From Candidatus Altimarinota bacterium (GTDB taxonomy: Bacteria; Patescibacteriota; Gracilibacteria; BD1-5; UBA2023): a stretch of 64,000 nt of DNA. Shown piece by piece: positions 1 to 64,000 of this stretch. Numbering within the stretch: the stretch's first letter is position 1; the number at the start of each line of letters is the position of its first letter. The notes beneath the pieces were generated by a model. It saw only the letters and a list, made by a program, of their open reading frames with translations. It made no database searches and was not told where the DNA came from. The translations under genes were made by a program, and so were the position numbers. The stretch spans positions 62,001-126,000 of the forward strand of contig JAQTWX010000001.1 of assembly GCA_028689065.1 (NCBI GenBank), written 5' to 3'.

Positions 1-2090
1 GTGATAGTACAATTTTCGGACCTCTTGATAATATCCTTCATGCCATAGAGGAAGGTCTTGCTAACGGTTTTCAGGAAGGAGAAATGGCAGATCCATTTGC
101 TGGAAATAAGAAACCAGACGGGAAAAAGAACGAAAGTCTCACACCCGCTCTTGATTTCTTTGGTACTGATCTCACAGAAGAAGCGCAATCAGGGAAAATC
201 GATGCGATTATCGGTCGAGATATGGAGATAGAACGGCTCATATCTGTACTCAATCGTAAAACTAAGAACAATCCTTGTCTCGTTGGAGAACCGGGGGTTG
301 GAAAGACGGCGGTTGTTGAAGGTCTGGCTCTCCGTATAGCAGAGGGGAAAGTACCTCTTGCTATGCAGAACAAACGAATCGTGAGTCTCGACCTTTCTGG
401 AATGGTCGCAGGAACCAAGTACCGAGGGGAGTTCGAGGCACGCCTCAAGCAGATTATCGAAGAGGCATCCAAGATGGAGAATGAGGTTGTGCTCTTTATC
501 GATGAGATTCATACGATTATCGGAGCATGATCAGCCGAAGGAACTCTCGATGCTGCAAATATCCTCAAACCTGCAATGGGACGTGGAAAAGTATGTATCA
601 TCGGGGCAACTACACTCACTGAATATCAGAAATATATAGAAAAGGATTCTGCTCTCGAACGTAGGTTCCAGAAAGTAGATGTAGATGAACCAAAAGAGGA
701 AGTCGCTATGGAAATTATTTCTGGGCTTCGCAACTCTTTTGAGGAGTTTCATAATCTTATCATCGACGATGATGCGATTACTGATTCGGTTCGTCTTTCT
801 GTACGATATGTAACTGATCGATATCTTCCAGATAAAGCTATTGATCTGATTGATGAGGCATGTAGTGCGAAGAGTATGAAATATAATGGTGCCGAATCAG
901 AAGCAAAAGGACTCAAACAAGAAATAGAAAAACTTCAAAAAGAAATTGAGAGTTATGTCTTATCTGGACAATACCATAAAGCGATAAAAATTAAAGAAAA
1001 ACAAAATGATCTTGAGAAGAAAATCCAAGAAAAGAAAGCAAAGAAGGTAATTCCCCGCTCAAAACGACTTCATATTACGTCAGATGACATCCAGAAGATT
1101 ATCGAGCGTATAACTTGAGTGCCTGCGAAAAATATCGCAACGGAAGATATGAAAAAGCTTCAATCTCTTGAAAAGAATATTAAACATCATATTATCGGAC
1201 AAGATGAAGCTATTTCCTCTATCGTGAGTGCTATCAAGCGAAATCGTACTGGAATCGGGAATAGAAATCGTCCGATTGGAAGCTTTCTTTTTCTCGGACC
1301 AACAGGGGTTGGTAAAACAGAGCTTGTGAAACAATTGGCACAAGAATTTTTTGGCGATGAAAAAGCTCTCATTAAACTCGATATGTCAGAATACAATGAG
1401 AAATCTTCTGCATCCAAGCTTATCGGTACGACCGCCTGATATGTGGGGTATGAAGAAGGAGGAATGCTCACAGAACGAGTACGTCAGAAACCTTATTCTA
1501 TTGTTCTCTTTGATGAGATTGAAAAAGGAAGTTTCGAAGTATTTAATCTCCTTCTTCAAATCCTCGAGGATGGAGCTCTCACAGATGGAAAGGGGCGAAA
1601 AATCAATTTCAAGAATACGATTGTTATTATGACCTCTAATATTGGAGGGGAAGAATTTACCTCTAAGGCATCGCAGATTGGATTTGATCTCTCATCTGAT
1701 GCGGAAGCGAAAATTATTCGGGATTATGAGAAAATCAAAGAAAAAATCACTGGAAGCCTCACAGAATATTTCTCTCCGGAATTTTTAAATCGTATCGATC
1801 GAGTCGTAGTATTTAATCCGCTCGATAAAGCTATTCTCAAGAAAATCATCGTACTTCAGCTTGAGATACTCAAAAAACGACTTACTGAGCTAGATATCAA
1901 TCTTGAGTACGATACAAAAGCTACTACTCTTATACTTAAAGAAACCTATAATCCAGAATTCGGAGCACGTCCCGTAAGACGATATATTCAAGATAATATC
2001 GAGGATGCCATCGCTGACCGAATCATTCAAGGAAAAAAATCACCACTTATCACAGTCACTGCATCAAAAGGAAAACTTATAGTGAAATAA
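1..2090 (+). CDS. clpC: ClpC-type AAA+ ATPase, 5' end outside window
   Basis: The frame is open from base 3, so the N-terminus lies outside the window; 695 residues are visible. This family unfolds proteins in the cytoplasm and feeds them to ClpP. The first ATPase module has Walker A GEPGVGKT (about residue 95) and Walker B LFIDEIH. The middle segment is short, with a UVR-like stretch ([14 protein letters not shown]), which favours ClpC over ClpB. The second module has GPTGVGKT and VLFDEIEKG. Three in-frame TGA codons (533-535, 1116-1118, 1437-1439) fall at family glycines: IIGAGSAEG, ITGVPA and [10 protein letters not shown]. It ends with TAA. No ClpP gene is in the window, so the protease partner is inferred. 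Confidence 0.9.
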
Positions 2091-2200
2091 CTTTACAGAT
2101 TCGTCAAATAAGTTTTTTCAAAACTTCTCTATTTCTTTTGCTGTTTTCTTTGATATCTGTTATACTAGAGGAAATATTTCGGTAGTTTCCTCTTTTATTT

Positions 2201-3790
2201 ATGCAGTTTTCGTTTCTTTTTCTCGTAGTTTTCATTTTACTCTCTTTTTTTTCGTCCCCTGTTTGAGCTGAAAATGAATATATCGGTGAAGATTTATGAA
2301 ATAATATTTATAAACGTATCGATGAGGGAAATTATAAACTTAAAAAACAACTTATAGAGAAGGGTCTTGAAAAAAGTACTGAAGAAATAAATGAATTAAC
2401 CAAGAACGTTGCCTGTGTCAAAAAGGCTGATAACGGGATTTTAGAATCACTATCCGAATGTTTTGATGCTCAAAAAAACTTTACTCCTTCCGAACTAGAA
2501 GATATATCTAATGGGGAACTTGGACCTATCTATACCCATATGATGGAAGGAGCAGAGAATATGAATACCGATCAGATTACTCAAGTGAGAGAAATTATTA
2601 AAATATATTATCAGAAAAAGAAAGAAACCATAGATGACCAACAAAAGAAACTCCAAGAAATCGGATCTATTGGTCTTTTTTCCGATGGAAATAAAGAGAA
2701 CTCAGGATATGATCTTATGGTAGATCTCGAGAATATCCACCGAGTAATTTTTTCAGGAGAATACACTTATGAATGAACAGCGAACATGGGAGCTGGATCG
2801 ATAAAAAATCTTCTTGGTGATGTATATATAAATCCTCTTGGGATCAATAGTCTCATCATTCCTCCTGAAAAAGACCCTGGAGTAACTCTTATTCCTCCAC
2901 AAACTTCAACAACAGGAATCAATATTCCATGAGATGTTTTCTCAGGAATTATTAATACTGGATCAGATTGTACAGCAATAGCATCAGCATCACAAATCCC
3001 AACAAACTTGGACCCAAACTTTCTACGCGATGTACAATCTCAACTTCTCGTGGGAACAAGCCCAACCTCTTCTGCAACCTTTCCAACTAATGGGAATATT
3101 ACAACTGCTACAGAAAATAATACTCCTAATGGAACTCTTGGATGAGATAGTTCTGGAACCGATAAATTTCCTTGTTCTGGAACCGATTTTTATTGTATTC
3201 TCGTAAGCGAAACCACTTATACACAGAATCTTCTCTCAGGTTGGGGTGCTGCTACTATCGAAAAAATTCTCGATGAGAATCTCGATATTGCGAATAAATT
3301 TGCTTCTTCTAGCTTTGTACAATCAAAGATGACCAATATGTTTTTTCAGCTCTCTCTCAGAGAACTCGATCTCAAAGCCATGATTCACATAGGAGCAATT
3401 ATCTCCTATCTTCCCCCACCGATTCTCAATATAAAAAAAGACACAACAACAAAAGAAGATGATGAATTAAATAAAATTCTCGTGGGTATCTTTGATGAAT
3501 GGGGACTCGATTTTAAACGACAAAATTCTCTTGAAAAAAATAGTGAATCTTATATGACTCATAATCTCACATATCTTACCATTGACAGTATTGATGCAAA
3601 ATCTAATACAAGTGCTGCCCCTATAAAATCTGGATTTGCTCAAGCAAAATCTATGGAAATCAAAAAAAGCTATGGTGATTCGTTTAATGATGATCTTTTT
3701 GAGCTCCATAGTTTTACTGTCGCATTCTCAGAGAGTATAAAAACACTCACTCGTATCATTACTCAAATGAATGCCATTCCTCAAAAATAA
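2201..3790 (+). CDS. large secreted protein of unknown function, first of a pair
   Basis: This is a 529-residue protein seen as one frame only when TGA is glycine (five in-frame TGA). The first 23 residues form a signal peptide: a hydrophobic core (FSFLFLVVFILL) ending SSPVGA before an acidic mature start. The mature part has few Cys, a Thr/Ser/Pro-rich low-complexity middle (about residues 230-320) and a more helical C-terminal third. No known domain is recognised. It lies 110 bases after the clpC stop and 25 bases before a second exported protein of similar build, so the two are probably co-expressed. A role at the cell surface or in a secretion apparatus is only inferred. Confidence 0.75.
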
Positions 3791-3815
3791 ATTAATTTAA
3801 TTCCACCAAAATACC

Positions 3816-5111
3816 ATGAAAATATCTTTCATACTCGCCCATCGTATTCTCGCAAGCATTCTCCTTGTATCATCATTTGTTATTACACAAGTATATGCTG
3901 ATGAAGCTTGTGTGATTAAAAATGAAATGAGTCCGGAACTTGCGAGTTATATAAAGACAACGGAAAATCTCCTTTCTAGAATCCGCGAAGAAGCTGGGAA
4001 GAATCAATGTAATAGTAATAAAAATGGAGAAAATAGCGCTTTAGCAAGTATGCGTCAGGCATGATCTGTAACAATGGGTGCTTTTAATGAAGTACTGGGT
4101 TTTTCAAACTTTTATACTTCTATAGAGTTTTTCAGTCTTTCTATGCTTTGAAGCCCTCCACCAGCTATCATACGAGACCATACACGACTCGGAAAAGAGC
4201 TTGAAAGAATTAAAAGTACTATTGATATGGTTTATAGTCAATGTGCAGGAAATATACCAGTTGGAGATATTCTCAAAGAAGATACAGCTTATAATGTCTC
4301 TGGGACAACTCTCGGAGAGATTTTAACAGAAATACTGAAAAACCAGATCACTATAATAAACGTGTATCGAGGCGTTGTTATCGGGAAAAACATATCTGAG
4401 CCAAACTTAATTTTAGTCTGAAAATCTGAAGATTTTTATACTCATCTCAAAGAGAATTATGGAAAACAAAAATGGAATGGTATCGGCGGGGCTTGTTCAT
4501 CAAAGTTTGAGACAGATGTCAAAGATGCTTTCCAACGTATCAAAGACTGAGGAGAAAATATAAGTGATGGTACGCAGAGTTGGAAAGATGCAGCAGCACT
4601 TCTTACAGGCGGTTCAGATACAGACAAATACAAGAAAACTGAGCAGGAACTCTTAAAAAAAGAACTTTCAAAACAAGGGATGAGTACAAAATCGTCCGAA
4701 GCTATTATGAATAATCTCAAGAATTATAATAGTAATACTTCAGGTAATGGAGTTACCGGTTTTGTAAATTCTGTAGGAAGTCGTATAATGTCGAGTATTG
4801 ATCAGGTTACTCAAATATTCAAGGGTTTGCAAGATCACTTCAGTAAAGAGGAAACTACTATTGATAAACGATTGAAAGAGATACAAGTACTTCAAACAGA
4901 ACAAATCATTCTGAAAGAAATAACAACCGAGTATATCTCGAACAAAAATCTTATATGACCCGAAAATCAAAATATCGATGAAACCGTTGCGAAACTTCTC
5001 GATACTCATATCCTTTTAGAAAATACAAACAATCTTGCAAGATCCTATATAAAAATAGCAGAACAAACCTGTGATGGACAAGCTAAGGGAAAATGAAATT
5101 GTAAATTTTAA
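3816..5111 (+). CDS. secreted protein of unknown function, second of a pair
   Basis: The code-25 reading frame gives 431 residues with six in-frame TGA and a TAA stop. The N-terminus is a signal peptide: Lys near the start, hydrophobic ILASILLVSSFVI, then VYADEAC. The mature protein is rich in charged helical segments with scattered Cys (EACVIK, KNQCNS, YSQCAGN, GGACSS, EQTCDG), which may form disulfides after export. I recognise no family. It follows the preceding secreted protein by 25 bases and ends in a bidirectional terminator. The conserved pairing may mean the two act together outside the membrane; that is inference. Confidence 0.75.
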
Positions 5112-5153
5112 AAATAATCCCTTGAAATTTAAATTTCAAGGGATTATTTTTTA
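5111..5153. terminator. bidirectional terminator
   Basis: A perfect 18-bp inverted repeat (5113-5130 with 5131-5148, AATAATCCCTTG... arms) is followed by T's on the plus strand and preceded by A's. It separates the convergent secreted-protein gene and dnaB and can serve both. Confidence 0.85.
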
Positions 5154-6485
5154 ATCTTCATATCCTCCTTCTCGACTTCTTTCTACATCGTAGAATTTCA
5201 TAAACTTTTTCTCAAACTTAAGATCCGCTCCTCCAACGGGACCATTACGATTCTTTCGAACAAAAACATTAGTAATTCCCTTATTTTCAGTAAATTCATC
5301 ATAGTAATCCTCACGATAAATCATCAGTACTACATCCGCATCTTGCTCGATAGATCCTGATTCTCGGAGATCTGATAGGATTGGTTCTTTACTTACACGG
5401 GATTCCACCGCACGAGAGAGTTGTGAAAGTGCCATAATAGGAACTCCGAGTTCACGTGCAAGGGATTTAATTCCACGACTGATATCAGAGATTTCTTGTA
5501 CTCGATTCATTGGATTTCCAGCACTCATCAGCTGAAGGTAGTCGATGACGATAAAATCAAGTCAAGATTCCATCTTAAGTCTACGAGCTTTTGATTTAAT
5601 CTCAAGAAGATTTCCTCCTGCAGAGTCATCTATATAAATATTTGCTTTTGAAAGACGCTCAAGAGCATCCCCCATTCTTTGGAATTCTTCATCTTCCAAT
5701 TCTCATTTATTCAATTTCCAACTATCAACTCCCATGGTCGCACATATAAGACGATCGGTCAATTGCTCTTTGCTCATCTCAAGCGAAAATACAGCAACAT
5801 TCTTCCCTGTTTCTCCAATATGCTGTGCAACATTGAGAGCAAGAGCAGTCTTACCCATAGATGGACGAGCAGCAAGGATAATCATATCTCCTGGTTTAAA
5901 TCCTCCGATTTTTCCATCGAGACTCTTGAATCACGTATGAACCAGTCCATCATTAGCAGATTGAGGATTCTCATGAATCTCAGCAAATTCTTCATACCGG
6001 AGATCGAGAATTTCACGAATATGAACGAGCTTGTTCTGTATAAAGGTTTGAGTGACAGTAAAGAGCGATTGTTCAGCTTTTTCGAGAAGCTTATTAATAT
6101 CTGATTCTTCGTCATATCCAGCAAGAAGTATATCATTTCCTGCTTTTATAAGCTTTCGGAGAATTCCTTTTTGCTTCACAATCTGTGCATACTGATAAAT
6201 ATTTGCACTTGTAAATATTGACTCAGTAAGATCGATGAGATATGCATTTCCTCCTATCTTCTCGAGATTTTGTCGATCATCAAGATGCTCACGAACTGTC
6301 AATATATCGATAGGTTTATTTCGTGAAAAAAGATCCATCATAGCCCCATAAATAAGACCATTATTCGGATCATAAAAATCTGCTTCCACAAGAAGTGCAG
6401 AGACTTGAAATATCCCTTCTTTATCAAGAAGAATAGATCCGAGCACTCATCGCTCAGCTTCTATGGAATGTGGAGGAACTTTCAT
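5151..6485 (-). CDS. dnaB: replicative DNA helicase DnaB
   Basis: This is the 444-residue hexameric helicase that unwinds DNA at the fork. The start [12 protein letters not shown] matches the DnaB N-terminus. Walker A ARPSMGKT is at about residues 206-213, and DYLQLM plus the [10 protein letters not shown] segment mark the RecA-like domain. Four TGA codons are read as glycine; the clearest are AERGVLGS at the N-terminus and VHTGFKSLD before Walker A, where the family has TGF. It lies downstream of the TPR gene on the same strand, 12 bases away. Length is normal for the family and no intein is present. Confidence 0.95.
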
Positions 6486-6497
6486 AAAAGTAAATGG

Positions 6498-7361
6498 TTA
6501 TTCTTCTATTTTAAAATTGTTTTCGAGCTCTATTTCGAGCTCTATTTTTTTTATGAGTTCCTGAATCTTGCCATTATAAGGATCAATAGTTCGGATTTTC
6601 TTGAGACTTTCTAAAGCAAAGGCTCGCTCTTTAAGATTGATATGATTGATGGCAGTAAGATAGAGCATATCAGAGTGATGCGGATTCTTTTTTAAAAAGA
6701 TATATGCATACTCGTTAGATTCTTCATGGTATCCAAGCTGGTGTCCGAGATTTGCAAGCATATCAATTGTTTCTATGTTATTTTCATCGAGAGAAAGAAA
6801 TCGTTTGTAGATTTCATATGCTATCTCGTATTTTCCTTGTATCGAAAGCACAAAACCAAGTTTGAGATACAACTCTGGATCAGTGTCATTCATGAGAATA
6901 AGATCTTTATAGATGAGCTCCGCTTTTTTATAATCCCGATCCTTTTCATAGAGACTTGCCAAGAGACAGTTAAGATCTTTATTAAATTTCTCTATGGAAA
7001 GCCCTTCGATAATACGTGCACGGGCTTCACTAAACTCTCCACGAGCAATTCGAGTTTTTATAGTTTTTATAAGTTCCGAGAGATATTGTTTCTGATCTCC
7101 AGAAAGTCCTTCTTTAACTGGTTCGGTTTCTTTTTGAGAAACAGTAGTTGTTTCTTGTTTCTCTAATTTTTTATCTTCGATCACTTTCTGTTGCTGTTCT
7201 TCTATGATTTTATCTGCTGTTTTTTTCTTGCAAATAAAAGTTCGTAGCTTGAGGTACCAGTGAAAAAAACTATGAAGAAGATGAAATACTATATATAAAA
7301 GATTGACACCAAGAAAAGCAATTTCATATTTCACGAAAATACTGGAAAAGAAAATATCCAT
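6498..7361 (-). CDS. membrane-anchored TPR-repeat protein
   Basis: The protein has 287 residues and no TGA. A hydrophobic segment near residues 11-35 anchors it; a charged, Gln/Lys/Glu-rich linker follows (about 45-90). From about residue 95 there are TPR-like helical pairs, for example LASLYEKDRDYKKAELIYKD and GKYEIAYEIYKRFLSLD. TPR domains hold protein complexes together; no catalytic motif is seen. It sits just upstream of dnaB in the same direction, but a functional link is not shown. The topology suggests a cytoplasmic scaffold on the inner membrane face, or the reverse if the anchor is a signal anchor. Confidence 0.8.
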   Translation of the reverse strand: MDIFFSSIFVKYEIAFLGVNLLYIVFHLLHSFFHWYLKLRTFICKKKTADKIIEEQQQKVIEDKKLEKQETTTVSQKETEPVKEGLSGDQKQYLSELIKTIKTRIARGEFSEARARIIEGLSIEKFNKDLNCLLASLYEKDRDYKKAELIYKDLILMNDTDPELYLKLGFVLSIQGKYEIAYEIYKRFLSLDENNIETIDMLANLGHQLGYHEESNEYAYIFLKKNPHHSDMLYLTAINHINLKERAFALESLKKIRTIDPYNGKIQELIKKIELEIELENNFKIEE

Positions 7362-7420
7362 GGAAATAGTATGGAAAATAGAATGCCCGTATTATATAGA
7401 TTTTTCAATTTTTTCAAGCC

Positions 7421-8476
7421 TTATTTTCCCCCTTGAGGACAATCCGACTCAAAAACTTTCTGAAACATCTCTTTAAATTCTGGAGAACTGCGAGTAAGAA
7501 GACCAATTTCACGATTCTCATCAAGAGAATTCGTAGTAAAATTTTCACTTCCGATATAATTATACATTCCATCTATCAAAGCAACTTTCGCATGGATAAC
7601 TGGTTTCTTGGAAGTCCGAACATCGATTCCTTTATTCTGGAGAAGTTTTATCGCTTTTGTATTGGATGATACTTTCGAAGGATCTGCCATGCAAATAACA
7701 ACAGGGATTCCATTGGATACTTTTTGTGAGAGAATACTCAAAATATTTTCATCTCCAAAATTCTCTGCATAGAGAAAGATATTTTCACGAGCACTTTCAA
7801 GGAGAGTTTCTATCTTTTTTCTGCTGTTTATTGGAGATATAACAAGATTCGTAGTACTCTCAGATATCTCTTTTCCTATAAAATCAGCATTAAATATATG
7901 TTTTAAACTTTGCATATCTGCCAAATTCTGGCTTATAACAAAAAACTCACGATTGGTTGTGAAGCTTGAATAGCTCAAATTTCCAGTAGTGATAATCGAT
8001 ATATCATCAATCAGAATGAGTTTTGTATGAACAAAATTATAGAGCTTAGAATTATCATAGGTAACAAGAATTCCCGCATTCTGTAATTCTTTAAAGGTCT
8101 TACTATTAATTCCAGTAGCACCAAATACATTTTTTTCAAGAACAACTTGCACATCCACTCATCGTTTCTTTGCATCTTTCAGCGCCTGAATTATTCGCTT
8201 CTCAGTGAAGATATATACTTCTACAAAAACCTGTCTTTTTGCTTCATCTATCATAGAAACAATCCGATCGAGCACTTTTTTATCAGGAGTAGTTAGGATT
8301 TCAACATCACGAGGTTCAATTTGAGCAACAGAAAAATTTTGAAGAGACTCTATTATTTGTTGTTTTTCAGTTTCAAGTATCTCTTTCTGTTTATGAAACA
8401 GCCAATATTCATTCGTACAGGAAGTAAGTACAAATATTGGAAATACAACAAAAAATAAAACCTTCCTGTAAAACAT
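7421..8476 (-). CDS. phospholipase D-like lipoprotein with two HKD motifs
   Basis: The code-25 frame gives 351 residues with one TGA, in KKRGMDVQV, where PLD proteins have Gly. The N-terminus is a lipoprotein signal (FPIFVLTSC, lipobox LTSC), so the protein should be tethered outside the membrane. Two HKD-type motifs are present: HTKLILIDD followed by TGN, and HAKVALIDG followed by GSEN. Two such motifs form one active site in phospholipase D, cardiolipin synthase and Nuc-type nucleases. The substrate (phospholipid or nucleic acid) cannot be told. An extracytoplasmic nuclease or phospholipase would suit scavenging from other cells, which is inference. Confidence 0.85.
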
Positions 8477-8486
8477 AAATTTTTTG

Positions 8487-8768
8487 TTAAATAAACATTA
8501 TTTTTCTCTCCATTTTTGCTATTCCAAATGTTTTAAATGCCTCGTCTATACGTTCTCTGATATCTTCTTTATGATTTGAGAGTTCTGTATTCACAATAGG
8601 CTTTCCGGTCTTTATAGTAATACGAGAATCGGTTACTTTGACTGATTCTATATGTTTCACTAGTTCTCACTTCCCAAGTTTCGAGAGACTGTCACGAATC
8701 GCGTTCCAAGCAAGAGAGGAAATGATAATAGGATTTGACGTATGTTGTGTAAGATTAAGGCGTACCAC
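8487..8768 (-). CDS. small DUF721 (DciA)-like protein, start uncertain
   Basis: Read through one TGA (LGKGELVKH), this frame gives about 93 residues from a GTG at 8768. An upstream in-frame ATG at 8870 would overlap prmC by 67 bases. The C-terminal part, IESVKVTDSRITIKT then NTELSNHKEDIRERI, resembles the strand-strand-helix pattern of DUF721/DciA proteins, which load DnaB in many bacteria. dnaB lies in the same gene cluster, which makes that reading attractive, but the similarity is only a pattern match by eye. It sits between prmC and the PLD lipoprotein, 10 bases before the latter. Confidence 0.5.
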
Positions 8769-8803
8769 AATAATAAAAGTTACTCTGATAAATTTTAGAT
8801 ATT

Positions 8804-9502
8804 TTATAAGATTTCTATCCTCATAAATCTTCGTATTCCGAAACAATCCGCAAAAAAAGAGAATTTCCAACCATATGATGTAAGTACTTTCGTGGCAATC
8901 GCTTCTTGATCATCTCCCATCTCAGCGAGTATAGTAAGAGATTCCGGAGTATATTTTTCGAGAAATGCAGGTATCTGAGCGAAAAGTTTCTCATAGAGTT
9001 CGAATCCAGTTTCCGCTCCACCAAAGAGAGCAAGATGAGGCTCATGCACGGTATCAGAACTCATATGTTCCCAGTCCTCATTTCTGATATATGGGAGATT
9101 GGTAACTATGAGAATGTTTTTTTCTTTCTTAATTTTCTTTCATTCTTCATTATTATAAGAATGGTCCAGAAATACTCCAAGTAAATCCGACTCAAGGAAT
9201 ATAATATTTTTTTCTTGATTTCAGGCATTTTCTTCGGCTACTTTCAAAGCTTCAAGACTCACATCCACTGCGAAAACTTGTGGAATATCAACCGCAGAAA
9301 GAATAGAAAGAGGGATAATTCCGGAACCTGTCCCAACATCTATCATAGTATCAAATGGAGTATCTTTCACTACTTTAATCGCTTCACGAACAAGATCCTC
9401 TGTCTCGAATCGAGGAATAAGAACATGTTCATTTATTTTGAATTTCTGATAGTAAAACTCCACCCATCATCGGGTATATTCTGGTGGGAAGGATGAGTTC
9501 AT
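8804..9502 (-). CDS. prmC: release factor glutamine methyltransferase PrmC (HemK), short N-terminus
   Basis: PrmC methylates the Gln of the GGQ motif in peptide-release factors, using SAM. Seen are FKINEHVLIPRFETE (the family's LIPRPETE region), the SAM loop DVGTGSGI and an NLPYI motif in place of the usual NPPY. Three TGA codons are read as Gly (YTRGWVEF, AENAGNQ, NEEGKK). From the ATG at 9502 the protein has 232 residues and lacks most of the N-terminal helical domain. The frame stays open upstream without a convincing start, so an alternative initiation codon is possible. The missing domain and NLPY variant are the odd points. Confidence 0.8.
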
Positions 9503-9637
9503 ATTTTGAAAAATCAGGAAATACCAAAGAACGATAATTTTCACTTGAAGCTGTATATCAAAGTGAACTGTGCGATTTGTACAATGAATGATAACCGTAA
9601 AGTTTGAATGTGAAAAATAAAGTTATTCTATATTTCT

Positions 9638-10399
9638 TTAATTTTCGAAAGTTTTTCGGTTAAATATAAGTACTGTAAAAGTAAGAATTACCGTAAGATA
9701 TAATAGCGAATGAATAGTGTTTATCGCAAAAAATGAAGGGTTTATAGCGATAGGTGTTCCAATAATCGACTTGATATTAAGTGCTTCAAAATTCGGGAAA
9801 ATCACCATAAGGAACTTGCTAAAATAAAGAAGAATCTGATTTCCAGAACGAAGTGCCATATCAGTCATAGTTGTGATGGAGTGACTAATAATATATACTC
9901 CCATAACGAGTAAAATCGAGAGAAGTGGCGAGATAAAAGTTGAGAAAAAAAGAATGATAGCAAAGAGGAGCAGAAGCTTGATGTAAATAAACCCTATTGA
10001 AGCAAAAAGAAGAAGAGAAAGAGGAGTTTTCGCAACAAAAAATACAACCATTGATATGAGTGATTGTATAAAAATGATAAAGAAAAGAATTGCTGCAAAA
10101 CCGAAAAACTTCCCAAGAATAAAATCCCCTCTTTTTACTGGTTTTGAGAGGATGAGATATACGGTTTTTCCTTCTATTTCCCGAAAAAGAAGCTGGCTTC
10201 CTATGAAAATCACGGAAATGATTCCGAAAATCTCCACCATGGCAAGTCCGAAATCTACAACAATCTTCTCAGACTGACCGAGCGAGAGAGTCGCGAGCAC
10301 GAGCGAAAATCCAATGAGCGCAATCCCAAAAAATATAATCATGTAAAGGATTTTATTTCGAGCAAGTTCCCGGAAGGTATTGAGAGCAATGTTGAACAT
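9638..10399 (-). CDS. ABC-2 type transporter permease
   Basis: This 253-residue protein has about six hydrophobic segments and the ABC-2 permease layout, starting FNIALNTFRELARNKILYMI and with a cytoplasmic FREIEGKTVYLILSKPVKRGDF segment typical of NosY-like permeases. It would form the membrane channel of an exporter; no ATPase subunit is next to it, so its partner must be elsewhere. It starts 6 bases after fmt on the same strand. There is no TGA. The substrate is unknown. Confidence 0.85.
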   Translation of the reverse strand: MFNIALNTFRELARNKILYMIIFFGIALIGFSLVLATLSLGQSEKIVVDFGLAMVEIFGIISVIFIGSQLLFREIEGKTVYLILSKPVKRGDFILGKFFGFAAILFFIIFIQSLISMVVFFVAKTPLSLLLFASIGFIYIKLLLLFAIILFFSTFISPLLSILLVMGVYIISHSITTMTDMALRSGNQILLYFSKFLMVIFPNFEALNIKSIIGTPIAINPSFFAINTIHSLLYLTVILTFTVLIFNRKTFEN

Positions 10400-10405
10400 A
10401 CTATT

Positions 10406-11344
10406 TTACAGCACTGAAGAGATAAAATTCTGTTGTCCATTCAAGAATTCTTTTATGGACTGTGATTTCTTTCATTCTAATTTTACTTGTTCCAAAGTCA
10501 AGAGTCATTTCTCACAAACGATTCCGACGGTTTTGTCCGCTTTTTGCACCACGGTTCCTAAAATTCATTGTATTTCCCCTGTTTCTTCATAAAAACATTT
10601 CTCGATGATAAGCTTTTTCTCTTTATAGAAAGTATAGACTCATGGCCACGGAGTAAGTCCTTGATAAAGATGATAAAGTTCTTTTGCTGTTTTTGTAAAA
10701 TCGAGCATTCATTCCTCTTTCGTGATTTTCTTGCAATAGGTTGCTTCTTCTGAATTTTGTTTCTTGGTAGAAAGCTCTCATTTATCAAGTCTAAGAATAG
10801 TCTCTGCTGCAAATTTTCCTGAAGTTTCTGCAAACTTCTCAAAAAGTGTTTCTGTTGTTTCATTTCTATCGATTCCTATTTTCTTTATATCAATACTATC
10901 ACCTTCATCCATTCCTTCACTCATCACCATAATAGTTACTCCTGTTTCCACTTCCCCCGCAATAAGAGCCGCCTGGATAGGAGAAGCGCCACGGTATTTG
11001 GGAAGAATAGAACCGTGAATATTGATCGGATATTTTTTCGGAATCTGGAGAAGCTCCAGAGGAAGAATCTTTCCATATGCGACCACCACGAGATAATCCA
11101 CATCAAAAGTTTTGATTTCCTCGAGAAATTCTGTATTTCCACGAACGCGAGAGGGTTGGAAAACAGGAATATTATTCTCAAGTGCGAGCGTTTTTACTTC
11201 ATTTGCCGTCAGAACCTGGTGTCGACCTATGGGTTTGTCTTCCCCAGTTACAACAAAATTCACTTTAAAATCGGAAGAGTTTAAGAAATCCTGCAAAACT
11301 CTTGCGGAAAGATGGGGAGTTCAAAAAAAGCCGATTCAAATCAT
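10406..11344 (-). CDS. fmt: methionyl-tRNA formyltransferase
   Basis: Fmt formylates initiator Met-tRNA using 10-formyl-THF. The gene makes sense only in code 25: eight TGA codons are read as Gly over 312 residues. The start is MIGIGFFGTPHLS with two TGA codons at the family's glycines (GTP motif). The catalytic segment INIHGSILPKYRGASPI is present (Asn, His). The C-terminal domain shows LTPWPGVYTF, with a TGA at the glycine, which binds tRNA. TAA ends it. In the standard code the longest fragment is 172 residues, so an automatic annotation in code 11 would call it a pseudogene. Confidence 0.95.
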
Positions 11345-11379
11345 AAGGGATATTGTGTTAGTATAATTATTTTTCATGG

Positions 11380-11464
11380 AAAGATTTTCATCTCGATGTT
11401 CCTATAGATTTAATGAATTTAACTATAAATCTACTTTCATATGAACGAGAAATAAAAACTTTTT
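11380..11464. repeat. long imperfect inverted repeat, copy 1
   Basis: The arms GATTTTCATCTCGATGTTC and CATATGAACGAGAAATAAAA enclose an inner TAGATTTA/TAAATCTA pair, so the whole stretch can fold into one hairpin of roughly 38 imperfect pairs. A related element is at 62044-62139. It lies in the gap between the AI-2E transporter stop and the fmt start and could be a regulatory RNA, a terminator or a small mobile repeat. The 11345-11480 gap holds nothing else that I can recognise. Confidence 0.5.
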
Positions 11465-11480
11465 ACAGAAATTGAAAAAT

Positions 11481-12617
11481 TTATTTCTTTTTCTTTGTTT
11501 CTTTCTTTCCAAGCATATCATTGACTACAATCTGAATAATAGCAGTGAACGGTATTGCAAGGAGGATTCCAGTAATACCGAAGAGGCTAGCCATAACGGT
11601 CATCATAAGAAGAATAAGAAATGGGGAAAGATTGAGAGTTTTACTCATAACCATCGGAACGAGAATATTATTCTCTGTCTGCTGGATGAGAATATAAAGA
11701 ATAAAAACAGAAGCTACCGGGATAATTCCTAACCCTGCAACAATGGCAAGAGCCGGGAGAAGTGCAAGAAATGGTCCAACATATGGAATAAATTCCATAA
11801 GTCCTGCAATGAGTGCAAGAGTAAATATTCCTTCTATTTTTATACCAAAAAATTGGAGAAAAAAGAGTCCGATAAGCGTGAGAAAAAAAATGGAAAGCCC
11901 GAGAATCAGTTGTCATCTAAGCCATGCTCTGAGAACTCAAAGAAAGGAATTTTCACGGGAACTTAGATAGGAGCTTATATTTTTTGGAAATGCTCGATAG
12001 AGAAATTCTTTAATAGAATGACGTTCTAGACTCATAAAGAAGGTGAAGATTCCAATCATAATTCCTTGAAAAATTCCTCAAGAAAGGGTTGTAATAAGAG
12101 AGGATGATCCTTGAAGCAGATTTGTTGAGAGTGATGTAGCAATTCCAGAAAATGAGGAAATATTACTTCGTACCCATTCGAAAAGCATTCCAAAATCCAC
12201 AGTTCCTATATAAGAATTCAAAAACGAAGGAAATCCAAGCGCATCAATACCACCTGAATTATAAAGTGATTCCATATGAGCAAAAGAGCTACTTATATAT
12301 GAGAATAAGAGACTGAGCTGTTGTGCAAATATAGGAATAATCGCAAAAAGAGCGACAAAGAAAAAAAGGAGAATACCTAAAAATATAAAGATAATCCCGA
12401 GCCAATCAGGAATCCGCTTCTTATTCATACTGTCGAGAAACGATGAGAAAAGAATAGTCAAAAATCCTGAAAAGAATACTATCGTAAGGACAGATGAGAG
12501 AAGAAAAAGGGTATATATACCTCCGATAAATGCAAGAAGTATGAGAATCTTCTGGCTAAAAATCTGAAGAGAAGAAGATGAATTAACTTCTACTGTAGTA
12601 AATTCTTCTTTTTTCAT
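11481..12617 (-). CDS. AI-2E family (PerM-like) membrane transporter
   Basis: The code-25 frame gives 378 residues with three TGA codons (SGGIFQG, LGVLRAW, RGQLILG). It has about eight membrane segments, and the C-terminal region shows the family hallmark EFIPYVGPFLALLPA followed by a long loop and LVPMVMSKTLNLSP. The family exports small molecules or ions; the AI-2 link is historical and not evidence of quorum sensing here. It is followed by the inverted repeat and fmt. A second AI-2E family gene is at 48900-50123. Confidence 0.9.
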
Positions 12618-12644
12618 GAAAATAAAAGTAAAAAAATAATGTTC

Positions 12645-13097
12645 TTATGTCTTGCTCTTCTTTATTCCAAATATTGAAATTCCAAGTATTAAGATAATAA
12701 TCCCCGAGCACATCAAGCAAAGAGGACAGTATGAACCAATATAGAAAGCTTCCTGATAGATATAATATCCATTAAAACATATACCTACAAGTGCCATGCC
12801 TGCAAGAATAGAAAAAGATTTTCGACAGATTCCTATGTATCCAAGAAGGGCTATGAGAAATATAACTGGATATACGAGCATTGCAAGAGCTGGGAATGGG
12901 TAACCGAAGAACTGTGCCCGTGGAGAGATAAGGACATTTGAACAGGAAAAAGTGCTATTTATATCACAAAAGGTCGAATACGAACCAGTCGACTCCGCAA
13001 GCTTGGTTTTGAGTGTATATGCCTGATTTGTGAGATATATCGCATTTCCAAATGCGATGATCGCAAGTGTCATAATGGCGATAAAAAGTTTTTTCAT
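12645..13097 (-). CDS. vitamin K epoxide reductase (VKOR) family protein
   Basis: This 150-residue membrane protein has four hydrophobic segments and the VKOR cysteines: a loop pair at C44 and C52 and the redox motif CPLC at 124-127. Bacterial VKOR reoxidises DsbA using quinone and so takes the place of DsbB. The dsbA-like gene lies 23 bases upstream on the same strand, which supports this role. No TGA is present. It is complete and of normal length for a single-domain VKOR. Confidence 0.9.
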   Translation of the reverse strand: MKKLFIAIMTLAIIAFGNAIYLTNQAYTLKTKLAESTGSYSTFCDINSTFSCSNVLISPRAQFFGYPFPALAMLVYPVIFLIALLGYIGICRKSFSILAGMALVGICFNGYYIYQEAFYIGSYCPLCLMCSGIIILILGISIFGIKKSKT

Positions 13098-13120
13098 AAT
13101 CTAGAAAATAAAAGATAGAA

Positions 13121-13726
13121 TTACATCTTCAACGCTGCTTCTATCATACCAAAAAATTCTTCCTTGGATTTGAATTTCATGATATTTCCATTGAGATAAA
13201 TAGATGGAGTTCCTACGAGCCCCATAGCCTCACCTTCTCTCTTTTCTTTCGCAATTTGATTCAGATACCACCCTTCATCAAGACTTTTTTGCATCTCCAC
13301 AGAATCAAGTCCGATTTTCTTTCCGAGAGCCACACGTTCCTCATCCGTCACTCTATCTCCTTTTTTTTGATCCTCAAGATTATACATTTCTAAACTAAAT
13401 TCCCAGTATTTTCCTTGCGAGAGAGCATAAAGTGCAGCGAGAGCATCATGTTCTGCATTCTGATGCTGGGTAAGTGGAAAATTTTTATAAGTTATAGAAA
13501 TTTTATTCGTTTTCACATATTTTTCATAAAGTTCTTCTCCGATAGTTTTCTCAAAATAAATACATGCTGGACACTCATAATCAGCAAAAATCGTAAGTTG
13601 TACTTTACTCGATGGAGCACCAAATACCGCACTCTCGATATTTTTGGAAACCTGAGGAACTACCGGAGTTGGTTCGCCACAAGAGAGAAGAAGAAATGGA
13701 AGAAGAAAAAGAAAAAGTTTTTTCAT
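13121..13726 (-). CDS. DsbA-like thiol-disulfide oxidoreductase lipoprotein
   Basis: The protein has 201 residues. A lipoprotein signal ends LLLSC (Cys16). The thioredoxin-fold active site is CPAC (52-55) in ADYECPACIYFE, and the cis-Pro loop is GTPSIYL near residue 178. It should make disulfides in exported proteins and pass electrons to the VKOR protein encoded next, 23 bases on. The Cys-bearing secreted proteins in this window are possible substrates (inference). It is divergent from sodB across 154 bases that must hold both promoters. Confidence 0.9.
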   Translation of the reverse strand: MKKLFLFLLPFLLLSCGEPTPVVPQVSKNIESAVFGAPSSKVQLTIFADYECPACIYFEKTIGEELYEKYVKTNKISITYKNFPLTQHQNAEHDALAALYALSQGKYWEFSLEMYNLEDQKKGDRVTDEERVALGKKIGLDSVEMQKSLDEGWYLNQIAKEKREGEAMGLVGTPSIYLNGNIMKFKSKEEFFGMIEAALKM

Positions 13727-13880
13727 AAAAAATAATGTAAAAGAAAATGCACTAGAAAAGTCTAGAGAAATATACCGATAATGGAGAGATTTGCAAAATA
13801 TTCGACTAAAATTACGTAATTCTTTGCTTTCTTTAGAAAAATAATTAAAATACTCCTTCTATTTTATCACTTCAAATCCT

Positions 13881-14468
13881 ATGATTCATACACTTCCAAA
13901 ACTTCCCTATGCTCTTGATGCACTTTCACCATATCTCTCTCAGGAAACACTTGAATACCACTATGGAAAACACCACAAAACCTATGTGGATAATCTCAAC
14001 AATCTCATTCCAGGAACAGAATTTGAGACTCTATCCCTTGAAGAAATTATTACAACAGCACCAACAGGACCGATTTTTAATAATGCGGCTCAGATTTGGA
14101 ATCATACATTCTACTGGGAAAGCCTCACTCCAAATGGTAGTTCTATAGAATGAACCAATATCAAAGAGCTTATTCTTGAAAAATGGGAGAACTTCGAGAC
14201 ATTTCAGAAAGCCTTTAATGATGTAGCTCTGAAAACTTTCGGTTCTGGATGGGCTTGGCTCGTGAAAAAACCGGATGGTTCACTCGATATAATTTCGACT
14301 TCCAATGCAACAACCCCTCTTACAACAGATAATACTGCACTTCTTACTTGTGATGTTTGGGAACATGCCTACTATATTGACTATCGAAATGCCCGTGCAA
14401 AATACCTCGAGAATTTCTGGAATATTGTGAATTGGGAAAAAATAGAAAAGAGATATACTGAAGAATAA
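13881..14468 (+). CDS. sodB: superoxide dismutase, Fe-type
   Basis: This enzyme disproportionates superoxide. There are 195 residues with one TGA (SIEGTNIK). Metal ligands are visible as H27 (EYHYGKHH), H75 (IWNHTFYW), D158 and H162 (CDVWEHAYY). The AAQIWNH sequence, with Gln before the His ligand, is the pattern of iron enzymes rather than manganese ones, but cambialistic use cannot be excluded. It is a single gene followed by a terminator. It suggests exposure to oxygen. Confidence 0.93.
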
Positions 14469-14474
14469 ACATTA

Positions 14475-14502
14475 AAAAAGAGGTCATAACGACCTCTTTT
14501 TT
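14475..14502. terminator. terminator between sodB and csp
   Basis: Stem AAAAAGAGGTC / GACCTCTTTTT with a 5-base loop, followed by T's. It lies between convergent genes and can serve both. Confidence 0.85.
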
Positions 14503-14519
14503 TGATTTTCAAAAGAAAA

Positions 14520-14726
14520 TTAGATAGCTTGAACTTCAACAGCCATAGGACCTTTTTGTCCATCCTGAACTTCGAAAGAAACTTCCATTCCTTCAGAAAG
14601 AGCATTGAATCCGTCAACCTTATCTACACATCCAGAGAAGTGAAAGAAAAGATCTTTGTTTCCATCAGCTGGAGTAATGAAACCAAAACCTTGCTGATCC
14701 TTCTTTACTTTAATAATACCATTCAT
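14520..14726 (-). CDS. csp: cold-shock domain protein
   Basis: This is a 68-residue CSD protein that binds single-stranded RNA or DNA. The RNA-binding motifs GFGFITP and LFFHFS are present. The start MNGIIKVKKDQQ at 14726 fits the family; a longer frame from 14783 adds 19 unlikely residues. It is convergent with sodB. Confidence 0.93.
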   Translation of the reverse strand: MNGIIKVKKDQQGFGFITPADGNKDLFFHFSGCVDKVDGFNALSEGMEVSFEVQDGQKGPMAVEVQAI

Positions 14727-14840
14727 AATATAATGAATAAAAAAATATAAATACCATGTAATAAGAAAACTTCCTTCATACACTTGGATGGTATTGTATG
14801 GTAAAAAATAAGAAATGCAAAAGAAATTATAAAAAAGAAA

Positions 14841-15173
14841 TTATTCTGGAAAATACGGTTGTCCATATACTCACTGAGGAAGTCATAAAACAGATATATA
14901 CTCGCGAGAATCATCGCCTCTCATAACACGTAAAACGGCTCATTGCACAGAAGATATAAGTTTAAGATCTATTCTTACTCTTTCGTTATCAGGAGAAATG
15001 GAAATCATATCTCTATTACCAGTTAATTCAATTTTTGATTTAAATCGATTTATAATTCATTCAAGTCTTCTCATATCAACCAATTCGAGAGGAATTGGAG
15101 AATTTCATAGTTCAGAAATAGTAGCAATTTCACAAAGAAAATCTTTTTGTTTTGAAGAAAAAGAAATATTCAT
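14841..15173 (-). CDS. unknown 110-residue protein visible only in code 25
   Basis: The frame from ATG at 15173 to TAA at 14841 holds five TGA codons and gives a plausible soluble protein (MNISFSSKQKDFLCEIA start, VRIDLKLISSVQGAVLRVM, and a QPYFPE end). The middle has alternating charged and hydrophobic residues. I recognise no family. It lies between csp and murC on the same strand as both, 61 bases after murC. Its reality rests on frame length and good glycine placement. Confidence 0.6.
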
Positions 15174-15234
15174 ACTAAACAATATTAAAAAATAATGCAT
15201 AATATATAATCAATTTCTTTAAATTTGCAAAAAA

Positions 15235-16596
15235 TTAATAAATTTCTTCTCTCAATACATCAATATCACCAGCTCCAAGAAGAAGAATAATGCTTGAATC
15301 TGGATTTTCTGCATCAAATTTTCTGAGAAATTCTCCAGTATTTTTGAGACCATTTCCATTTTGAACAAATGGATAATGAACACTGAGAGTATCAACGAGT
15401 CGTTCTATTGTCATATATTGAACATCCTCCTCGCTATCCCGAGAGAAATAAATATCTGGAATAATAAGTTTATCTGCGGAATCAAAAGCAGTTGTAAATC
15501 CCTCTAAAAGCTCTCGAGTACGCGAGTATTGATGCGGCTGAAAAGCAACGAAGAGAGTTTTGTTTGGATATTTTGTTTTTATAGCCTCAAGAGTAAGTCG
15601 TATCTCTGTTGGATGGTGTCCATAATCAGACATGAGAATATTCCCATGTTCCGTTGTACGAATAATCTCAGAGCGTCGCCAGCACCCAGTATAGGATTCA
15701 AGTTTTTGAACAATATATTTATCATCGAGTTCGAGAATTTTCCCGACTGTGAAAGCTAACTTTGCATCGAAGAGAAGATGATTCCCCGGAACTTGAAGAT
15801 TCATATTGGGAAATGGAGAAAATTTTCCATCTTCATCATACCATCCCATATGACTTATAGAGATTGGTTTCGCAGATGTTTGAGAGAAATCGAGTTTCTG
15901 AGCATTTATATCATCCATATCATATACCACATATCCGCTCGTCTGATTGATGAGGGACTGGAAAGCAGAAATATAATCCTCCAGGTCACGATAATAATCC
16001 AAATGATCGAGGTCAATATTGGTAATGACAGTAATATACGGACGGTACGCGAGAAAAGCTCGTTTATATTCGCATGCCTCGATAGTAAAATATTCACTCT
16101 GTTCGATGTGTATATTTGAATTTCCAAGTCCAGGGACCTGTGTCCCCACAAGTACGGAATTACCAACCGTAGAACCTACAAGTATAACTCCTGTCATAGC
16201 AGTCGTTGTGGACTTTCCATGACTTCCAGTAATAGCAATGCACTTTTTTATATTTACCATCTCTGCAAGTGCATCTGGATAGGAAATAAGAGTAATTCCC
16301 TTTTCCTTTCCTGTGATCATTTCAATATTATTTCTATATCCTTCCTCAAGAGTATTTGCTGTACCAAGAACCGCCTTCGTATAGATAATACGATCCGTAT
16401 CAGGTGAAATATTTTCTGCTCGATGTCCGATAAAAATATCCATCCCTTCTTTTCGAAGTGTATGAATCAATTCAGAATCAGTATCAGTAGAACCAGAAAT
16501 ACTGTACCCGAGCTGTTTATAGTACCGCGCAATCGCAGAAAGTCCGATTCCTCCGATACCGATAAAGTGGTAGTGTTTTTGGGGCATAAAATACAA
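15235..16596 (-). CDS. murC: UDP-N-acetylmuramate--L-alanine ligase
   Basis: MurC adds L-Ala to UDP-MurNAc in peptidoglycan synthesis. The 453-residue protein has the N-terminal GIGGIGLSAIA nucleotide loop, the ATP loop TGSHGKSTTT near residue 122, DLDHLDYY and the C-terminal SDYGHHPTEI motif. No TGA is used. A second ATG three codons in (MPQKHYHFIG) could be the true start. Its presence argues that the cell builds or at least modifies its own wall. Confidence 0.95.
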   Translation of the reverse strand: MYFMPQKHYHFIGIGGIGLSAIARYYKQLGYSISGSTDTDSELIHTLRKEGMDIFIGHRAENISPDTDRIIYTKAVLGTANTLEEGYRNNIEMITGKEKGITLISYPDALAEMVNIKKCIAITGSHGKSTTTAMTGVILVGSTVGNSVLVGTQVPGLGNSNIHIEQSEYFTIEACEYKRAFLAYRPYITVITNIDLDHLDYYRDLEDYISAFQSLINQTSGYVVYDMDDINAQKLDFSQTSAKPISISHMGWYDEDGKFSPFPNMNLQVPGNHLLFDAKLAFTVGKILELDDKYIVQKLESYTGCWRRSEIIRTTEHGNILMSDYGHHPTEIRLTLEAIKTKYPNKTLFVAFQPHQYSRTRELLEGFTTAFDSADKLIIPDIYFSRDSEEDVQYMTIERLVDTLSVHYPFVQNGNGLKNTGEFLRKFDAENPDSSIILLLGAGDIDVLREEIY

Positions 16597-16744
16597 TTAA
16601 TTGAATCAAGTTGAAAAATATTAAAAGATAGTCTATTCAAAGAGTTGAAAAATACAAAAAAACTTTAAAAATGCCTATCTTTAAATCTTTGACAAAACGT
16701 ATATTTTGAGTATATTCTCACTATAATAATTATATTCCATCCTT

Positions 16745-18313
16745 ATGAAAGATATTGTATGCGATAGCGATAATAATGAAGAGTCAATACTGTCGCATTC
16801 TCATGTTGAAGATGTAAAATCAAGTACAGTTTCACTTCAGAGACGCATATCTTGGAAAGTCTCCTCAAATATTAACCGTTGAATATATCAAACTACCCCT
16901 TCTGATTCTCATTGGCTCGGTAATTTTTCGAACCTTACTTTTGCCAATATCGAACAGCTTCAATATTGGTACCGCAATGAAGGTGAACAGGTTGTAAAAA
17001 ACATTATTACATCGGGATATTCAAAAAAAGCATGGCAAGATTACACTCTAAATTTTAATTTACATAAAAGTAAGGAGTATGGATTTCTCCTTCCTTCAAC
17101 TATAGAAACGATTATTCGTACTTTCTGAGTGGAACATTTTAATAAATTTAATTTTCTCGGGCTTCTCTCTGGAAAGCTCAAACCAGAAGACATTTCATCT
17201 GAAACCAACAGAGAAAGATGGAATAAGAAATATATGGCAAAAGCAGAAAATTTACGGGATTGGTACGATAATAAATGAGGGGATCTTATAGTAAAAAAAT
17301 GTCTCGAATCCAGTGATTATATCGGAGCATGGAGAGAATATGCTACAACCTTTAATACTGAAACTTGTATAGAAGTTGGATATACACTTCCAATCACTAT
17401 AAATAGTCTTGTATTTGCTTTTGGAGTGAAAAAAGTAAACAAAATGTCTTTTTTTGGTCTTCTTTCATGAAAGATGACAAAGGAAGATTTTGAAACAACT
17501 ATCCAAAATGGAGTAACAAAACTTACTCCTCTCTATTCTGCAACACGAGAAATTCTACAAGAATGGTATAAAAAAGAGGGATATATTTTTATACAAACCA
17601 TCCTCTCCTCTCCATGATATGAATCGGCATGGAAAAATTATGCAACAAATTTTAATAAAGAGCAATTCCTTACAGAATGATATCGTCTTCAGGAAACGAT
17701 TTGATGAGTTATTCGAGTATTTTTCCCAAATGCAACAAAATATAATAAAGAGGTTTTTTTAGCGTGTTTCACAACAGATATAAGTCTCCCTCTTGAGAAG
17801 AAGAAAAGAAAAAAGAAACATCCAAATGCAAAAAAAGTATATCCAATATTGTTCCCCATCCAAGAATCAGTAAAACCAGAACAAAAAGCAACTCTGACAA
17901 AAAGTACGAAAAAAGTTCAGAAATCATGAGAAAATAAAATTAAAAATGAAAATATTACACCAAATCAAATCGTATTTATCAATAACCGATTCCCTTCTCT
18001 TTTAGAAATTCCCAGAAAATACCTCGGACCTTTTCATCTTTTTATAAGAAAAATAGAGCGTTTTCTTAATGAACAAGAAGGAATAAAATATACTCTCTCG
18101 GAAAAAGAAATATGACTAGAGATTCTCGACACAGAAAAATTTGCCTGTGGAAAGATACTCATAAAAGAAAAAACTCTTTGAGTATATGAAGCACTTATTC
18201 TACAATGTCTTGATGAAACTCTTGAATTATGGGAAGATTCTGTCAATAAAAGGATTCGAGCCAATATTGCTGACCCTAGTGTTCATTTTATTATAGAAAA
18301 AAGACATGTATAA
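16745..18313 (+). CDS. unknown 522-residue protein with three tandem repeats
   Basis: This frame is visible only in code 25, with eleven TGA codons. Three repeats of about 95-110 residues cover roughly residues 70-350. Each has a WY..(G) element, an AW..Y...FN element, then GY.LP.TI and, in the first two, FLGLLSGK-like ends. A Lys-rich linker (EKKKRKKKHPNAKK) leads to a C-terminal helical region of about 120 residues. No signal peptide or membrane segment is seen, so it is probably cytoplasmic. No family is recognised; the repeats look helical and could bind nucleic acid or protein. It is flanked by a strong terminator. Confidence 0.75.
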
Positions 18314-18350
18314 AAAACTCCAGGAAAATTTCCTGGAGTTTTTTATACAT
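18306..18350. terminator. long bidirectional terminator
   Basis: A perfect 22-bp inverted repeat (arms centred on ACTCCAGGAAA / TTTCCTGGAGT with a 1-base centre) overlaps the stop of the repeat protein and separates it from convergent ftsX. Confidence 0.88.
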
Positions 18351-18357
18351 GAGATTT

Positions 18358-19275
18358 TTACGAAAGATTTTCTTTTCCAATAAACCGATGGGATGACAAA
18401 AATCCCGAAAAAAGTCCAACTAAGAGAACTACTCCCAGTTCTATGAAAAATATCTGCCCATAAAGATCAAAGAAGCGATCTATGAAAACTGGAAAATCCG
18501 TAATGAGCGAGAAATTTATATTTCTTACAAGTAAGGAAAATACAGAAGTTCCTATAATATAGGCAAAACCAGTGTAAAGCAATCCCTGAATAGCAAACGG
18601 TCCGTAAATAAAGAGATTCTCTCCTCCGACAAGTCGAATAATTTTAATCTCATCTCGGTAGAAGAACACGAAGTTTCCGATGCTATTATAGATGATAATG
18701 AACACAGCAAATATAAAGAATCCGATAATCGAGTAGATACCATACTGAACGGATAAAAGGATATTTATAAGCCCCTGAATACGTTCATATTGTGCATGAT
18801 AATCCGTCAAAGATTTCTTGGAACGTTCTTCATCGTACTGGATAATCCCGGTATATCGCTTGACAACCGCATCAATATTCGGGTATTCCCCAAGAGGAAT
18901 ATTTTTAATAACTATAGATGAAGGAAGGGGATTTTCTGTATCTCATTCTATAACACGAGAAAGTTCAGGATCTCGTTTCTTCAGAACCTCGAACGCCTCC
19001 TCACGAGAGATATATTGAACCTGTACATTCGAACTTGCTTGCTTGAGAGCTGATATACACTCGATAACCTCTGAATTATCTGCATCATATCCTGATTTCA
19101 GATTGAGTGATATACTCATTCGATCATTAATATTCGAAGTAATCGAAGAAGTTACATACTCGATAAAAAAGAGTACGTTGATAAAAAATACGAGGAGGGA
19201 AATAACCAAGATCGACGAAAACGATAGAAATGGATTTCGAATCGTATTCTTGAGAGCGTATTTGAGTATGCGCAC
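18358..19275 (-). CDS. ftsX: cell-division protein FtsX
   Basis: FtsX is the membrane part of the FtsEX complex that controls wall hydrolases at division. The 305-residue frame has one TGA (RVIEGDTENP). It shows the N-terminal segment (SFSSILVISLLVFFINVLFF), an extracytoplasmic domain of about 120 residues and three C-terminal membrane segments. FtsE is not beside it. It ends in the shared terminator with the repeat protein. Confidence 0.9.
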
Positions 19276-19585
19276 GAAATAATGAAAATGAAGAATTAAG
19301 AATTCATAATGAATATATGAAAAATTTTAGGAAAAGCAACCTCCTGGAATAGAAAATACATAAGTTTTTCATCTCAAAAATGATGATTTCCCAAAATGGG
19401 GTTTTTAGGGGTGAAACTGCCCGAGACCGATGATATACAGATAGAAAAGCTGCTACCCGACGAGTTTTTCACCCCTAAAAGCTTTTGGTACTTTTGACTA
19501 CAAAAGTATAAAGAAATAATTTATCAAGGGATTAACCACACAAGGGGGAGCTATAGCTTCCACTTAGGTCGGAATGACAATACAA
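19276..19585. other. 310-bp intergenic stretch with a strong inverted repeat
   Basis: No gene was found in either strand with code 25. The arms TTTTTAGGGGTGAAA (near 19403-19417) and TTTCACCCCTAAAA (near 19469-19482) pair across a GC-richer 50-base loop. It is followed by TTTGGTACTTTTG-like text and a CCACTTAGGTCGGAATGAC stretch before nth. It may be a structured RNA or a decayed repeat. Confidence 0.4.
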
Positions 19586-20233
19586 TTATTCTTCGCCCTT
19601 AAACATTTTCTCTCCATAATCACACATTTCCCGAATCGGACAACTCTCACATTTTGGTTTGCGTGCCATACAATGATACCGACCAAAAAGTACAAGTGGA
19701 TGATGAATAATGAGTTTTTGTTCATGAGTGAGCTTCTTTTCGAGAACCCTATCCGTTTCTTCTGGAGTTTTTGTCTTCACAATTCCGATTCGATTCATTA
19801 CTCGGTGTACATGCGTATCTACTCCAACATACGGTGCATCATAGAGCACTGCGAGCACCACTTTTGCAGTCTTCACTCCCACTCCCGGGAGCGACTGGAT
19901 TTTCTTTAAATCATTCGGGATTATTCCACCGAATTCATGAACAAGCTTCTCACCCGATTGTCGGATGAATTTCGCCTTGTTTTTGTAGAAATTCACCGAA
20001 GACACGAACCTTTCCACCTCTGCAAGCGAAAGATTCCCGATATCCTCAGGTTCACGAACGAGAGTAAAAAGAGGAGGAGTGGTTTTATTCACCTGTTTGT
20101 CGGTCGTCTGAGCCGAGAGAATCACTGCGATGAGAAACTGAAAAGGTGTCTCGTAGTCGAGCTCCGTACGGATATCCGGGTACATCCGGGCAATTTCGGT
20201 GAGTATGTGGGAGATTTGGGATTTGGTTTTCAT
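19586..20233 (-). CDS. nth: endonuclease III
   Basis: This is a base-excision repair glycosylase and AP lyase for oxidised pyrimidines, 215 residues long. The helix-hairpin-helix LPGVGVKTAK carries the catalytic Lys121, and VGVDTHVHRV carries Asp139. The C-terminal 4Fe-4S cluster cysteines (C-x6-C-x2-C-x5-C: CMARKPKCESCPIREMC) are all present. No TGA is used. Confidence 0.96.
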   Translation of the reverse strand: MKTKSQISHILTEIARMYPDIRTELDYETPFQFLIAVILSAQTTDKQVNKTTPPLFTLVREPEDIGNLSLAEVERFVSSVNFYKNKAKFIRQSGEKLVHEFGGIIPNDLKKIQSLPGVGVKTAKVVLAVLYDAPYVGVDTHVHRVMNRIGIVKTKTPEETDRVLEKKLTHEQKLIIHHPLVLFGRYHCMARKPKCESCPIREMCDYGEKMFKGEE

Positions 20234-20392
20234 GGAGAGAAATACTTATAAGATTGGAAGGATTATAAGAAAGAGAGGAATTTCGGCAAATAAAAAGAGA
20301 CCGTAATTTTAAAAGACTTTCTAGAAAATTTTGGAAAATAAGAAAGATGCGTATAGTTATATTAATTTAACTATAATGATAATTTTAAATAT

Positions 20393-20764
20393 ATGGAACA
20401 AGAAATAGATGTATTTTATAATAGATATTGAAAACCAATTTTACGACTACTAAATGATTGACGATTAGTTTGATTTAATGGGCATAATTATTATTTTATT
20501 GATAATGATGCGGTTTACAATTACCAATGACAACAAGTATGATGGATATGAGGATGACTAATTCGAGATTTAAGCGGTAATGTTTTTGTTTTTTGAGAAA
20601 GAGTCACCGATAATGTAAAACCTTTCTTGCCATTTAAACAATTCAAACCATTTGCTTCTTTTGTGCAATTTCCACCATATAAACCATATTTACCATATAA
20701 AAAGTTAAAACCACTTCCTAGCTTTTCTTGGTCTAATTATAAATTAACTCAGGATGATGAATAA
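20393..20764 (+). CDS. 4-fold beta-flower-like protein, UGA-rich
   Basis: The 123-residue frame exists only in code 25: eight of its eleven glycines are TGA. Repeated short units such as GRLVGFNGHNYYFI, YNYQGQQVGW and DLSGNVFVFG, a Lys/Pro/Phe-rich tail and an SFSWSNY end match what I know of small 'beta-flower' proteins. The function of that family is not known to me. The stop overlaps the start of the next gene (ATG..ATGAATAA), so the two are translationally coupled. Confidence 0.7.
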
Positions 20765-21155
20765 TACAAATAAATTTAATCTTACAGAAAAGGATTTAGT
20801 ATCACCTTGAGTGGTTAAGATGACTCATAATTCCAATATAGAACTTATTGAAGAAAATACTACATTAAAGAAATCTTTAGAAACAATACAAAACTGATTT
20901 AATACATTGCGAATAAAATTCAATAAGTTGGAATCCGATAATAAAATATTAAAAATTGAGTACGAGAATTTTAAAAACAATACTAGGTACGATATTTTAT
21001 TGGAGATAGGACAATTTATCCTTACTATTTTTATAGCCATCTTTACAAATTTAGTAACGTCACATACGGAAAGTGTCTGATATTGGCTTGCTATAGTTTT
21101 TTTATCTATAGCATATATCTTTATTGCTTTCTATAAGAATCTAAAAAATAAATAA
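20754..21155 (+). CDS. coiled-coil protein with two C-terminal membrane segments
   Basis: The frame starts at tandem ATG codons (20754 and 20757) inside the end of the beta-flower gene and gives 133 residues with three TGA codons. Residues about 25-70 form a coiled coil (ELIEENTTLKKSLETIQ). Two hydrophobic segments follow (GQFILTIFIAIFTNLV and WLAIVFLSIAYIFIAF), separated by a short loop. No family is recognised. The overlap with the beta-flower gene suggests a two-protein unit at the membrane. Confidence 0.7.
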
Positions 21156-21166
21156 ATTATATTCCC

Positions 21167-21970
21167 ATGCTCTTCGACACTCACACTCACACCTATTTCT
21201 CCGAACTCGCCGACCGTCAGGACGAGGTTGTTGCAAGCATGCAAGCAAATAATATCCGCTACGCAACCCAGATTGGGTGCGATATAGAGACGAGCAAACA
21301 GGCGATAGAACTCGCGAGAAAATATGAACTATTCTATGCGACGATTGGATACCATCCGACCGAGGGACAAGTTCTCATTCGAGAAAATATACCAAATGTA
21401 GTGCGAGAACTTGAGGAACTCCTCCTCGCCAACCGAAAATATATCGTCGCTATCGGTGAGATTGGGTTCGATTATTATCACCTGGAAGCAGGAAAAGAAT
21501 CAGAACAAAAAGAAACTCAGAAAATTCTCTTCTTTGCCATGACTGAACTCGCTCAGAAATATAATCTCCCAGTGGTTGTCCATACTCGGGACGCTCGGGA
21601 GGATACACTCCGATATTTGGAAGAATCTGGAATCCGAAAAGCGATTATCCACTGTTTCTCGGAAGACTATACGTTTGCACAGGAACTCATGGAGTACTCT
21701 GATGAGATATACTTCAGCTTCTCGGGGATTGTCACCTACAAGAAATCTCTCGCCGTTCAAGAAGCCGCGAGATTGCTCCCGCTCAGCAAAATACTCATAG
21801 AAACCGATGCACCGTTTCTCTCTCCTCAAGCGGTTCGTGGAACTATCAATGAGCCAGCAAATGTCCAGTATATTCTCGATGCTATAAAAAATCTCCGAAC
21901 CGAAAGTAGTACAGAGATTGAAAAAATGATTTATGAGAATAGCTTGAGAATATACAAAATATCAAATTAA
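21167..21970 (+). CDS. tatD: TatD family metal-dependent hydrolase/DNase
   Basis: The 267-residue TIM-barrel protein has the metal ligands in order: HTHTYF (H6, H8), IGEIGFDYY, VVHTRDA, IHCFSED and ETDAPFLSP. The family includes 3'-5' DNases of DNA repair and decay. No TGA is used, and the base composition is more GC-rich than the beta-flower pair upstream. Its TAA overlaps the end of the convergent gene at 21967. Confidence 0.92.
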   Translation: MLFDTHTHTYFSELADRQDEVVASMQANNIRYATQIGCDIETSKQAIELARKYELFYATIGYHPTEGQVLIRENIPNVVRELEELLLANRKYIVAIGEIGFDYYHLEAGKESEQKETQKILFFAMTELAQKYNLPVVVHTRDAREDTLRYLEESGIRKAIIHCFSEDYTFAQELMEYSDEIYFSFSGIVTYKKSLAVQEAARLLPLSKILIETDAPFLSPQAVRGTINEPANVQYILDAIKNLRTESSTEIEKMIYENSLRIYKISN

Positions 21971-22641
21971 TGAAGTCATTCTACATCTAGAATAAGATGA
22001 AGTCTTGCACTAGATGATCAGATATCGATTATCATTGGCATAGAAGTGGTGATGGATTTTCTATGAGTATTGATTCCTGGATGAGATACAATCATTCCTT
22101 CTTGTATGACCGAATTATGTGGAATAGGAATTGAATAGGTTTTTCCTTCAAGACCTATTTCTAATCTTGCAGTATTTTGGTCATAGCGAACATAGACTGG
22201 TTTTTTAGTATAATAATTGCTTTTCCGATCCATTTTGAGATTTATATCATACCGGGTAAAACCTCGTGAAACAAATTTTTCTTCCCTATAATCAGGGGCA
22301 GAATTACTAGTTGCGAGTTGTACATCAACTATGGAATAACGACCATCGGCAAAACCGCCAAGTACATCAATATCACAGTATGATCCTGTCATAACTTTAA
22401 ATGGAGTAATTTCTTTTATTTCAGTCAAAGTTTCTTGAGAAGATATTTCTCTTCCCTTCTGGATTTCCTCAATTTTATTCAAAACACCAGCCATTTCATT
22501 GAGCTTATCTAGTTTCGCTTGTCATTTAAGGTTTGGTAATTCTTCTTTTGACATTTGGTCATATATATCACAATAAGATTGAAGAAGATTTACTTTTCTA
22601 TCAGGAGAAGACTGGGGAAGATTTTCGCAAGCATCTGCCAT
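21967..22641 (-). CDS. unknown 224-residue cytoplasmic protein
   Basis: Read with three TGA codons, the frame runs from ATG (MADACENLPQSSP) to a TAA that overlaps the tatD stop. The N-terminal third is helical and charged; the rest is strand-rich (CDIDVLGGFADGRYSIVDVQ, KPVYVRYDQNTARLEIGLEG). No membrane segment or signal is seen. I recognise no family. Confidence 0.65.
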
Positions 22642-22695
22642 AAAAGATTTATTTTAAAGATAATATATATTTATCGTAACATATCCTCCTTTCTT

Positions 22696-22723
22696 TTGCA
22701 AAAAAACACAAAGTTCTTACAAT
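22696..22723 (+). promoter_or_regulatory. sigma70-like promoter for the prepilin gene
   Basis: TTGCAA and TACAAT are 16 bases apart, 25 bases before the ATG at 22749. No Shine-Dalgarno sequence is present. Confidence 0.5.
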
Positions 22724-22748
22724 TAGGATATTATTTTCTTCTGGTTTT

Positions 22749-24167
22749 ATGAACTTTCAGTTTTATAAATTCTTAATTTCCTGAGTAAAACAAAAAGGTT
22801 TTACTCTTATAGAGATTCTTCTTGCTATTACTCTTTCGTCGATTCTTATGACTGGAATTGTTGTATTTGTCTCAAGTTCTCTCGGATCGAATATAACAAC
22901 GAAAAGAATTCTTGAAGATGGAAATAAAAATGAAAAAATTGAACAACACCTGATGCAAACACTTGGAAATGTCAGTACGCTTTATGTCACTTGAGCAAGT
23001 TTCGGCGAATACTTAACTGGCACATTCCTCTGAACAAAGAGTTCGAATCTTCCTATAACCTTTCTCGGACTCCGAACAGAAACAGGATACTGTGATAGTT
23101 ATTCTGGAACAGCCGATGCTCCAGAAACTGTTCTCAAATTAGCCATACGTCAATTTGCTGTTCCGACAGAACAAAACAATGTCCCTGGATACACTCTCTC
23201 ATCCACCGGAAATTCCATTTCTTTCGGTACAAATCGCATTATTGGTACTGGTTATCCAGGAAATGATTTGGATACAAACTCTTGAGCTCTCACAGAACTC
23301 TCCTCTCCAAGTGCTCTCATATCATCAGGAAACCATCTTTATATCGCCGACACGATGAATGATCGAGTTTTATCCTATGATATTACCTCTGGTAGTATAA
23401 TGAAGCTTCTTGGACCAGAAAATGGAATTCGAAAACCAACAAGTTTATATTTCTCAGGAAATATCCTCCTTATTGCCAGTAGCTGAAACGGGAAGATATT
23501 TAGTCTCCAAGATGGTGATACAGGAAATGGTTCCACTTTTTCTGGAGCTTTTCAAGTAGCAAATAATTTTCAAGCAGATAATATCCGATTTACATTTTCT
23601 GGAATTTCTTTTGTTACTCAACCAACGACAACCGGAGATTTTATTTTGGACGGAGTAACTCAAAAATTGGACGATGTTGTAACTCCCGGAACAAACTTGC
23701 AATATACTCTCTCCTGAGGAGTTCAGAATTTTTCAGCGGGAACTTTGTATAAATTCAGGGTAAGCAATATTTCAACTCCACCGACAACTCCTGGAAATTA
23801 CACGGTACAGATAGATTTCCTTAGTGGGAACACTCTCCAATACTTCGATACTTTTCATTATTTTACCAAATGAGACGGATCTCTCGAGAGTAATACGGGG
23901 AATATTATTAAGATAATCTCTTGAGGACATATTTATCCCCATAATATTACTGGAGCCAATAATTGGGATAGTACCATCGATTGGAATACAGTTCTCGGAC
24001 AAAATCCCCCAGGAAATGAGGTATTCTCTTCTCTTCCTATTCAGGATTTTTCTTCTCATGTAATAGGAAAAATACTCACTCTTCGATATCATCAATATAT
24101 CAAATATGATTGTATACTTGGAAAACATCAGATAGAAGAAAAAATCTTTAAAATATTACTTCCATAA
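22749..24167 (+). CDS. prepilin-like surface protein with NHL-type repeats
   Basis: The code-25 frame gives 472 residues with eight TGA codons. The N-terminus is a class III (type IV pilin) signal: KQKGFTLIEILLAITL, with Gly before Phe and Glu at +5, to be cut by a prepilin peptidase. Residues about 170-260 resemble NHL propeller units (GNHLYIADTMNDRVLSYD, then GNILLIASSGNGKIFSL). The C-terminal half is strand-rich. It could be a minor pilin or pseudopilin carrying an adhesive head. Confidence 0.8.
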
Positions 24168-24203
24168 AAAAAATCCTTCTCTATTTAAGAAGGATTTTTT
24201 TTT
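24167..24203. terminator. terminator between prepilin and VirB2-like gene
   Basis: Stem AAAATCCTTCT / AGAAGGATTTT with a 7-base loop and long T and A tracts on both sides; usable in both directions. Confidence 0.85.
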
Positions 24204-24212
24204 AGAAGATTT

Positions 24213-24644
24213 TTAAAGATCAGAAAAATCAGCAGGAAGCATATCTCCTCCAGAAGATCCTGGAGCAATCATAATATCATTTTTATTTCCAAAGATTTTT
24301 CCAGAAAGATCCTGAATAGTGGAAAAAATCACTTTTGGCGAAACATAGTTGGAAACATTAAGTCCTAGTAAATCTCCCACCTTCGGTGCAACAAATATAG
24401 AAAGAATTATGATAATAAGTCCTACTACCGCATAACGAATGCTATTAATCGCAGGTTTTACTTTTTCATCCTTTCCTCCAGAAAGAATAAGCATCATTCC
24501 TCCCCAAAGGATAAAAATAACAGAAAGAAAACCAGAAACTAGGACTACAAGAGCAATTCCTACACGGATAATATCATTGATTTGATATGTCTGATTTGGA
24601 TCAATAGCAGCGGAACCTGCAGCAAAAGCTATATCAATAAACAT
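24213..24644 (-). CDS. VirB2/TrbC-like small membrane protein
   Basis: This 143-residue protein has a short leader, two membrane segments (GIALVVLVSGFLSVIFILWG and YAVVGLIIIILSIFVAP) and between them the MMLILSGGKDEKVKPA loop typical of the VirB2/TrbC pilin-like proteins common in this radiation. It may be a pilin-like subunit of an envelope machine, or only share the two-segment layout. No TGA is used. No other type IV secretion genes are in the window. Confidence 0.7.
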   Translation of the reverse strand: MFIDIAFAAGSAAIDPNQTYQINDIIRVGIALVVLVSGFLSVIFILWGGMMLILSGGKDEKVKPAINSIRYAVVGLIIIILSIFVAPKVGDLLGLNVSNYVSPKVIFSTIQDLSGKIFGNKNDIMIAPGSSGGDMLPADFSDL

Positions 24645-24716
24645 AAAGTGTTGAATGAGAAAGAAAATATCTTGCTGTACTATATTCGCTTAGACAGAAA
24701 AGTAAAGTTTTTTGAA

Positions 24717-24750
24717 ATAAAAAACTCTCTATTTCTAGAGAGTTTTTTAT
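24717..24750. terminator. terminator after khpA
   Basis: A perfect 15-bp stem (ATAAAAAACTCTCTA and its complement) with a TTTC loop lies just past the khpA stop. Confidence 0.85.
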
Positions 24751-24760
24751 CGAAAGAGAA

Positions 24761-25000
24761 TTATTCTTCAATTACCTTAAGATTTACACGTGCGTCCATT
24801 TTAGAACCATATACTCGAAGAACTGTACGAATCGCATTAATTGTCTTTCCTTCTTTTCCTATGATAGTACCCATATCTTGAGTATTTACTTTCAAAGTTA
24901 AGAGTGTACCAAGCTCGTCTTCTCGTTGTTCAATTACTACGTCTTCTGCATGAGAAACAAGAGCATTGATAATAAAGGAAAGAAAATCTTTTGGAGTCAT
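24761..25000 (-). CDS. khpA: KH-domain RNA-binding protein
   Basis: This 79-residue single KH domain carries the GxxG loop as IGKEGKT. In many bacteria the gene sits with rpsP as here, 53 bases downstream. KhpA-type proteins bind many RNAs and affect division and ribosome assembly. Confidence 0.9.
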   Translation of the reverse strand: MTPKDFLSFIINALVSHAEDVVIEQREDELGTLLTLKVNTQDMGTIIGKEGKTINAIRTVLRVYGSKMDARVNLKVIEE

Positions 25001-25053
25001 AGAAAAATTTTAATAGGATAAAAGCTACTTTTTCTGAATTGGCTTACAAAAAA

Positions 25054-25284
25054 TTATTTCTTTGATTTTGCGAGAACTTTCGCGAGAGTTTCAGAATATT
25101 GTGCTCCATTAGCAATATATGGTGCTGCGTCTTTTTCATCAAACTTAAGTTCCTTAGTAATTGGATTATAAAATCCAAGAACTTTAATATATCCGTGCTT
25201 TGCGGATTGCTTGTGCTCAGTAAGAACGATATGAAAAAATGGAACGTGTTTTCGTCCTGATCGAGAAAGTCGAATCTTAAGCAT
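25054..25284 (-). CDS. rpsP: ribosomal protein bS16
   Basis: The 76-residue protein starts MLKIRLSRSGRKHVPFFHIV, the bS16 signature, and contains KVLGFYNP. It is followed by khpA. No TGA is used. Confidence 0.95.
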   Translation of the reverse strand: MLKIRLSRSGRKHVPFFHIVLTEHKQSAKHGYIKVLGFYNPITKELKFDEKDAAPYIANGAQYSETLAKVLAKSKK

Positions 25285-25321
25285 AATTAATAGTTATTAG
25301 TGAATAGTTATTATTTTTTAA

Positions 25322-25406
25322 TGGTGCCCCGGATGGGAATTGAACCCATACTCCCATGAGGAACAGGATTTTAAGTCCTGCGTGTCTACCATTCCACCAC
25401 CAGGGC
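25322..25406 (-). tRNA. tRNA-Leu(UAA)
   Basis: This is an 85-base gene with encoded CCA and a long variable arm. The anticodon stem CAGGA/TCCTG encloses loop CTTAAAA, anticodon UAA. Confidence 0.93.
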
Positions 25407-25450
25407 AAAGCGGTGAAAAGAGGATAGAATAAACCATCCTCTCTACCCTC

Positions 25451-25648
25451 TTATAAAATACCTTTCTTTTTAAGTGTTTTAATAGCAGTTGCAGAAAGTT
25501 TTACACGAAAAGTTACTCCTGTAGCAGGATCTTGAACATTTCTCCAAAAAAGATTTGGGTAAAATTTTCTTTTTGTTCTTCTCACTGAGTGAGAAACATT
25601 ATTTCCAACAGCGGTTCTTTTACCGGTAAGCTGACAAACGCGAGACAT
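25451..25648 (-). CDS. rpmB: ribosomal protein bL28
   Basis: The 65-residue protein starts MSRVCQLTGKRTAVGNNVSH, the bL28 pattern, and includes KRKFYPNLFW. No TGA is used. It is in the run tuf-rpsJ-rpmB. Confidence 0.94.
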   Translation of the reverse strand: MSRVCQLTGKRTAVGNNVSHSVRRTKRKFYPNLFWRNVQDPATGVTFRVKLSATAIKTLKKKGIL

Positions 25649-25679
25649 AGTCGAGAGGGATTATTACAAAACAGATAAA

Positions 25680-26006
25680 TTATGATACTTTAATTTCTAC
25701 TCCTACTCCTGAAGGAATATTAATAGATTGAAGAAGTTCAAGAGTTTTAGCAGTCGGCTCATTGATATCAATCAGTCGTTTGTGACGACGAATTTCAAAT
25801 TGTTCACGAGCATCAGAGTTAACAAATGTTGAACGGTGAAGAGTTACCTTCTCAATCTTCGTTGGAAGTGGAACTGGACCTACAACAGTCGCTCCAGAAT
25901 CTTGAGCAGTTATAACAATTTTCTTTACTGCTTCGTCAATAAGTTTATGTTCGAAAGCTCGTACAATAATACGGATATTTGCTGTTGCTTTTTTCTTGGA
26001 AACCAT
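25680..26006 (-). CDS. rpsJ: ribosomal protein uS10
   Basis: The 108-residue protein (from MVSKKKATANIRIIVRAFEH) shows GPVPLPTKIEKVTLHRSTF and SREQFEIR-like text (SDAREQFEIRRHKR). A longer frame from 26051 adds 15 residues that are unlikely to be real. The place after tuf is the ancestral str/S10 order. Confidence 0.95.
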   Translation of the reverse strand: MVSKKKATANIRIIVRAFEHKLIDEAVKKIVITAQDSGATVVGPVPLPTKIEKVTLHRSTFVNSDAREQFEIRRHKRLIDINEPTAKTLELLQSINIPSGVGVEIKVS

Positions 26007-26107
26007 AGAGAATGAAAAATAATAGAAAAGTATATGCTCATCATCTGACACTACATTTCTGTAATGTCAGATAGATGAATATACACGGTGTGTATATAAA
26101 TAATTTA

Positions 26108-27301
26108 TTAGTTGAGAACCTTAGCAACTACCCCAGAACCTACAGTTCGTCCTCCTTCACGGATTGCGAATCGAAGTCCTTGTTCCATCGCGATTGGAGA
26201 ACCAAGCTCGATAGTCATTTGGATGTTATCACCAGGCATAACCATTTCTACTCCTGCTGGAAGTTCGATTGCTCCAGTTACATCAGTAGTTCGGAAGTAG
26301 AATTGTGGTTTATATCCCTTAAAGAATGGAGTATGTCGTCCACCTTCATCTTTTGTAAGTACATATACCTCAGCTTCAAATTTTGTATGTGGTTTAATAG
26401 ATCCTGGTTTAGCAAGAACTTGTCCTCGCTCAACATCATCTCGTTCAATACCTCGAAGAAGAAGACCAGCATTATCTCCAGCTTGACCTTGATCAAGAAG
26501 TTTGTGGAACATTTCGATTCCAGTAACAGTAGTAGTCTGAGTATCTCGAACTCCGACAATCTCGATAGTATCACCTACCTTGATAACTCCTTGTTCAATC
26601 TTACCAGTAACTACTGTACCTCGACCCTTGATTGAGAATACATCCTCAACTGGCATAATAAATGGCTTATCAAGAGCTCGTTCAGGAACTGGAACATATG
26701 CTTCAATAGCATCAAAGAGTTCAAGAATAGTTTTTGCTCCCCAAGGTTTCTCGTAATCAGTAGGATTTTCAAGAGCAACGAGACCAGAACCTCGAATAAC
26801 AGGAAGAGTATCTCCAGGAAAATCATACTTAGTAAGAAGATCTCGGATATCCATTTCAACCATATCAAGCATTTCTGCATCATCAACCATGTCACATTTA
26901 TTCATGAATACGACGATGTATGGAACACCTACTTGACGAGCAAGAAGAATGTGTTCTCGAGTCTGAGCCATGGCTCCGTCAGTTGCAGCAACGATAAGAA
27001 TCGCAGTATCCATCTGTGCAGCACCAGTAATCATGTTCTTAACATAATCGGCATGCCCTGGACAGTCAACGTGTGCATAGTGACGATTAGCAGTAGAGTA
27101 TTCAATGTGGGCAGTATTAATAGTAATACCACGTGCTTTTTCCTCTGGAGCTGCATCGATTTTATCGAATGCTGTAACATCTCCTCCGAATTTATTAGCA
27201 AGAACAACAGAGATAGCTGCAGTAGTAGTAGTTTTACCATGATCTACGTGTCCGATAGTACCAATGTTAACATGTGGTTTGGAACGGTCAAAAGTTGCCA
27301 T
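26108..27301 (-). CDS. tuf: elongation factor Tu
   Basis: The 397-residue GTPase delivers aminoacyl-tRNA. It has GHVDHGKTT, the switch text [20 protein letters not shown] and NKCDMVD. None of its glycines is encoded by TGA, unlike most genes around it. It lies between the small basic genes and rpsJ. Confidence 0.97.
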
Positions 27302-27366
27302 AATAGAAAAAATTAGAATAAATAAAAGCCTATAGATAATATAGAAAAATGGAAAAAAGCAAATTA

Positions 27367-27453
27367 TTATTTGTTTACCTTTTTCATTTTTCGAGTAATT
27401 CGAATAACTGCTCTTTTGAGCTTCTTGTGTGCGTGAGTAGTAAGTCGTGCCAT
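27367..27453 (-). CDS. 28-residue basic peptide
   Basis: ATG at 27453 follows the previous stop by one base (TAATATG on the minus strand), and the frame ends with TAA. The product [20 protein letters not shown]... is very basic and could be a ribosome- or RNA-binding peptide. I do not recognise a family; its place between fusA and tuf suggests a translation role. Confidence 0.5.
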
Positions 27454-27454
27454 A

Positions 27455-27667
27455 TTAGATTTTGTTAATGTTTACAGAATACTTCTTGAACTTTTTGAGA
27501 ACAATCTCAACAGCATTTACGAGCCATTTTGTTGATCCTTCAAAAGCAATTCGTTCCTGGAGTTTCTTGTAGTGCTTAATAGCATTCGCTACCTTATTTC
27601 CAGATTTTGCCCCTTTAACATTTACTGAGTAATTGAGTTGTCGAGGTCTTTTGTTACTAACTCCCAT
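27455..27667 (-). CDS. small basic protein, possibly bS21-like
   Basis: This 70-residue Lys-rich protein (VNVKGAKSGNKVANAIKHYKK, ending KKFKKYSVNINKI) lies in the fusA-tuf gap. The first half vaguely follows the V-x-V...A...K pattern of bS21, but there is no firm signature. It is one base upstream of the 28-residue peptide. Confidence 0.6.
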   Translation of the reverse strand: MGVSNKRPRQLNYSVNVKGAKSGNKVANAIKHYKKLQERIAFEGSTKWLVNAVEIVLKKFKKYSVNINKI

Positions 27668-27761
27668 AAGAGAAAAAAATAGATAGATAAGATAGAAATC
27701 CTAAAAAGAAAAACTCATAAGATACAATGCATCTTATGAAATGAGAAAATCTTTTTGAAAA

Positions 27762-27838
27762 TGGTGGAGTCTAAGGGAGTCGAACCCTTGACCCCCTGCG
27801 TGCAAGGCAGGTGCTCTAGCCAACTGAGCTAAGACCCC
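27762..27838 (-). tRNA. tRNA-Ala(UGC)
   Basis: A 77-base cloverleaf with encoded CCA; anticodon stem CCTGC/GCAGG with loop CTTGCAC, anticodon UGC. Confidence 0.95.
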
Positions 27839-27859
27839 AGGCAAATAATAAAACATAAA

Positions 27860-27936
27860 TGGCGGAACTGACGAGACTCGAACTCGCGACCTTCCGCGTG
27901 ACAGGCGGACGCTCTAACCAATTGAGCTACAGCTCC
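27860..27936 (-). tRNA. tRNA-Asp(GUC)
   Basis: A 77-base cloverleaf with encoded CCA; anticodon loop CTGTCAC, anticodon GUC. It is 21 bases from tRNA-Ala. Confidence 0.95.
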
Positions 27937-28105
27937 AAAATTACGGAAGCGGGGAGGAGTATATGAGAATATTTTAAAAATGCAAATTTATTTTTAAGAT
28001 TTTTTTTAAAGCTTCTTCGTGCACTATTTTTTCTATTTTTATCTCAATATTTCAATCGCATATCGAAGAATTATTTGGCAGATTTTTGCAGAATTTTTTG
28101 AAAAG

Positions 28106-28139
28106 AAAAATCCCACATCAAAATTGATGTGGGATTTTT
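28106..28139 (-). terminator. fusA terminator
   Basis: Stem AAAAATCCCACATCA / TGATGTGGGATTTTT lies 10 bases past the fusA stop. The 27937-28105 stretch otherwise shows nothing. Confidence 0.85.
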
Positions 28140-28148
28140 GTAATGTAA

Positions 28149-30284
28149 TTATTCTTCGTCATCGAACTTCACTCCACGTTCCGCACGAATCTTTTCAGTA
28201 AGCGCTGCAGGAACTGCTGAGTAATGAGAGAATTCCATAACATATGTTGCACGTCCTTGTGACATAGATCGAAGATCTGTTGAATATCCGAACATTTCTC
28301 CAAGTGGTACATATGCCTTAATAATTTTTGCCATTCCTCGTTCTGTCATCTCGATGATTTGACCTCGTTTTGAATTAAGACCTCCGAGTACATCTCCCAT
28401 ATATTCTTCTGGAGTGTTTACTTCAACAAGCATCACTGGTTCAAGAAGAGATGGTCGAGCTTTCTTTGCTGCTTCTCGGAAACATTTAGAAGCGGCAAGT
28501 TTAAATGAAAGTTCATTAGAATCGACATCATGGTATGAACCAAATGTAAGAGTTGCACGAACATCCACCACTGGATATCCAGCAATCATACCACGAGACC
28601 ATGCATCTCGAAGTCCTTTTTCAACCCCTGGAATATATTCTTTTGGAACAACTCCTCCAACAATCTTATTAATAAATACATTTTCTTCTTTAAATTCTGG
28701 ATTTGCTTTTCGTTCTTCTGCAGTAATTGGTTCGAATGTAATAATAACATGTCCGTACTGTCCACGACCTCCTGTTTGTTTTTGATGTTTGAATTCTTGA
28801 TCTGTAACTGTCTGTGTAATAGTTTCTCGGTAAGCAACCTGTGGAGCTCCGACATTAGACTCTACTTTAAATTCACGTCTCATTCGATCAACAATGATAT
28901 CAAGATGAAGTTCTCCCATTCCTGAAATAATTGTCTGATTTGTTTCTGGATTAGAAGTTACTCGAAATGAAGGATCTTCTTCAGCAAGTTTTGAGAGTGC
29001 CATACCCATCTTTTCTTGATCTGCCTTAGTTTTTGGTTCTACAGAGATAGAAATAACTGGCTCTGGAAATGTCATACGCTCAAGAATTATTGGTTTATCT
29101 GTATCACAAAGAGTATCCCCTGTTTTTGTATCCTTCAGTCCAATAACAGCTCCAATATTTCCTGCTGGGATTTCTTCGATTTCTTGTCGAGTATTGGCAT
29201 GCATCTGAAGAAGTCGTCCAATTCGTTCTTTCTGTCCAGAAATTGGATTATATACATAGGAACCAGATTTAAGTGTTCCAGAGTAAACACGAACGAAAGT
29301 AATTCGACCTACGAATGGATCTGTTGCAATCTTAAATGCAAGAGCAGAAAGTGGTTCATCTTTATCTTGTTTATAAGTAATCTTTTTTTCGATATCATCT
29401 ACATCAGAACCAGTAATAGTTCCCTCATTAACATCAAGCGGAGAAGGAAGATAGTCTACGACCGCATCCAACACGAGTTGTACTCCTTTATTTGTAAGAG
29501 CAGAACCGCACATAAGTGGATATACTTCACTTGCAATAACCCCAAGACGAAGCCCTTTTTTGATTTGTTCAACTGTAAGACTTTCATTTTCCATATATGC
29601 CTCCATGAGCTCTTCTGATTGTTCTGCTGCTTTTTCAATAATATCAATTCGCATAGCCTGTGCCTTTTCAAGGTACTGTGCTGGAATTTCTGCCTCAATT
29701 ACTTTTTCTCCCATCTTTCCTTCGAAAGTATAGGATTTCATTTTTACAAGATCAATAATTCCTTCAAAATCTGCTTCCTCACCCATAGGCATTTGGATAG
29801 CAATAACTTTATTTCCAGAAAGACGTTTCTTAATAGAATCATAGGTCATCTGAAATGACGCACCAGTTTTATCCATCTTGTTCGCGAATGCAATTCGTGG
29901 AACTCCATATTTATCAGCTTGCTTCCATACGGTTTCAGATTGAGGTTCAACTCCTTGAGACGCATCAAATACTGCAACTCCTCCGTCAAGAACACGCATA
30001 GATCGCTCTACTTCGATAGTAAAGTCAACGTGACCTGGGGTATCGATAAGATTGAATTGAGTTCCTTTCCATTCACAAGTAGTCGCTGCCGAAGTAATAG
30101 TAATACCTCGTTCTTGTTCCTGTGCCATCCAGTCCATAGTTGCAGCACCTTCATGAACCTCTCCGATTTTATGAGTCTTTCCAGTATAGAAAAGAACACG
30201 TTCAGAAGTAGTAGTCTTACCTGCATCGATATGGGCGATAATACCAATATTACGAATATTTTTAAGGTCGGTTGCAATTGCCAT
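28149..30284 (-). CDS. fusA: elongation factor G
   Basis: This 711-residue translocase GTPase has [14 protein letters not shown], the [12 protein letters not shown] and NKMDKTGA motifs and domain IV text GGRGQYGHV. No glycine is TGA-encoded across the whole protein. It heads the minus-strand translation cluster fusA-tRNA-tuf-rpsJ. Confidence 0.97.
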
Positions 30285-30407
30285 AAAAAATAATTAAAAA
30301 AGAAATAGAAAAAATATTCTTCAATAAAAAAGAATTTGGCGAGATTGTATGGGAAATAGATGTTTAGTCAAATTTAATTTTATGGTTCTCTTTTCTTTAA
30401 AAAAACA

Positions 30408-30854
30408 CTATTTTCTTATGAGCTCTTTGATGGCCCCTTTAATCACTTGTCGTGGTTCTCCAAATGAAGAATCTCCTTTCTCTACTGAAAATACTCTCGT
30501 ATAAATAGTTCCTATGTATGAACCCGTATTTGTAACAAGATCTCCATTTTTATCGATATATTTATATCATTCATTCGCACTTCCCGTGAATATTTGAAAA
30601 GACTGAGAAAGTGGATCTTTATAAACAAAAAATACATCTTTCTCTGAAAGATTGCTCGTATCTATTTTTCTTACAATATTCTCTGCATTATATTGAAGAA
30701 CAGATAAAGTGTTATTTTTATCATAATCTTCTTCAATAGCACTTCCTTGCATGAGAATCATAACAGCTCCCCCTATTGCAATTACAAGAATTACTATTCC
30801 TACTATAATAGAAACGAGGGTTTCTCCATTTTTTATGTTTGAAAAATTGTACAT
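30408..30854 (-). CDS. pilin-like protein with an atypical class III leader
   Basis: The frame of 148 residues has one TGA (ANEGYKYID) and a TAG stop. The N-terminus reads KNGETLVSIIVGIVILVIAIGG: a Gly then a hydrophobic helix like type IV pilins, but the residue after Gly is Glu and +5 is Ser instead of Glu. The rest is a small soluble domain. It is divergent from a classic prepilin gene 116 bases away, so both may assemble in the same filament. Confidence 0.7.
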
Positions 30855-30970
30855 AATAGGTATACTCTATAACAAATAGAAATGGAAGATAAGAGACTTT
30901 AGCAAACAACTATTTTCCCCTTGCTCTTCGAAAACTATTTTTAGTATATCTGAAATCATCTGAAAAAAAA

Positions 30971-31597
30971 ATGAAAAATCGTTTTACGAAATGAATCATC
31001 GGTTTTACTCTCATTGAAATAGTTATTTCTATTAGTATCTCCGTAATAATAATGGGGGGGATTCTTGGATTTCTCACAAAAATCCAGAGCGATATCATTA
31101 CCTCAAAACAATCCACTCGTATACACATAAGTCTCGCGGACTTTACTAGTACGATGCGTAATTTTGATAAGCTCTATGCAAATAAGGAAGTGATTGTAGG
31201 AGGAAGTGGAACATATAATGTATGACTTCTCACAAATCCAGATAAAACTGCTTGAGTTCTCATTGGAGTAGTAACATGAAAGAGTGGTAATATTTCTACT
31301 CTCGATTCAGATAAAAATACCTATGGAAAGAAAGTTATCGCTTATCAAAAATTAACTACTTGACAGATAGATTCGATACTTGCTTTCACAGGAAGTGTTT
31401 ATAATATAAACTTCTTTGATGAATGACTTTTTAATGATCTCACCGTAACGGATTTCTCTATTATCTCCTACAATTCGGGTTCTCTTTTGGAATATACGTT
31501 TAATGTAGAGACTCCTTTTTATGAATCTCTTCAGGGAAAACAACGAGATAATATAGCCCCAACAGTTACAGTATTCCCCTTTACTCTTGATTTATAA
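30971..31597 (+). CDS. prepilin-like protein
   Basis: A 208-residue code-25 frame with six TGA codons. The leader GIIGFTLIEIVISISISVII is a textbook prepilin motif, Gly before Phe and Glu at +5. The C-terminal part is strand-rich. It is followed after 3 bases by the next gene, so the two form one unit with a minor-pilin look. Confidence 0.83.
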
Positions 31598-31600
31598 AAT

Positions 31601-32764
31601 ATGTTGAATCGTAAATGAAGCGTGTTTCTTTATGCTGTGATGATTAGTTTTTTTGCAGTTCTTATTGGATATATCATATCTATCAAGATAGACACCCTCA
31701 TGGAAAATCTCGATATCCAAAACTATGATATAAAACTTCATTCTAATATTACAGAAAAGGCGAATCTTTCTACAGGATACAGTACATTTCTCAATACTAA
31801 TGGAAGTGGTTTTGTAAATACAATATTATGTCCTGATTCAGTAACAATGAGCGGAACATACGCTGGATGAATATCAGTAACCATACCTACTATTCCATTT
31901 TTCAACAATACTTCTTTTGCCTGTTCTTGATCAACTTTAGAAGGAAATCTTCTTCTCTTATATTCCTCAGGAGGGACATTTTTTACAACAGGAAGCTATC
32001 GTTGATCTACTATATCCTTAAATCCAGGAGGCTCTTCACTTCATACAGGGACATTTTCCGATGGATCAGGAACTTTTCTTTCTTTTACTGCAACTTGAAC
32101 ACTTTCTGATATAGATTTGGATGGAAATTCTGATAACTTTCAAACTTCTTCTACAGGAATAATTATGTACCCGAACGATCAATTCGATGATGATGATCTT
32201 GCAAGAAAGACTTTTTATGGCTATCTCAAAAAGGATATTGGATGGTATAACGTTTTTGTTATGAACACTCCCGTTCGTAAATACATCGGAGCAAATATCC
32301 ATAATACTACTCCTTATTTTTCCAAAGCATGAGATACTCAAACCGGGTATCTTCGATTAGATATAGATAATCCGTATAGTATCAAAATAGCCGAACTTGA
32401 TAAAACACAATTTGAGAGTATACAGGAGATGAGAATTCTAACAGAAAATATTACTTCTTTTTCCACAGGAGGTATCGGATGGGTAATGCCAGATTTAACT
32501 CTCTCTGGAGTGAAAGACTGAGCAAAAGTATTTGACCTTAAAAATAAAGATTATGCGATATTTCTCTCTTTTTCTGGTAATCTTACCAATACATGAATAG
32601 ATTTTCTCAAATACAAAATCTCAATGGAAAATGAAAACGGATCAGGGATTTATATCGTACCAATAGACGACTCGACGAGTGGTATTACAAAATACCTTGG
32701 AACGGATATTCTCATCGACCAAGAAGGAAAGTATCGATATAAACAATTTGAAGTTGCGCGATAA
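31601..32764 (+). CDS. membrane-anchored pilus-associated protein, unknown family
   Basis: The code-25 frame gives 387 residues with nine TGA codons. One N-terminal membrane segment (VFLYAVMISFFAVLIGYII) is followed by a large exported part rich in Ser, Thr and Gly with strand-like spacing. It begins 3 bases after the prepilin stop. The layout resembles PilX-like minor components but no motif proves that. Confidence 0.75.
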
Positions 32765-32767
32765 ATG

Positions 32768-33367
32768 CTATTTTACATCCAGAACTACTTTTCCTTTGAA
32801 TTTATCGATTCCAAGTCCTCCCATAGTACGAGAATCTACACTATTGACGGTATTGTCCCCAAAAGCAAAAAAACTTCCAGTTTGCATACGAGAATCTTCT
32901 AGATACATACTCATATATTGCACTTCTTTTTCGGAAAAAACATATTCATCTTCCACGCTATTTTTCAGCACTGTCCCATTTACTACCATCTTTCATTTTT
33001 CGAATTTAACAATATCTCCCGAGAGGACCCTGACCTGTTTAATAATAGGTCCAGGAGTAGTGAAACTCTCATAAATAATAATATCCCCCCTTTCCACCTT
33101 GCCTGTACACTGGTAATAGTTATCGAGAACCTTCACTTTCTGTCCATCTTTAATAAGCGGAGTCATACTATTTCCAGAAACTCCGTATTCTATGTTCGTC
33201 ACCTTGCAATCCTCCGCTTTTGGACTATTGACAATAACTTCGGAGGAAGGAGTTAATCGAGAGATTGTCTTTTTTAAAGATACATTTTCCCACTGTGTCC
33301 AAAAAAATAAAGCTCAAAATATAACTACTCCCATAAACAATAGTATACTCCAGATATTTTTTTTCAT
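32768..33367 (-). CDS. lepB: signal peptidase I
   Basis: The 199-residue frame (two TGA codons) shows one N-terminal membrane segment, the catalytic Ser67 in SGNSMTP, Lys110 in PIIKQVRVLSGD, and the GDNTVNSVDSR box. This enzyme cuts the leaders of exported proteins. It converges with the pilus gene (3 bases between stops) and sits inside the surface-protein locus. It will not cut prepilins, which need a different peptidase. Confidence 0.92.
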
Positions 33368-33421
33368 ATTACAACGGGAAAGATATAGTATTAAAAACTG
33401 TTAAGTTTCAATGAAGAGTTC

Positions 33422-34312
33422 TTACTTACAACAAAGAGCGTATGAGTAATAGTACATAATATTATAAGGAATATTTTTAGTGCAATCATCATAAATTGCA
33501 GATCCGTTCAGAGTTACCACGTTTCGATATGTATCGAGTCCGGTTTGATAACCATTGCAAGACAATGAATCGCTGATAGTATATTTTGGAGCCATAGAAA
33601 TACTCACGGTTCATCCAAGAGAAAATAGAACATTAGTACTCTGAGGATAGCCTACTTCATAGGTATAACCTACCGGTCCGTTACTAGCTATAACACTATA
33701 TACTTTCGTATATCCCGTGGTACAGGAGGCATTAAAATTTGTCGTACTATTAGTAGTTGCTTTGTTCATATAGCATCCGAAGTAGGAAGTTCCTGCGGCA
33801 CTTGCAGTATTAGCAGCTACCCATGCAGTAGTCGCTATCCTTGTGGAATTATCCCCGTTATTCGGTGTTGTTGCAGTCGGAGTACCAGTAAGAGCAGGGC
33901 TTACGAGAGGTGCTTTTAGATTTAGTGCTGTTTGTGTTGCTGTGCTGATTGGTTTGTTTACATCGCTTGTATCATCCACATTTCCGAGTCCGACATCTGC
34001 TTTTGTGAGTACTACAGATCCCGTACGAGTATTAACAGAAGTAACACTACTTCCACCACCGATACCTGAGAGATCAAGATACTCCTGTTTTATCTTCCCT
34101 TCCAGTGTCCCTGTTCCGAAAATAGTAGAGAGAATATATCCGAATTGTCCTTTTTGATTTGGGACATTCGGGAGCCCAGGGTCAGTCGACCGAAGACTAT
34201 TCAGATAGTTTAGTACGGTCGTATCCTGTGATGCACCGTACGTAAATCCTATTGTTACAATAGTTATGAAAACAAGAAGATAAGCTCTTATTGCATAATT
34301 TGCGTTCTTCAT
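33422..34312 (-). CDS. secreted protein with phage tail-fibre-like repeat region
   Basis: From ATG at 34312 the protein has 296 residues with one TGA. A signal peptide (YAIRAYLLVFITIVTIGFTYGAS) is followed by a middle region with SVVLTKADVGLGNVDDTSDV and a KAPLVSPALTGTPTATTP-like stretch then ATTAWVA, a pattern well known from phage tail fibres and their collars. The C-terminal part has Cys pairs (FGCYMN, NASCTTG, SLSCNG, YDDCTK). It is probably an adhesin or fibre, made and exported by the cell. Confidence 0.8.
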
Positions 34313-34441
34313 AGAAAAAAAGTAAAAAAGTATATTTATAATCATTGTTTCAATATCGAGCGACATTATAGTACAACGCCTCCGAGAATCAAATATTTTT
34401 TCGTATCGGGTTTTGTATTTTTTACAAAAGCAAGCGTTGCG

Positions 34442-35134
34442 CTATTTTATAATGTAAAAAATAACCTCCTGTCATAATTTCCCGGCAAGTCCTTTTCACT
34501 GAATGGTAGACGGATTAAAATCTGGAGGAAGATTCATTATAATAGTACTATTGTTATTTACAAAAAATGGATCGTTTCCAGAAGGAAGGGATTGATTATT
34601 TTGAGCAAGTGCCACTACTTCAAACGATATTCATTCAAAATTCTGAAATCCTATTTGTTCACCATAAGCATATCCATGAAGTTTTTTATCAGCTTCACAA
34701 TAATAAACAAAATTGTTAGTATCATAGTTAAAGTTAATATATCCAGCAGTATCACTATAGGCATATCCAGAAAACTTATATCCATATCAGGAGCCACACT
34801 TATCGGTAGAAGAAATAATATGAACATTTTTCATCATATCTACACCATTCCAATCTAATTTAAAAAAACCAAACTGAGAATCGTAGTAATATCCTCTCAA
34901 ATAGTTTCCGATAACGTCACTGTCATTATTTTTATTCCAATAAGAGGTTATTTCTGTGGAAACTCCTCCCAATGAAAACCAGACCTGACTTCCATTGGAA
35001 CCATAAGAAGTAGCTCATTGTGAAGGAATATTTATGTCTAGTACATCGAGTGCTAATACAGTACAAAAACTTCCGAATAAAGATACAAAAATACCTAGAA
35101 AGATTTTTTGTATGGATGGAAAGAATAACTTCAT
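34442..35134 (-). CDS. secreted surface protein with GYAY-type repeats
   Basis: The frame has 230 residues and five TGA codons. The signal peptide is KIFLGIFVSLFGSFCTVLA. The body has aromatic-rich repeats such as GYAYSDTAGYINF and GYAYGEQIGFQNF, which look like the GYAWSxNIGWINF repeats of surface proteins in this radiation. It ends in TAG and follows the locus of other exported proteins. A structural surface role is inferred. Confidence 0.75.
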
Positions 35135-35411
35135 AAAAGAATATTATGAAAACTACTATATTTTTTACAAGAGTATCAAATAATATTTTTATGTCAACTC
35201 TTTGTTTCAAATACCTAAACAAATAAATTTTATTCTAAAATCCTTCTTTGTTCCTTTATTAAAAAAGGAATTCTATATAAAAAATCATTATCTAAAAAAT
35301 TCCTACATTTTCCTTTGCTTTTTTATATTTTTCCATATAATACGCCCACTTCATTTTGACAGCAACTAGTATAAAACTGCTCTGTCATCCTATTTTCTTA
35401 CGATTTTCATC
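35135..35411. other. 277-bp intergenic stretch before rpmF
   Basis: AT-rich with no code-25 gene. It must carry promoters for the divergent surface gene and rpmF. A TATAAT box is at 35336-35341 and a TTGACA at 35356-35361, but neither has a well-placed partner. Confidence 0.4.
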
Positions 35412-35645
35412 ATGACTTTCGCACCACCAAAAAAAGCTTCCAAGGTACAAACTGGAAAACGCCATGGTAAATGGCTCGAACTTAAGACTCGAAAGATTCT
35501 CAACAGTGTTTCTCTTCAATTTGATGCAGAAGGAAATGCTATCGGACTTTCTCATTTCGCTTCTCCTATTACTGGAGAATACAAAGGACGAAAAGTTTAT
35601 TCTGTTGGTAAAGCTTCTAAAAAGATTCAAACCGTTCGTGCATAA
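35412..35645 (+). CDS. rpmF: ribosomal protein bL32, zinc-free form
   Basis: The 77-residue protein begins TFAPPKKASKVQTGKRHGKW and contains LSHFASPITGEYKGRKV, which match the bL32 start and its HrvCpnCGyYkGR end. The zinc cysteines are absent, so it is a C-minus form. No TGA is used. Confidence 0.85.
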   Translation: MTFAPPKKASKVQTGKRHGKWLELKTRKILNSVSLQFDAEGNAIGLSHFASPITGEYKGRKVYSVGKASKKIQTVRA

Positions 35646-35677
35646 TCTTATGAACATCATAAAAAATAAGCATTAGC

Positions 35678-35713
35678 GAAAACTTTGCGAGAGATATTTC
35701 GCAAAGTTTTTTC
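35678..35713 (+). terminator. rpmF terminator
   Basis: Stem GAAAACTTTGCGA / TCGCAAAGTTTTTTC, followed by T's, 33 bases past the rpmF stop. Confidence 0.8.
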
Positions 35714-35746
35714 GTTTTTTATCTCTTCTCCCTGTTCATTTACATT

Positions 35747-36220
35747 ATGATAAAAGTTTCTCGTCGAAAAACTCGTTCTTGTCTCCTTCAAGCTCTTTAT
35801 GCTCGATCTATGGGAGGTGTGAATTTTAATGAAACAACATTTCTCCATACTTTTTTCGATGAAACAACGTGTGAATCTTTCGATATCCCGTATTTTCAGG
35901 CAATGTTTGCTGGAATTATAGAAAAAGAAGGTGAACTTCTCACTATCGTACATAAGTATGCTCCGAAATTCGATATCACCACTATGCCAGTTGGAAATCT
36001 TCTTCCGATTATGATTGCAACATATGAAATGCTCTATCTGACCATTGATACTATTCCTGAAAAAGTAAGTATCAATGAAGCTATCGAACTCTCTAAAACG
36101 TTCTCAGATGATACGGCCCGTACCATGGTAAATGGAGTTCTCAACGCTCTCAAAGATGAGAAAACAACAATACTGGAAGTTATCAAAACAGATACCATGA
36201 AAGCAATATTTTTTGTATAA
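35747..36220 (+). CDS. nusB: transcription antitermination factor NusB
   Basis: This 157-residue all-helical protein starts SRRKTRSCLLQALYARSM and has the family ending SINEAIELSKTFSDDTAR then VNGVLNAL. NusB acts with NusE (uS10, encoded at 25680) in rRNA transcription. It is followed by rnc after 17 bases. Confidence 0.93.
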   Translation: MIKVSRRKTRSCLLQALYARSMGGVNFNETTFLHTFFDETTCESFDIPYFQAMFAGIIEKEGELLTIVHKYAPKFDITTMPVGNLLPIMIATYEMLYLTIDTIPEKVSINEAIELSKTFSDDTARTMVNGVLNALKDEKTTILEVIKTDTMKAIFFV

Positions 36221-36237
36221 TTTTTAATATATTTCTT

Positions 36238-36987
36238 ATGTCTAAAAAAATTGTCTCTATATCGAGCAAGGCATTTGAAGAGAAAATAGGAACATTCGTA
36301 TCTTCTCTTGAGATTCCATTCAAAGATATCACCAATTATTGTCTTGCCTTCATTCATCGATCAGTTTTGAATGAAAATATTATTCATACTCCCGAAAGTA
36401 ATGAACGTCTCGAATTTCTTGGAGATGCCGTTCTTGAACTCATATCAACAGAACTTCTCTTTCATGCATATCCAGAAAAACCAGAAGGAGAACTAACCGA
36501 TATACGGAGTGCTCTCGTTCGAGGAAAAAATCTCGCTTCCATAGGACTCAAACTACAGTTGCAGGATTATGTTCTCGTCTCCAAAGGAGAACTTCTTGCC
36601 GGAGGAAACACTAATCCATATATTGTTGCTAACACTGTAGAAGCCTTTCTCGGAGCACTCTATCTTGATCTTGGGTATGGAGAAGCAAAAAAATTTGTAG
36701 AAAAATACGTATATTCTACACTTTCAGAAATACTTGAAAAACAACTGTATGTTGATCCAAAATCCTATCTTCAGGAAATTTCTCAAGCAAAATATAGTAC
36801 CACCCCCACTTATGAAGTTCTGAAAGAATCTGGATCAGATCATAGTAAATCTTACACGGTTGGAGTATATATTGGAATCAATCATATCGGAACAGGAATA
36901 GGTTCTAGCAAGAAAAAAGCACAACAAGAAGCAGCTGAAAATGCTCTCTCACTTCAGGAGACTTGGGAGAAAGAGATGAAAATATAA
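36238..36987 (+). CDS. rnc: ribonuclease III
   Basis: The 249-residue enzyme cuts double-stranded RNA. The signature NERLEFLGDAVLEL is at residues 55-68, the second acidic cluster is ANTVEAFLGALYLD, and the C-terminal dsRBD has GIGSSKKKAQQEAAENAL. It has no TGA. Confidence 0.96.
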   Translation: MSKKIVSISSKAFEEKIGTFVSSLEIPFKDITNYCLAFIHRSVLNENIIHTPESNERLEFLGDAVLELISTELLFHAYPEKPEGELTDIRSALVRGKNLASIGLKLQLQDYVLVSKGELLAGGNTNPYIVANTVEAFLGALYLDLGYGEAKKFVEKYVYSTLSEILEKQLYVDPKSYLQEISQAKYSTTPTYEVLKESGSDHSKSYTVGVYIGINHIGTGIGSSKKKAQQEAAENALSLQETWEKEMKI

Positions 36988-36994
36988 TTTCGTT

Positions 36995-37022
36995 TTGACT
37001 TTCTTACATTTTTTCATACAAT
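36995..37022 (+). promoter_or_regulatory. sigma70-like promoter for rpmH-rnpA
   Basis: TTGACT and TACAAT are separated by 16 bases, 65 bases before rpmH. Confidence 0.6.
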
Positions 37023-37087
37023 TTCCGCACTTTCATTAAAAAGAGCATTTGTCTCTTTTAATATATATTTTTAATAAATCAGGCACT

Positions 37088-37372
37088 ATGCTCGCTAAAT
37101 TCAAAAAAAGAAAACGACTCCGAACTCACGGATTCCTAACAAGATCTCTCACAGTTGGAGGACGAGCAGTTCTTGCAGCACGACGACGAAAAGGTCGTCA
37201 TTCTCTCGCTGTAAGTTATCCAAATCGTTACAAGGAAACAAAGGGAAAATCTAAGATGCATAATGTTGCTGGAGGTACTGCACGTGTAGTACAATACCCA
37301 GGATCTAGTAAGCACTTTCGTCCAGATAATTCTACTCGATACACGAAAGTATCTACCAAAGCGGCTGAATAG
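37088..37372 (+). CDS. rpmH: ribosomal protein bL34 with long C-terminal extension
   Basis: Residues 1-45 ([27 protein letters not shown]) are a normal bL34. Another 49 residues follow with many Lys and Tyr ([19 protein letters not shown]), so the protein is 94 residues where most bL34 have about 45. The next gene is rnpA, 16 bases on, the usual pair. Confidence 0.9.
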
Positions 37373-37388
37373 TTTGTAAATACACTGT

Positions 37389-37730
37389 ATGATTCCTAAA
37401 ATATACAGACTCTCAGAAAACGAGGTGAAAAAGGTTTTACGATTCCGTAAACCTTTTTTTGCGTATGGATTCATAGCAAATATCCTTCCTAATAAAGTTG
37501 GATATAATCGTTTCGGAGTAGTTTTTTCTGGAAAACATACAAAAACTTCCGTGGACCGTAATTTTTTCCGTCGTCGACTCTACGATACAATTGCAGATAT
37601 TTGTATCACTGGGGCTAATGATATTGTCTTCGTTCCTAAAAAATGAAAGACTTTCCACTATAAAAATCCCGAAGATATTGCTGGATTCGATAAAGACATT
37701 GGGTTTTTAAAGAAATTAGTGAAGAAATAA
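37389..37730 (+). CDS. rnpA: ribonuclease P protein component
   Basis: The 113-residue frame has one TGA (PKKGKTFHYK). The RnpA hallmarks are seen: FRKPFFAYGF, the NRFGVVFSGK strand and SVDRNFFRRRLYDTI basic helix. Together with RNase P RNA it matures tRNA 5' ends. A terminator follows. Confidence 0.9.
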
Positions 37731-37750
37731 TATAATCTATCTAAGACAAC

Positions 37751-37783
37751 AAAAGTCCCCGTCTTGCGACGAAGGACTTTTTT
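37751..37783 (+). terminator. rnpA terminator
   Basis: Stem AAAAGTCC / GGACTTTT with an inner CGTC/GACG helix and trailing T's. Confidence 0.8.
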
Positions 37784-38052
37784 ATGTCAATTGGTGCCCA
37801 GAGAGAAACCTGTCCCGTCCCGGGAACTCCTTGCGACGAAAAGCCAAATCGTTGGCTTTTTCCCCGACTCCTTCACGGGTACCCCTTGAGGGTATCGTCG
37901 GTTTTCCTCGGAACACAAAGGACTACAATGCTCTTTTTCATCGCATCTCATCTCTTTATGAAAACCTCGTCATCTACGGCTTTAAGTCCTCTTTCCAGTG
38001 TGCACAAAGAAAACAAAAACCCACGTTTTCACGTGAGTTGTTTGATTTTCTT
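37784..38052. repeat. segment bounded by a duplicated tRNA-Leu 3' end
   Basis: The 16 bases TTGGTGCCCAGAGAGA at 37791-37806 recur at 38052-38067, where they are the acceptor and T-arm end of tRNA-Leu(UAG). Between them is a GC-richer stretch with a perfect hairpin AAAAGCCAA/TTGGCTTTT (37839-37860) and an 11-base CTTGCGACGAA shared with the rnpA terminator. It could be a tRNA remnant, a small att-like duplication or an unrecognised RNA. No convincing protein frame is present. Confidence 0.45.
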
Positions 38053-38054
38053 TG
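38004..38054 (-). terminator. hairpin after tRNA-Leu(UAG)
   Basis: An imperfect stem of over 20 pairs (CAAAGAAAACAAAAACCCACG and its partner) lies directly downstream of the tRNA on the minus strand. Confidence 0.65.
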
Positions 38055-38136
38055 GTGCCCAGAGAGAGACTTGAACTCTCACACCGTACGGCAACGGCTT
38101 CTAAGACCGTCGTGTCTACCATTTCACCACCTGGGC
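38053..38136 (-). tRNA. tRNA-Leu(UAG)
   Basis: An 84-base gene with long variable arm and encoded CCA; anticodon stem ACGGT/GCCGT with loop CTTAGAA, anticodon UAG. Confidence 0.93.
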
Positions 38137-38258
38137 AGGACTGAATGTGAGGACAGTATATGGAAAATAGAGAGAAATCAAGTTTTTTGTATGAAATTAA
38201 CAGTCTATCGATATCTGGGGTTTTAATCCATATTTCCCAAGACTCCATAAGCAAAAAC

Positions 38259-38293
38259 AAAACGACCCCATCCTAACGGATGAGATCGTTTTT
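38259..38293 (-). terminator. terminator after tRNA-Tyr
   Basis: Stem AAAACGACCCCATCC / GGATGAGATCGTTTT with loop TAAC, 10 bases downstream of tRNA-Tyr on the minus strand. Confidence 0.75.
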
Positions 38294-38302
38294 ATTTTTA
38301 CA

Positions 38303-38386
38303 TGGTGGGCCGGGTAGGGATCGAACCTACGAAGCCGAAGCAAAGGATTTACAGTCCTCCCCATTTGACCACTCTGGAACCGACCC
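38303..38386 (-). tRNA. tRNA-Tyr(GUA)
   Basis: An 84-base gene with long variable arm and encoded CCA; anticodon loop CTGTAAA, anticodon GUA. Confidence 0.93.
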
Positions 38387-38473
38387 AAAAAGAAAAAAAG
38401 TTCATAGTTTCTAGTTTAGACGAGGGATTCTCATCTTTTCAACTGTAACAACTGAACTATTGTAAAAATACAA

Positions 38474-38549
38474 TGGAGCCACTTGTCGGAGTCGAACCGA
38501 CGACCTACGGTTTACAAGACCGTTGCTCTACCAACTGAGCTAAAGTGGC
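38474..38549 (-). tRNA. tRNA-Thr(UGU)
   Basis: A 76-base cloverleaf with encoded CCA; anticodon loop CTTGTAA, anticodon UGU. Confidence 0.94.
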
Positions 38550-38649
38550 AAAATCTTATCTTTTTCAAAGAGTGTTTTCTTCAAAGAAGTGCGGGCATTG
38601 TATGGAAAAGTGTGTATTTGTCAAAATTTTTAGAAAAAAAGTTAAAAAT

Positions 38650-38678
38650 TTGACTTGCAAGCCCATATTGTATACAAT
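38650..38678 (+). promoter_or_regulatory. sigma70-like promoter
   Basis: TTGACT and TACAAT lie 17 bases apart, 33 bases before the ATG at 38712. Confidence 0.65.
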
Positions 38679-38711
38679 ACACCGGTATTTATCCACTTCT
38701 CCAAACCTCTT

Positions 38712-39248
38712 ATGAAAGATCTATTTCAGGATTACAAAAAACAGAATTCGAAAAAAAATACAATAATTATCGTAGCGAGTCTTGCTTTTGCTTTTTCTAT
38801 CAATACTTTCCTTTTCGGAACCGATATTGGTACTCGTCTTCAAACCTCTGTTATCAATTCTACAGTTAAAACTTCTACTACTCCTGCCGATATCGTAATC
38901 GTAAGTGCTGGAACTGGTACAGATATGCTGAAAATAAAATCTAATAATCAATTAGAGAATGTTTCCAAAATATATCTTTCTCTTGCCTTTGATCCACAAT
39001 GACTCGCTATTAGTGATATTTTTTCTGAAGATAAAGAAGTGGAAGTGATAAAGAATTCTAATATCCCAGGAAATTCCAGTATTACTCTTCTCTTTAAGAA
39101 ACCGAAAACTATAACAGAAAAAACTTCTCTTATTACTGTAGTATATAAGAAAACTGTAGAAAAAACTGTACTTAATCTCGGAGAAACGCAATTCAAGAGT
39201 GCAGATGGGACTCTCTATCAACTTACCAATAATTCATTTGAGTTCTAG
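38712..39248 (+). CDS. membrane-anchored exported protein, unknown
   Basis: The frame of 178 residues has one TGA (FDPQGLAISD). A short cytoplasmic Lys-rich start (KDLFQDYKKQNSKKN) leads into one membrane segment (IIIVASLAFAFSINTFLFG) and a strand-rich outside domain (about residues 45-178), whose pattern resembles small cohesin-like or pilus-accessory domains. It has its own promoter and terminator. No family assignment is safe. Confidence 0.75.
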
Positions 39249-39260
39249 AAATACGTTTAT

Positions 39261-39297
39261 AAATAAATCCCCTTCAATAATGAGGGGGATTTATTTA
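39261..39297 (+). terminator. terminator
   Basis: Stem AAATAAATCCCC / GGGGATTTATTT with 12-base loop, 12 bases past the stop. Confidence 0.8.
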
Positions 39298-39356
39298 TTG
39301 ATAAATTTGCCTTTTTCACTATAATCCCGGCCATTATTCCCCATTATCAAATTCAC

Positions 39357-40778
39357 ATGAAAAAAAATGAAATTCTTGAAAATATCTCTGTAGATAAACT
39401 TATATTTGGAGGAAAAGGTCTCGCAGTCGCCCCAGATGGACGGAAGATTATTATTACTGGTGGAGTAATCCCAGGAAGTGTCGTAAATCTTCGAATATTG
39501 AAAGTAAAAAAAGGGCATTTTGAAGCACAAATTGTAGATACTGTGAAGAAATCCCCACTCGAACAAGAACTTCCTGCTCATTATCAAGTATATGGAGGAT
39601 GTAAATGGCTCCCTATCGCATATAAAGAACAACTGAAAATTAAAGAAGAACAGGTTCGGGAAGCATTTCATTATGTCGAAAAATACTGGCAGGAATCACC
39701 GGAAAAGACTCCAGTATTTCATCCGATTGTCGCATCGCCCGAGATATACGGCTACCGAAACAAAGTGGAGTTCTCTTGGGGGAAATACATCTCTGAAAAA
39801 GAAGGAGTGTACGATACGTTCCGTTTCGGGTTTCATGCCCAGGCACAATTCGATCGTATTATCGATTGTGATTTCTGTGTCCTTGCAGATGATGAAATTA
39901 ATGCGATTTTCAAGGAAATGAACGAATACTCAAGAAAATCCGGTCTCCCGACCTACGATCCGAAAACGAATATTGGATTTTGGCGACATTTCGTCGTACG
40001 AAAAGCTCACTTCACAAATGAAATTATGCTCATATTGAGTATAAATCATGAATTTGAGGAATATAACCGAAAACATGAGGGGGATATTCTTATATTTGCT
40101 GGGAAACTCATGGAACAATTCCCTCATATCGCTTCTATCTATCTTCTTCAAAATTCTGGACGTGCTGATATTGTTACAGGAGAAGCAATCCTTATGAAAG
40201 GGAAACCGACTATTACCGAGCACCTGCTCGGGAAAACTTTTGAAATCAATCCGAAAAGTTTCTTCCAGACCAATTCTCTCGGAGCTGAAAAACTCTACTC
40301 GGTTGTCAGGGATCTTATGAAAACTCAAGGTGGAACTCTTCTTGATCTCTATGCAGGAACAGGAACCATTGGAATACTTCTTGCTGATAGGTTCGAGAAG
40401 GTGTATAGTGTCGAACTTGTACCGGAAGCAAGCAAAGATGGTGCAAAGAATGCTCTCAAAAACGGAGCGACCAATATTACGTTTATCAATGACAAAACAG
40501 AAAATTTCTTACCAAAATTTCTCGCAGAAAATAGCGATATAAAAAATACTTCTCTCATTATCGATCCCCCACGCGATGGAATGCATCCTGGTGCACTTCC
40601 TGAGATACTAAAGTTTAATTCCAAGGAAATCATTTATGTGAGCTGTAATCCCGCTACTCTTGCTCGTGATCTCGACTATATTTTCGCCAATTCCGATTAT
40701 CATCTAACAGACATTATTCCAGTCGATATGTTTCCGCATACCCACCATATAGAAACAGTAGTACGACTAGAAAAATAA
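39357..40778 (+). CDS. RNA m5U methyltransferase, RlmD/TrmA family
   Basis: The 473-residue protein has an N-terminal TRAM-like domain (DKLIFGGKGLAVAPDGR), a GGCKWLPIAYKEQL segment, the SAM-binding LLDLYAGTGTIGI, the DPPRDGMHP motif, the catalytic Cys in YVSCNPATLARD and the general base region HHIETVVRL. The family makes 5-methyluridine in rRNA or tRNA. Only one Cys remains of the RlmD iron-sulfur cluster set, so the cluster is probably absent. The target (23S sites or tRNA U54) cannot be told. Confidence 0.92.
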   Translation: MKKNEILENISVDKLIFGGKGLAVAPDGRKIIITGGVIPGSVVNLRILKVKKGHFEAQIVDTVKKSPLEQELPAHYQVYGGCKWLPIAYKEQLKIKEEQVREAFHYVEKYWQESPEKTPVFHPIVASPEIYGYRNKVEFSWGKYISEKEGVYDTFRFGFHAQAQFDRIIDCDFCVLADDEINAIFKEMNEYSRKSGLPTYDPKTNIGFWRHFVVRKAHFTNEIMLILSINHEFEEYNRKHEGDILIFAGKLMEQFPHIASIYLLQNSGRADIVTGEAILMKGKPTITEHLLGKTFEINPKSFFQTNSLGAEKLYSVVRDLMKTQGGTLLDLYAGTGTIGILLADRFEKVYSVELVPEASKDGAKNALKNGATNITFINDKTENFLPKFLAENSDIKNTSLIIDPPRDGMHPGALPEILKFNSKEIIYVSCNPATLARDLDYIFANSDYHLTDIIPVDMFPHTHHIETVVRLEK

Positions 40779-40817
40779 TCAATACACATTTCATCGCTCT
40801 TAATAATACCAAAAAAT

Positions 40818-41180
40818 ATGCTTGATAAAAATTCAATTCAATCCTTTCTTAATGCTAGAGTATCGGCTATTTTTATCTCTTTTATTCAAGGAGGATGTTC
40901 GGGAACAAAAGTTTCAATCGAGACTGAGTTTGATAGAACAGGTCTTGTAGGCTCCCAAATTACGGAAGGTCTTACAGCTTATTATCGGAAAGAAGAACAA
41001 GTAGCTCTCGAACAAGGAAGAATAACATCCGTAAATGAAAAATGGATCTTTTCAAGCGATAAAGTTCAGGATAGATGTGGATGTGGATCAAGTTTCTCAT
41101 TCGAAAAGAAACTAATAGATTCTAAAAAGCTCACAAAACTCCAAGGAATTTTCGGAAAGAAAAAAGAGGAGTGTAAATAA
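40818..41180 (+). CDS. HesB/IscA-type Fe-S protein
   Basis: The 120-residue protein has QGGCSGTKV and the C-terminal DRCGCGSSFSFEKK, matching the three-Cys pattern of A-type iron-sulfur carriers (SufA/IscA/ErpA). Its likely clients in the window are endonuclease III and ferredoxin. No other Suf genes are adjacent. No TGA is used. Confidence 0.85.
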   Translation: MLDKNSIQSFLNARVSAIFISFIQGGCSGTKVSIETEFDRTGLVGSQITEGLTAYYRKEEQVALEQGRITSVNEKWIFSSDKVQDRCGCGSSFSFEKKLIDSKKLTKLQGIFGKKKEECK

Positions 41181-41195
41181 GGATAAAATTGAGAT

Positions 41196-41223
41196 TTGAC
41201 AAATAGTCCTAAAGAGTTATATT
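41196..41223 (+). promoter_or_regulatory. sigma70 promoter
   Basis: Perfect TTGACA, 16-base spacer and TATATT, 28 bases before the ATG at 41252. Confidence 0.7.
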
Positions 41224-41251
41224 AAAATATAATATAGGCTTATTTTAAAAT

Positions 41252-41629
41252 ATGCGAACAATTACTCAATTTTATAATAAATGTCCAGACTGTATATGTA
41301 AACGTACAGTACTTTTAAAAGATGATCCTATCGGAGAGGTCTACAAGCCCCTTTTATTGGTATGATTATCTTTGAAAAAACTCGTAGCATCTCTTAAGAC
41401 AGTCACTACAGAAGAAGATTTTTCCAAAATGCGTCAAGAGTTAGAAACACAGTACGGAATACGCTTTCTTATACAATGAACAGGATGAATTCAAGTATAT
41501 AAAGACACTCCCTGACTTTGTAAGAGAAGTCGCGAAAATATTCAAAATAAACTCAATTCTATTATTGACAAAGAACTTGCAGCACAAGTACTCATGAAAC
41601 AAACAGTAGAAGAATTATATCAAGAATAG
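41252..41629 (+). CDS. unknown 125-residue protein visible only in code 25
   Basis: The frame from ATG to TAG holds four TGA codons. The N-terminus has a CPDCICKR cluster that could bind a metal; a hydrophobic KPLLLVGLSLKKLV stretch follows, then a charged helical C-terminus. A strong promoter lies just upstream. No family is recognised. It precedes the kinase gene by 45 bases. Confidence 0.7.
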
Positions 41630-41674
41630 AAAATACTTAAAAAATATATACTCCCTGTAAATTTTCTCTCACTT

Positions 41675-42238
41675 ATGAATAAGTCGACATCTATCGAAAA
41701 TCCAAATATAATACTTATCGGTATGCCTGGTTCTGGAAAAAGCACCATCGGTGAGCATCTTCATAAAATTACTCATCTTCCATTACTCGATATCGATGAG
41801 CATATCGAGAGACATGAACGAAAAAGCGTAGCTAAAATTATTCAAAAAATTGGTGATGAAGCATTTTTAAATCTAGAAGCAAAACTCGTGCAAGAGATAA
41901 ATCCACAAGGAATGATTATCTCTTGTTCTGGGAGTGTTCCACTTCGTCAGGAAGCTATGAATCATCTTCGTAAGACTGGTACTTCTATCTATATCGACGT
42001 ACCTATTGCGATTATCGCATCCCGTCTTCATCGTATGAAAGTAGATCGTATTATCGGAATGAATGGGAGACCGCCCGAGGCTCTTGAGGAAGTACTAACT
42101 GATAGACTTCCATTCTATAACAGAAGTTACGATTATGATTTTATCTGTCCAGATGATGTAAGCAAAGACGAAAAAGTACAGAGATTTGTAGATTTCATGA
42201 AAACAACAAATCCAAATCTTCTTCCGAATATAAAGTAA
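41675..42238 (+). CDS. shikimate-kinase-like P-loop kinase
   Basis: The 187-residue protein has the shikimate kinase layout: Walker A GMPGSGKSTIG (residues 17-27), LLDIDEHIE with the Mg-binding Asp, a GDEAFLNLEAK segment and a LID-like DRIIGMNGRPP. Two substrate-binding features differ: the family's F-R-x-x-E reads FLNLE, losing the Arg, and the GGG loop reads SCSGSV. No other aromatic-pathway gene is near. It may act on another small substrate; gene symbol withheld. It is followed by a strong terminator. Confidence 0.75.
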   Translation: MNKSTSIENPNIILIGMPGSGKSTIGEHLHKITHLPLLDIDEHIERHERKSVAKIIQKIGDEAFLNLEAKLVQEINPQGMIISCSGSVPLRQEAMNHLRKTGTSIYIDVPIAIIASRLHRMKVDRIIGMNGRPPEALEEVLTDRLPFYNRSYDYDFICPDDVSKDEKVQRFVDFMKTTNPNLLPNIK

Positions 42239-42253
42239 ATATGAAAGTTATAG

Positions 42254-42285
42254 AAAAAAACCACCGAATATTCGGTGGTTTTTTT
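42254..42285. terminator. bidirectional terminator
   Basis: A perfect palindrome (AAAAAAACCACCGAAT and complement) overlaps the ftsK stop and ends the kinase gene. Confidence 0.88.
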
Positions 42286-44509
42286 AGAGTACTTCTCTTG
42301 GTTTACTTCCGTCCGCAGGTCCGACAATTCCCATACTCTCAAGAATATCTATGACACGAGCAGCGCGTGCATATCCGAGTTTCATACGACGTTGGAGCAT
42401 GGAGGTTGATGCTTTTCCTTCCGCGCGAACTACCTGTATAGCTTCTTCGATAATCTTTGGATCTTCATCAAATTCTCGCCCATTTCCATCACTCATACTT
42501 CCTTCAAAATTTCCCCGATCTCCATCCACAATCGATGCATCATAAATATCTTCGAGCATAGCTGGGTCAATCGTACGTTTGATATGATTTACGACTGCCT
42601 CCACTTCTTCTGTACTTACATAGACTCATTGAATACGTTCCGGTGCACTAGAACCAACAGGAGAATAGAGAAGATCCCCATTTCCAAGAAGGTCTTCCGC
42701 CCCCATACTATCGAGCACCGTTCGACTATCAATCTGAGAAGCTACCGTAAAAGCGATACGACTCGGAATATTTGCTTTAATAAGCCCAGTAATAATATCC
42801 ACCGATGGACGCTGAGTTGCGACGATCAAGTGCATTCCAACTGCTCGAGCCATCTGAGCAATACGTGCGATAGCGTTTTCTACTTCCTTCTTGTTTCCGC
42901 TCATCATGAGATCAGCAAGTTCATCGATGATAATAACAATGTGTGGCATTTTGTCTTTTCGACCGACTTTTTCGTTGTACTCTCCGAGATTACGAGCTCG
43001 AGCAATCTGTAGTACATCATATCGTCGAAGCATTTCTGCGACCGACCATTTGAGGGAATTGAGGGCTTTTTCTGGATCGTTGATAACCGGAGTCAAGAGA
43101 TGAGGAATTCCATTATACATCCCAAGTTCAACCCGCTTTGGGTCAATCATAATCATACGGAGCATATCAGGTGAATTCTTGTAAAGGAGCGAGAGGATAA
43201 AACCATTCATCCCAACTGATTTTCCAGAACCTGTTTGTCCTGCTATAAGGAGATGGGGCATTTTCCCCATATCGGCAACGATATAATCTCCATTGATATC
43301 TTTTCCAACTGCCATGGCAAGATTGGATTTATGTCCACTAAATACTGGACTCTCTAGTACTTCTCGTATACCTATCATATCACGTCTATCATTTGGTACC
43401 TCAATACCTACGAGTCCAACTCCTGGGATAGGAGCCTGAATACGAATAGACTTCGCCTTGAGAGAAAGAGCAAGATCTTTCTTAAGATTCTCGATACGAT
43501 TGAGCTTCACTCCTTCTGCTGGTTTTAATCGATACTGTACTACGGTCGGTCCAACTTTCTCTCCAATCATTGTTACATCAATTTTAAAATGAAGGAGGGT
43601 TTTTTGAATTTCAAGTGATTTCTGCTCCACTTCTTTTGCATCGATAACATTTTCATGAGAAACATTATCAAGAAGTTCCATACTTGGAAATTCCCATTGA
43701 CCAAAATCGGGCTTATTTATCTCTTTCTTTTGAATATCTGCAACACTCAGTTGTTTTGCTTGAGAAATAGGTTCTCTCAAAGACTCGTTCGATGAACCAA
43801 AAAATCCACCAAGAATTCCCTTATTTTCCTTTTTCTCGATAGGAATATGCTTAGGAATTTCTTTGATTGGTTTTTCTGAAGTACTCCGCGACTTTTTGAG
43901 AAGATTAATCTGATCTTCTAATTCTTTAGCTTTATCCCGATAAAAACTGTCATTTTTATCTTCTTTTAACTCATCTTTAATAGCCTTCCCTGTTTCTTTT
44001 ATCGTCTGTTTCACATTATGAATCGATGGGATGGATGGAAGGTTTGAATGAATACTTCCGAAGATTTTCCGATAAGAGATGCGGAGTGTGAGATAAAGTG
44101 AAACAAGAAACCCTCCCATAAGAAATACAAGTGCTGGAGTATATCCAAAGAAAGAAACAAAGAAATCCCCAAAATCAAAAAGTCCTGCCTCATAGGGATG
44201 AAAAAATATATTTTCAAGCGATACAATTGATATCCAAAACATAAGAAGCCCTACGAGTCGCACCATACTCCAAGAGAGTTTATTGATGACTATGAGAAAT
44301 CCAAGAACCGTAATAATCGGAGCAAAAATAAATCTATAGTCCGTGCCGAAAATAGTCGTCCCTATAGTAGTAACAATTCCTCCTATTGTTGAACTATTAT
44401 CTCCCGCCAGTACCAATACTCCGAGAAATACGAGAATCCATCCAATGACGGTATTTTGGAGTTCATGAGTCCAGGTAGGTCGAGTCTTTTTTGTCTTTTT
44501 TTTCGCCAT
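42284..44509 (-). CDS. ftsK: DNA translocase FtsK
   Basis: FtsK pumps DNA at the septum. The 741-residue frame has one TGA, in PERIQGVYVS, where the family has Gly. The N-terminus carries about four membrane segments, followed by a short charged linker, the motor domain with AGQTGSGKSVGMN, and FIIIDELADLMM-type Walker B (VIIIDELADL). The C-terminal gamma domain (STSMLQRRMKLGYARAAR) is the DNA-recognition winged helix. The linker is shorter than in large FtsK proteins. Confidence 0.95.
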
Positions 44510-44641
44510 GAAAGTATGAAGTAGTCTATAGATAGAATATATAGCTCTAGATTATAGGGAAAAATGGGAAAAAGCAAGAAAAGGATTTGATGAGAATCTT
44601 GTTTCTCATATAATCACATCACTATTCTCTCATCTCTTTCC

Positions 44642-45868
44642 ATGAATACTATTATTCTCACTCTTCTTATTATCCTTGTCCTTTCTATCGGATATGCGAT
44701 TTTTCTTCTCCAAAAGAAACAAATATGAGGAAGTTTCAGCGAAAAAATCCTTCTTCTTGAACGGGACAAAACTCATCTGATAGAAGGAAAAATCCGACTC
44801 GAAGCAGAACTCGAGAGAAAGTCTCTAGAGCTCGGGGAACTCAAAGGAGAGATTAAAAAAATTTCTAAAGAACGAGATGAAATTGGAGGAAAATACGAAA
44901 CAATCCTGCAAGAAAAAACCGAACTTCAATCCATGCGAAAATATCTTGAAAAAGAACTCACAGAAACAAAAGATATCCTTGCTCGCCATACAGCGGAAGA
45001 AATCCGAAAACAGAAAGAGTTCGAGGAATGAATTCATAAACTTGCAAATGCTGAGAAGGCACTTGAGGATGAGCGACAACGCATCCGTCGAGAAGATGAG
45101 AAAGAACAGACGAGTGCATTAGAGGAACAAACTCGTATCTGGAACGATCACGAGCAAATGGTACTCGCTCGACTTCGGGAAGCCTGTCAAAAACCATCCT
45201 TTGGTTTCACTTTGTACGATAACACTACTCTCCCAAATATTTTTACCAAACTCAAACCCGATGCGGTTATAGAATTCCTTTCTCAATATGTTGTGTTCGA
45301 TGCGAAAAAATCAAAAAGCATTCGAACCTATATTCCTGATCAGGTAAAATCCACTGCTCGAAAATATAAAGATATTCCTGAAATCTATCGAACCGTGTTC
45401 TTTATCGTTCCAGCCAATGAACTTCAGGAACTCAAGACCTTGAGTTTTATTGAGGAATGATTTACTTTTTTTATTATATCGCCCGAATCCATAGAACCGA
45501 TTCTCGCGAGTCTTCGGAAAATTACTGAATACGATACGATTGCTGATTTCGATCCTCAAGATCGGGAAACTATCGTAAATCTTATTGCGAGTTATGATCG
45601 ACATATTTCCCTTCAAAATGCAACAAATATCCTCTTTACTCGGGAATCCATTGGACTCATGAACTCCCAAGAAGGATTGCATCCAGAGATTCGAAAAGAG
45701 ATTATGAATAAAAAAGAAAATATGCGTACTAAAAAACTGAATGAATCTGAGCTTAAAAAAATCGCCCAAAGTATGGGCGAACAAGAACGTCAAGTAGAGG
45801 AGATTTTAAGTCCAAAAATTACAGTAGGAAAACGTGAGATAGAGGAAGTTCAGGAAATAATACAATAA
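44642..45868 (+). CDS. RmuC-like coiled-coil membrane protein
   Basis: The 408-residue frame has three TGA codons. One membrane segment at residues 4-24 (ILTLLIILVLSIGYAIFLL) precedes a coiled coil of about 130 residues. The C-terminal domain with VFFIVPANELQEL and FIISPESIEPILASL follows the pattern of RmuC, a DNA-recombination-associated protein. No nuclease motif is certain by eye. It is divergent from ftsK. Confidence 0.65.
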
Positions 45869-45881
45869 ATTTTCGAAAGGT

Positions 45882-46121
45882 TTATTTTTCTTTACTGAAT
45901 TTATGATTCTTTAATTTTTCCCAGCGTCTATCATTATCTGCTCAAGTAACAACAGGTAATCCATAAAATACTTTATCGGAATTACGTGTATCAGGAGGTA
46001 TAGTCTGACAATTCAATACTTGAACTGTTAATCTTTTTACAGTTTCAATGAGACTACCAAGTTTCTCGGTTAGAGTGGAGACTTTTAATGAGAGTCATGC
46101 CGAAGGTATTTCTAAGTTCAT
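45882..46121 (-). CDS. unknown 79-residue protein visible only in code 25
   Basis: ATG at 46121 to TAA at 45882 with two TGA codons (PSAGLSLK, VVTGADND). The first half is amphipathic helix (LTEKLGSLIETVKRLTVQV), the rest is polar with many Asn, Asp and Lys. It is 28 bases after the CNNM gene on the same strand and converges with the RmuC-like gene. Confidence 0.55.
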
Positions 46122-46149
46122 GTGATTATAGAAATAATAACATATAAAT

Positions 46150-47436
46150 TTACACTTTTTCTACCCGTACACTTTTAATCTTCCCATCTTCAATCTCTTC
46201 TACTGTAAGAAGAAGAGATTCTTGAGATCCTGATAAAGTAATGGATTCTCCATTCTTTGGGAATCGTTCAAGAATAGAAAGTATGAGATAACTCACCGTT
46301 TCTCCGATGTATTCTTCACTAATATTTACTCAAGAATTAGTAAGTTCATATTCCTCAAGAATATCTTCTACCAGTACGCTTCCCTGAACAATTATAGCCC
46401 CATTGGAAGTCTTACGGATATATTCCTCTTCCTGGTCTTTTTCATCTTTGATATCTCCGAATACCTCCTCGATAATATCCTCAAGAGTAATAACTCCATC
46501 CACTCCTCCATGCTCATCGATAACGAGAGCAATATGTTTATGAGACTTCTGGAATATTGTAAGAATACGATCAATAGGTTGTGTAGAAGGAACTTTGATA
46601 ATTTTTTCAAGATCAAGATTTTTGAGTTGTATATCACCTTTCCCCTCATTTTTCCAGTTAAAAGCTTCTCGAAAATTTACAACATAATCAATATTGTCCG
46701 GTGTCTCTGCATAAACTGGGATACGTGTATGACTCGATGTAAAGAAAAATGTACAAAGTTCATCTACGGTTATCTGCTCAGAAACGAAATCAACATTTAC
46801 GCGAGGAGTCATAACGGAAGATGCTTCCGTCTCTCCAAGATCTAAGATACTTTTAATTTTTCTATGTTCATGAGTCTCTACTGCCCCATGTTCATAAGAG
46901 ATATCCAAAAATGCTTCCAGTTCTTCCGCTGTTATAGAAGTAGTAATATCATTTGTACGAAATACTTTCTTAATTCCACGAACAAACCATTCTATTATAA
47001 CCGTAAGAGGAAATAATACTTTCATAAGAAGCTCATAAAATGGAGCAACAAGAAGTGATACTTCACCGGAATATTTTGAAGCGAGAGATTTCGGAGTAAT
47101 CTCTCCAAAAAGAAGGAGAATAAGTGTTACGGCACCGGTAGCAATTCCGATCCCATATTCACCAGGAAGACTCAAAGATTCGGCTATGTTTATGGCAGAA
47201 ACTGTTGCAAGTGCAGAAGCTCCAACATTTACAAGATTATTTCCTATAAGGATTACTATGAGAAGTTGATCACTCTTTTCTTTTATACGCTTTAATGACT
47301 TTGCTCCAGTGCGTTTTTCTTTCAAAAACCCTACTATGGTATGCTTGGATATAGTCATGAGAGCAATTTCTGTTCCTGAGAAAAATGCAGAGAGTAATAT
47401 AAGAATGACGAATGTTATAATCGAGACAGGGTCCAT
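46150..47436 (-). CDS. CNNM/CorC-type protein (DUF21, two CBS, HlyC-CorC domain)
   Basis: The code-25 frame gives 428 residues with one TGA (TNSGVNISEE). The DUF21 domain has four hydrophobic segments (residues 1-150) with AFFSGTEIALMT at its start. Two CBS domains follow (SVMTPRVNVDFV, then VIDEHGGVDGVITLEDIIEEVFGDI), and a C-terminal HlyC/CorC domain includes the part after the TGA. The family exports magnesium or is linked to divalent-ion tolerance; the older name is hemolysin. Confidence 0.92.
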
Positions 47437-47636
47437 ACGGAAGAAAAAAAATTAGAATGGTGATATTATAAAGATTTCTTTGAATTTGCAAGTTTTTCGG
47501 AAAGGGATACTTATTCTTTTTTAAATAAAATCTTTTATTTTTTACGAAAATATTAAATAGATTTGATTTCAAGTATTTTTAATATAAACTTCACTACAAA
47601 TTATTCTGATAATTATCTATTCAATCATTGATTCTT

Positions 47637-48584
47637 ATGATAAAAAAACAAGGAAACAAAACTTCTTTCTCACTCTCTGGTTTTACTCTTGTAGAACTTA
47701 TTATTGTTATCTCTATTCTTGCTATTCTTGGAACTATTTCTTTTATCTCTTTGAGCGGATATCAAAGTTCTGCGCGAGATTCGAAACGCATCTCGAATGC
47801 AAGTGTTATATCAAAGGGTTTTGATATAACAATTATTACAGGGGCTCCTGTAAATACTTCCAAAACAGCAACTGGTTATAATATATCGTTTGTTTGAACA
47901 GAACTCACCATGACTGGATACTATGGAATAGTAAATGATACACTTCTTCAGTCTATTAAAGTATTTGGGAAAGATATTGCTGTTTATGATGGATTTCAAG
48001 AATATCGATATGGATACTTCCCAAGTGAAAAGAAATTTCAGGTTCTTGCAACGCTTGAGAATGCAGAAAATGCGCGATCTGTTTTTATTATCCCTTCTAT
48101 CATAAATCAAGCATTTGCTGCAAGTACTCCTACTGCAGGATATGCTTATATTAAGGGGAACTTCACTTCTACTGGTGGTATCAATAATCTCGTGGTTGAC
48201 GGAGCCACATGGAATGGAAAAACTCCTGTAAATGGAATAAAAACTTTTTCTGGAAGTGAAGCTATTATTATTGCTTCTCCAATAGCTATTGTTCCTGAGA
48301 CAAACGTACCAGCCGATGGACAATGTGGAACTGCAAATGGACAACTCTTCACTGTAACACCAACCACAAATCTCTGTATGGTTGGGACCGCTACAGGAAT
48401 GTTGGATAATGGTGGAGTTATCAATAGATGGACTTGGGGATGTACTGGGGTTAATGGCGGTGCTGATCTTTCTGTTACAAGTTGTTCGGCTGATCTCGAT
48501 ACTTCCATACATTGTGTATTTGATGATTCGGTAAATGGAAAATTCGGTGATGGAACCACGAACTACTGTACTTTTGCACCATAA
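47637..48584 (+). CDS. prepilin-like surface protein with Cys-rich C-terminal domain
   Basis: The frame has 315 residues and one TGA (ISFVGTELT). The prepilin leader is LSGFTLVELIIVISILAIL, the common GFTLVE form. After the helix comes a pilin-like region, then from about residue 220 a Gly/Thr-rich domain with GQCGTANG, NLCMVGTA, RWTWGCTG and SVTSCSADL, a repeat known from large surface proteins. An upstream in-frame TTG at 47628 is an alternative start. It is followed by a terminator. Confidence 0.85.
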
Positions 48585-48604
48585 TACAAAACATTATCAT
48601 AAAA

Positions 48605-48632
48605 TAAAATGCTCGCATTATGCGAGCATTTT
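48605..48632 (+). terminator. terminator
   Basis: Perfect stem ATAAAATGCTCGCA with its complement and a 3-base loop, 20 bases past the prepilin stop. Confidence 0.85.
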
Positions 48633-48899
48633 ATAATTGAAATTTATGATACATCCTCGGATACGCCGTTGTAACCTCATTTGTATTCCCTTTCTGCGAT
48701 AATCGAAAACTGATAGTTTTCGTAGAGGAGCAGCACGGACGGTACGGTGACCACACCGTTCTTACATACTCCCGGAAAGCGTACAAAATTGTAGAGAAAA
48801 AATCGAGGCAGATGCACGAGCAAAACAAGATGTATTCGCATTATATATAATTCCCGGAAAAATCAAAAGAAACTCCTTTTCATTCCCTATTTCTAATCA
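48633..48899. other. 267-bp intergenic stretch with a startless frame
   Basis: On the plus strand a frame open under code 25 ends with TAA near 48852 (RKLIVFVEEQHGRYGDH, then YSRKAYKIVEKKSRQ) but has no clear start codon. Its composition is more GC-rich than the neighbours. It may be a gene remnant. On the minus strand it must hold no terminator I can see for the AI-2E gene. Confidence 0.3.
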
Positions 48900-50123
48900 T
48901 TATTTTCCCTCTCGCTTTCCAGAGCGACTGAGTCGTATATCTTGAGCTATTGCTTCTTTTGTCTCATCTTTTGTCTCATGGAAAAGAGCAGATGCATGAG
49001 AAATTTTCGTAACAAAGTGGTCAAAATCTTTAAGAACATCTACCAAAATATAAAAGAGTGGCACTCCTATTAAGAGTCCGACAAATCCAAATATATGTTC
49101 TGAAACAAGAAGTATCAAGAAAGTAAGAAATACGGGGAGTTCCATATAACTCGAAACTATTTTCGGATTCAAGTAGTATGCCTCTACTGCATGAATAAAT
49201 GCCACCATACTAAGAAGAGCTATGATAACACTCGTACCACCATAATTATATCCGATAATAAGTATCGGTACTCCTGAAAGAAAAGTTCCAAGAATAGGAA
49301 CAAATCCAAAGATAAAAACAATAACTCCGAGAGTGATAATATATGGGAATGATTCACCTCCATGAAAAAAACTCACGATGAGAAGTCCTATGATAGTAAG
49401 AACTGCGTTCGCAAAAGCAATTATTGCTTGTGCTTTAAAAATAAGACCAAATCCTTTTGTAATTTTCCCGAAAATAACTCGATATTCTTCATAGAGAAAT
49501 GAGAAATTCCCTTTTTTCATCGTCTCAAGATAATCACTTATCTTTCTTCTATCTATAAGAAATACATAACTCAATATAAGAGCAATAAAGAATTTTGTAA
49601 GAAAAATCCCAATATTTTTAATATTCTCAAATGCTCCTTTTACGATATCCTGAACAGATTCTGGATTGAAAATATTATTCAATGCTTTATTGATACCCAA
49701 ATCCATATTAACACTACTTTCTAAATGAGAAATAGCATCCCTGATTTGATTGGTGATAACTGGAGTATCATGAATGAGTCCTTTTCACTCTTCAAGTAAA
49801 TGGGGAATCAGTGTGTAAAAAAGAGAGATGACAACAATAATAAAAGTAATATATACAAATGTAATAACAACTGGAAGTGAAGACCCTGTACGAAAAAATT
49901 TTCGGACCAATCTATGATGCGACATATGATCACTGAGCTGCACCATCTTAAGACTGATTGATTTCGCGATATCAAGAAAGAGGTAAGAAAAAAGGAAAGC
50001 GATAAGAAAAATTACAAGAAAAGACTCAAGAAAATATATTCCAATAAGCAAAAGTATAATGGCAAAAAATTTCTGAAAGAAATACCGATTGAACACGAGT
50101 TTAAAAAGAAAAGGAAGATGCAT
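48900..50123 (-). CDS. AI-2E family (PerM-like) membrane transporter, second copy
   Basis: The 407-residue frame has one TGA (LLEEGKGLIHD). It has about eight membrane segments, and the family motif near the C-terminus reads GFVPILGTFLSGVPILIIG followed by LNPKIVSSYMELPVFLTF. Substrate unknown. It comes after dnaX on the same strand. Confidence 0.9.
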
Positions 50124-50156
50124 AGGAAATGAAAATAAGAAATTAATGACCGTCTT

Positions 50157-51614
50157 TTAGAATATATCCATTGCTTCGTCTACAAGTGATGGTTTATCAG
50201 ATGAAGATTTCTGAGCAGTTCATCATCTTCACTTACGAACATCAATCTGATACCCTACCCCAAAGAGGGTATCAAGTGTTTCTTGGAGAAAGAGTCGTAC
50301 ATCAGCAGAGTCTAGTTTCTTGTAATTAAAATCATTGTCTGGATAGATAACAATCATATTTCCTTCCTCACTATAAGTTGAAACTCTGAGTCCAAGTCCG
50401 ACAAAAGACCGTTTCGGAACAGCACGGATATGTTCAATAAACTGTGCAAAGTCAAAAGCAGAACTCGGAGAGTTCTCAGAAAGTTTCTTTTCTGTTTTCT
50501 GTGCTGTTTGTGCAGGAGGAGTTTCTATTATCTTTTCTTCTTTCTTAGAAAGAATTTTGTCTTCCTTTTTTTCAATTACAACAGACTTTATAGGAGCTAC
50601 TACAGAACTCGTAACAATACACCGAAACACACTCGTTTCCAGAAGGAGAAATGGATCAGGAGAAAACTTGAGTCGTCCGTACACTCCTTCAAATATTTCA
50701 AAAAGGCTTGCATATGCACCAAATTCAGTTTTCTTTAAAGAATCTTTCATTCGATCCCGGAGAAAGAATAACAGTTGTTCAAGAAAAAGTCGTACATCGA
50801 GACTCTTTTCTCGGAGAAAAATGAGATTCTGAAGGGTTTTTTCTTGGTCTTTTATGATAAGATTCTCAGTAAAATCTGAGAGAAAGTCATCTCCGATTAA
50901 TTCCAGATTCTCTTCGATATATTTCCTTTTTAATACTCCTCCGACGGAGTACTGTTCAAAAAGAGTGATAGCATCACGAAGTCCTCATTTTGCAAGTCTT
51001 GCGATGAGTTCGAGGGCTGATTCCTCTACTTGAATCTTCTCTTCATGAGCTATGTAATGAAGTCGTTCGATAATATCCTCATTCTTGATTCGCTTAAAAT
51101 CATAACGTTGTGAACGAGAAATAATCGTGTCTGGAATCTTATGAATCTCAGTCGTTGCAAGGATGAATTTGACATGTTTCGGCGGCTCTTCCAGTGTCTT
51201 TAAAAGAGCATTGAAAGCTCCTTTTGAGAGCATATGTACCTCGTCGATAATATACACTTTATAAGGTGCTTGATTCGGTTGAAACTGAGCACGTTCAATC
51301 ATATCACGAATATTATCGACTCCTGTATTGGAAGCCGCGTCAATCTCGATAACATCGAGAAGGCTTCCGTTTTCGAAATCACGACAGTTCTGACACTGTC
51401 CGCAAGGATTTCCATCAGCAGTGAGTGATAAACAATTCACTCATTTTGCAAGTATTCGCGCTACGGTTGTCTTACCAGTTCCACGAGAACCATGAAAAAG
51501 ATATGCTCCAACGGTACGATTCTGAAGGAGAGCATTCTGTAAAACCTCTCGGACAAAGGTCTGTCCGAAAAGAGAATGAAAGTCTTTCGGTCGGTAGGTC
51601 TGATAGAGTGCCAT
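50157..51614 (-). CDS. dnaX: DNA polymerase III gamma/tau subunit
   Basis: This clamp-loader ATPase has 485 residues from MALYQTYRPKDF; a longer frame from 51719 would add 35 unlikely residues. Walker A FHGSRGTGKTTVAR, the zinc module (CGQCQNC with an earlier Cys) and IDEVHMLSKGAFNALLKTLEEP are all present. Five TGA codons are read as Gly, including AKGMNCLSL and AKGLRDAI. The C-terminal part is long enough for tau-like contacts. No frameshift signal for gamma was noted. Confidence 0.93.
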
Positions 51615-51752
51615 TACAGGGAAAAATAGGAAAAATATATATAGACGAGTATATAGATGATGGACAAAAAACAAAATCTTTTCACTATTGAAAAGATACA
51701 AAAAGTACCCAGATGCCATAAAATCTGAGTACTATATCTTTATATGTTTCAA

Positions 51753-53633
51753 TTATCGGTGTTTTGTTACCTTTTTTACACCTTCTGCTATAACCTCTGG
51801 TGCTTTTGCAAGTGTTTCTCTGTCGATTTCCACTTGTCATATTCCATTATAAATTTCTGCTCCTATTATTTCTTGTTTATCATCTAAAATAGGCATTCCT
51901 ACTCCATTTTTTGATATACTTACTCCATCTATACCAAGAAATTCAAGATATTTTATGAGATTCATAACTCTCTCTGCCTGTTTTTTAAGAAAAATAAGCT
52001 TTTGAGGTATATCTTTTTCATCAAAAGAACTGGTATTATAGGTAAAATCAGTTACTCCTCCTGTTACTCCTACTCCTCCTATGCAACAATGTGTAAATCT
52101 ATCGTATACTTTTCCCTGACTCTCCATATCTTCTTTGATTTCAGAATTTCGTTTCTCTTGATATTTCATTGCTTCCTTATAGCTGTCATGGACAATAAAC
52201 CCATTTTCAATAAGACATCCCGAAACTATTTCAAAAGTAGATCGAGAAAATTCATCTCGAAGTTTATTGAACTTCAATAATATTACCTCTTTATGGGAAT
52301 TATCACAGATAATTCCAAACTCATCTCCTCAGAATCGAGCAATTAAATCCTCTTCTCGAAAATGTCGGTATGCCATTTTAACAAATTCCTTCAAAACAAC
52401 ATCAGCGTTGTCATGATTGTAAATATCATTAATGCTTTTAAAAGAATCAATGTCAGAATAAACAATTGAAACTGATCATGCTTGATTTTGATCAATTCAT
52501 CTCGTCTTTTTCTTTGTAAGAATATCTCTGAATTTCTTTTCAAATCCTGTTTTATCCGAAGCTCCAGTAAGGAGGTCAATATTATTTCTATGATCTCTAG
52601 TTACATCCTCTGCAAATCGATAGGTTCCTATTATCTTTCCTTTCTTATCCACCCTCGGAATAGTATGAAAATGAAGTGCTATCTTCTTTCCATCTTTTCG
52701 GCGAGGAAAGAAAGTTGCTTGATAAGCTTGTCATTTTTTTGTATGTTCAGATTGATATGCAGCAATACGCTCCTGTTCTTCGATATCTGGATAAAAAAGT
52801 GTCACTATTTCTCCATGTTCCTTCTGGTAGGCAAAAACTTCTTCCTTTGTATATCCGAGTATCTTTAGAAGTTTTGTGGAGAATTCAAGAGCTTTCCCCT
52901 CGATATCATATATAGAAAATGCTGTATATTGCTCCATGTGATCCATAAAAGCTTCATCATGAAGATTATTTTTTTCATTTCTTCTGATATAAAAAAATGA
53001 TGCTGCGGCTCCAATAGTTGCGATTCCGTAACCCACTCATTCCAGAGGAGTTTCAGCAAGAAACAACGATGTAGTTCCAAGCGCGTTTGAGATAAAAAAT
53101 CCTCAAAAAAGAATACTTGGAGTTTTCTTTCCTCTTCGTACATTGTCTACATTGAGATAATATACAAATCAGAGAAAAGTAAAAAAATTTACTATTGTAA
53201 TAAGTCGTATAGCGGCAATGAGTCGCTCTTTATCTTCTCTTGTCTCATCGCTAGCGATATTCCAAAGGCTCATCCAATGATCTTTGCTGATTTGAATAAA
53301 ACCTTTATTTTCCTGTATCTGCGATTGTATCTCATACATACTTTGTTCCACAATCGGAGTAACTATCGCATGAAGCTCGTATTTAGAATAAGAAGGAGAT
53401 ACTCGAGAAATATTCTCCAGAACTGAAACGAGTCAATGTTTATTAAGATCTTCCCAAAAAATCTTATGTAAACTATTTGTATTTATTCATTCTCATACTT
53501 TCATGCATTGTTCTACGGAATCTCTTACCCCATTAATAGGAAGAAGTTCACCCTTCTCTAAAGTACCCCCCTCTGCAGGAGAAGTAGCTGTAAGTAATGC
53601 AGAGAAAAGAGCTGCAGAAAGAGATGGTGTCAT
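51753..53633 (-). CDS. membrane PAS-GGDEF protein (putative diguanylate cyclase)
   Basis: The 626-residue frame holds eleven or so TGA codons. An exported N-terminal region (to about 150) precedes three membrane segments (about 150-225), a PAS domain (about 235-345, with ILGYTKEEV) and a GGDEF domain. The active-site motif RFGGDEFGI is at 433-441, its first Gly (435) being a TGA, with DIDSFKSIND before it. The C-terminal half of the GGDEF domain carries an insertion. If active it makes cyclic di-GMP from GTP. It is 16 bases downstream of a PAS gene. Confidence 0.85.
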
Positions 53634-53649
53634 AAACTATAGGGATTCT

Positions 53650-54840
53650 TTATAAAAGATGAGCAATTGATTCATGTGGTCGAGCAGTATTGAGACGAAT
53701 CGTTCCACCATCAAATGTATACGGAGATGGAATAAGCTCAAGCGAACCAAGAGACGGAAGATTATTTTGTTTTTCGAGTCCGTAGAACTCTTTTCCACGA
53801 TTCACTATAAATGATGCATCTTCTGGATAATACCCATTCTTCGTATAGAATTCTATACTTTCTCGTACAAGATCTCCTTCGATTCCTGGGTAAATCTTAT
53901 TGAAAAAACCTGGTTTAATAATCTCATCAACCGTATATCCAACCATTGCGGCATATGCAGGACTTACTCGTTTTATAGATCCTTGTTTATCAACAATAGT
54001 CAGAGGAAATGGACTGTTTTTAATAATATCATTCGCCATTTCTAAAAACATCAGCAACCAACTTAATTCTATTGCTAGGGTATTATCTTTTGCTGAATTA
54101 TGTTCAAATATAGAAGATATCTGACCTTTGAGTCGTACTATAAGCGCATCGGATGATGGTTGAGCATAATGCACGAGATCTATATACTCAGAACGAACGG
54201 TATCAGTAAAGTTATAAATATTCGTAAGCATCATTCTTTGTTCTTCTGATAATCCTGTTCCATTCATACCAATTCGGACTTCTATCTGTCCACCATGTGG
54301 ATGATTAAATTGTTTTTTGTACCAAAAAAAGGCTGGCTTATCTCCGTCGTCATTTACTGGAAGTTTATCCATTTCGATAAATTTTGAAGTATATCCGGAT
54401 TCATTTGTAAATCCTTCAATAGTTTCTGGAGTATATACTTCTGACATAAGTTTTGATGCAGGAGTCTCTAGTTTCTCTGAAAGATTCGCACCGAAATTGG
54501 CAAGATATACCGAATTGGCAAACTGGAGTTTCCATTCCTCAGAACCTGATGTTCTATAAAAGATATTGAAAGCATGTTGATTATGTTCCAATACATTCAG
54601 TCCTGAAGTTTTAGTAATACGAGTTCTTGCGAGTGCATCAATTAGAGCAGCTGACATCTGAATAGATTCAAAATCATCATCAGAAAAACTAATACCTTCT
54701 TCTACGAGTTTTTCCTGAAAAGAACTGATATAACCATGAAAATTAGTTTCAGTAGTATAAAAACTTTTTCCAAATCATCCACGAAAACTTTCCCCTTCTG
54801 TAATAGCTTCTTGCGGTAAAAGTCCTTCAAAAATATTCAT
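53650..54840 (-). CDS. PAS-domain sensor-like protein without output domain
   Basis: The 396-residue frame has one TGA (FRGGFGKS). A C-terminal PAS domain (about 245-360) shows FPLTIVDKQGSIKRVSPAYAAMVGYTVDEI. The N-terminal 230 residues are unrecognised; the start SFRGG...FYTTETNFHGY is soluble. No kinase, cyclase or DNA-binding domain is seen. The PAS-GGDEF gene follows after 16 bases, so this may sense a signal and act on it. Confidence 0.8.
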
Positions 54841-54874
54841 ATTCTACGGTAGTAAAAAATAATCTATATTCTTT

Positions 54875-54902
54875 ACTATAGCGAAAATATATTATCTGGC
54901 AA
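54875..54902 (-). promoter_or_regulatory. promoter of the PAS / PAS-GGDEF pair
   Basis: On the minus strand TTGCCA, 16 bases, TATAGT, ending 35 bases before the ATG at 54840. Confidence 0.55.
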
Positions 54903-54910
54903 GTTTTTAT

Positions 54911-55975
54911 CTAAAAAATTTTCTGATATTCCCGCTTCTTTCCGCTCTCCACCACTCATTTTGTTCCAGAAAAAATTCGTTCCGCATTGTTCATGCAGAT
55001 ATTTTGTCTCGTTTCTTCACTCAAACACTCGAGAAATACATCGTATCGGTGATTGATAACCCCCATTTTATGAAAGTTTCCGATAACATCAGAACCTATG
55101 AGTATACGAGTAGAAAATCGTTCCGTAAGCTCAATCCATTCAGGATCGGGAATCCCATTTTTACATATAATTTCATCGAAAATAATCCAAGAGTAATCAA
55201 CATGAAGTCCTGGATATTGGAGTAAGAGTCGTTCTATCATCTTCTTATAAAATGGTGCATAGACACGACGAGAGATTCCACAGTGAGCAAATATCATCTT
55301 CATACGAGGAAATTCACGAAGGATTTCTTCAAGCTCATGGAGATACTTTGGACGATCTGCAATCCATGTGGTGGAGATATTATTATGTATAGAAACGGGC
55401 AAATCATATTTATCCGCAAACTCAAAAATCGGATAAAGTGCCTTGCTATTGATACGGGGAACATCACCATTTGTAAGAAGTGTCAAATCATCATGTCGAA
55501 GAAGGATTTCTCCAATTCCACTCCAGACACCCGGATAGAGTTTATACATTCGTTCTATATGCTTTATAGCGTGCTTATCAGCAGGATTAAATCCGCATAT
55601 GAGTGGATAAATCCGTTTCTGATTTTCAGGAGAGAGCGTTTTGTATTCTTCTGCTATAATAGTATCTGTGGCACTATAATAATAACATTCACTATCATCA
55701 TCCAAATAGTACTCTGGAGCTTCCCGTTCGTATTCGGACCATTGTTTTGTTACTGGAAGTCCAAATACTACCGCTTTTTGTATATTTGCTGCATCCATAT
55801 GTGCGATAAGAGCATCGAATCCCTTTGTTTCCTGAAGAAAATTCACTGCATGCACATGGGAATCAACCATCGGATATCTCGACCCCCCGAGAGGCTCCAA
55901 TGCCTTTTTTCCAGACTCGACAATAGCTTCTATTTTATCATTATCCAATCCTATGAGCAGAGATTCGTGGAGCAT
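54911..55975 (-). CDS. amidohydrolase family TIM-barrel protein
   Basis: The 354-residue frame has one TGA near the C-terminus (SGTKGVVES). Metal-site features are VDSHVHAV (His-x-His), SIHNNIS, FAHCGISRR and IGSDVIGN, which follow the amidohydrolase order. The reaction is not evident; the family includes hydrolases and decarboxylases. It starts 3 bases after the 253-residue gene and ends with TAG. Confidence 0.82.
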
Positions 55976-55978
55976 AAA

Positions 55979-56740
55979 TTAGTTTTTTATATATTGTAAG
56001 AGTATATTTTCTTTTTCTTGCGTAAGTTTCGGGAGAAAATGATGAAGTGTTTTGTCTTTCCGAATAACAGTACGAATTTCTTCGGGAGTAAAAAGAGGAA
56101 TAAAATCTTCAGATTTTTCATTACTCAGAGCCTTTAAAACATAGAAAAAATCTTCTGGTGTATAAACACAGGATTTTATAAAAGAAAGTTCAAGTAAATC
56201 TGCAAGGATATTTTTATTCTCGTCGGAAAGAAAATGGAAAACTTTGTAGATGTCAGTTCCATAAGTAAAAAGCGACTGGAGAAATTCTTTTCCGAGTATA
56301 TCTATGACGAGTTTTTCTCCTTCTCCAAATATCCATTCGAGAATATTTCCGAGATCATCTGGAGTGTCGATAATCTGAATAAGTCCTTTGTATCGGATAC
56401 TCTTTATAATACGCTTCTTATCATTTTCTTCAGGAATACTTGCAAGCAAACTTCCAAGATGTGTCGATTTCTCGATAACACGAGAGAGAGTATCTCCCAT
56501 CTTAATAAGGAGAAGAAAGCGGTTCTTATACTCCATATGTTTCATACAAAGAAGGAGTCCTTTGTATGTGAGAATGATGTCCATGAGCTTTTCATCCAGA
56601 CTCATAATAATATGACGATGGAGCGTAAAAGAATCGTCCGATGCTGCAATCAAATCGATAATAAGAGCAAGTTCCTCTTCATTATGAATGAGATACTCCT
56701 TTTCTCCAAGAGTAAAACTATGAATAGTCAATGAAGCCAT
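55979..56740 (-). CDS. unknown 253-residue helical protein
   Basis: A complete frame with no TGA. It is mostly helical with repeated D/E-Leu-rich pairs (GLIQIIDTPDDLGNILEWI, SCVYTPEDFFYVLKAL), suggesting a solenoid-like fold, and no membrane segment. It lies between htpX (3 bases) and the amidohydrolase (3 bases), so it is cotranscribed with them. No family is recognised. Confidence 0.75.
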   Translation of the reverse strand: MASLTIHSFTLGEKEYLIHNEEELALIIDLIAASDDSFTLHRHIIMSLDEKLMDIILTYKGLLLCMKHMEYKNRFLLLIKMGDTLSRVIEKSTHLGSLLASIPEENDKKRIIKSIRYKGLIQIIDTPDDLGNILEWIFGEGEKLVIDILGKEFLQSLFTYGTDIYKVFHFLSDENKNILADLLELSFIKSCVYTPEDFFYVLKALSNEKSEDFIPLFTPEEIRTVIRKDKTLHHFLPKLTQEKENILLQYIKN

Positions 56741-56743
56741 AAA

Positions 56744-57658
56744 TTATATTTGGTAATTATTCTCCAAGTTTTTTATACGGTCCCCGAGATCTGGATGGGA
56801 CATAAAAAGTGTCATGAATCCTTTCTCAGAATGAATCTTGAATGTCGCGAGTTTTCCATCGTCCACGATTTCTTTGTTTGCGACGATGTACTGGAGTCGT
56901 TTGAGTGCGAGTATCATCTTGTCTTTCCCAACGAGTCGTGAACTTCCTTCATCCGCACGATACTCACGATAGCGGGAAAATGCCATAAGTACGAGAGAAG
57001 CGAGAATTCCGAGAGCTATTTCCAGAACCATAACAGTCAGAAAATATCCCCATCCCTGTCCTTCTTCGTTTTTGAAGACGGTTTTATCTATGATACTTCC
57101 GATAATTCGAGCGAAAAATATAACAAAGGTATTGAGAACTCCTTGTAACAAAGTCATAGTAACCATATCTCCATTGAGGATATGACTCATCTCGTGAGCG
57201 ATAACTCCTTCGATTTCTGGAGCAGTCATGCTATTTAAAAGTCCAGTAGAAACCGCAACGAGCGATTTATTTTTAGATGGACCCGTTGCAAAGGCATTGG
57301 GGTCAGAGCTCTCGTACACTCCCACTTCCGGCATAGTGATGTTATTTTGTTTAGCGAGCTGTGCAACAGTCGTATATACGAGCTGTGCCTTCGGTTCATA
57401 ATCCATGAGCCGACTCTCGGACATAGGCTCTATATTATACGCTCGTTTTGCCATCCATCGGGATATAGCAAGACTCAAGAATGATCCTGCAAAACCGAAG
57501 AGGAGAGCGAATATAAAGAGACTCTGATATCCATTGTTCAAATTTGGAGTAACTTGTACACCAAAGTAGCGTTCAAGCACAAATATTAGTGCTGTGACAA
57601 TAAGGATGATGGCAAGATTTGTCGCCAAGAAGAGAAGAATACGTTTGAGAAAGTTCAT
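56744..57658 (-). CDS. htpX: zinc metalloprotease HtpX
   Basis: The 304-residue membrane protease has two N-terminal segments, the HEMSH zinc motif at 155-159, two further segments, and the downstream ligand Glu region RYREYRADEGSSR. HtpX degrades misfolded membrane proteins. No TGA is used. Confidence 0.95.
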   Translation of the reverse strand: MNFLKRILLFLATNLAIILIVTALIFVLERYFGVQVTPNLNNGYQSLFIFALLFGFAGSFLSLAISRWMAKRAYNIEPMSESRLMDYEPKAQLVYTTVAQLAKQNNITMPEVGVYESSDPNAFATGPSKNKSLVAVSTGLLNSMTAPEIEGVIAHEMSHILNGDMVTMTLLQGVLNTFVIFFARIIGSIIDKTVFKNEEGQGWGYFLTVMVLEIALGILASLVLMAFSRYREYRADEGSSRLVGKDKMILALKRLQYIVANKEIVDDGKLATFKIHSEKGFMTLFMSHPDLGDRIKNLENNYQI

Positions 57659-57719
57659 AATTTAAAAAGATAATTTTTAAAAAAGGAAGTATATGAAAAA
57701 ATATGAAAAAATCAAGAGA

Positions 57720-58979
57720 CTAGAGAAAATGTTCCAGTACGACAATTTGTTCCTCTGAAACCTCTTCAATATCGCGAATATACGGAATAAGAAAAGCAGA
57801 TGGGACGATATGAATATTTATTTTTCTCAGGAATTTTCTGAGAACATACACCTGAAAATATTTACAGCACGTTGCGAGGGGGGTGATGGGGTTGTTGGAA
57901 TGGACTGCTCGGAGAAATGCTCCGAGACCTGGATGTTTTGGAATCATCGCTTCGCTCTCAATTTTTGATGGGAATGGAGAGAGTAAGCCTAAATCGTGAT
58001 AAGTTACAATGGAAAAAATATCAGATTTCACCACTTCCCGAACCGTGAGTGGTCCGAGGAATCGACTCACACTGTGGAGCCAGACGACATCCGGTTGGAA
58101 CTCTCGGAGCTTTTTTCGGATGACAAATGTGGAAGTTATATTACAGAGAGAATACACGAGTCCTGCAAGACGGAGGAGTCTCGAGAATCGGCTTTTTCCT
58201 GAATCCCATCCAAATATTTCCACTTCATACCCGTGCTGTCGAAGGGTTTTTGCGATAGTTTGTACATGAGTTTCTATCCCTCCGAGGAGCGTCGTGTAAT
58301 CACTCGCGAGGAGGATTTTCTTGGTACTCGATGGGAGTATTTCCCGTACTTGTCATATCCATCGCTCTTCTGTGTACCTATCCGCGATACGTCTCGACTC
58401 GTGCGAAAGTGCATCCCATTCAGATTTCTCGGATCACAAGAGTGAGTCGAGAGAAGAATACTTCTCCGAAACTTCCATAATCGTCTGTGTAAGCACTTTT
58501 ATATTCTCTGAATCGCTCGGAGAAAATGGAATCGCGAGCTCCTTCGGAATAAATGAGGTGAGTCCTCCTTTACTGAAACCGATAACTGGAACTCCTTCCG
58601 AGAGAGATTCGAGTGCCGAGAGTCCGAAGGTTTCGAGGAATCGAGACGGCATAAGAGAGAAGTGGGATACTTGAAGTACGCTTCGTATCGCGAAGAGCGA
58701 TTGCCATCCGAAAAAGTATATTTTCGGAACTTCTCCTTCTTCCGAAGTTTCAAAAAGCTCTATCTTTTGAGTGATAGTCTCATCATTGAGGGACGAACAA
58801 TCCTCGAAAAAAGGTGTCCCAGCAAACTTCTGGAAGAGATTTTCTCGGAGAGAACCTTCCCCGAATATGAAGACATTTCCTGGAAGTTCCCCAGTTTTCT
58901 CCACTATCTCCGAAAGTGCCCCAACCACGAGGTCGAAGCCTTTTTCTTTTGCGAGACGTCAGAAGAATATGAAGTTCAT
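57720..58979 (-). CDS. GT4-like glycosyltransferase with swapped GT-B halves
   Basis: The 419-residue code-25 frame has four TGA codons. Residues 1-215 are the nucleotide-sugar-binding half that normally comes second: FIFFGRLAKEKGFDLVV at the very start, FIFGEGSLREN, then the E-x7-E motif ETFGLSALE (116-124) and SEGVPVIGFSKGG, ending in the usual EWDALSHESRRIADRY helix. Residues 220-419 are the half that normally comes first: KKILLASDYTTLLGGIETH, PDVVWLHS, YHDLGLLSP, VPSAFL. No missing half lies upstream or downstream. It probably transfers a sugar to a surface glycan. The order suggests circular permutation. Confidence 0.8.
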
Positions 58980-59051
58980 GGAGAATTTTAAAAGTACATT
59001 ATATAGTAGACTATGTACTATGTACTTTTTTGCAAATAATTTTTATGGTTT

Positions 59052-59231
59052 TTATACCTTTTCTTTACCTAAATCTTCGATTTCGAGCTCTTCAACTGTC
59101 ATCCATTCGATACTACTCTCTTTCAATCCATGCTTCTCATAGAGCAATTCCTCCATTTCCTCAATTTGCATCGGTTCATGCTCCAATACCTTCACTTTTG
59201 CATCCGTAAAATCCAGAATGATAGTTTTCAT
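59052..59231 (-). CDS. 59-residue acidic protein
   Basis: From MKTIILDFTDAKVKV the product has about a third acidic residues (EEMEELLYEKHGLKE). The β-α-α look and the acidity could suit a small partner or antitoxin-like protein, but nothing supports a specific function. It lies 72 bases before the glycosyltransferase and has a terminator-like hairpin just upstream. Confidence 0.6.
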   Translation of the reverse strand: MKTIILDFTDAKVKVLEHEPMQIEEMEELLYEKHGLKESSIEWMTVEELEIEDLGKEKV

Positions 59232-59276
59232 AAAAAAATCGTTAGATGATAAACGATCATGATCTAACGATTTTTT
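59232..59276 (-). terminator. terminator-like hairpin
   Basis: Stem AAAAAAATCGTTAGAT / ATCTAACGATTTTTT with a 14-base loop, between the nuclease gene and the small acidic gene. Confidence 0.7.
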
Positions 59277-59304
59277 GGGAAAATGCAAGTTTAATTTATG
59301 ACTA

Positions 59305-59790
59305 TTATTTAGTCTTCAGATTTATCTGATATTGAATCCTTTTCCCAGAAATAAGACTTTCCATTTCAGAAAGAGTTAGCAAATGGAATCAGAGTGTTTC
59401 TGGATGTAAAGAAATAAAACAAAATTTAAATCTCTCACCAAGAAAACGAGCAAGATTAAATTCATTTTCTGTCGCTCAGAAGAAGAAACCATTCGGATTA
59501 TTTGGTAACTTTTTCTTTGTGGTTTTAAGTTCAATAAGAACTATTTCGGATATATCTCAGATTTCTATTTCAGATAATCCAGAATAAACATCTGGCACAA
59601 GCACTAAATCAAAGGCTTTGGAAAATCTTTTCTCTATACCCATAGCTTCCATAATAAGCCTTCTACTTTCTTTACTCGGCGAACGAAATCTCTTATCTTG
59701 CTCTAACAAAAAAGCAATAGCTTCTTTTTCTGTATTAAGATTATCGAAAGTTATCTTGTACGAATGTGCTCATTTTATTGGTTCTGTCAT
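59305..59790 (-). CDS. PD-(D/E)XK-like nuclease domain protein
   Basis: The 161-residue code-25 frame (four TGA codons) shows FDLVLVPDVYSG, then EIVLIELKTTKKK: an Asp followed by E-x-K, the metal-binding pattern of the restriction-enzyme-like fold. Then comes GFFFGATENEFNLAR and RFKFCFISLH. Fold and function are inferred from this pattern only. It lies 35 bases after the GIY-YIG gene and looks like part of the same unit. Confidence 0.65.
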
Positions 59791-59825
59791 TTTTGGCACG
59801 AAGAAATAATAAAATATAAAACTAT

Positions 59826-60695
59826 TTATTTCAGGGTTTTTCGTTCCATTTCATCGAGAGTTTTTCATTCTTCTGTTTTCCATTCTGTCCAACCATTTGC
59901 AGAACGAGCAAGAACAAAAGAAGCAGCAGAACTTGGGCTATTGAAAATATAATCTTCTAAAAATATGAAAGTATCGGTGTTATATTCTTTGATAACTCCT
60001 TTTTCTAAAAGATTTATTTGAAAACTCTTATACCATCCGTCAGCGACGGAACCCTTGGCAATTTCTATTTTCGCAAGCGAACCTTTTTGTACAAGAAATC
60101 ATTCTGAAATATAAACTCACGTTGCTTGAAATACAGGTCATTTAGATGATCATTTACAAATATATTTCCTTTCTTGTGCAAGAGATTCTATTTTAACCTC
60201 CGTCAATATTGGATAACCGAGAAAAGAAATAAGAAGCTCGATGTTATCGAGAAAATCTTCCATAGTATCAATCTGGTATTCAGGAAGGTTATTTATTTTC
60301 GGCTCAACAGAATTCTCCATAAGAAATACTTTTGCCTGTTTTGTTTTCTGTATTGCTCTTGCCTCAAGATATTTAATATCAGCTTTTGTTAGATTATTAT
60401 TCTGCGATATAAAAGCAATTGCAAAATTCCAAAAATCTTTTTTATTACCATGTGTTGCAATTCGTTCATATAAATTTTCAGCTTCACCAATATATACCAT
60501 ATCTTGTTGGTGAATATTTTTTCAGAAAAGAAAATATATTGCAGGATTGCTCGCTTCTTTTCTATCACTCATTTCTTTAAGGTTTGCTCGGGGAATTATA
60601 ATTCCTTTTCCAATCCAGCTTGAAAGTTCAATAGTTTTAATTCCAGCGGAATTTCCCTGAACAAGGTAAGTTATAAGAGTTTTTCAGCGAGCCAT
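59826..60695 (-). CDS. GIY-YIG nuclease domain protein with DUF4357
   Basis: The 289-residue frame has seven TGA codons. The GIY-YIG-type core is AIYFLFGKN, then MVYIGEAENLYERI and a helix with KADIKYLEARAI. The C-terminal DUF4357-like part reads SPSSAASFVLARSANGWTEWK. Such proteins are found near restriction and defence genes. The next gene is the PD-(D/E)XK-like protein, so the pair may be a nuclease cassette. Fine activity is unknown. Confidence 0.85.
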
Positions 60696-60739
60696 ATATA
60701 AAAAGTTTTAGATTTAAAATATTCTACTCAAGTTAAACC

Positions 60740-62011
60740 TTATTTCCCCTTCCTCTTCCCCACAAACACTCCCAATATCAGAAACAGAATGAGTGAAATA
60801 TACACGGACTCGAAGCTATGCAAGAAGAGGTTCATAGTAAGGACTGCTATAAATGAAGCGAAGAGTGCGGGCGAGAGTGGGAATATGAGCCAGGCGATGG
60901 TTCCTATAATGGCACAGAAGAGGACGAATGCGACAACTCCTCATTCGACCAATTGCTGGATATACCAACTCTCTGGGATGTAGTAATCCTCAGAGGCTTT
61001 TATATCTCCGCCGTAAATAGGATCGTCGGCGAGTTTTACGACATAGCGGTAAGCTGGTCCGGCGGTTCCGAGTCCTTGTCCCATTGGGTGTTCCTGGAAT
61101 CGTTCGATTCCCGTCATGGCACGATCGAAATGCCCCTGAGATGAACCAGATCGGAGGATAATCCGATCAATCGTCCCCTCGTATCGGAGGTAGAAAAGTC
61201 CTAAAAGAACAGCAAGGAGGAGTACGATATATATACTCTCTTTTTTGTATTTTCGCCAAATGGTTCCGAGGGAGAATATTACCAGAGTCACACACCCGAG
61301 AACGATTCCGATAAGTGCACTTCGCGAATATGTCAGAAATACCAGTCCGAGAAGTATGATGGACCAGATTCCTACGAGAAAATGGTATGCTTTTTTGGTT
61401 CGGAAATAGTGAGCGAGAAGTCCCAAGTAGACGATGATAAAATAGGCAGCAGGGTTCGGTCCGTCGAATATTCCCTGAAATCTTCTTACGCGGGCTCCGT
61501 CTATCCCGTGGTAAATAGGCGGTGTTCCTCCGAAGCTCCAGTTAGAGAGATTTGGCGAGAATCCGAAGTGGAGGAGGATGGTTTCGTGGAATACGAACCG
61601 TACGAGAATCCCTATAGCGAGTGCAGAGCTTGCCGAGATAAGGAATATTTTTACATACTGAGAGACACTTCCTACGAGGAGACCGCTTCCGTGTTTTGCC
61701 ACGAGAAAAGCGATGAGAAATTCGAAATCATACCGTCCGCCGTAAACGAGCGATGCAAGTCAGAGTCCATTAACCAGAGTAACTATCACAAGATATCCGA
61801 TGTACGAACCGATCAAATAATCGAGGATATCGAGCTTCGGAAATATTTTCCGTTTCCAGAAATCGAGTACGAGTACGATAATAAGCGTCCCGAGGAATAT
61901 CTCTTTGAAGAAATTTACCCCTGGAATGGCGAGTTTACTTCCGAGAAATACACTTGCAAGTACACTCCAAGGAAGGAGGATGAGAAATATGCGGAAAATA
62001 CGATCGAACAT
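60740..62011 (-). CDS. O-antigen ligase/polymerase-like membrane protein
   Basis: The 423-residue code-25 frame with two TGA codons has about ten membrane segments and a large outside loop (about residues 285-350, DRAMTGIERFQEHPMGQGLG...) with the GLG-type text of Wzy/WaaL ligases. It would link or polymerise surface polysaccharide. The glycosyltransferase downstream fits the same pathway. The gene is more GC-rich than the nuclease pair beside it. Confidence 0.85.
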
Positions 62012-62043
62012 GGTTTAGAAATTACGAGGTATGAGGAAATGCA

Positions 62044-62139
62044 AGCAAGTAGGATTTTCATTTCGATATTCATATGACCTTGGGAAATTTTCGCACATCA
62101 CTGGCTTCATATGGACGAGAAATAAAAACCCTACTTGCG
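62044..62139. repeat. long imperfect inverted repeat, copy 2
   Basis: Arms GCAAGTAGGATTTTCATTTC and the complement of GAAATAAAAACCCTACTTGC pair over about 33 bases with few mismatches, enclosing about 30 bases. Both arms match copy 1 at 11380-11464. It lies between the divergent ligase and ferredoxin genes. Confidence 0.6.
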
Positions 62140-62232
62140 AACTAGTAATAATTGATGATTTTGTATTTGCGAATTGTATGAAATTATATACAATACGCAA
62201 GCAAAAATTTTATTCTATTTTAATAAAAAATT

Positions 62233-62466
62233 ATGACTCAAATCGACCCAACAAAAGTTGCAGAAGTTGCTGCAACACTCAAGAGAAAACCAGTTGTATC
62301 CAGTGCATGTATCGGTTGCGGTGCGTGTGTTGCTATATCGGGAGATGTATTCGAGCTCAATGACGACGGGTACTCTATCGTCAAAGAACTTCCTGACTAC
62401 GAAGGGAAAGATGTGGACGATAGTATCGCTGCATGTCCTGTGAGCGCCATTAGTTGGTCTAAATAA
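62233..62466 (+). CDS. ferredoxin-like [4Fe-4S] protein
   Basis: This 77-residue protein has CIGC-GAC (residues 26-32, C-x2-C-x2-C) and a later ACPVSAI Cys, one cluster's worth. It is a small electron carrier. No TGA is used. Confidence 0.9.
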   Translation: MTQIDPTKVAEVAATLKRKPVVSSACIGCGACVAISGDVFELNDDGYSIVKELPDYEGKDVDDSIAACPVSAISWSK

Positions 62467-62488
62467 TTACTTCACTATCATAAAATCT

Positions 62489-62857
62489 ATGAATACAATA
62501 GCTAAAATACCAGAAGTTCTTCAAATCGAATTGGAAAATCCAGGTCTTTACAATCAAGCAGAAAGTGCATTCTCTGAAATTGTTCGTCTCTTAGAGAGAG
62601 ATAATATCCGTGTTCAAGATTATTTGAATAATGGGACCAATTTTTTAGAAGAAATGATACGTGTTGTACAAAGTTTTTTTCCAGTAAATGCCAATATTTT
62701 TCATACAGCATATTCTGGACTTTCCAAAAAAGACAAGGAAACTTTCCGTATTGCAAATATTCAACCTCTTCTTTCTATGCCTTTTAGTAAAAACCTACGA
62801 GCAAAAGAAGAACATTTCCTCCAAAGGTTTGAGTCAATTCTTGAAAAAAAAGGATAG
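62489..62857 (+). CDS. unknown 122-residue helical protein
   Basis: A complete frame with no TGA, all-helical look (FSEIVRLLERDN, FLEEMIRVVQSFF, LSKKDKETFRIAN). It follows ferredoxin by 22 bases. It ends in TAG at 62857 and converges with the metallo-beta-lactamase gene. Confidence 0.75.
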   Translation: MNTIAKIPEVLQIELENPGLYNQAESAFSEIVRLLERDNIRVQDYLNNGTNFLEEMIRVVQSFFPVNANIFHTAYSGLSKKDKETFRIANIQPLLSMPFSKNLRAKEEHFLQRFESILEKKG

Positions 62858-64000
62858 TTTAAATCCCCGCCACACGATATGTGAGCGGGGATTTATTTTC
62901 CCTCCTTTTAGGGATTTATTGGTTCAAGAAACAGAATATATTTGATTCACATCTGGTACGAGGATCTTATCTGCTTCGGGAATCGCAATCTTCTGTAAAC
63001 TTGAATCGATTTTTCGACGACCAAGGAAATGTTTAAATGCCAAGGTTGACGAATCACGTTCCCCATGAACCAGAACAACCAGAGCTCCAGGACGGAGGTG
63101 CAATTTCTTGTACCAGCTCCAGAGATCCTTCTGATCCATATGACCCGAGAGGAAATTAAAACGCTTCACCCGAGCCAAAACTTCAATAGGGCAATCGATA
63201 TCTGGAAGTCGGACAAGCTTTTTCGGCTTGACTTCATCCGTCAGATCACGACCGAGTGTTCCTTCGGCCATATACCCCATAAAGAAGAACGTAGTACGGA
63301 TATCTGCCAAGTATTTCAAAAGATAGGTCATAATCGGCCCACCCGTTGCCATACCCGACGAGGTTACGATGATTTTGAAACCTTCTTCAGCGAGAATCTC
63401 TTCCCGGTTTTTTGCATCGATGACAGAAAAAGTTCCTGATTCCGATTTGAGTTCGTCCATCCCGCTTCCTACTACACCATATTTCTGATACAGCTCGGTG
63501 TACTCAGTTGCGAGCGGAGAATCCAAAAAGATTTTTCCAGTAAATTTCCCTTCTTTTCGCATTTTGATGAGCAAAGACAGAATCATCTGTGCCCGATCGA
63601 GTGCAAACGACGGAATAATGAGACAATCTCGTGAATTTGAAGCCTTAACAACACTCTCCTCGAATTCACGATACCCGACATCAAACTCTTCACGAACTTT
63701 GTCGCCGTACGTTGTTTCCATAACCACCAGATCAAGCGGGAAATTAGGAACTTCCGCGAGACCAAATGGATGAAGAGGCGTACGAGCTGGACCGAGATCA
63801 CCAGAGAAGAAAAAATACTTCACTTTGGCTTTCCTGGTTGCAACACGAAAGAGAACAGAAACAGAACCAGCAACATGCCCGGCGTTCCAAAAAGAAAAAG
63901 ATACCTCCGGGCAGATTTCCTGCCAGTGAGCTTTTTTCCCTTCAGAAACTTCCATTTCTGTCGTTCCTTGTATGGCAGTTTCTGCATCATCTGATGTGAA
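62795..64000 (-). CDS. beta-CASP metallo-beta-lactamase protein, 5' end outside window
   Basis: The window ends inside this gene, so the N-terminal HxHxDH motif is not seen. Visible are AGHVAGSVSV, SGDLGPARTP, METTYGD, the beta-CASP segments IPSFALDRAQ and SSGMATGGP, the His in SGHMDQKDL, and LVHGERDS. The family processes or degrades RNA (RNase J/CPSF-like). The natural end (PDVNQIYSVS) is followed by TGA at 62924-62926; in code 25 the frame runs on 43 residues through the hairpin to TAG at 62795, overlapping the convergent gene by 63 bases. Confidence 0.85.
62860..62894. terminator. hairpin after the 122-residue gene
   Basis: Stem AAATCCCCGC-CACAC / GTG-AGCGGGGATTT with a small loop. It is just past the TAG of the plus-strand gene and, on the minus strand, follows the TGA at 62924-62926 of the convergent gene. 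Confidence 0.8.

Follow-up and report, generated by a model that had tools for sequence, protein, structure and literature searches.

A conserved pilin-like locus as a candidate type IV pilus tip with a phage-fibre-like adhesin in Gracilibacteria

Do pilin-like genes that lie beside a gene for an exported protein of the phage tail type encode a device for host contact? Host recognition and binding in Patescibacteria are described as largely unknown (PMC12206443), and expression of type IV pili has been reported for Gracilibacteria (PMC11452946). The question is raised by a locus in a 64,000-nucleotide stretch of DNA (the window, meaning the whole stretch that was analysed) from a tiny bacterium that is probably host-dependent and whose assembly of 24 contigs totals 1.04 Mb (completeness 96). 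The initial annotation had proposed that this combination of genes could build a fibre for contact with a host cell.

The genes of the locus are interrupted by TGA codons under table 11 and are open under NCBI table 25 (frame listing), the Gracilibacteria-type code in which TGA specifies Gly. TGA stands for an amino acid in conserved genes elsewhere in the genome as well: three of the six T2SSE (pilus ATPase) matches contain it internally, and it also occurs within T2SSF matches. The source genome has to be read with code 25. Read in this way, the locus contains six genes.

30408..30854, minus strand: pil148, a pilin-like protein of 148 aa with a G|ETLVS start, lacking Glu at mature position 5
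30971..31597, plus strand: pil208, a prepilin of 208 aa (G|FTLIE)
31601..32764, plus strand: pil387, a pilin-like protein of 387 aa with a KG|SVFLY start
32768..33367, minus strand: signal peptidase I (PF10502 E 5.8e-19, TIGR02227 E 1.6e-22)
33422..34366, minus strand: tail-type exported protein, likely start at 34312 (296 aa), signal peptide recognised by inspection
34442..35134, minus strand: GYAY protein of 230 aa with two GYAY units, judged by inspection to be exported

The components named by the initial annotation (pilin-like proteins on both strands, a signal peptidase I, an exported protein with the phage tail-fibre motif KADVGLGNVDDTSDV and an aromatic-repeat surface protein) were thus all recovered. 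An EF-G gene flanks the locus on one side and L32/nusB/rnc-type genes on the other (named by inspection), while an Rfam scan of the whole window gave six tRNAs and nothing else. The window holds two further pilin-type genes. A 472-aa prepilin (22749-24167, plus strand; PF07963 E 1.6e-7) has a C-terminal part that resembles NHL-type propeller repeats by eye, with no Pfam propeller match, and is reminiscent of the Saccharibacteria propeller pilin PilX2; next to it, 24213-24644 (minus strand) encodes a T4SS_pilin family protein (PF18895 E 5.9e-7, above cut-off).

The earlier remark that the locus has no pilus ATPase or platform gene was correct, as no match to either falls in the window, and the search elsewhere proposed with it located the assembly genes outside: the six T2SSE matches, six T2SSF domain matches corresponding to three platform genes, and a prepilin peptidase with one match above and one below the cut-off. 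For genes around this machinery, PilT-, PilM-, PilN- and PilO-type names would be assigned by inspection only. The source genome also carries 28 N_methyl (prepilin) matches at E<=1e-3 in its 1.04 Mb, so that a prepilin nearby means little on its own. Chance clustering of prepilins was nevertheless set aside, as the triplet, the GYAY gene and the tail-type gene recur together in relatives.

The comparative check proposed with the initial annotation revealed a neighbourhood conserved within the order. Matches to pil387 were found in 38 of 59 genomes (source genome counted); a profile search found them in 43 of the 288 class genomes, every one belonging to the same order. When all 38 stretches were mapped, the triplet was together (pil208 at most 200 bp and pil148 at most 1.5 kb from pil387) in 35, and in 33 of these pil148 was divergent. 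The three failures comprised two loci cut at contig ends (G041, G051) and one in which pil387 lies in two frames (G052). Two of six same-genus relatives (G001, G005) had neither pil387 nor a tail match. Compared with L045 or L048, the window has its triplet inverted with respect to the GYAY-tail-peptidase block.

Only pil208 combines the class III signal (G|FTLxE) with a hydrophobic helix in its sequence; its matches to PF07963 (E 0.0052) and to NCBIfam ComGE (E 8.9e-6) both fall under the respective cut-offs. The signals of pil387 and pil148 are variants without Glu5: position 5 of the mature protein is Tyr in pil387, invariant in 18 aligned members, and Ser or Gly in pil148 (16 of 17 aligned rows readable). 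This resembles PilX and GspK, which are placed at the tip and have lost Glu5 (PMC7541494). No Pfam family scored above its cut-off for pil148 and none matched pil387; PilX_N (PF14341) was absent among the matches of 18 pil387 members at E<=1, and Pfam with these members and a PDB search with the pil387 profile gave nothing useful.

The signal peptidase I belongs to the S26 family, with both profiles above cut-off, and is the second of its kind in the source genome; the other copy (C16:122870-123409, E 1.5e-39) scores much higher. A peptidase of the locus type was present in four of 41 mapped stretches (the window, L040, L048 and L049).

The tail-type protein consists of an N-terminal module (the columns of profile A3), a tail-fibre module and a Cys-rich C-terminus of 122 aa. 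Its best PHROG match is a minor tail protein (E 1e-16), and one solved tail fibre was matched weakly (E 0.00098). Phage records matched by the middle module number 236; among the matches listed (25 of 236), identity was 61-86% over 33-57 aa and no alignment extended beyond residue 77 of the 215-residue query. In a scan of viral contigs, five were matched, in the fibre module only. The last 122 residues form an orphan tip, with the source genome the sole match among 288. An AF2 model (monomer, 17 rows) predicts helices in the first ~81 residues (block pLDDT 58-85 over residues 1-80) and is unreliable past about residue 134 (pLDDT <50, pTM 0.26), leaving the fibre unmodelled. Pfam found neither an S74 domain nor a PilY1 propeller in this protein.

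The similarity of the middle module to phage records (61-86% over 33-57 aa among those listed) might also be expected of a phage gene remnant or a recent phage-derived insertion with no function in the host. We regard such an origin as very improbable and set it aside: the frame is open under code 25 and bears an export signal, the N-module is restricted to the order and paired with GYAY, and no other phage-like gene was noticed in the 22-42 kb part of the window.

The exported N-terminal module (tailN) spans ~85 aa. Its profile, A3, matched 33 of the 288 class genomes; in 19, all belonging to the order, the match was strong and covered the first half, and in the remaining 14 it was weak (E 1e-5 to 6e-4) and nearly always lay in the later profile columns. 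Matches to the GYAY protein were found in 20 of the 288 genomes (strong in 18), and of 13 named records with a GYAY relative 12 are labelled “Candidatus Gracilibacteria” and the other “bacterium”. Most of 12 aligned GYAY members end in FYIIK. The AF2 model of this protein has a beta-rich core, for which no PDB or viral structure matched at E<=0.001; a second comparison listed small beta-barrels with Z up to 6.7 (8ah9, rmsd 2.8, 96 aligned), a range deemed common, and no fold is therefore claimed. A PDB search with the GYAY profile gave nothing useful.

Several further GYAY-type sequences were observed. A weak second match in the source genome (E 2.8e-4) lies just outside the window (G000:C7:58514-58795), and a match with internal TAG and TAA in G033 (C12:30213-30962) is possibly a decayed copy. 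Longer GYAY-type proteins (478-509 aa) occur by tailN paralogues away from the triplet in L111, L113 and L115, those of L111 and L115 without the FYIIK end.

GYAY and tailN are closely paired. Strong matches to both were present in 17 of the 288 class genomes, to tailN alone in two (G004, G008), to GYAY alone in one (G054) and to neither in 268; among the 43 genomes with pil387 the corresponding numbers were 17, 1, 1 and 24. Fisher values for this pairing (2.7e-24 and 7.4e-10) ignore relatedness and serve as a guide only. With one tail copy considered per genome, a GYAY-type gene lay less than 3 kb from the tail gene in 16 of the 17 genomes (exception G002). Two of these cases are weaker: what lies near the tail gene of G057 is a fragment of 33 residues at the end of a contig, and the nearby gene of G033 is of the longer type, the strong GYAY match of that genome being on another contig and containing TAG and TAA. 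Among 13 named GYAY loci, which partly duplicate genomes of the class sample, a tailN gene follows GYAY in 10 and the triplet is in view in seven. In G008, which lacks pil387, weak prepilin-type matches precede the tail gene by a few kb (L114). A 242-aa prepilin adjoining GYAY in G003 has its counterpart in the source genome elsewhere (L124; 72% identity over 201 aa).

Linkage of tailN to the pilins was also recurrent. tailN and pil387 were at most 10 kb apart in 12 of the 18 genomes having both (11/17 plus G288, whose pil387 came from the profile search), and two genomes outside the match list of the class sample (G013, G022) showed the same linkage. Of the six unlinked cases, three have the tail match at a contig end (G029, G042, G045) and three have the genes on different contigs (G002, G027, G033). 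The binomial value of 8e-14 assumes independence and a 3.6% chance, and overstates the linkage. Genus g20 offers a view of the pair as a unit: in G035 and G046 it stands between pil148 and a ~260-aa prepilin, and in G053 and G044 these two genes are adjacent, about 45 bp apart, the flanking proteins being 54-82% identical. To judge from these gene orders, the pair behaves as a cassette.

Behind the conserved N-module, the C-termini vary. In four same-genus relatives the pilins and GYAY are 54-77% identical to those of the window and the N-part of the tail protein 45-65%, with the rest of the tail protein giving low local scores only (the tail copy of G002 is an unlinked one, and G004 lacks GYAY). 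This divergence is not universal, as G022 and G013 share 74% identity over 1138 residues and G003 and G006 have ends in common. Ten proteins in the tail slot, picked for length, were scanned with Pfam; nine adjoin the triplet, and the contig of the tenth (L089) shows GYAY and a prepilin only. Peptidase_S74 was found in six of the ten, while the L087 protein combines Gp10_C with Gp34_trimer (T4 gp34 E 1.4e-13 and gp10 E 2.2e-8 against solved structures) and that of L082 an RCC1 propeller with Phage_fiber_2; those of L091 and L040 had no Pfam match, and none of the ten a PilY1 propeller domain. A looser capping-like pattern occurs in 12 of 14 proteins and is absent from that of the window. A survey of 59 genomes yielded 49 S74 matches in 27 genomes. 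Twelve of the 49, in nine of the 20 genomes with both, were within 10 kb of pil387 and 37 lay away from it; S74 fibres are therefore a wider repertoire with a concentration at pil387.

Other tail-type genes were noted in passing. L120 (8635-13001) and L053 (2647-6537; G036) have two consecutive tailN genes, flanked by a single GYAY gene on one side and the pilin triplet on the other. A second putative family of exported fibres has a different common start (GSGLTASAWN- or SGTQFTADIWN-like) and occurs in L098 (1407-2054, minus strand), L101 (6247-6828, plus) and L040 (8676-10283 and 10335-12245, plus); two of its members stand directly behind pil387 in G004.

An improbable explanation of these arrangements is that the triplet forms a pseudopilus tip of the type II secretion kind (GspI/J/K-like), which would release the tail-type protein as a secreted binder or weapon. 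Patescibacteria are not known to possess an outer membrane, and without one a piston would not be needed; moreover, Pfam found no enzymatic domain in the tail protein of the window or in the ten tail-slot relatives; the missing Glu5 of pil387 would fit this model. So would the comparison of PilY1 with T2SS substrates (PMC7541494).

The chief alternative is a surface fibre for host contact that does not depend on the pilus and is anchored by the N-module, with the link to the minor pilins reflecting joint regulation only. Copies of tailN do occur away from the triplet, and the S74 fibres with VGxx-P-xxx-L repeats resemble the description of the Bdellovibrio mosaic adhesive trimers (MAT; PMC10769870). 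We consider this explanation doubtful, though deserving of attention, because the linkage repeatedly involves one particular pilin triplet, the pair takes a cassette position, and the N-module is predicted by AF2 to be helical, in contrast to the ~130-aa beta-rich MAT domain.

The reading that we favour, at a confidence that is evenly balanced, is that this locus specifies a type IV pilus tip together with an accessory tip cassette for a phage-fibre-like host-recognition adhesin. It draws on the integrity of the triplet (35/38), the GYAY-tailN pairing, the linkage to pil387 (12/18), the cassette position in g20, the S74, gp34, gp10 and RCC1 tips, the assembly genes, the missing Glu5 of pil387 and pil148, and the precedent of Saccharibacteria, which bind hosts by a pilus whose PilX2 carries a propeller (PMC12206443). 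Against it stand the six unlinked genomes of 18, tailN paralogues off the triplet, the pair's absence from most triplet genomes (25 of 43 lack strong tailN), the lack of PilX_N in pil387 and of S74 in the window protein, the 37 of 49 S74 matches away from pil387, and a fibre that AF2 did not model. The contact fibre of the initial annotation is a reasonable and partly supported proposal, since neither of the outcomes named as refuting it (an unconserved neighbourhood, a genome lacking assembly genes) was observed; joint assembly, surface location and host binding are, on sequence evidence, conjectural parts of that proposal.

We infer the following course of events, including tip loading, trimerisation, host binding and the roles of GYAY and the peptidase. 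The three minor pilins would start the pilus and be seated at its tip. The GYAY and tail-type proteins would be exported by Sec and trimmed by a signal peptidase, possibly the extra copy of the locus. The short N-terminal module would hold the tail-type protein on the minor-pilin tip, perhaps through GYAY, and the C-terminal part would form a fibre, probably trimeric, made of phage tail-fibre modules. This fibre would bind a receptor on a host or prey cell, and retraction of the pilus would then pull the cells together. Somewhat more tentatively, and at a little under even confidence, we suggest that the type IV pili of Gracilibacteria are equipped with receptor-binding proteins of the phage-tail-fibre kind that can be exchanged. 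The means would be a two-gene tip cassette, comprising a GYAY connector and a fibre whose docking module is specific to the lineage; through gain, loss and re-tipping of this cassette, host range would evolve by fibre exchange as in phages. The virus-like fibre may thus act as an interchangeable grappling hook by which these bacteria recognise their hosts.

Beyond the initial annotation, the analysis adds code 25, the conserved N-module with its varied C-termini, and the GYAY-tail pairing. A pilus-linked adhesin with readable, varied tips would single out candidate receptor-binding proteins by name in a group that has not been cultured, and would make host specificity testable with recombinant tips. 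The locus is not described in the extracts of PMC11452946, PMC8080830, PMC12206443, PMC10769870, PMC7541494 and PMC8179133. In the open-licence PMC literature we found nothing joining endosialidase with the candidate phyla radiation, or tail fiber, type IV pilus, tip adhesin and minor pilin; Gracilibacteria together with tail fiber led to a phage paper only.

The locus can be compared with several known systems. As with PilY1/PilC, a Sec-type exported non-pilin protein is encoded with minor pilins, the putative tip pilin lacking Glu5 (PMC7541494). In PilY1, however, the C-terminal propeller is the conserved part and the N-terminus is variable, whereas here a short N-module is conserved and the C-terminus varies; as neither the window protein nor the ten relatives contain a PilY1 domain, the protein is not filed as PilY1. 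In the CofB/CofJ system of the ETEC type IVb pilus, a tip minor pilin is the adapter for a separate secreted adhesin (PMC8179133); the trimer there is the pilin CofB, and the likeness drawn here is one of design. By analogy, the best reading is that the adhesin of the locus would work like PilY1 or CofJ without being a PilY1 homologue. The PilX2 pilus is likewise a patescibacterial host-binding pilus, with an RCC1-type propeller as in the L082 protein, but its propeller is part of the pilin, whereas here the binding part would reside on a separate exported protein (PMC12206443). Phage tail fibres (T4 gp34/gp10, the KADVGLGNVD-type module) have domains in common with the tail-type proteins, whose modules are recognised by sequence comparison; these proteins, however, are encoded by the cell, bear an export signal and have an N-module that is confined to this order. 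The MAT proteins of the predator Bdellovibrio are likewise exported, resemble phage fibres, occur with and without S74, and join a conserved N-domain to tips that vary (PMC10769870). Their N-domain differs (~130 aa and beta-rich, as against ~60 aa and predicted helical), for which reason the protein is not filed as MAT, and a pilus locus is not reported in the extract of that paper. If the favoured reading is true, one locus would unite pilus-tip adhesins with the phage-like fibres of predators.

Follow-up and report, generated by a model that had tools for sequence, protein, structure and literature searches.

A circularly permuted GT4-type glycosyltransferase in Gracilibacteria and related lineages

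Few enzyme families are as large as the GT4 glycosyltransferases, whose two Rossmann halves usually follow a set order in which the Glyco_transf_4 half is N-terminal and the Glycos_transf_1 half is C-terminal. Profile annotation takes this order as fixed, as does structure search that depends on sequence order. We examined a stretch of 64,000 nucleotides from a Candidatus Altimarinota genome (contig JAQTWX010000001.1, positions 62,001 to 126,000; hereafter the window) in which one gene appears to carry the two halves the other way round. Does this locus encode a single glycosyltransferase with a circularly permuted fold, or is the unusual order an artefact or a relic, and by what route could the two halves have changed places? 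The features on which our analysis rests are collected in Table 1.

Table 1. Features of the permuted glycosyltransferase gene and its surroundings in the window
Feature	Position	Strand	Details
Permuted GT4-type glycosyltransferase gene	57720..58979	minus	419 aa, table 25, TAG stop at 57720-57722
C-terminal-type (nucleotide-sugar donor) Rossmann half, first	58329..58979	minus	residues 1-217; PF00534 match 3-160
N-terminal-type (acceptor) Rossmann half, second	57723..58328	minus	residues 218-419; PF13439 match 233-414
Junction helices 187-200 and 204-214, then first strand of N-type domain (residue 221)	58338..58421	minus	DSSP on AlphaFold2 model
G-R-L-x3-K-G, residues 7-14	58938..58961	minus	R8 and K13 kept wherever permuted members cover the site
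E-x7-E, E116-E124	58608..58634	minus	E116 in 63/63 permuted members; E124 in 28/63
GGIE, residues 233-236, first loop of N-type domain	58272..58283	minus	second Gly 63/63, E 62/63
HD, residues 328-329 (TYHDLG), N-type domain	57993..57998	minus	H 63/63, D 61/63
Wzy_C O-antigen ligase (PF04932), upstream of the glycosyltransferase on the same strand	60740..62011	minus	Pfam
Low-GC insert between ligase and glycosyltransferase: 78-aa ORF, 195-aa ORF, DUF4357/GIY-YIG-like protein	59052..60695	minus	GC, Pfam

Reading frame, domain order and predicted fold

The gene is read as one unbroken frame with translation table 25, in which TGA specifies glycine. With table 11 it is interrupted by three in-frame TGA codons (G7, G182 and G209), and that reading was discarded. 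Switching from table 11 to table 25 raises the count of stop-to-stop frames in the window that reach 200 aa from 34 to 77, and TGA is present inside 63 of the 77 (antisense frames are included in these counts). In many relatives the same gene holds 4 to 20 in-frame TGA codons. Given this gain in frames and the TGA-rich relatives, the use of table 25 is general in the window and not an ad hoc device for one gene. A first-pass annotation made from the sequence alone had described a single 419-residue frame with flanking gaps of 72 and 61 bases; table-25 translation yields that frame, and the gaps were measured at the same values. The flanking frames on both sides encode other proteins. Before the ATG, at 58980-58990, a purine tract of Shine-Dalgarno type is absent, and several relatives in the window's family have a pyrimidine run (e.g. 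TTCTCC) ahead of the start codon.

Both halves are recognized by Pfam above the gathering cut-offs, Glycos_transf_1 with 46.1 bits (cut-off 26.4) and Glyco_transf_4 with 49.2 bits (cut-off 28.5). Because PF00534 precedes PF13439, the reversed order of GT-B halves proposed in the first-pass annotation is upheld. The canonical order, with the acceptor half N-terminal and the donor half C-terminal, is seen in none of the 63 intact permuted genes that we identified, the window's included, and occurs only in a fused orthologue from one genome (G109). When half-profiles of the permuted group were compared with this orthologue, the N-half was matched first (194 bits) and the C-half second (116 bits); on the permuted genes the C-half comes first and the N-half second. 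As the order of the half-profiles is exchanged relative to the G109 gene and the halves are complete, the protein is circularly permuted. The first-pass annotation had raised this with a question mark, and it is sustained by two complete domains, neither doubled nor absent, in an order kept in 63 genomes. In this arrangement the donor-binding domain leads, the helix that ends an ordinary GT4 chain continues without a break into the acceptor half, and the site of the former interdomain hinge now holds the termini.

An AlphaFold2 model of the window protein, for which 21 relatives were aligned, has a mean pLDDT of 90.2 and a pTM of 0.86. It consists of two complete alpha/beta domains of approximately 210 aa each, and the helices spanning residues 187-214 connect directly to the first strand of the acceptor-type half. 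A control model of the normal-order G109 protein is of lower confidence (pLDDT 82.1, pTM 0.79). Both models were compared with known structures by Foldseek, which is dependent on sequence order. The permuted model matched GtfA, sucrose-phosphate synthase, glycogen synthase and MshA in the PDB, and its alignments with GT4 structures mostly cover 200-230 columns, one half at once, with TMq of about 0.3. The G109 model, in contrast, aligned end-to-end with MshA, PimB', BshA and PimA, mostly over 430-500 columns and with TMq of about 0.4-0.6. We ascribe this difference to the different order of the halves.

The two natural ends of a GT-B protein are close to each other, its last helix folding back to the N-terminal domain, and for this reason the packing, the cleft and the chemistry would be expected to remain unchanged on permutation. 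The high pTM and the conserved residues of both domains suggest that the two domains of the modelled protein face each other as a canonical GT-B cleft. It is unlikely that the permuted protein would fail to form one GT-B fold.

Conservation, active-site residues and gene neighbourhood

Searches with the separate half-profiles identified one intact permuted gene in each of 63 genomes, distributed over three families of the window's class: 21 in the window's own family (f1), 41 in a second (f5) and one in a third (f18). The carrier records are labelled Candidatus Gracilibacteria, candidate division SR1, Absconditabacteria, in one case Peribacteria, or unspecifically Patescibacteria, and the SR1/Absconditabacteria records fall within f5. 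In the window's family a match is present in 23 of 27 genomes, and the reversed order of the translated frames holds down to approximately 30% identity. Order in relatives, which the first-pass annotation had suggested as a check, was read from alignment and half-profiles and is the same in all 63 genomes. PF00534 is matched by all 21 aligned relatives and PF13439 by 20 of them (E <= 0.001).

An odd domain order might also result from misassembly or from a frameshift that joined two partial genes, and in two further f1 genomes (G003 and G025) the gene is indeed broken close to the junction, by a stop codon or a shift of frame. Open frames with the same order and the same junction in 63 genomes speak against such an origin, and since these genomes are independent, both kinds of error can be considered excluded for practical purposes. 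In G003 (L027) the break is an in-frame TAG at the half-half junction, from which two separate domains would be expected unless it is a sequencing error.

A scan of 380 genomes, sampled evenly across the phylum, yielded no full-length permuted match beyond f1, f5 and f18; at E <= 1e-25 its matches outside the window's genome were confined to the C-half and lay in frames that were 399-416 aa long. No additional permuted gene came from a class-wide search with just the N-half. The scan of named genomes used a single peptide pattern, by which rare carriers elsewhere may be missed. No relative was found in viral contigs, and viral fold matches had TMq of at most 0.35. A match on a Monoglobus plasmid, covering 70% of the query, was set aside as probably two neighbouring normal GT4 genes, as it is annotated as two glycosyltransferases and aligns in two pieces. 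A separate observation on the genetic code concerns the only f18 carrier (G232; L104, L151 and L152). None of its 24 long table-11 frames ends in TGA, TGA is rare within its table-25 frames, and its permuted gene has none. TGA thus looks nearly unused in this genome, which possibly represents a stage of code reassignment.

The sequence motifs expected of a GT4 active site are distributed over both halves (Table 1). The first-pass annotation had pointed to E-x7-E in the first half and to GGIE at the start of the second, and both were located. R8 and K13 we take to be the donor phosphate contacts of GT4 enzymes, and the donor-loop glycine is, like them, retained nearly without exception in the permuted genes. 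E124 is less strictly kept, and 35 of the 63 members have N, T, D or S in its place. The variability of this residue might be expected if the protein were a glycosyltransferase relic, catalytically dead or turned to a regulatory or structural role, but R8, K13, E116, the donor-loop GG, GGxE and HD have all been retained despite large divergence. Such retention is what purifying selection on an active site would produce, and we consider a dead relic very unlikely. Split and normal-order orthologues (see below) have the same active-site residues where these are covered, with two exceptions: the normal-order pair (G109 and G067) has lost the donor-loop GG, and the C-half of G089 has Asp in place of the second Glu of E-x7-E. 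From the pattern of residue conservation, the permuted protein is probably an active enzyme. Taken as a whole, the data are best explained by a single, probably active retaining GT4-type glycosyltransferase with a circularly permuted GT-B fold, a reading to which we assign a probability of roughly 0.83.

Some indication of function comes from the neighbouring genes. Among the 11 named f1 loci longer than 6 kb, nine (L064, L067, L070, L071, L072, L073, L082, L084 and L085) carry an O-antigen ligase upstream on the same strand, and the other two are contig-edge fragments (L065 from G022, and L068 from G021, where a partial copy runs off the contig). In most of the nine, the ligase gene abuts or overlaps the glycosyltransferase gene. 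In the window an insert lies between the two, and its GC content (0.32 over 59305-60695) is lower than that of the flanks (0.46 and 0.45). This insert is not part of the enzyme, and it is missing from relatives in which the two genes abut. A sister genome (G023; L067 3104-5851) has an N6-adenine methylase in the same gap, which is possibly an insertion hotspot for restriction-type genes. A Wzx-type flippase is encoded a few genes off in two relatives. The f1 neighbourhood points to a role in lipid-linked surface glycan assembly, in which the glycosyltransferase would most likely add a sugar to the lipid-linked glycan and the neighbouring ligase would later transfer the glycan. In f5 the ligase does not adjoin the glycosyltransferase gene, and the assignment to surface glycans is therefore firm for f1 only and weaker in f5.

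Other architectures and the direction of the permutation

The orthologous group, recovered as a clade with a support of 84 when both halves are used for the tree, holds more than permuted fusions. The fused normal-order gene of G109 encodes 411 aa and has an ordinary interdomain linker. A C-half from this subgroup is present in G067, with a stop at the end of the C-half and a start cut by the contig end. In G104 a C-half gene is followed by an N-half gene 10 bases away and in a different frame, the halves of G089 are separate genes on different contigs, and G105, a genome that is 76% complete, has an N-half alone. The stand-alone C-half of G104 (L101 1943-2830) carries an insertion of about 120 residues after its FGDGEL motif. 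The 182-aa C-half of G089 (L094 5965-6513 / L103 2341-2889) has no N-half beside it and is immediately preceded by a tyrosyl-tRNA synthetase-like gene; the N-half lies beside a RuvB-like gene, both neighbours being named by sequence resemblance only.

Fused normal-order, split and adjacent-reversed states would be expected as traces of a fission with subsequent reversed re-fusion. According to this proposal, the two domains would once have been separate genes that were re-fused in the opposite order. The first-pass annotation had instead put forward duplication with loss of the outer halves, here taken as tandem duplication and in-frame fusion of a GT4 gene before the loss. This is the classical route to permuted proteins, tandem GT4 genes are common, the Monoglobus plasmid match shows the same half-order in two pieces, and the junction is short and clean. 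However, the half-profiles hit no frame of three or four halves (N-C-N, C-N-C or N-C-N-C) in the loci retrieved, and the group does hold half-genes alone (G105, G089), an adjacent reversed pair (G104) and a normal-order fusion (G109). The proposed intermediate is thus lacking from these loci, and we regard duplication as the less likely route. Fission with reversed re-fusion, although not proven, is at least as plausible and is the route that we favour.

It could also be argued that the permuted form is ancestral, and that the split and normal-order genes reflect later fission, re-fusion and a return to normal order. The best tree nests G109 and G067, the normal-order pair, and likewise the split gene of G089 among the permuted genes, and the presence of a normal-order orthologue inside the permuted group implies either a reversion or a poorly resolved tree. 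Within the group, the normal-order and split genes are placed with supports of 36 to 64, which are low for the nodes that matter, the G089 split gene excepted. Moreover, in full tree searches two constraints were still acceptable: one that places the normal-order group outside (p-AU 0.32), and one that keeps a permuted clade with G109/G067, G104 and G105 outside (p-AU 0.13). The N-half tree sets G105, G109 and G104 below all permuted genes and the C-half tree, unlike it, does not. With low supports, acceptable constraints and half-trees that disagree, the trees decide no direction, and an ancestral permuted form appears less likely than not, with a slightly better chance than duplication. The G089 split gene adjoins a permuted f5 gene with support 87 in the both-halves tree and is probably a secondary split.

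Fission and reversed re-fusion would have a wider implication if the Gracilibacteria/Absconditabacteria group keeps all states of the permutation. The process would then be traceable in living relatives, and a GT4 enzyme could be viewed as a machine of two pieces whose order along the chain is free to change; we give this broader view slightly less than an even chance. The existence of a conserved permuted branch means that the order of GT4 domains can change while the domains and active-site residues are retained. The exchange of order accounts for the ease with which annotation turns such genes into fragments or fusions, the more so where TGA is reassigned. The gene also adds a candidate surface-glycan enzyme in ultra-small, mostly uncultured bacteria whose envelope chemistry is little known. 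The chief value of the finding lies in the natural intermediates that the group supplies, with which routes to circular permutation can be tested.

Comparison with known glycosyltransferases

The protein shares with GT4 enzymes (MshA, PimA, PimB', BshA and glycogen synthase-like proteins) both Rossmann domains, PF00534 and PF13439, together with the donor-site R/K and Glu and the acceptor-domain GGxE and HD, and solved GT4 structures are the best fold matches for either order. It differs from them in its reversed domains, in the half-only structure match and in having its ends at the former interdomain hinge. Because it is GT4-like in domains and motifs and departs from the family in domain order alone, we regard it as a variant of known GT4 enzymes. 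The retaining beta-Kdo transferases KpsC and WbbB (GT107/GT99) are likewise unusual GT-B enzymes of surface-glycan synthesis, with displaced and reduced domains and helical insertions according to the available part of the source. As that part does not describe a reversed domain order for them, they were dropped as precedents for the permutation.

The author of the first-pass annotation knew of no described permuted GT4. That statement stands for the open-access literature, in which we found no description of a permuted GT4 or of a bacterial reversed GT-B enzyme, but a precedent for reversed GT-B halves does exist among eukaryotes: in Entamoeba and Dictyostelium (Amoebozoa), Alg13 and Alg14 are fused in reversed order (PMC8993221). 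The two halves are mostly separate genes in that clade, with several re-fusions (PMC8993221). As far as we have found, then, reversed order is new here for GT4 and for bacteria, and the reversed GT-B fusion was already known. The window protein has no GT28/Glyco_tran_28_C homology, as a Pfam search extended to an E value of 10 gave GT4-type domains only. Both systems share GT-B halves that exist as two genes and have in some cases been re-fused in the opposite order. Alg13-Alg14 is an inverting, GT28/MurG-like eukaryotic enzyme, whereas the window gene encodes a bacterial, predicted retaining GT4-type glycosyltransferase whose fused reversed form is, in contrast to that of Alg13-Alg14, predominant in two lineages.
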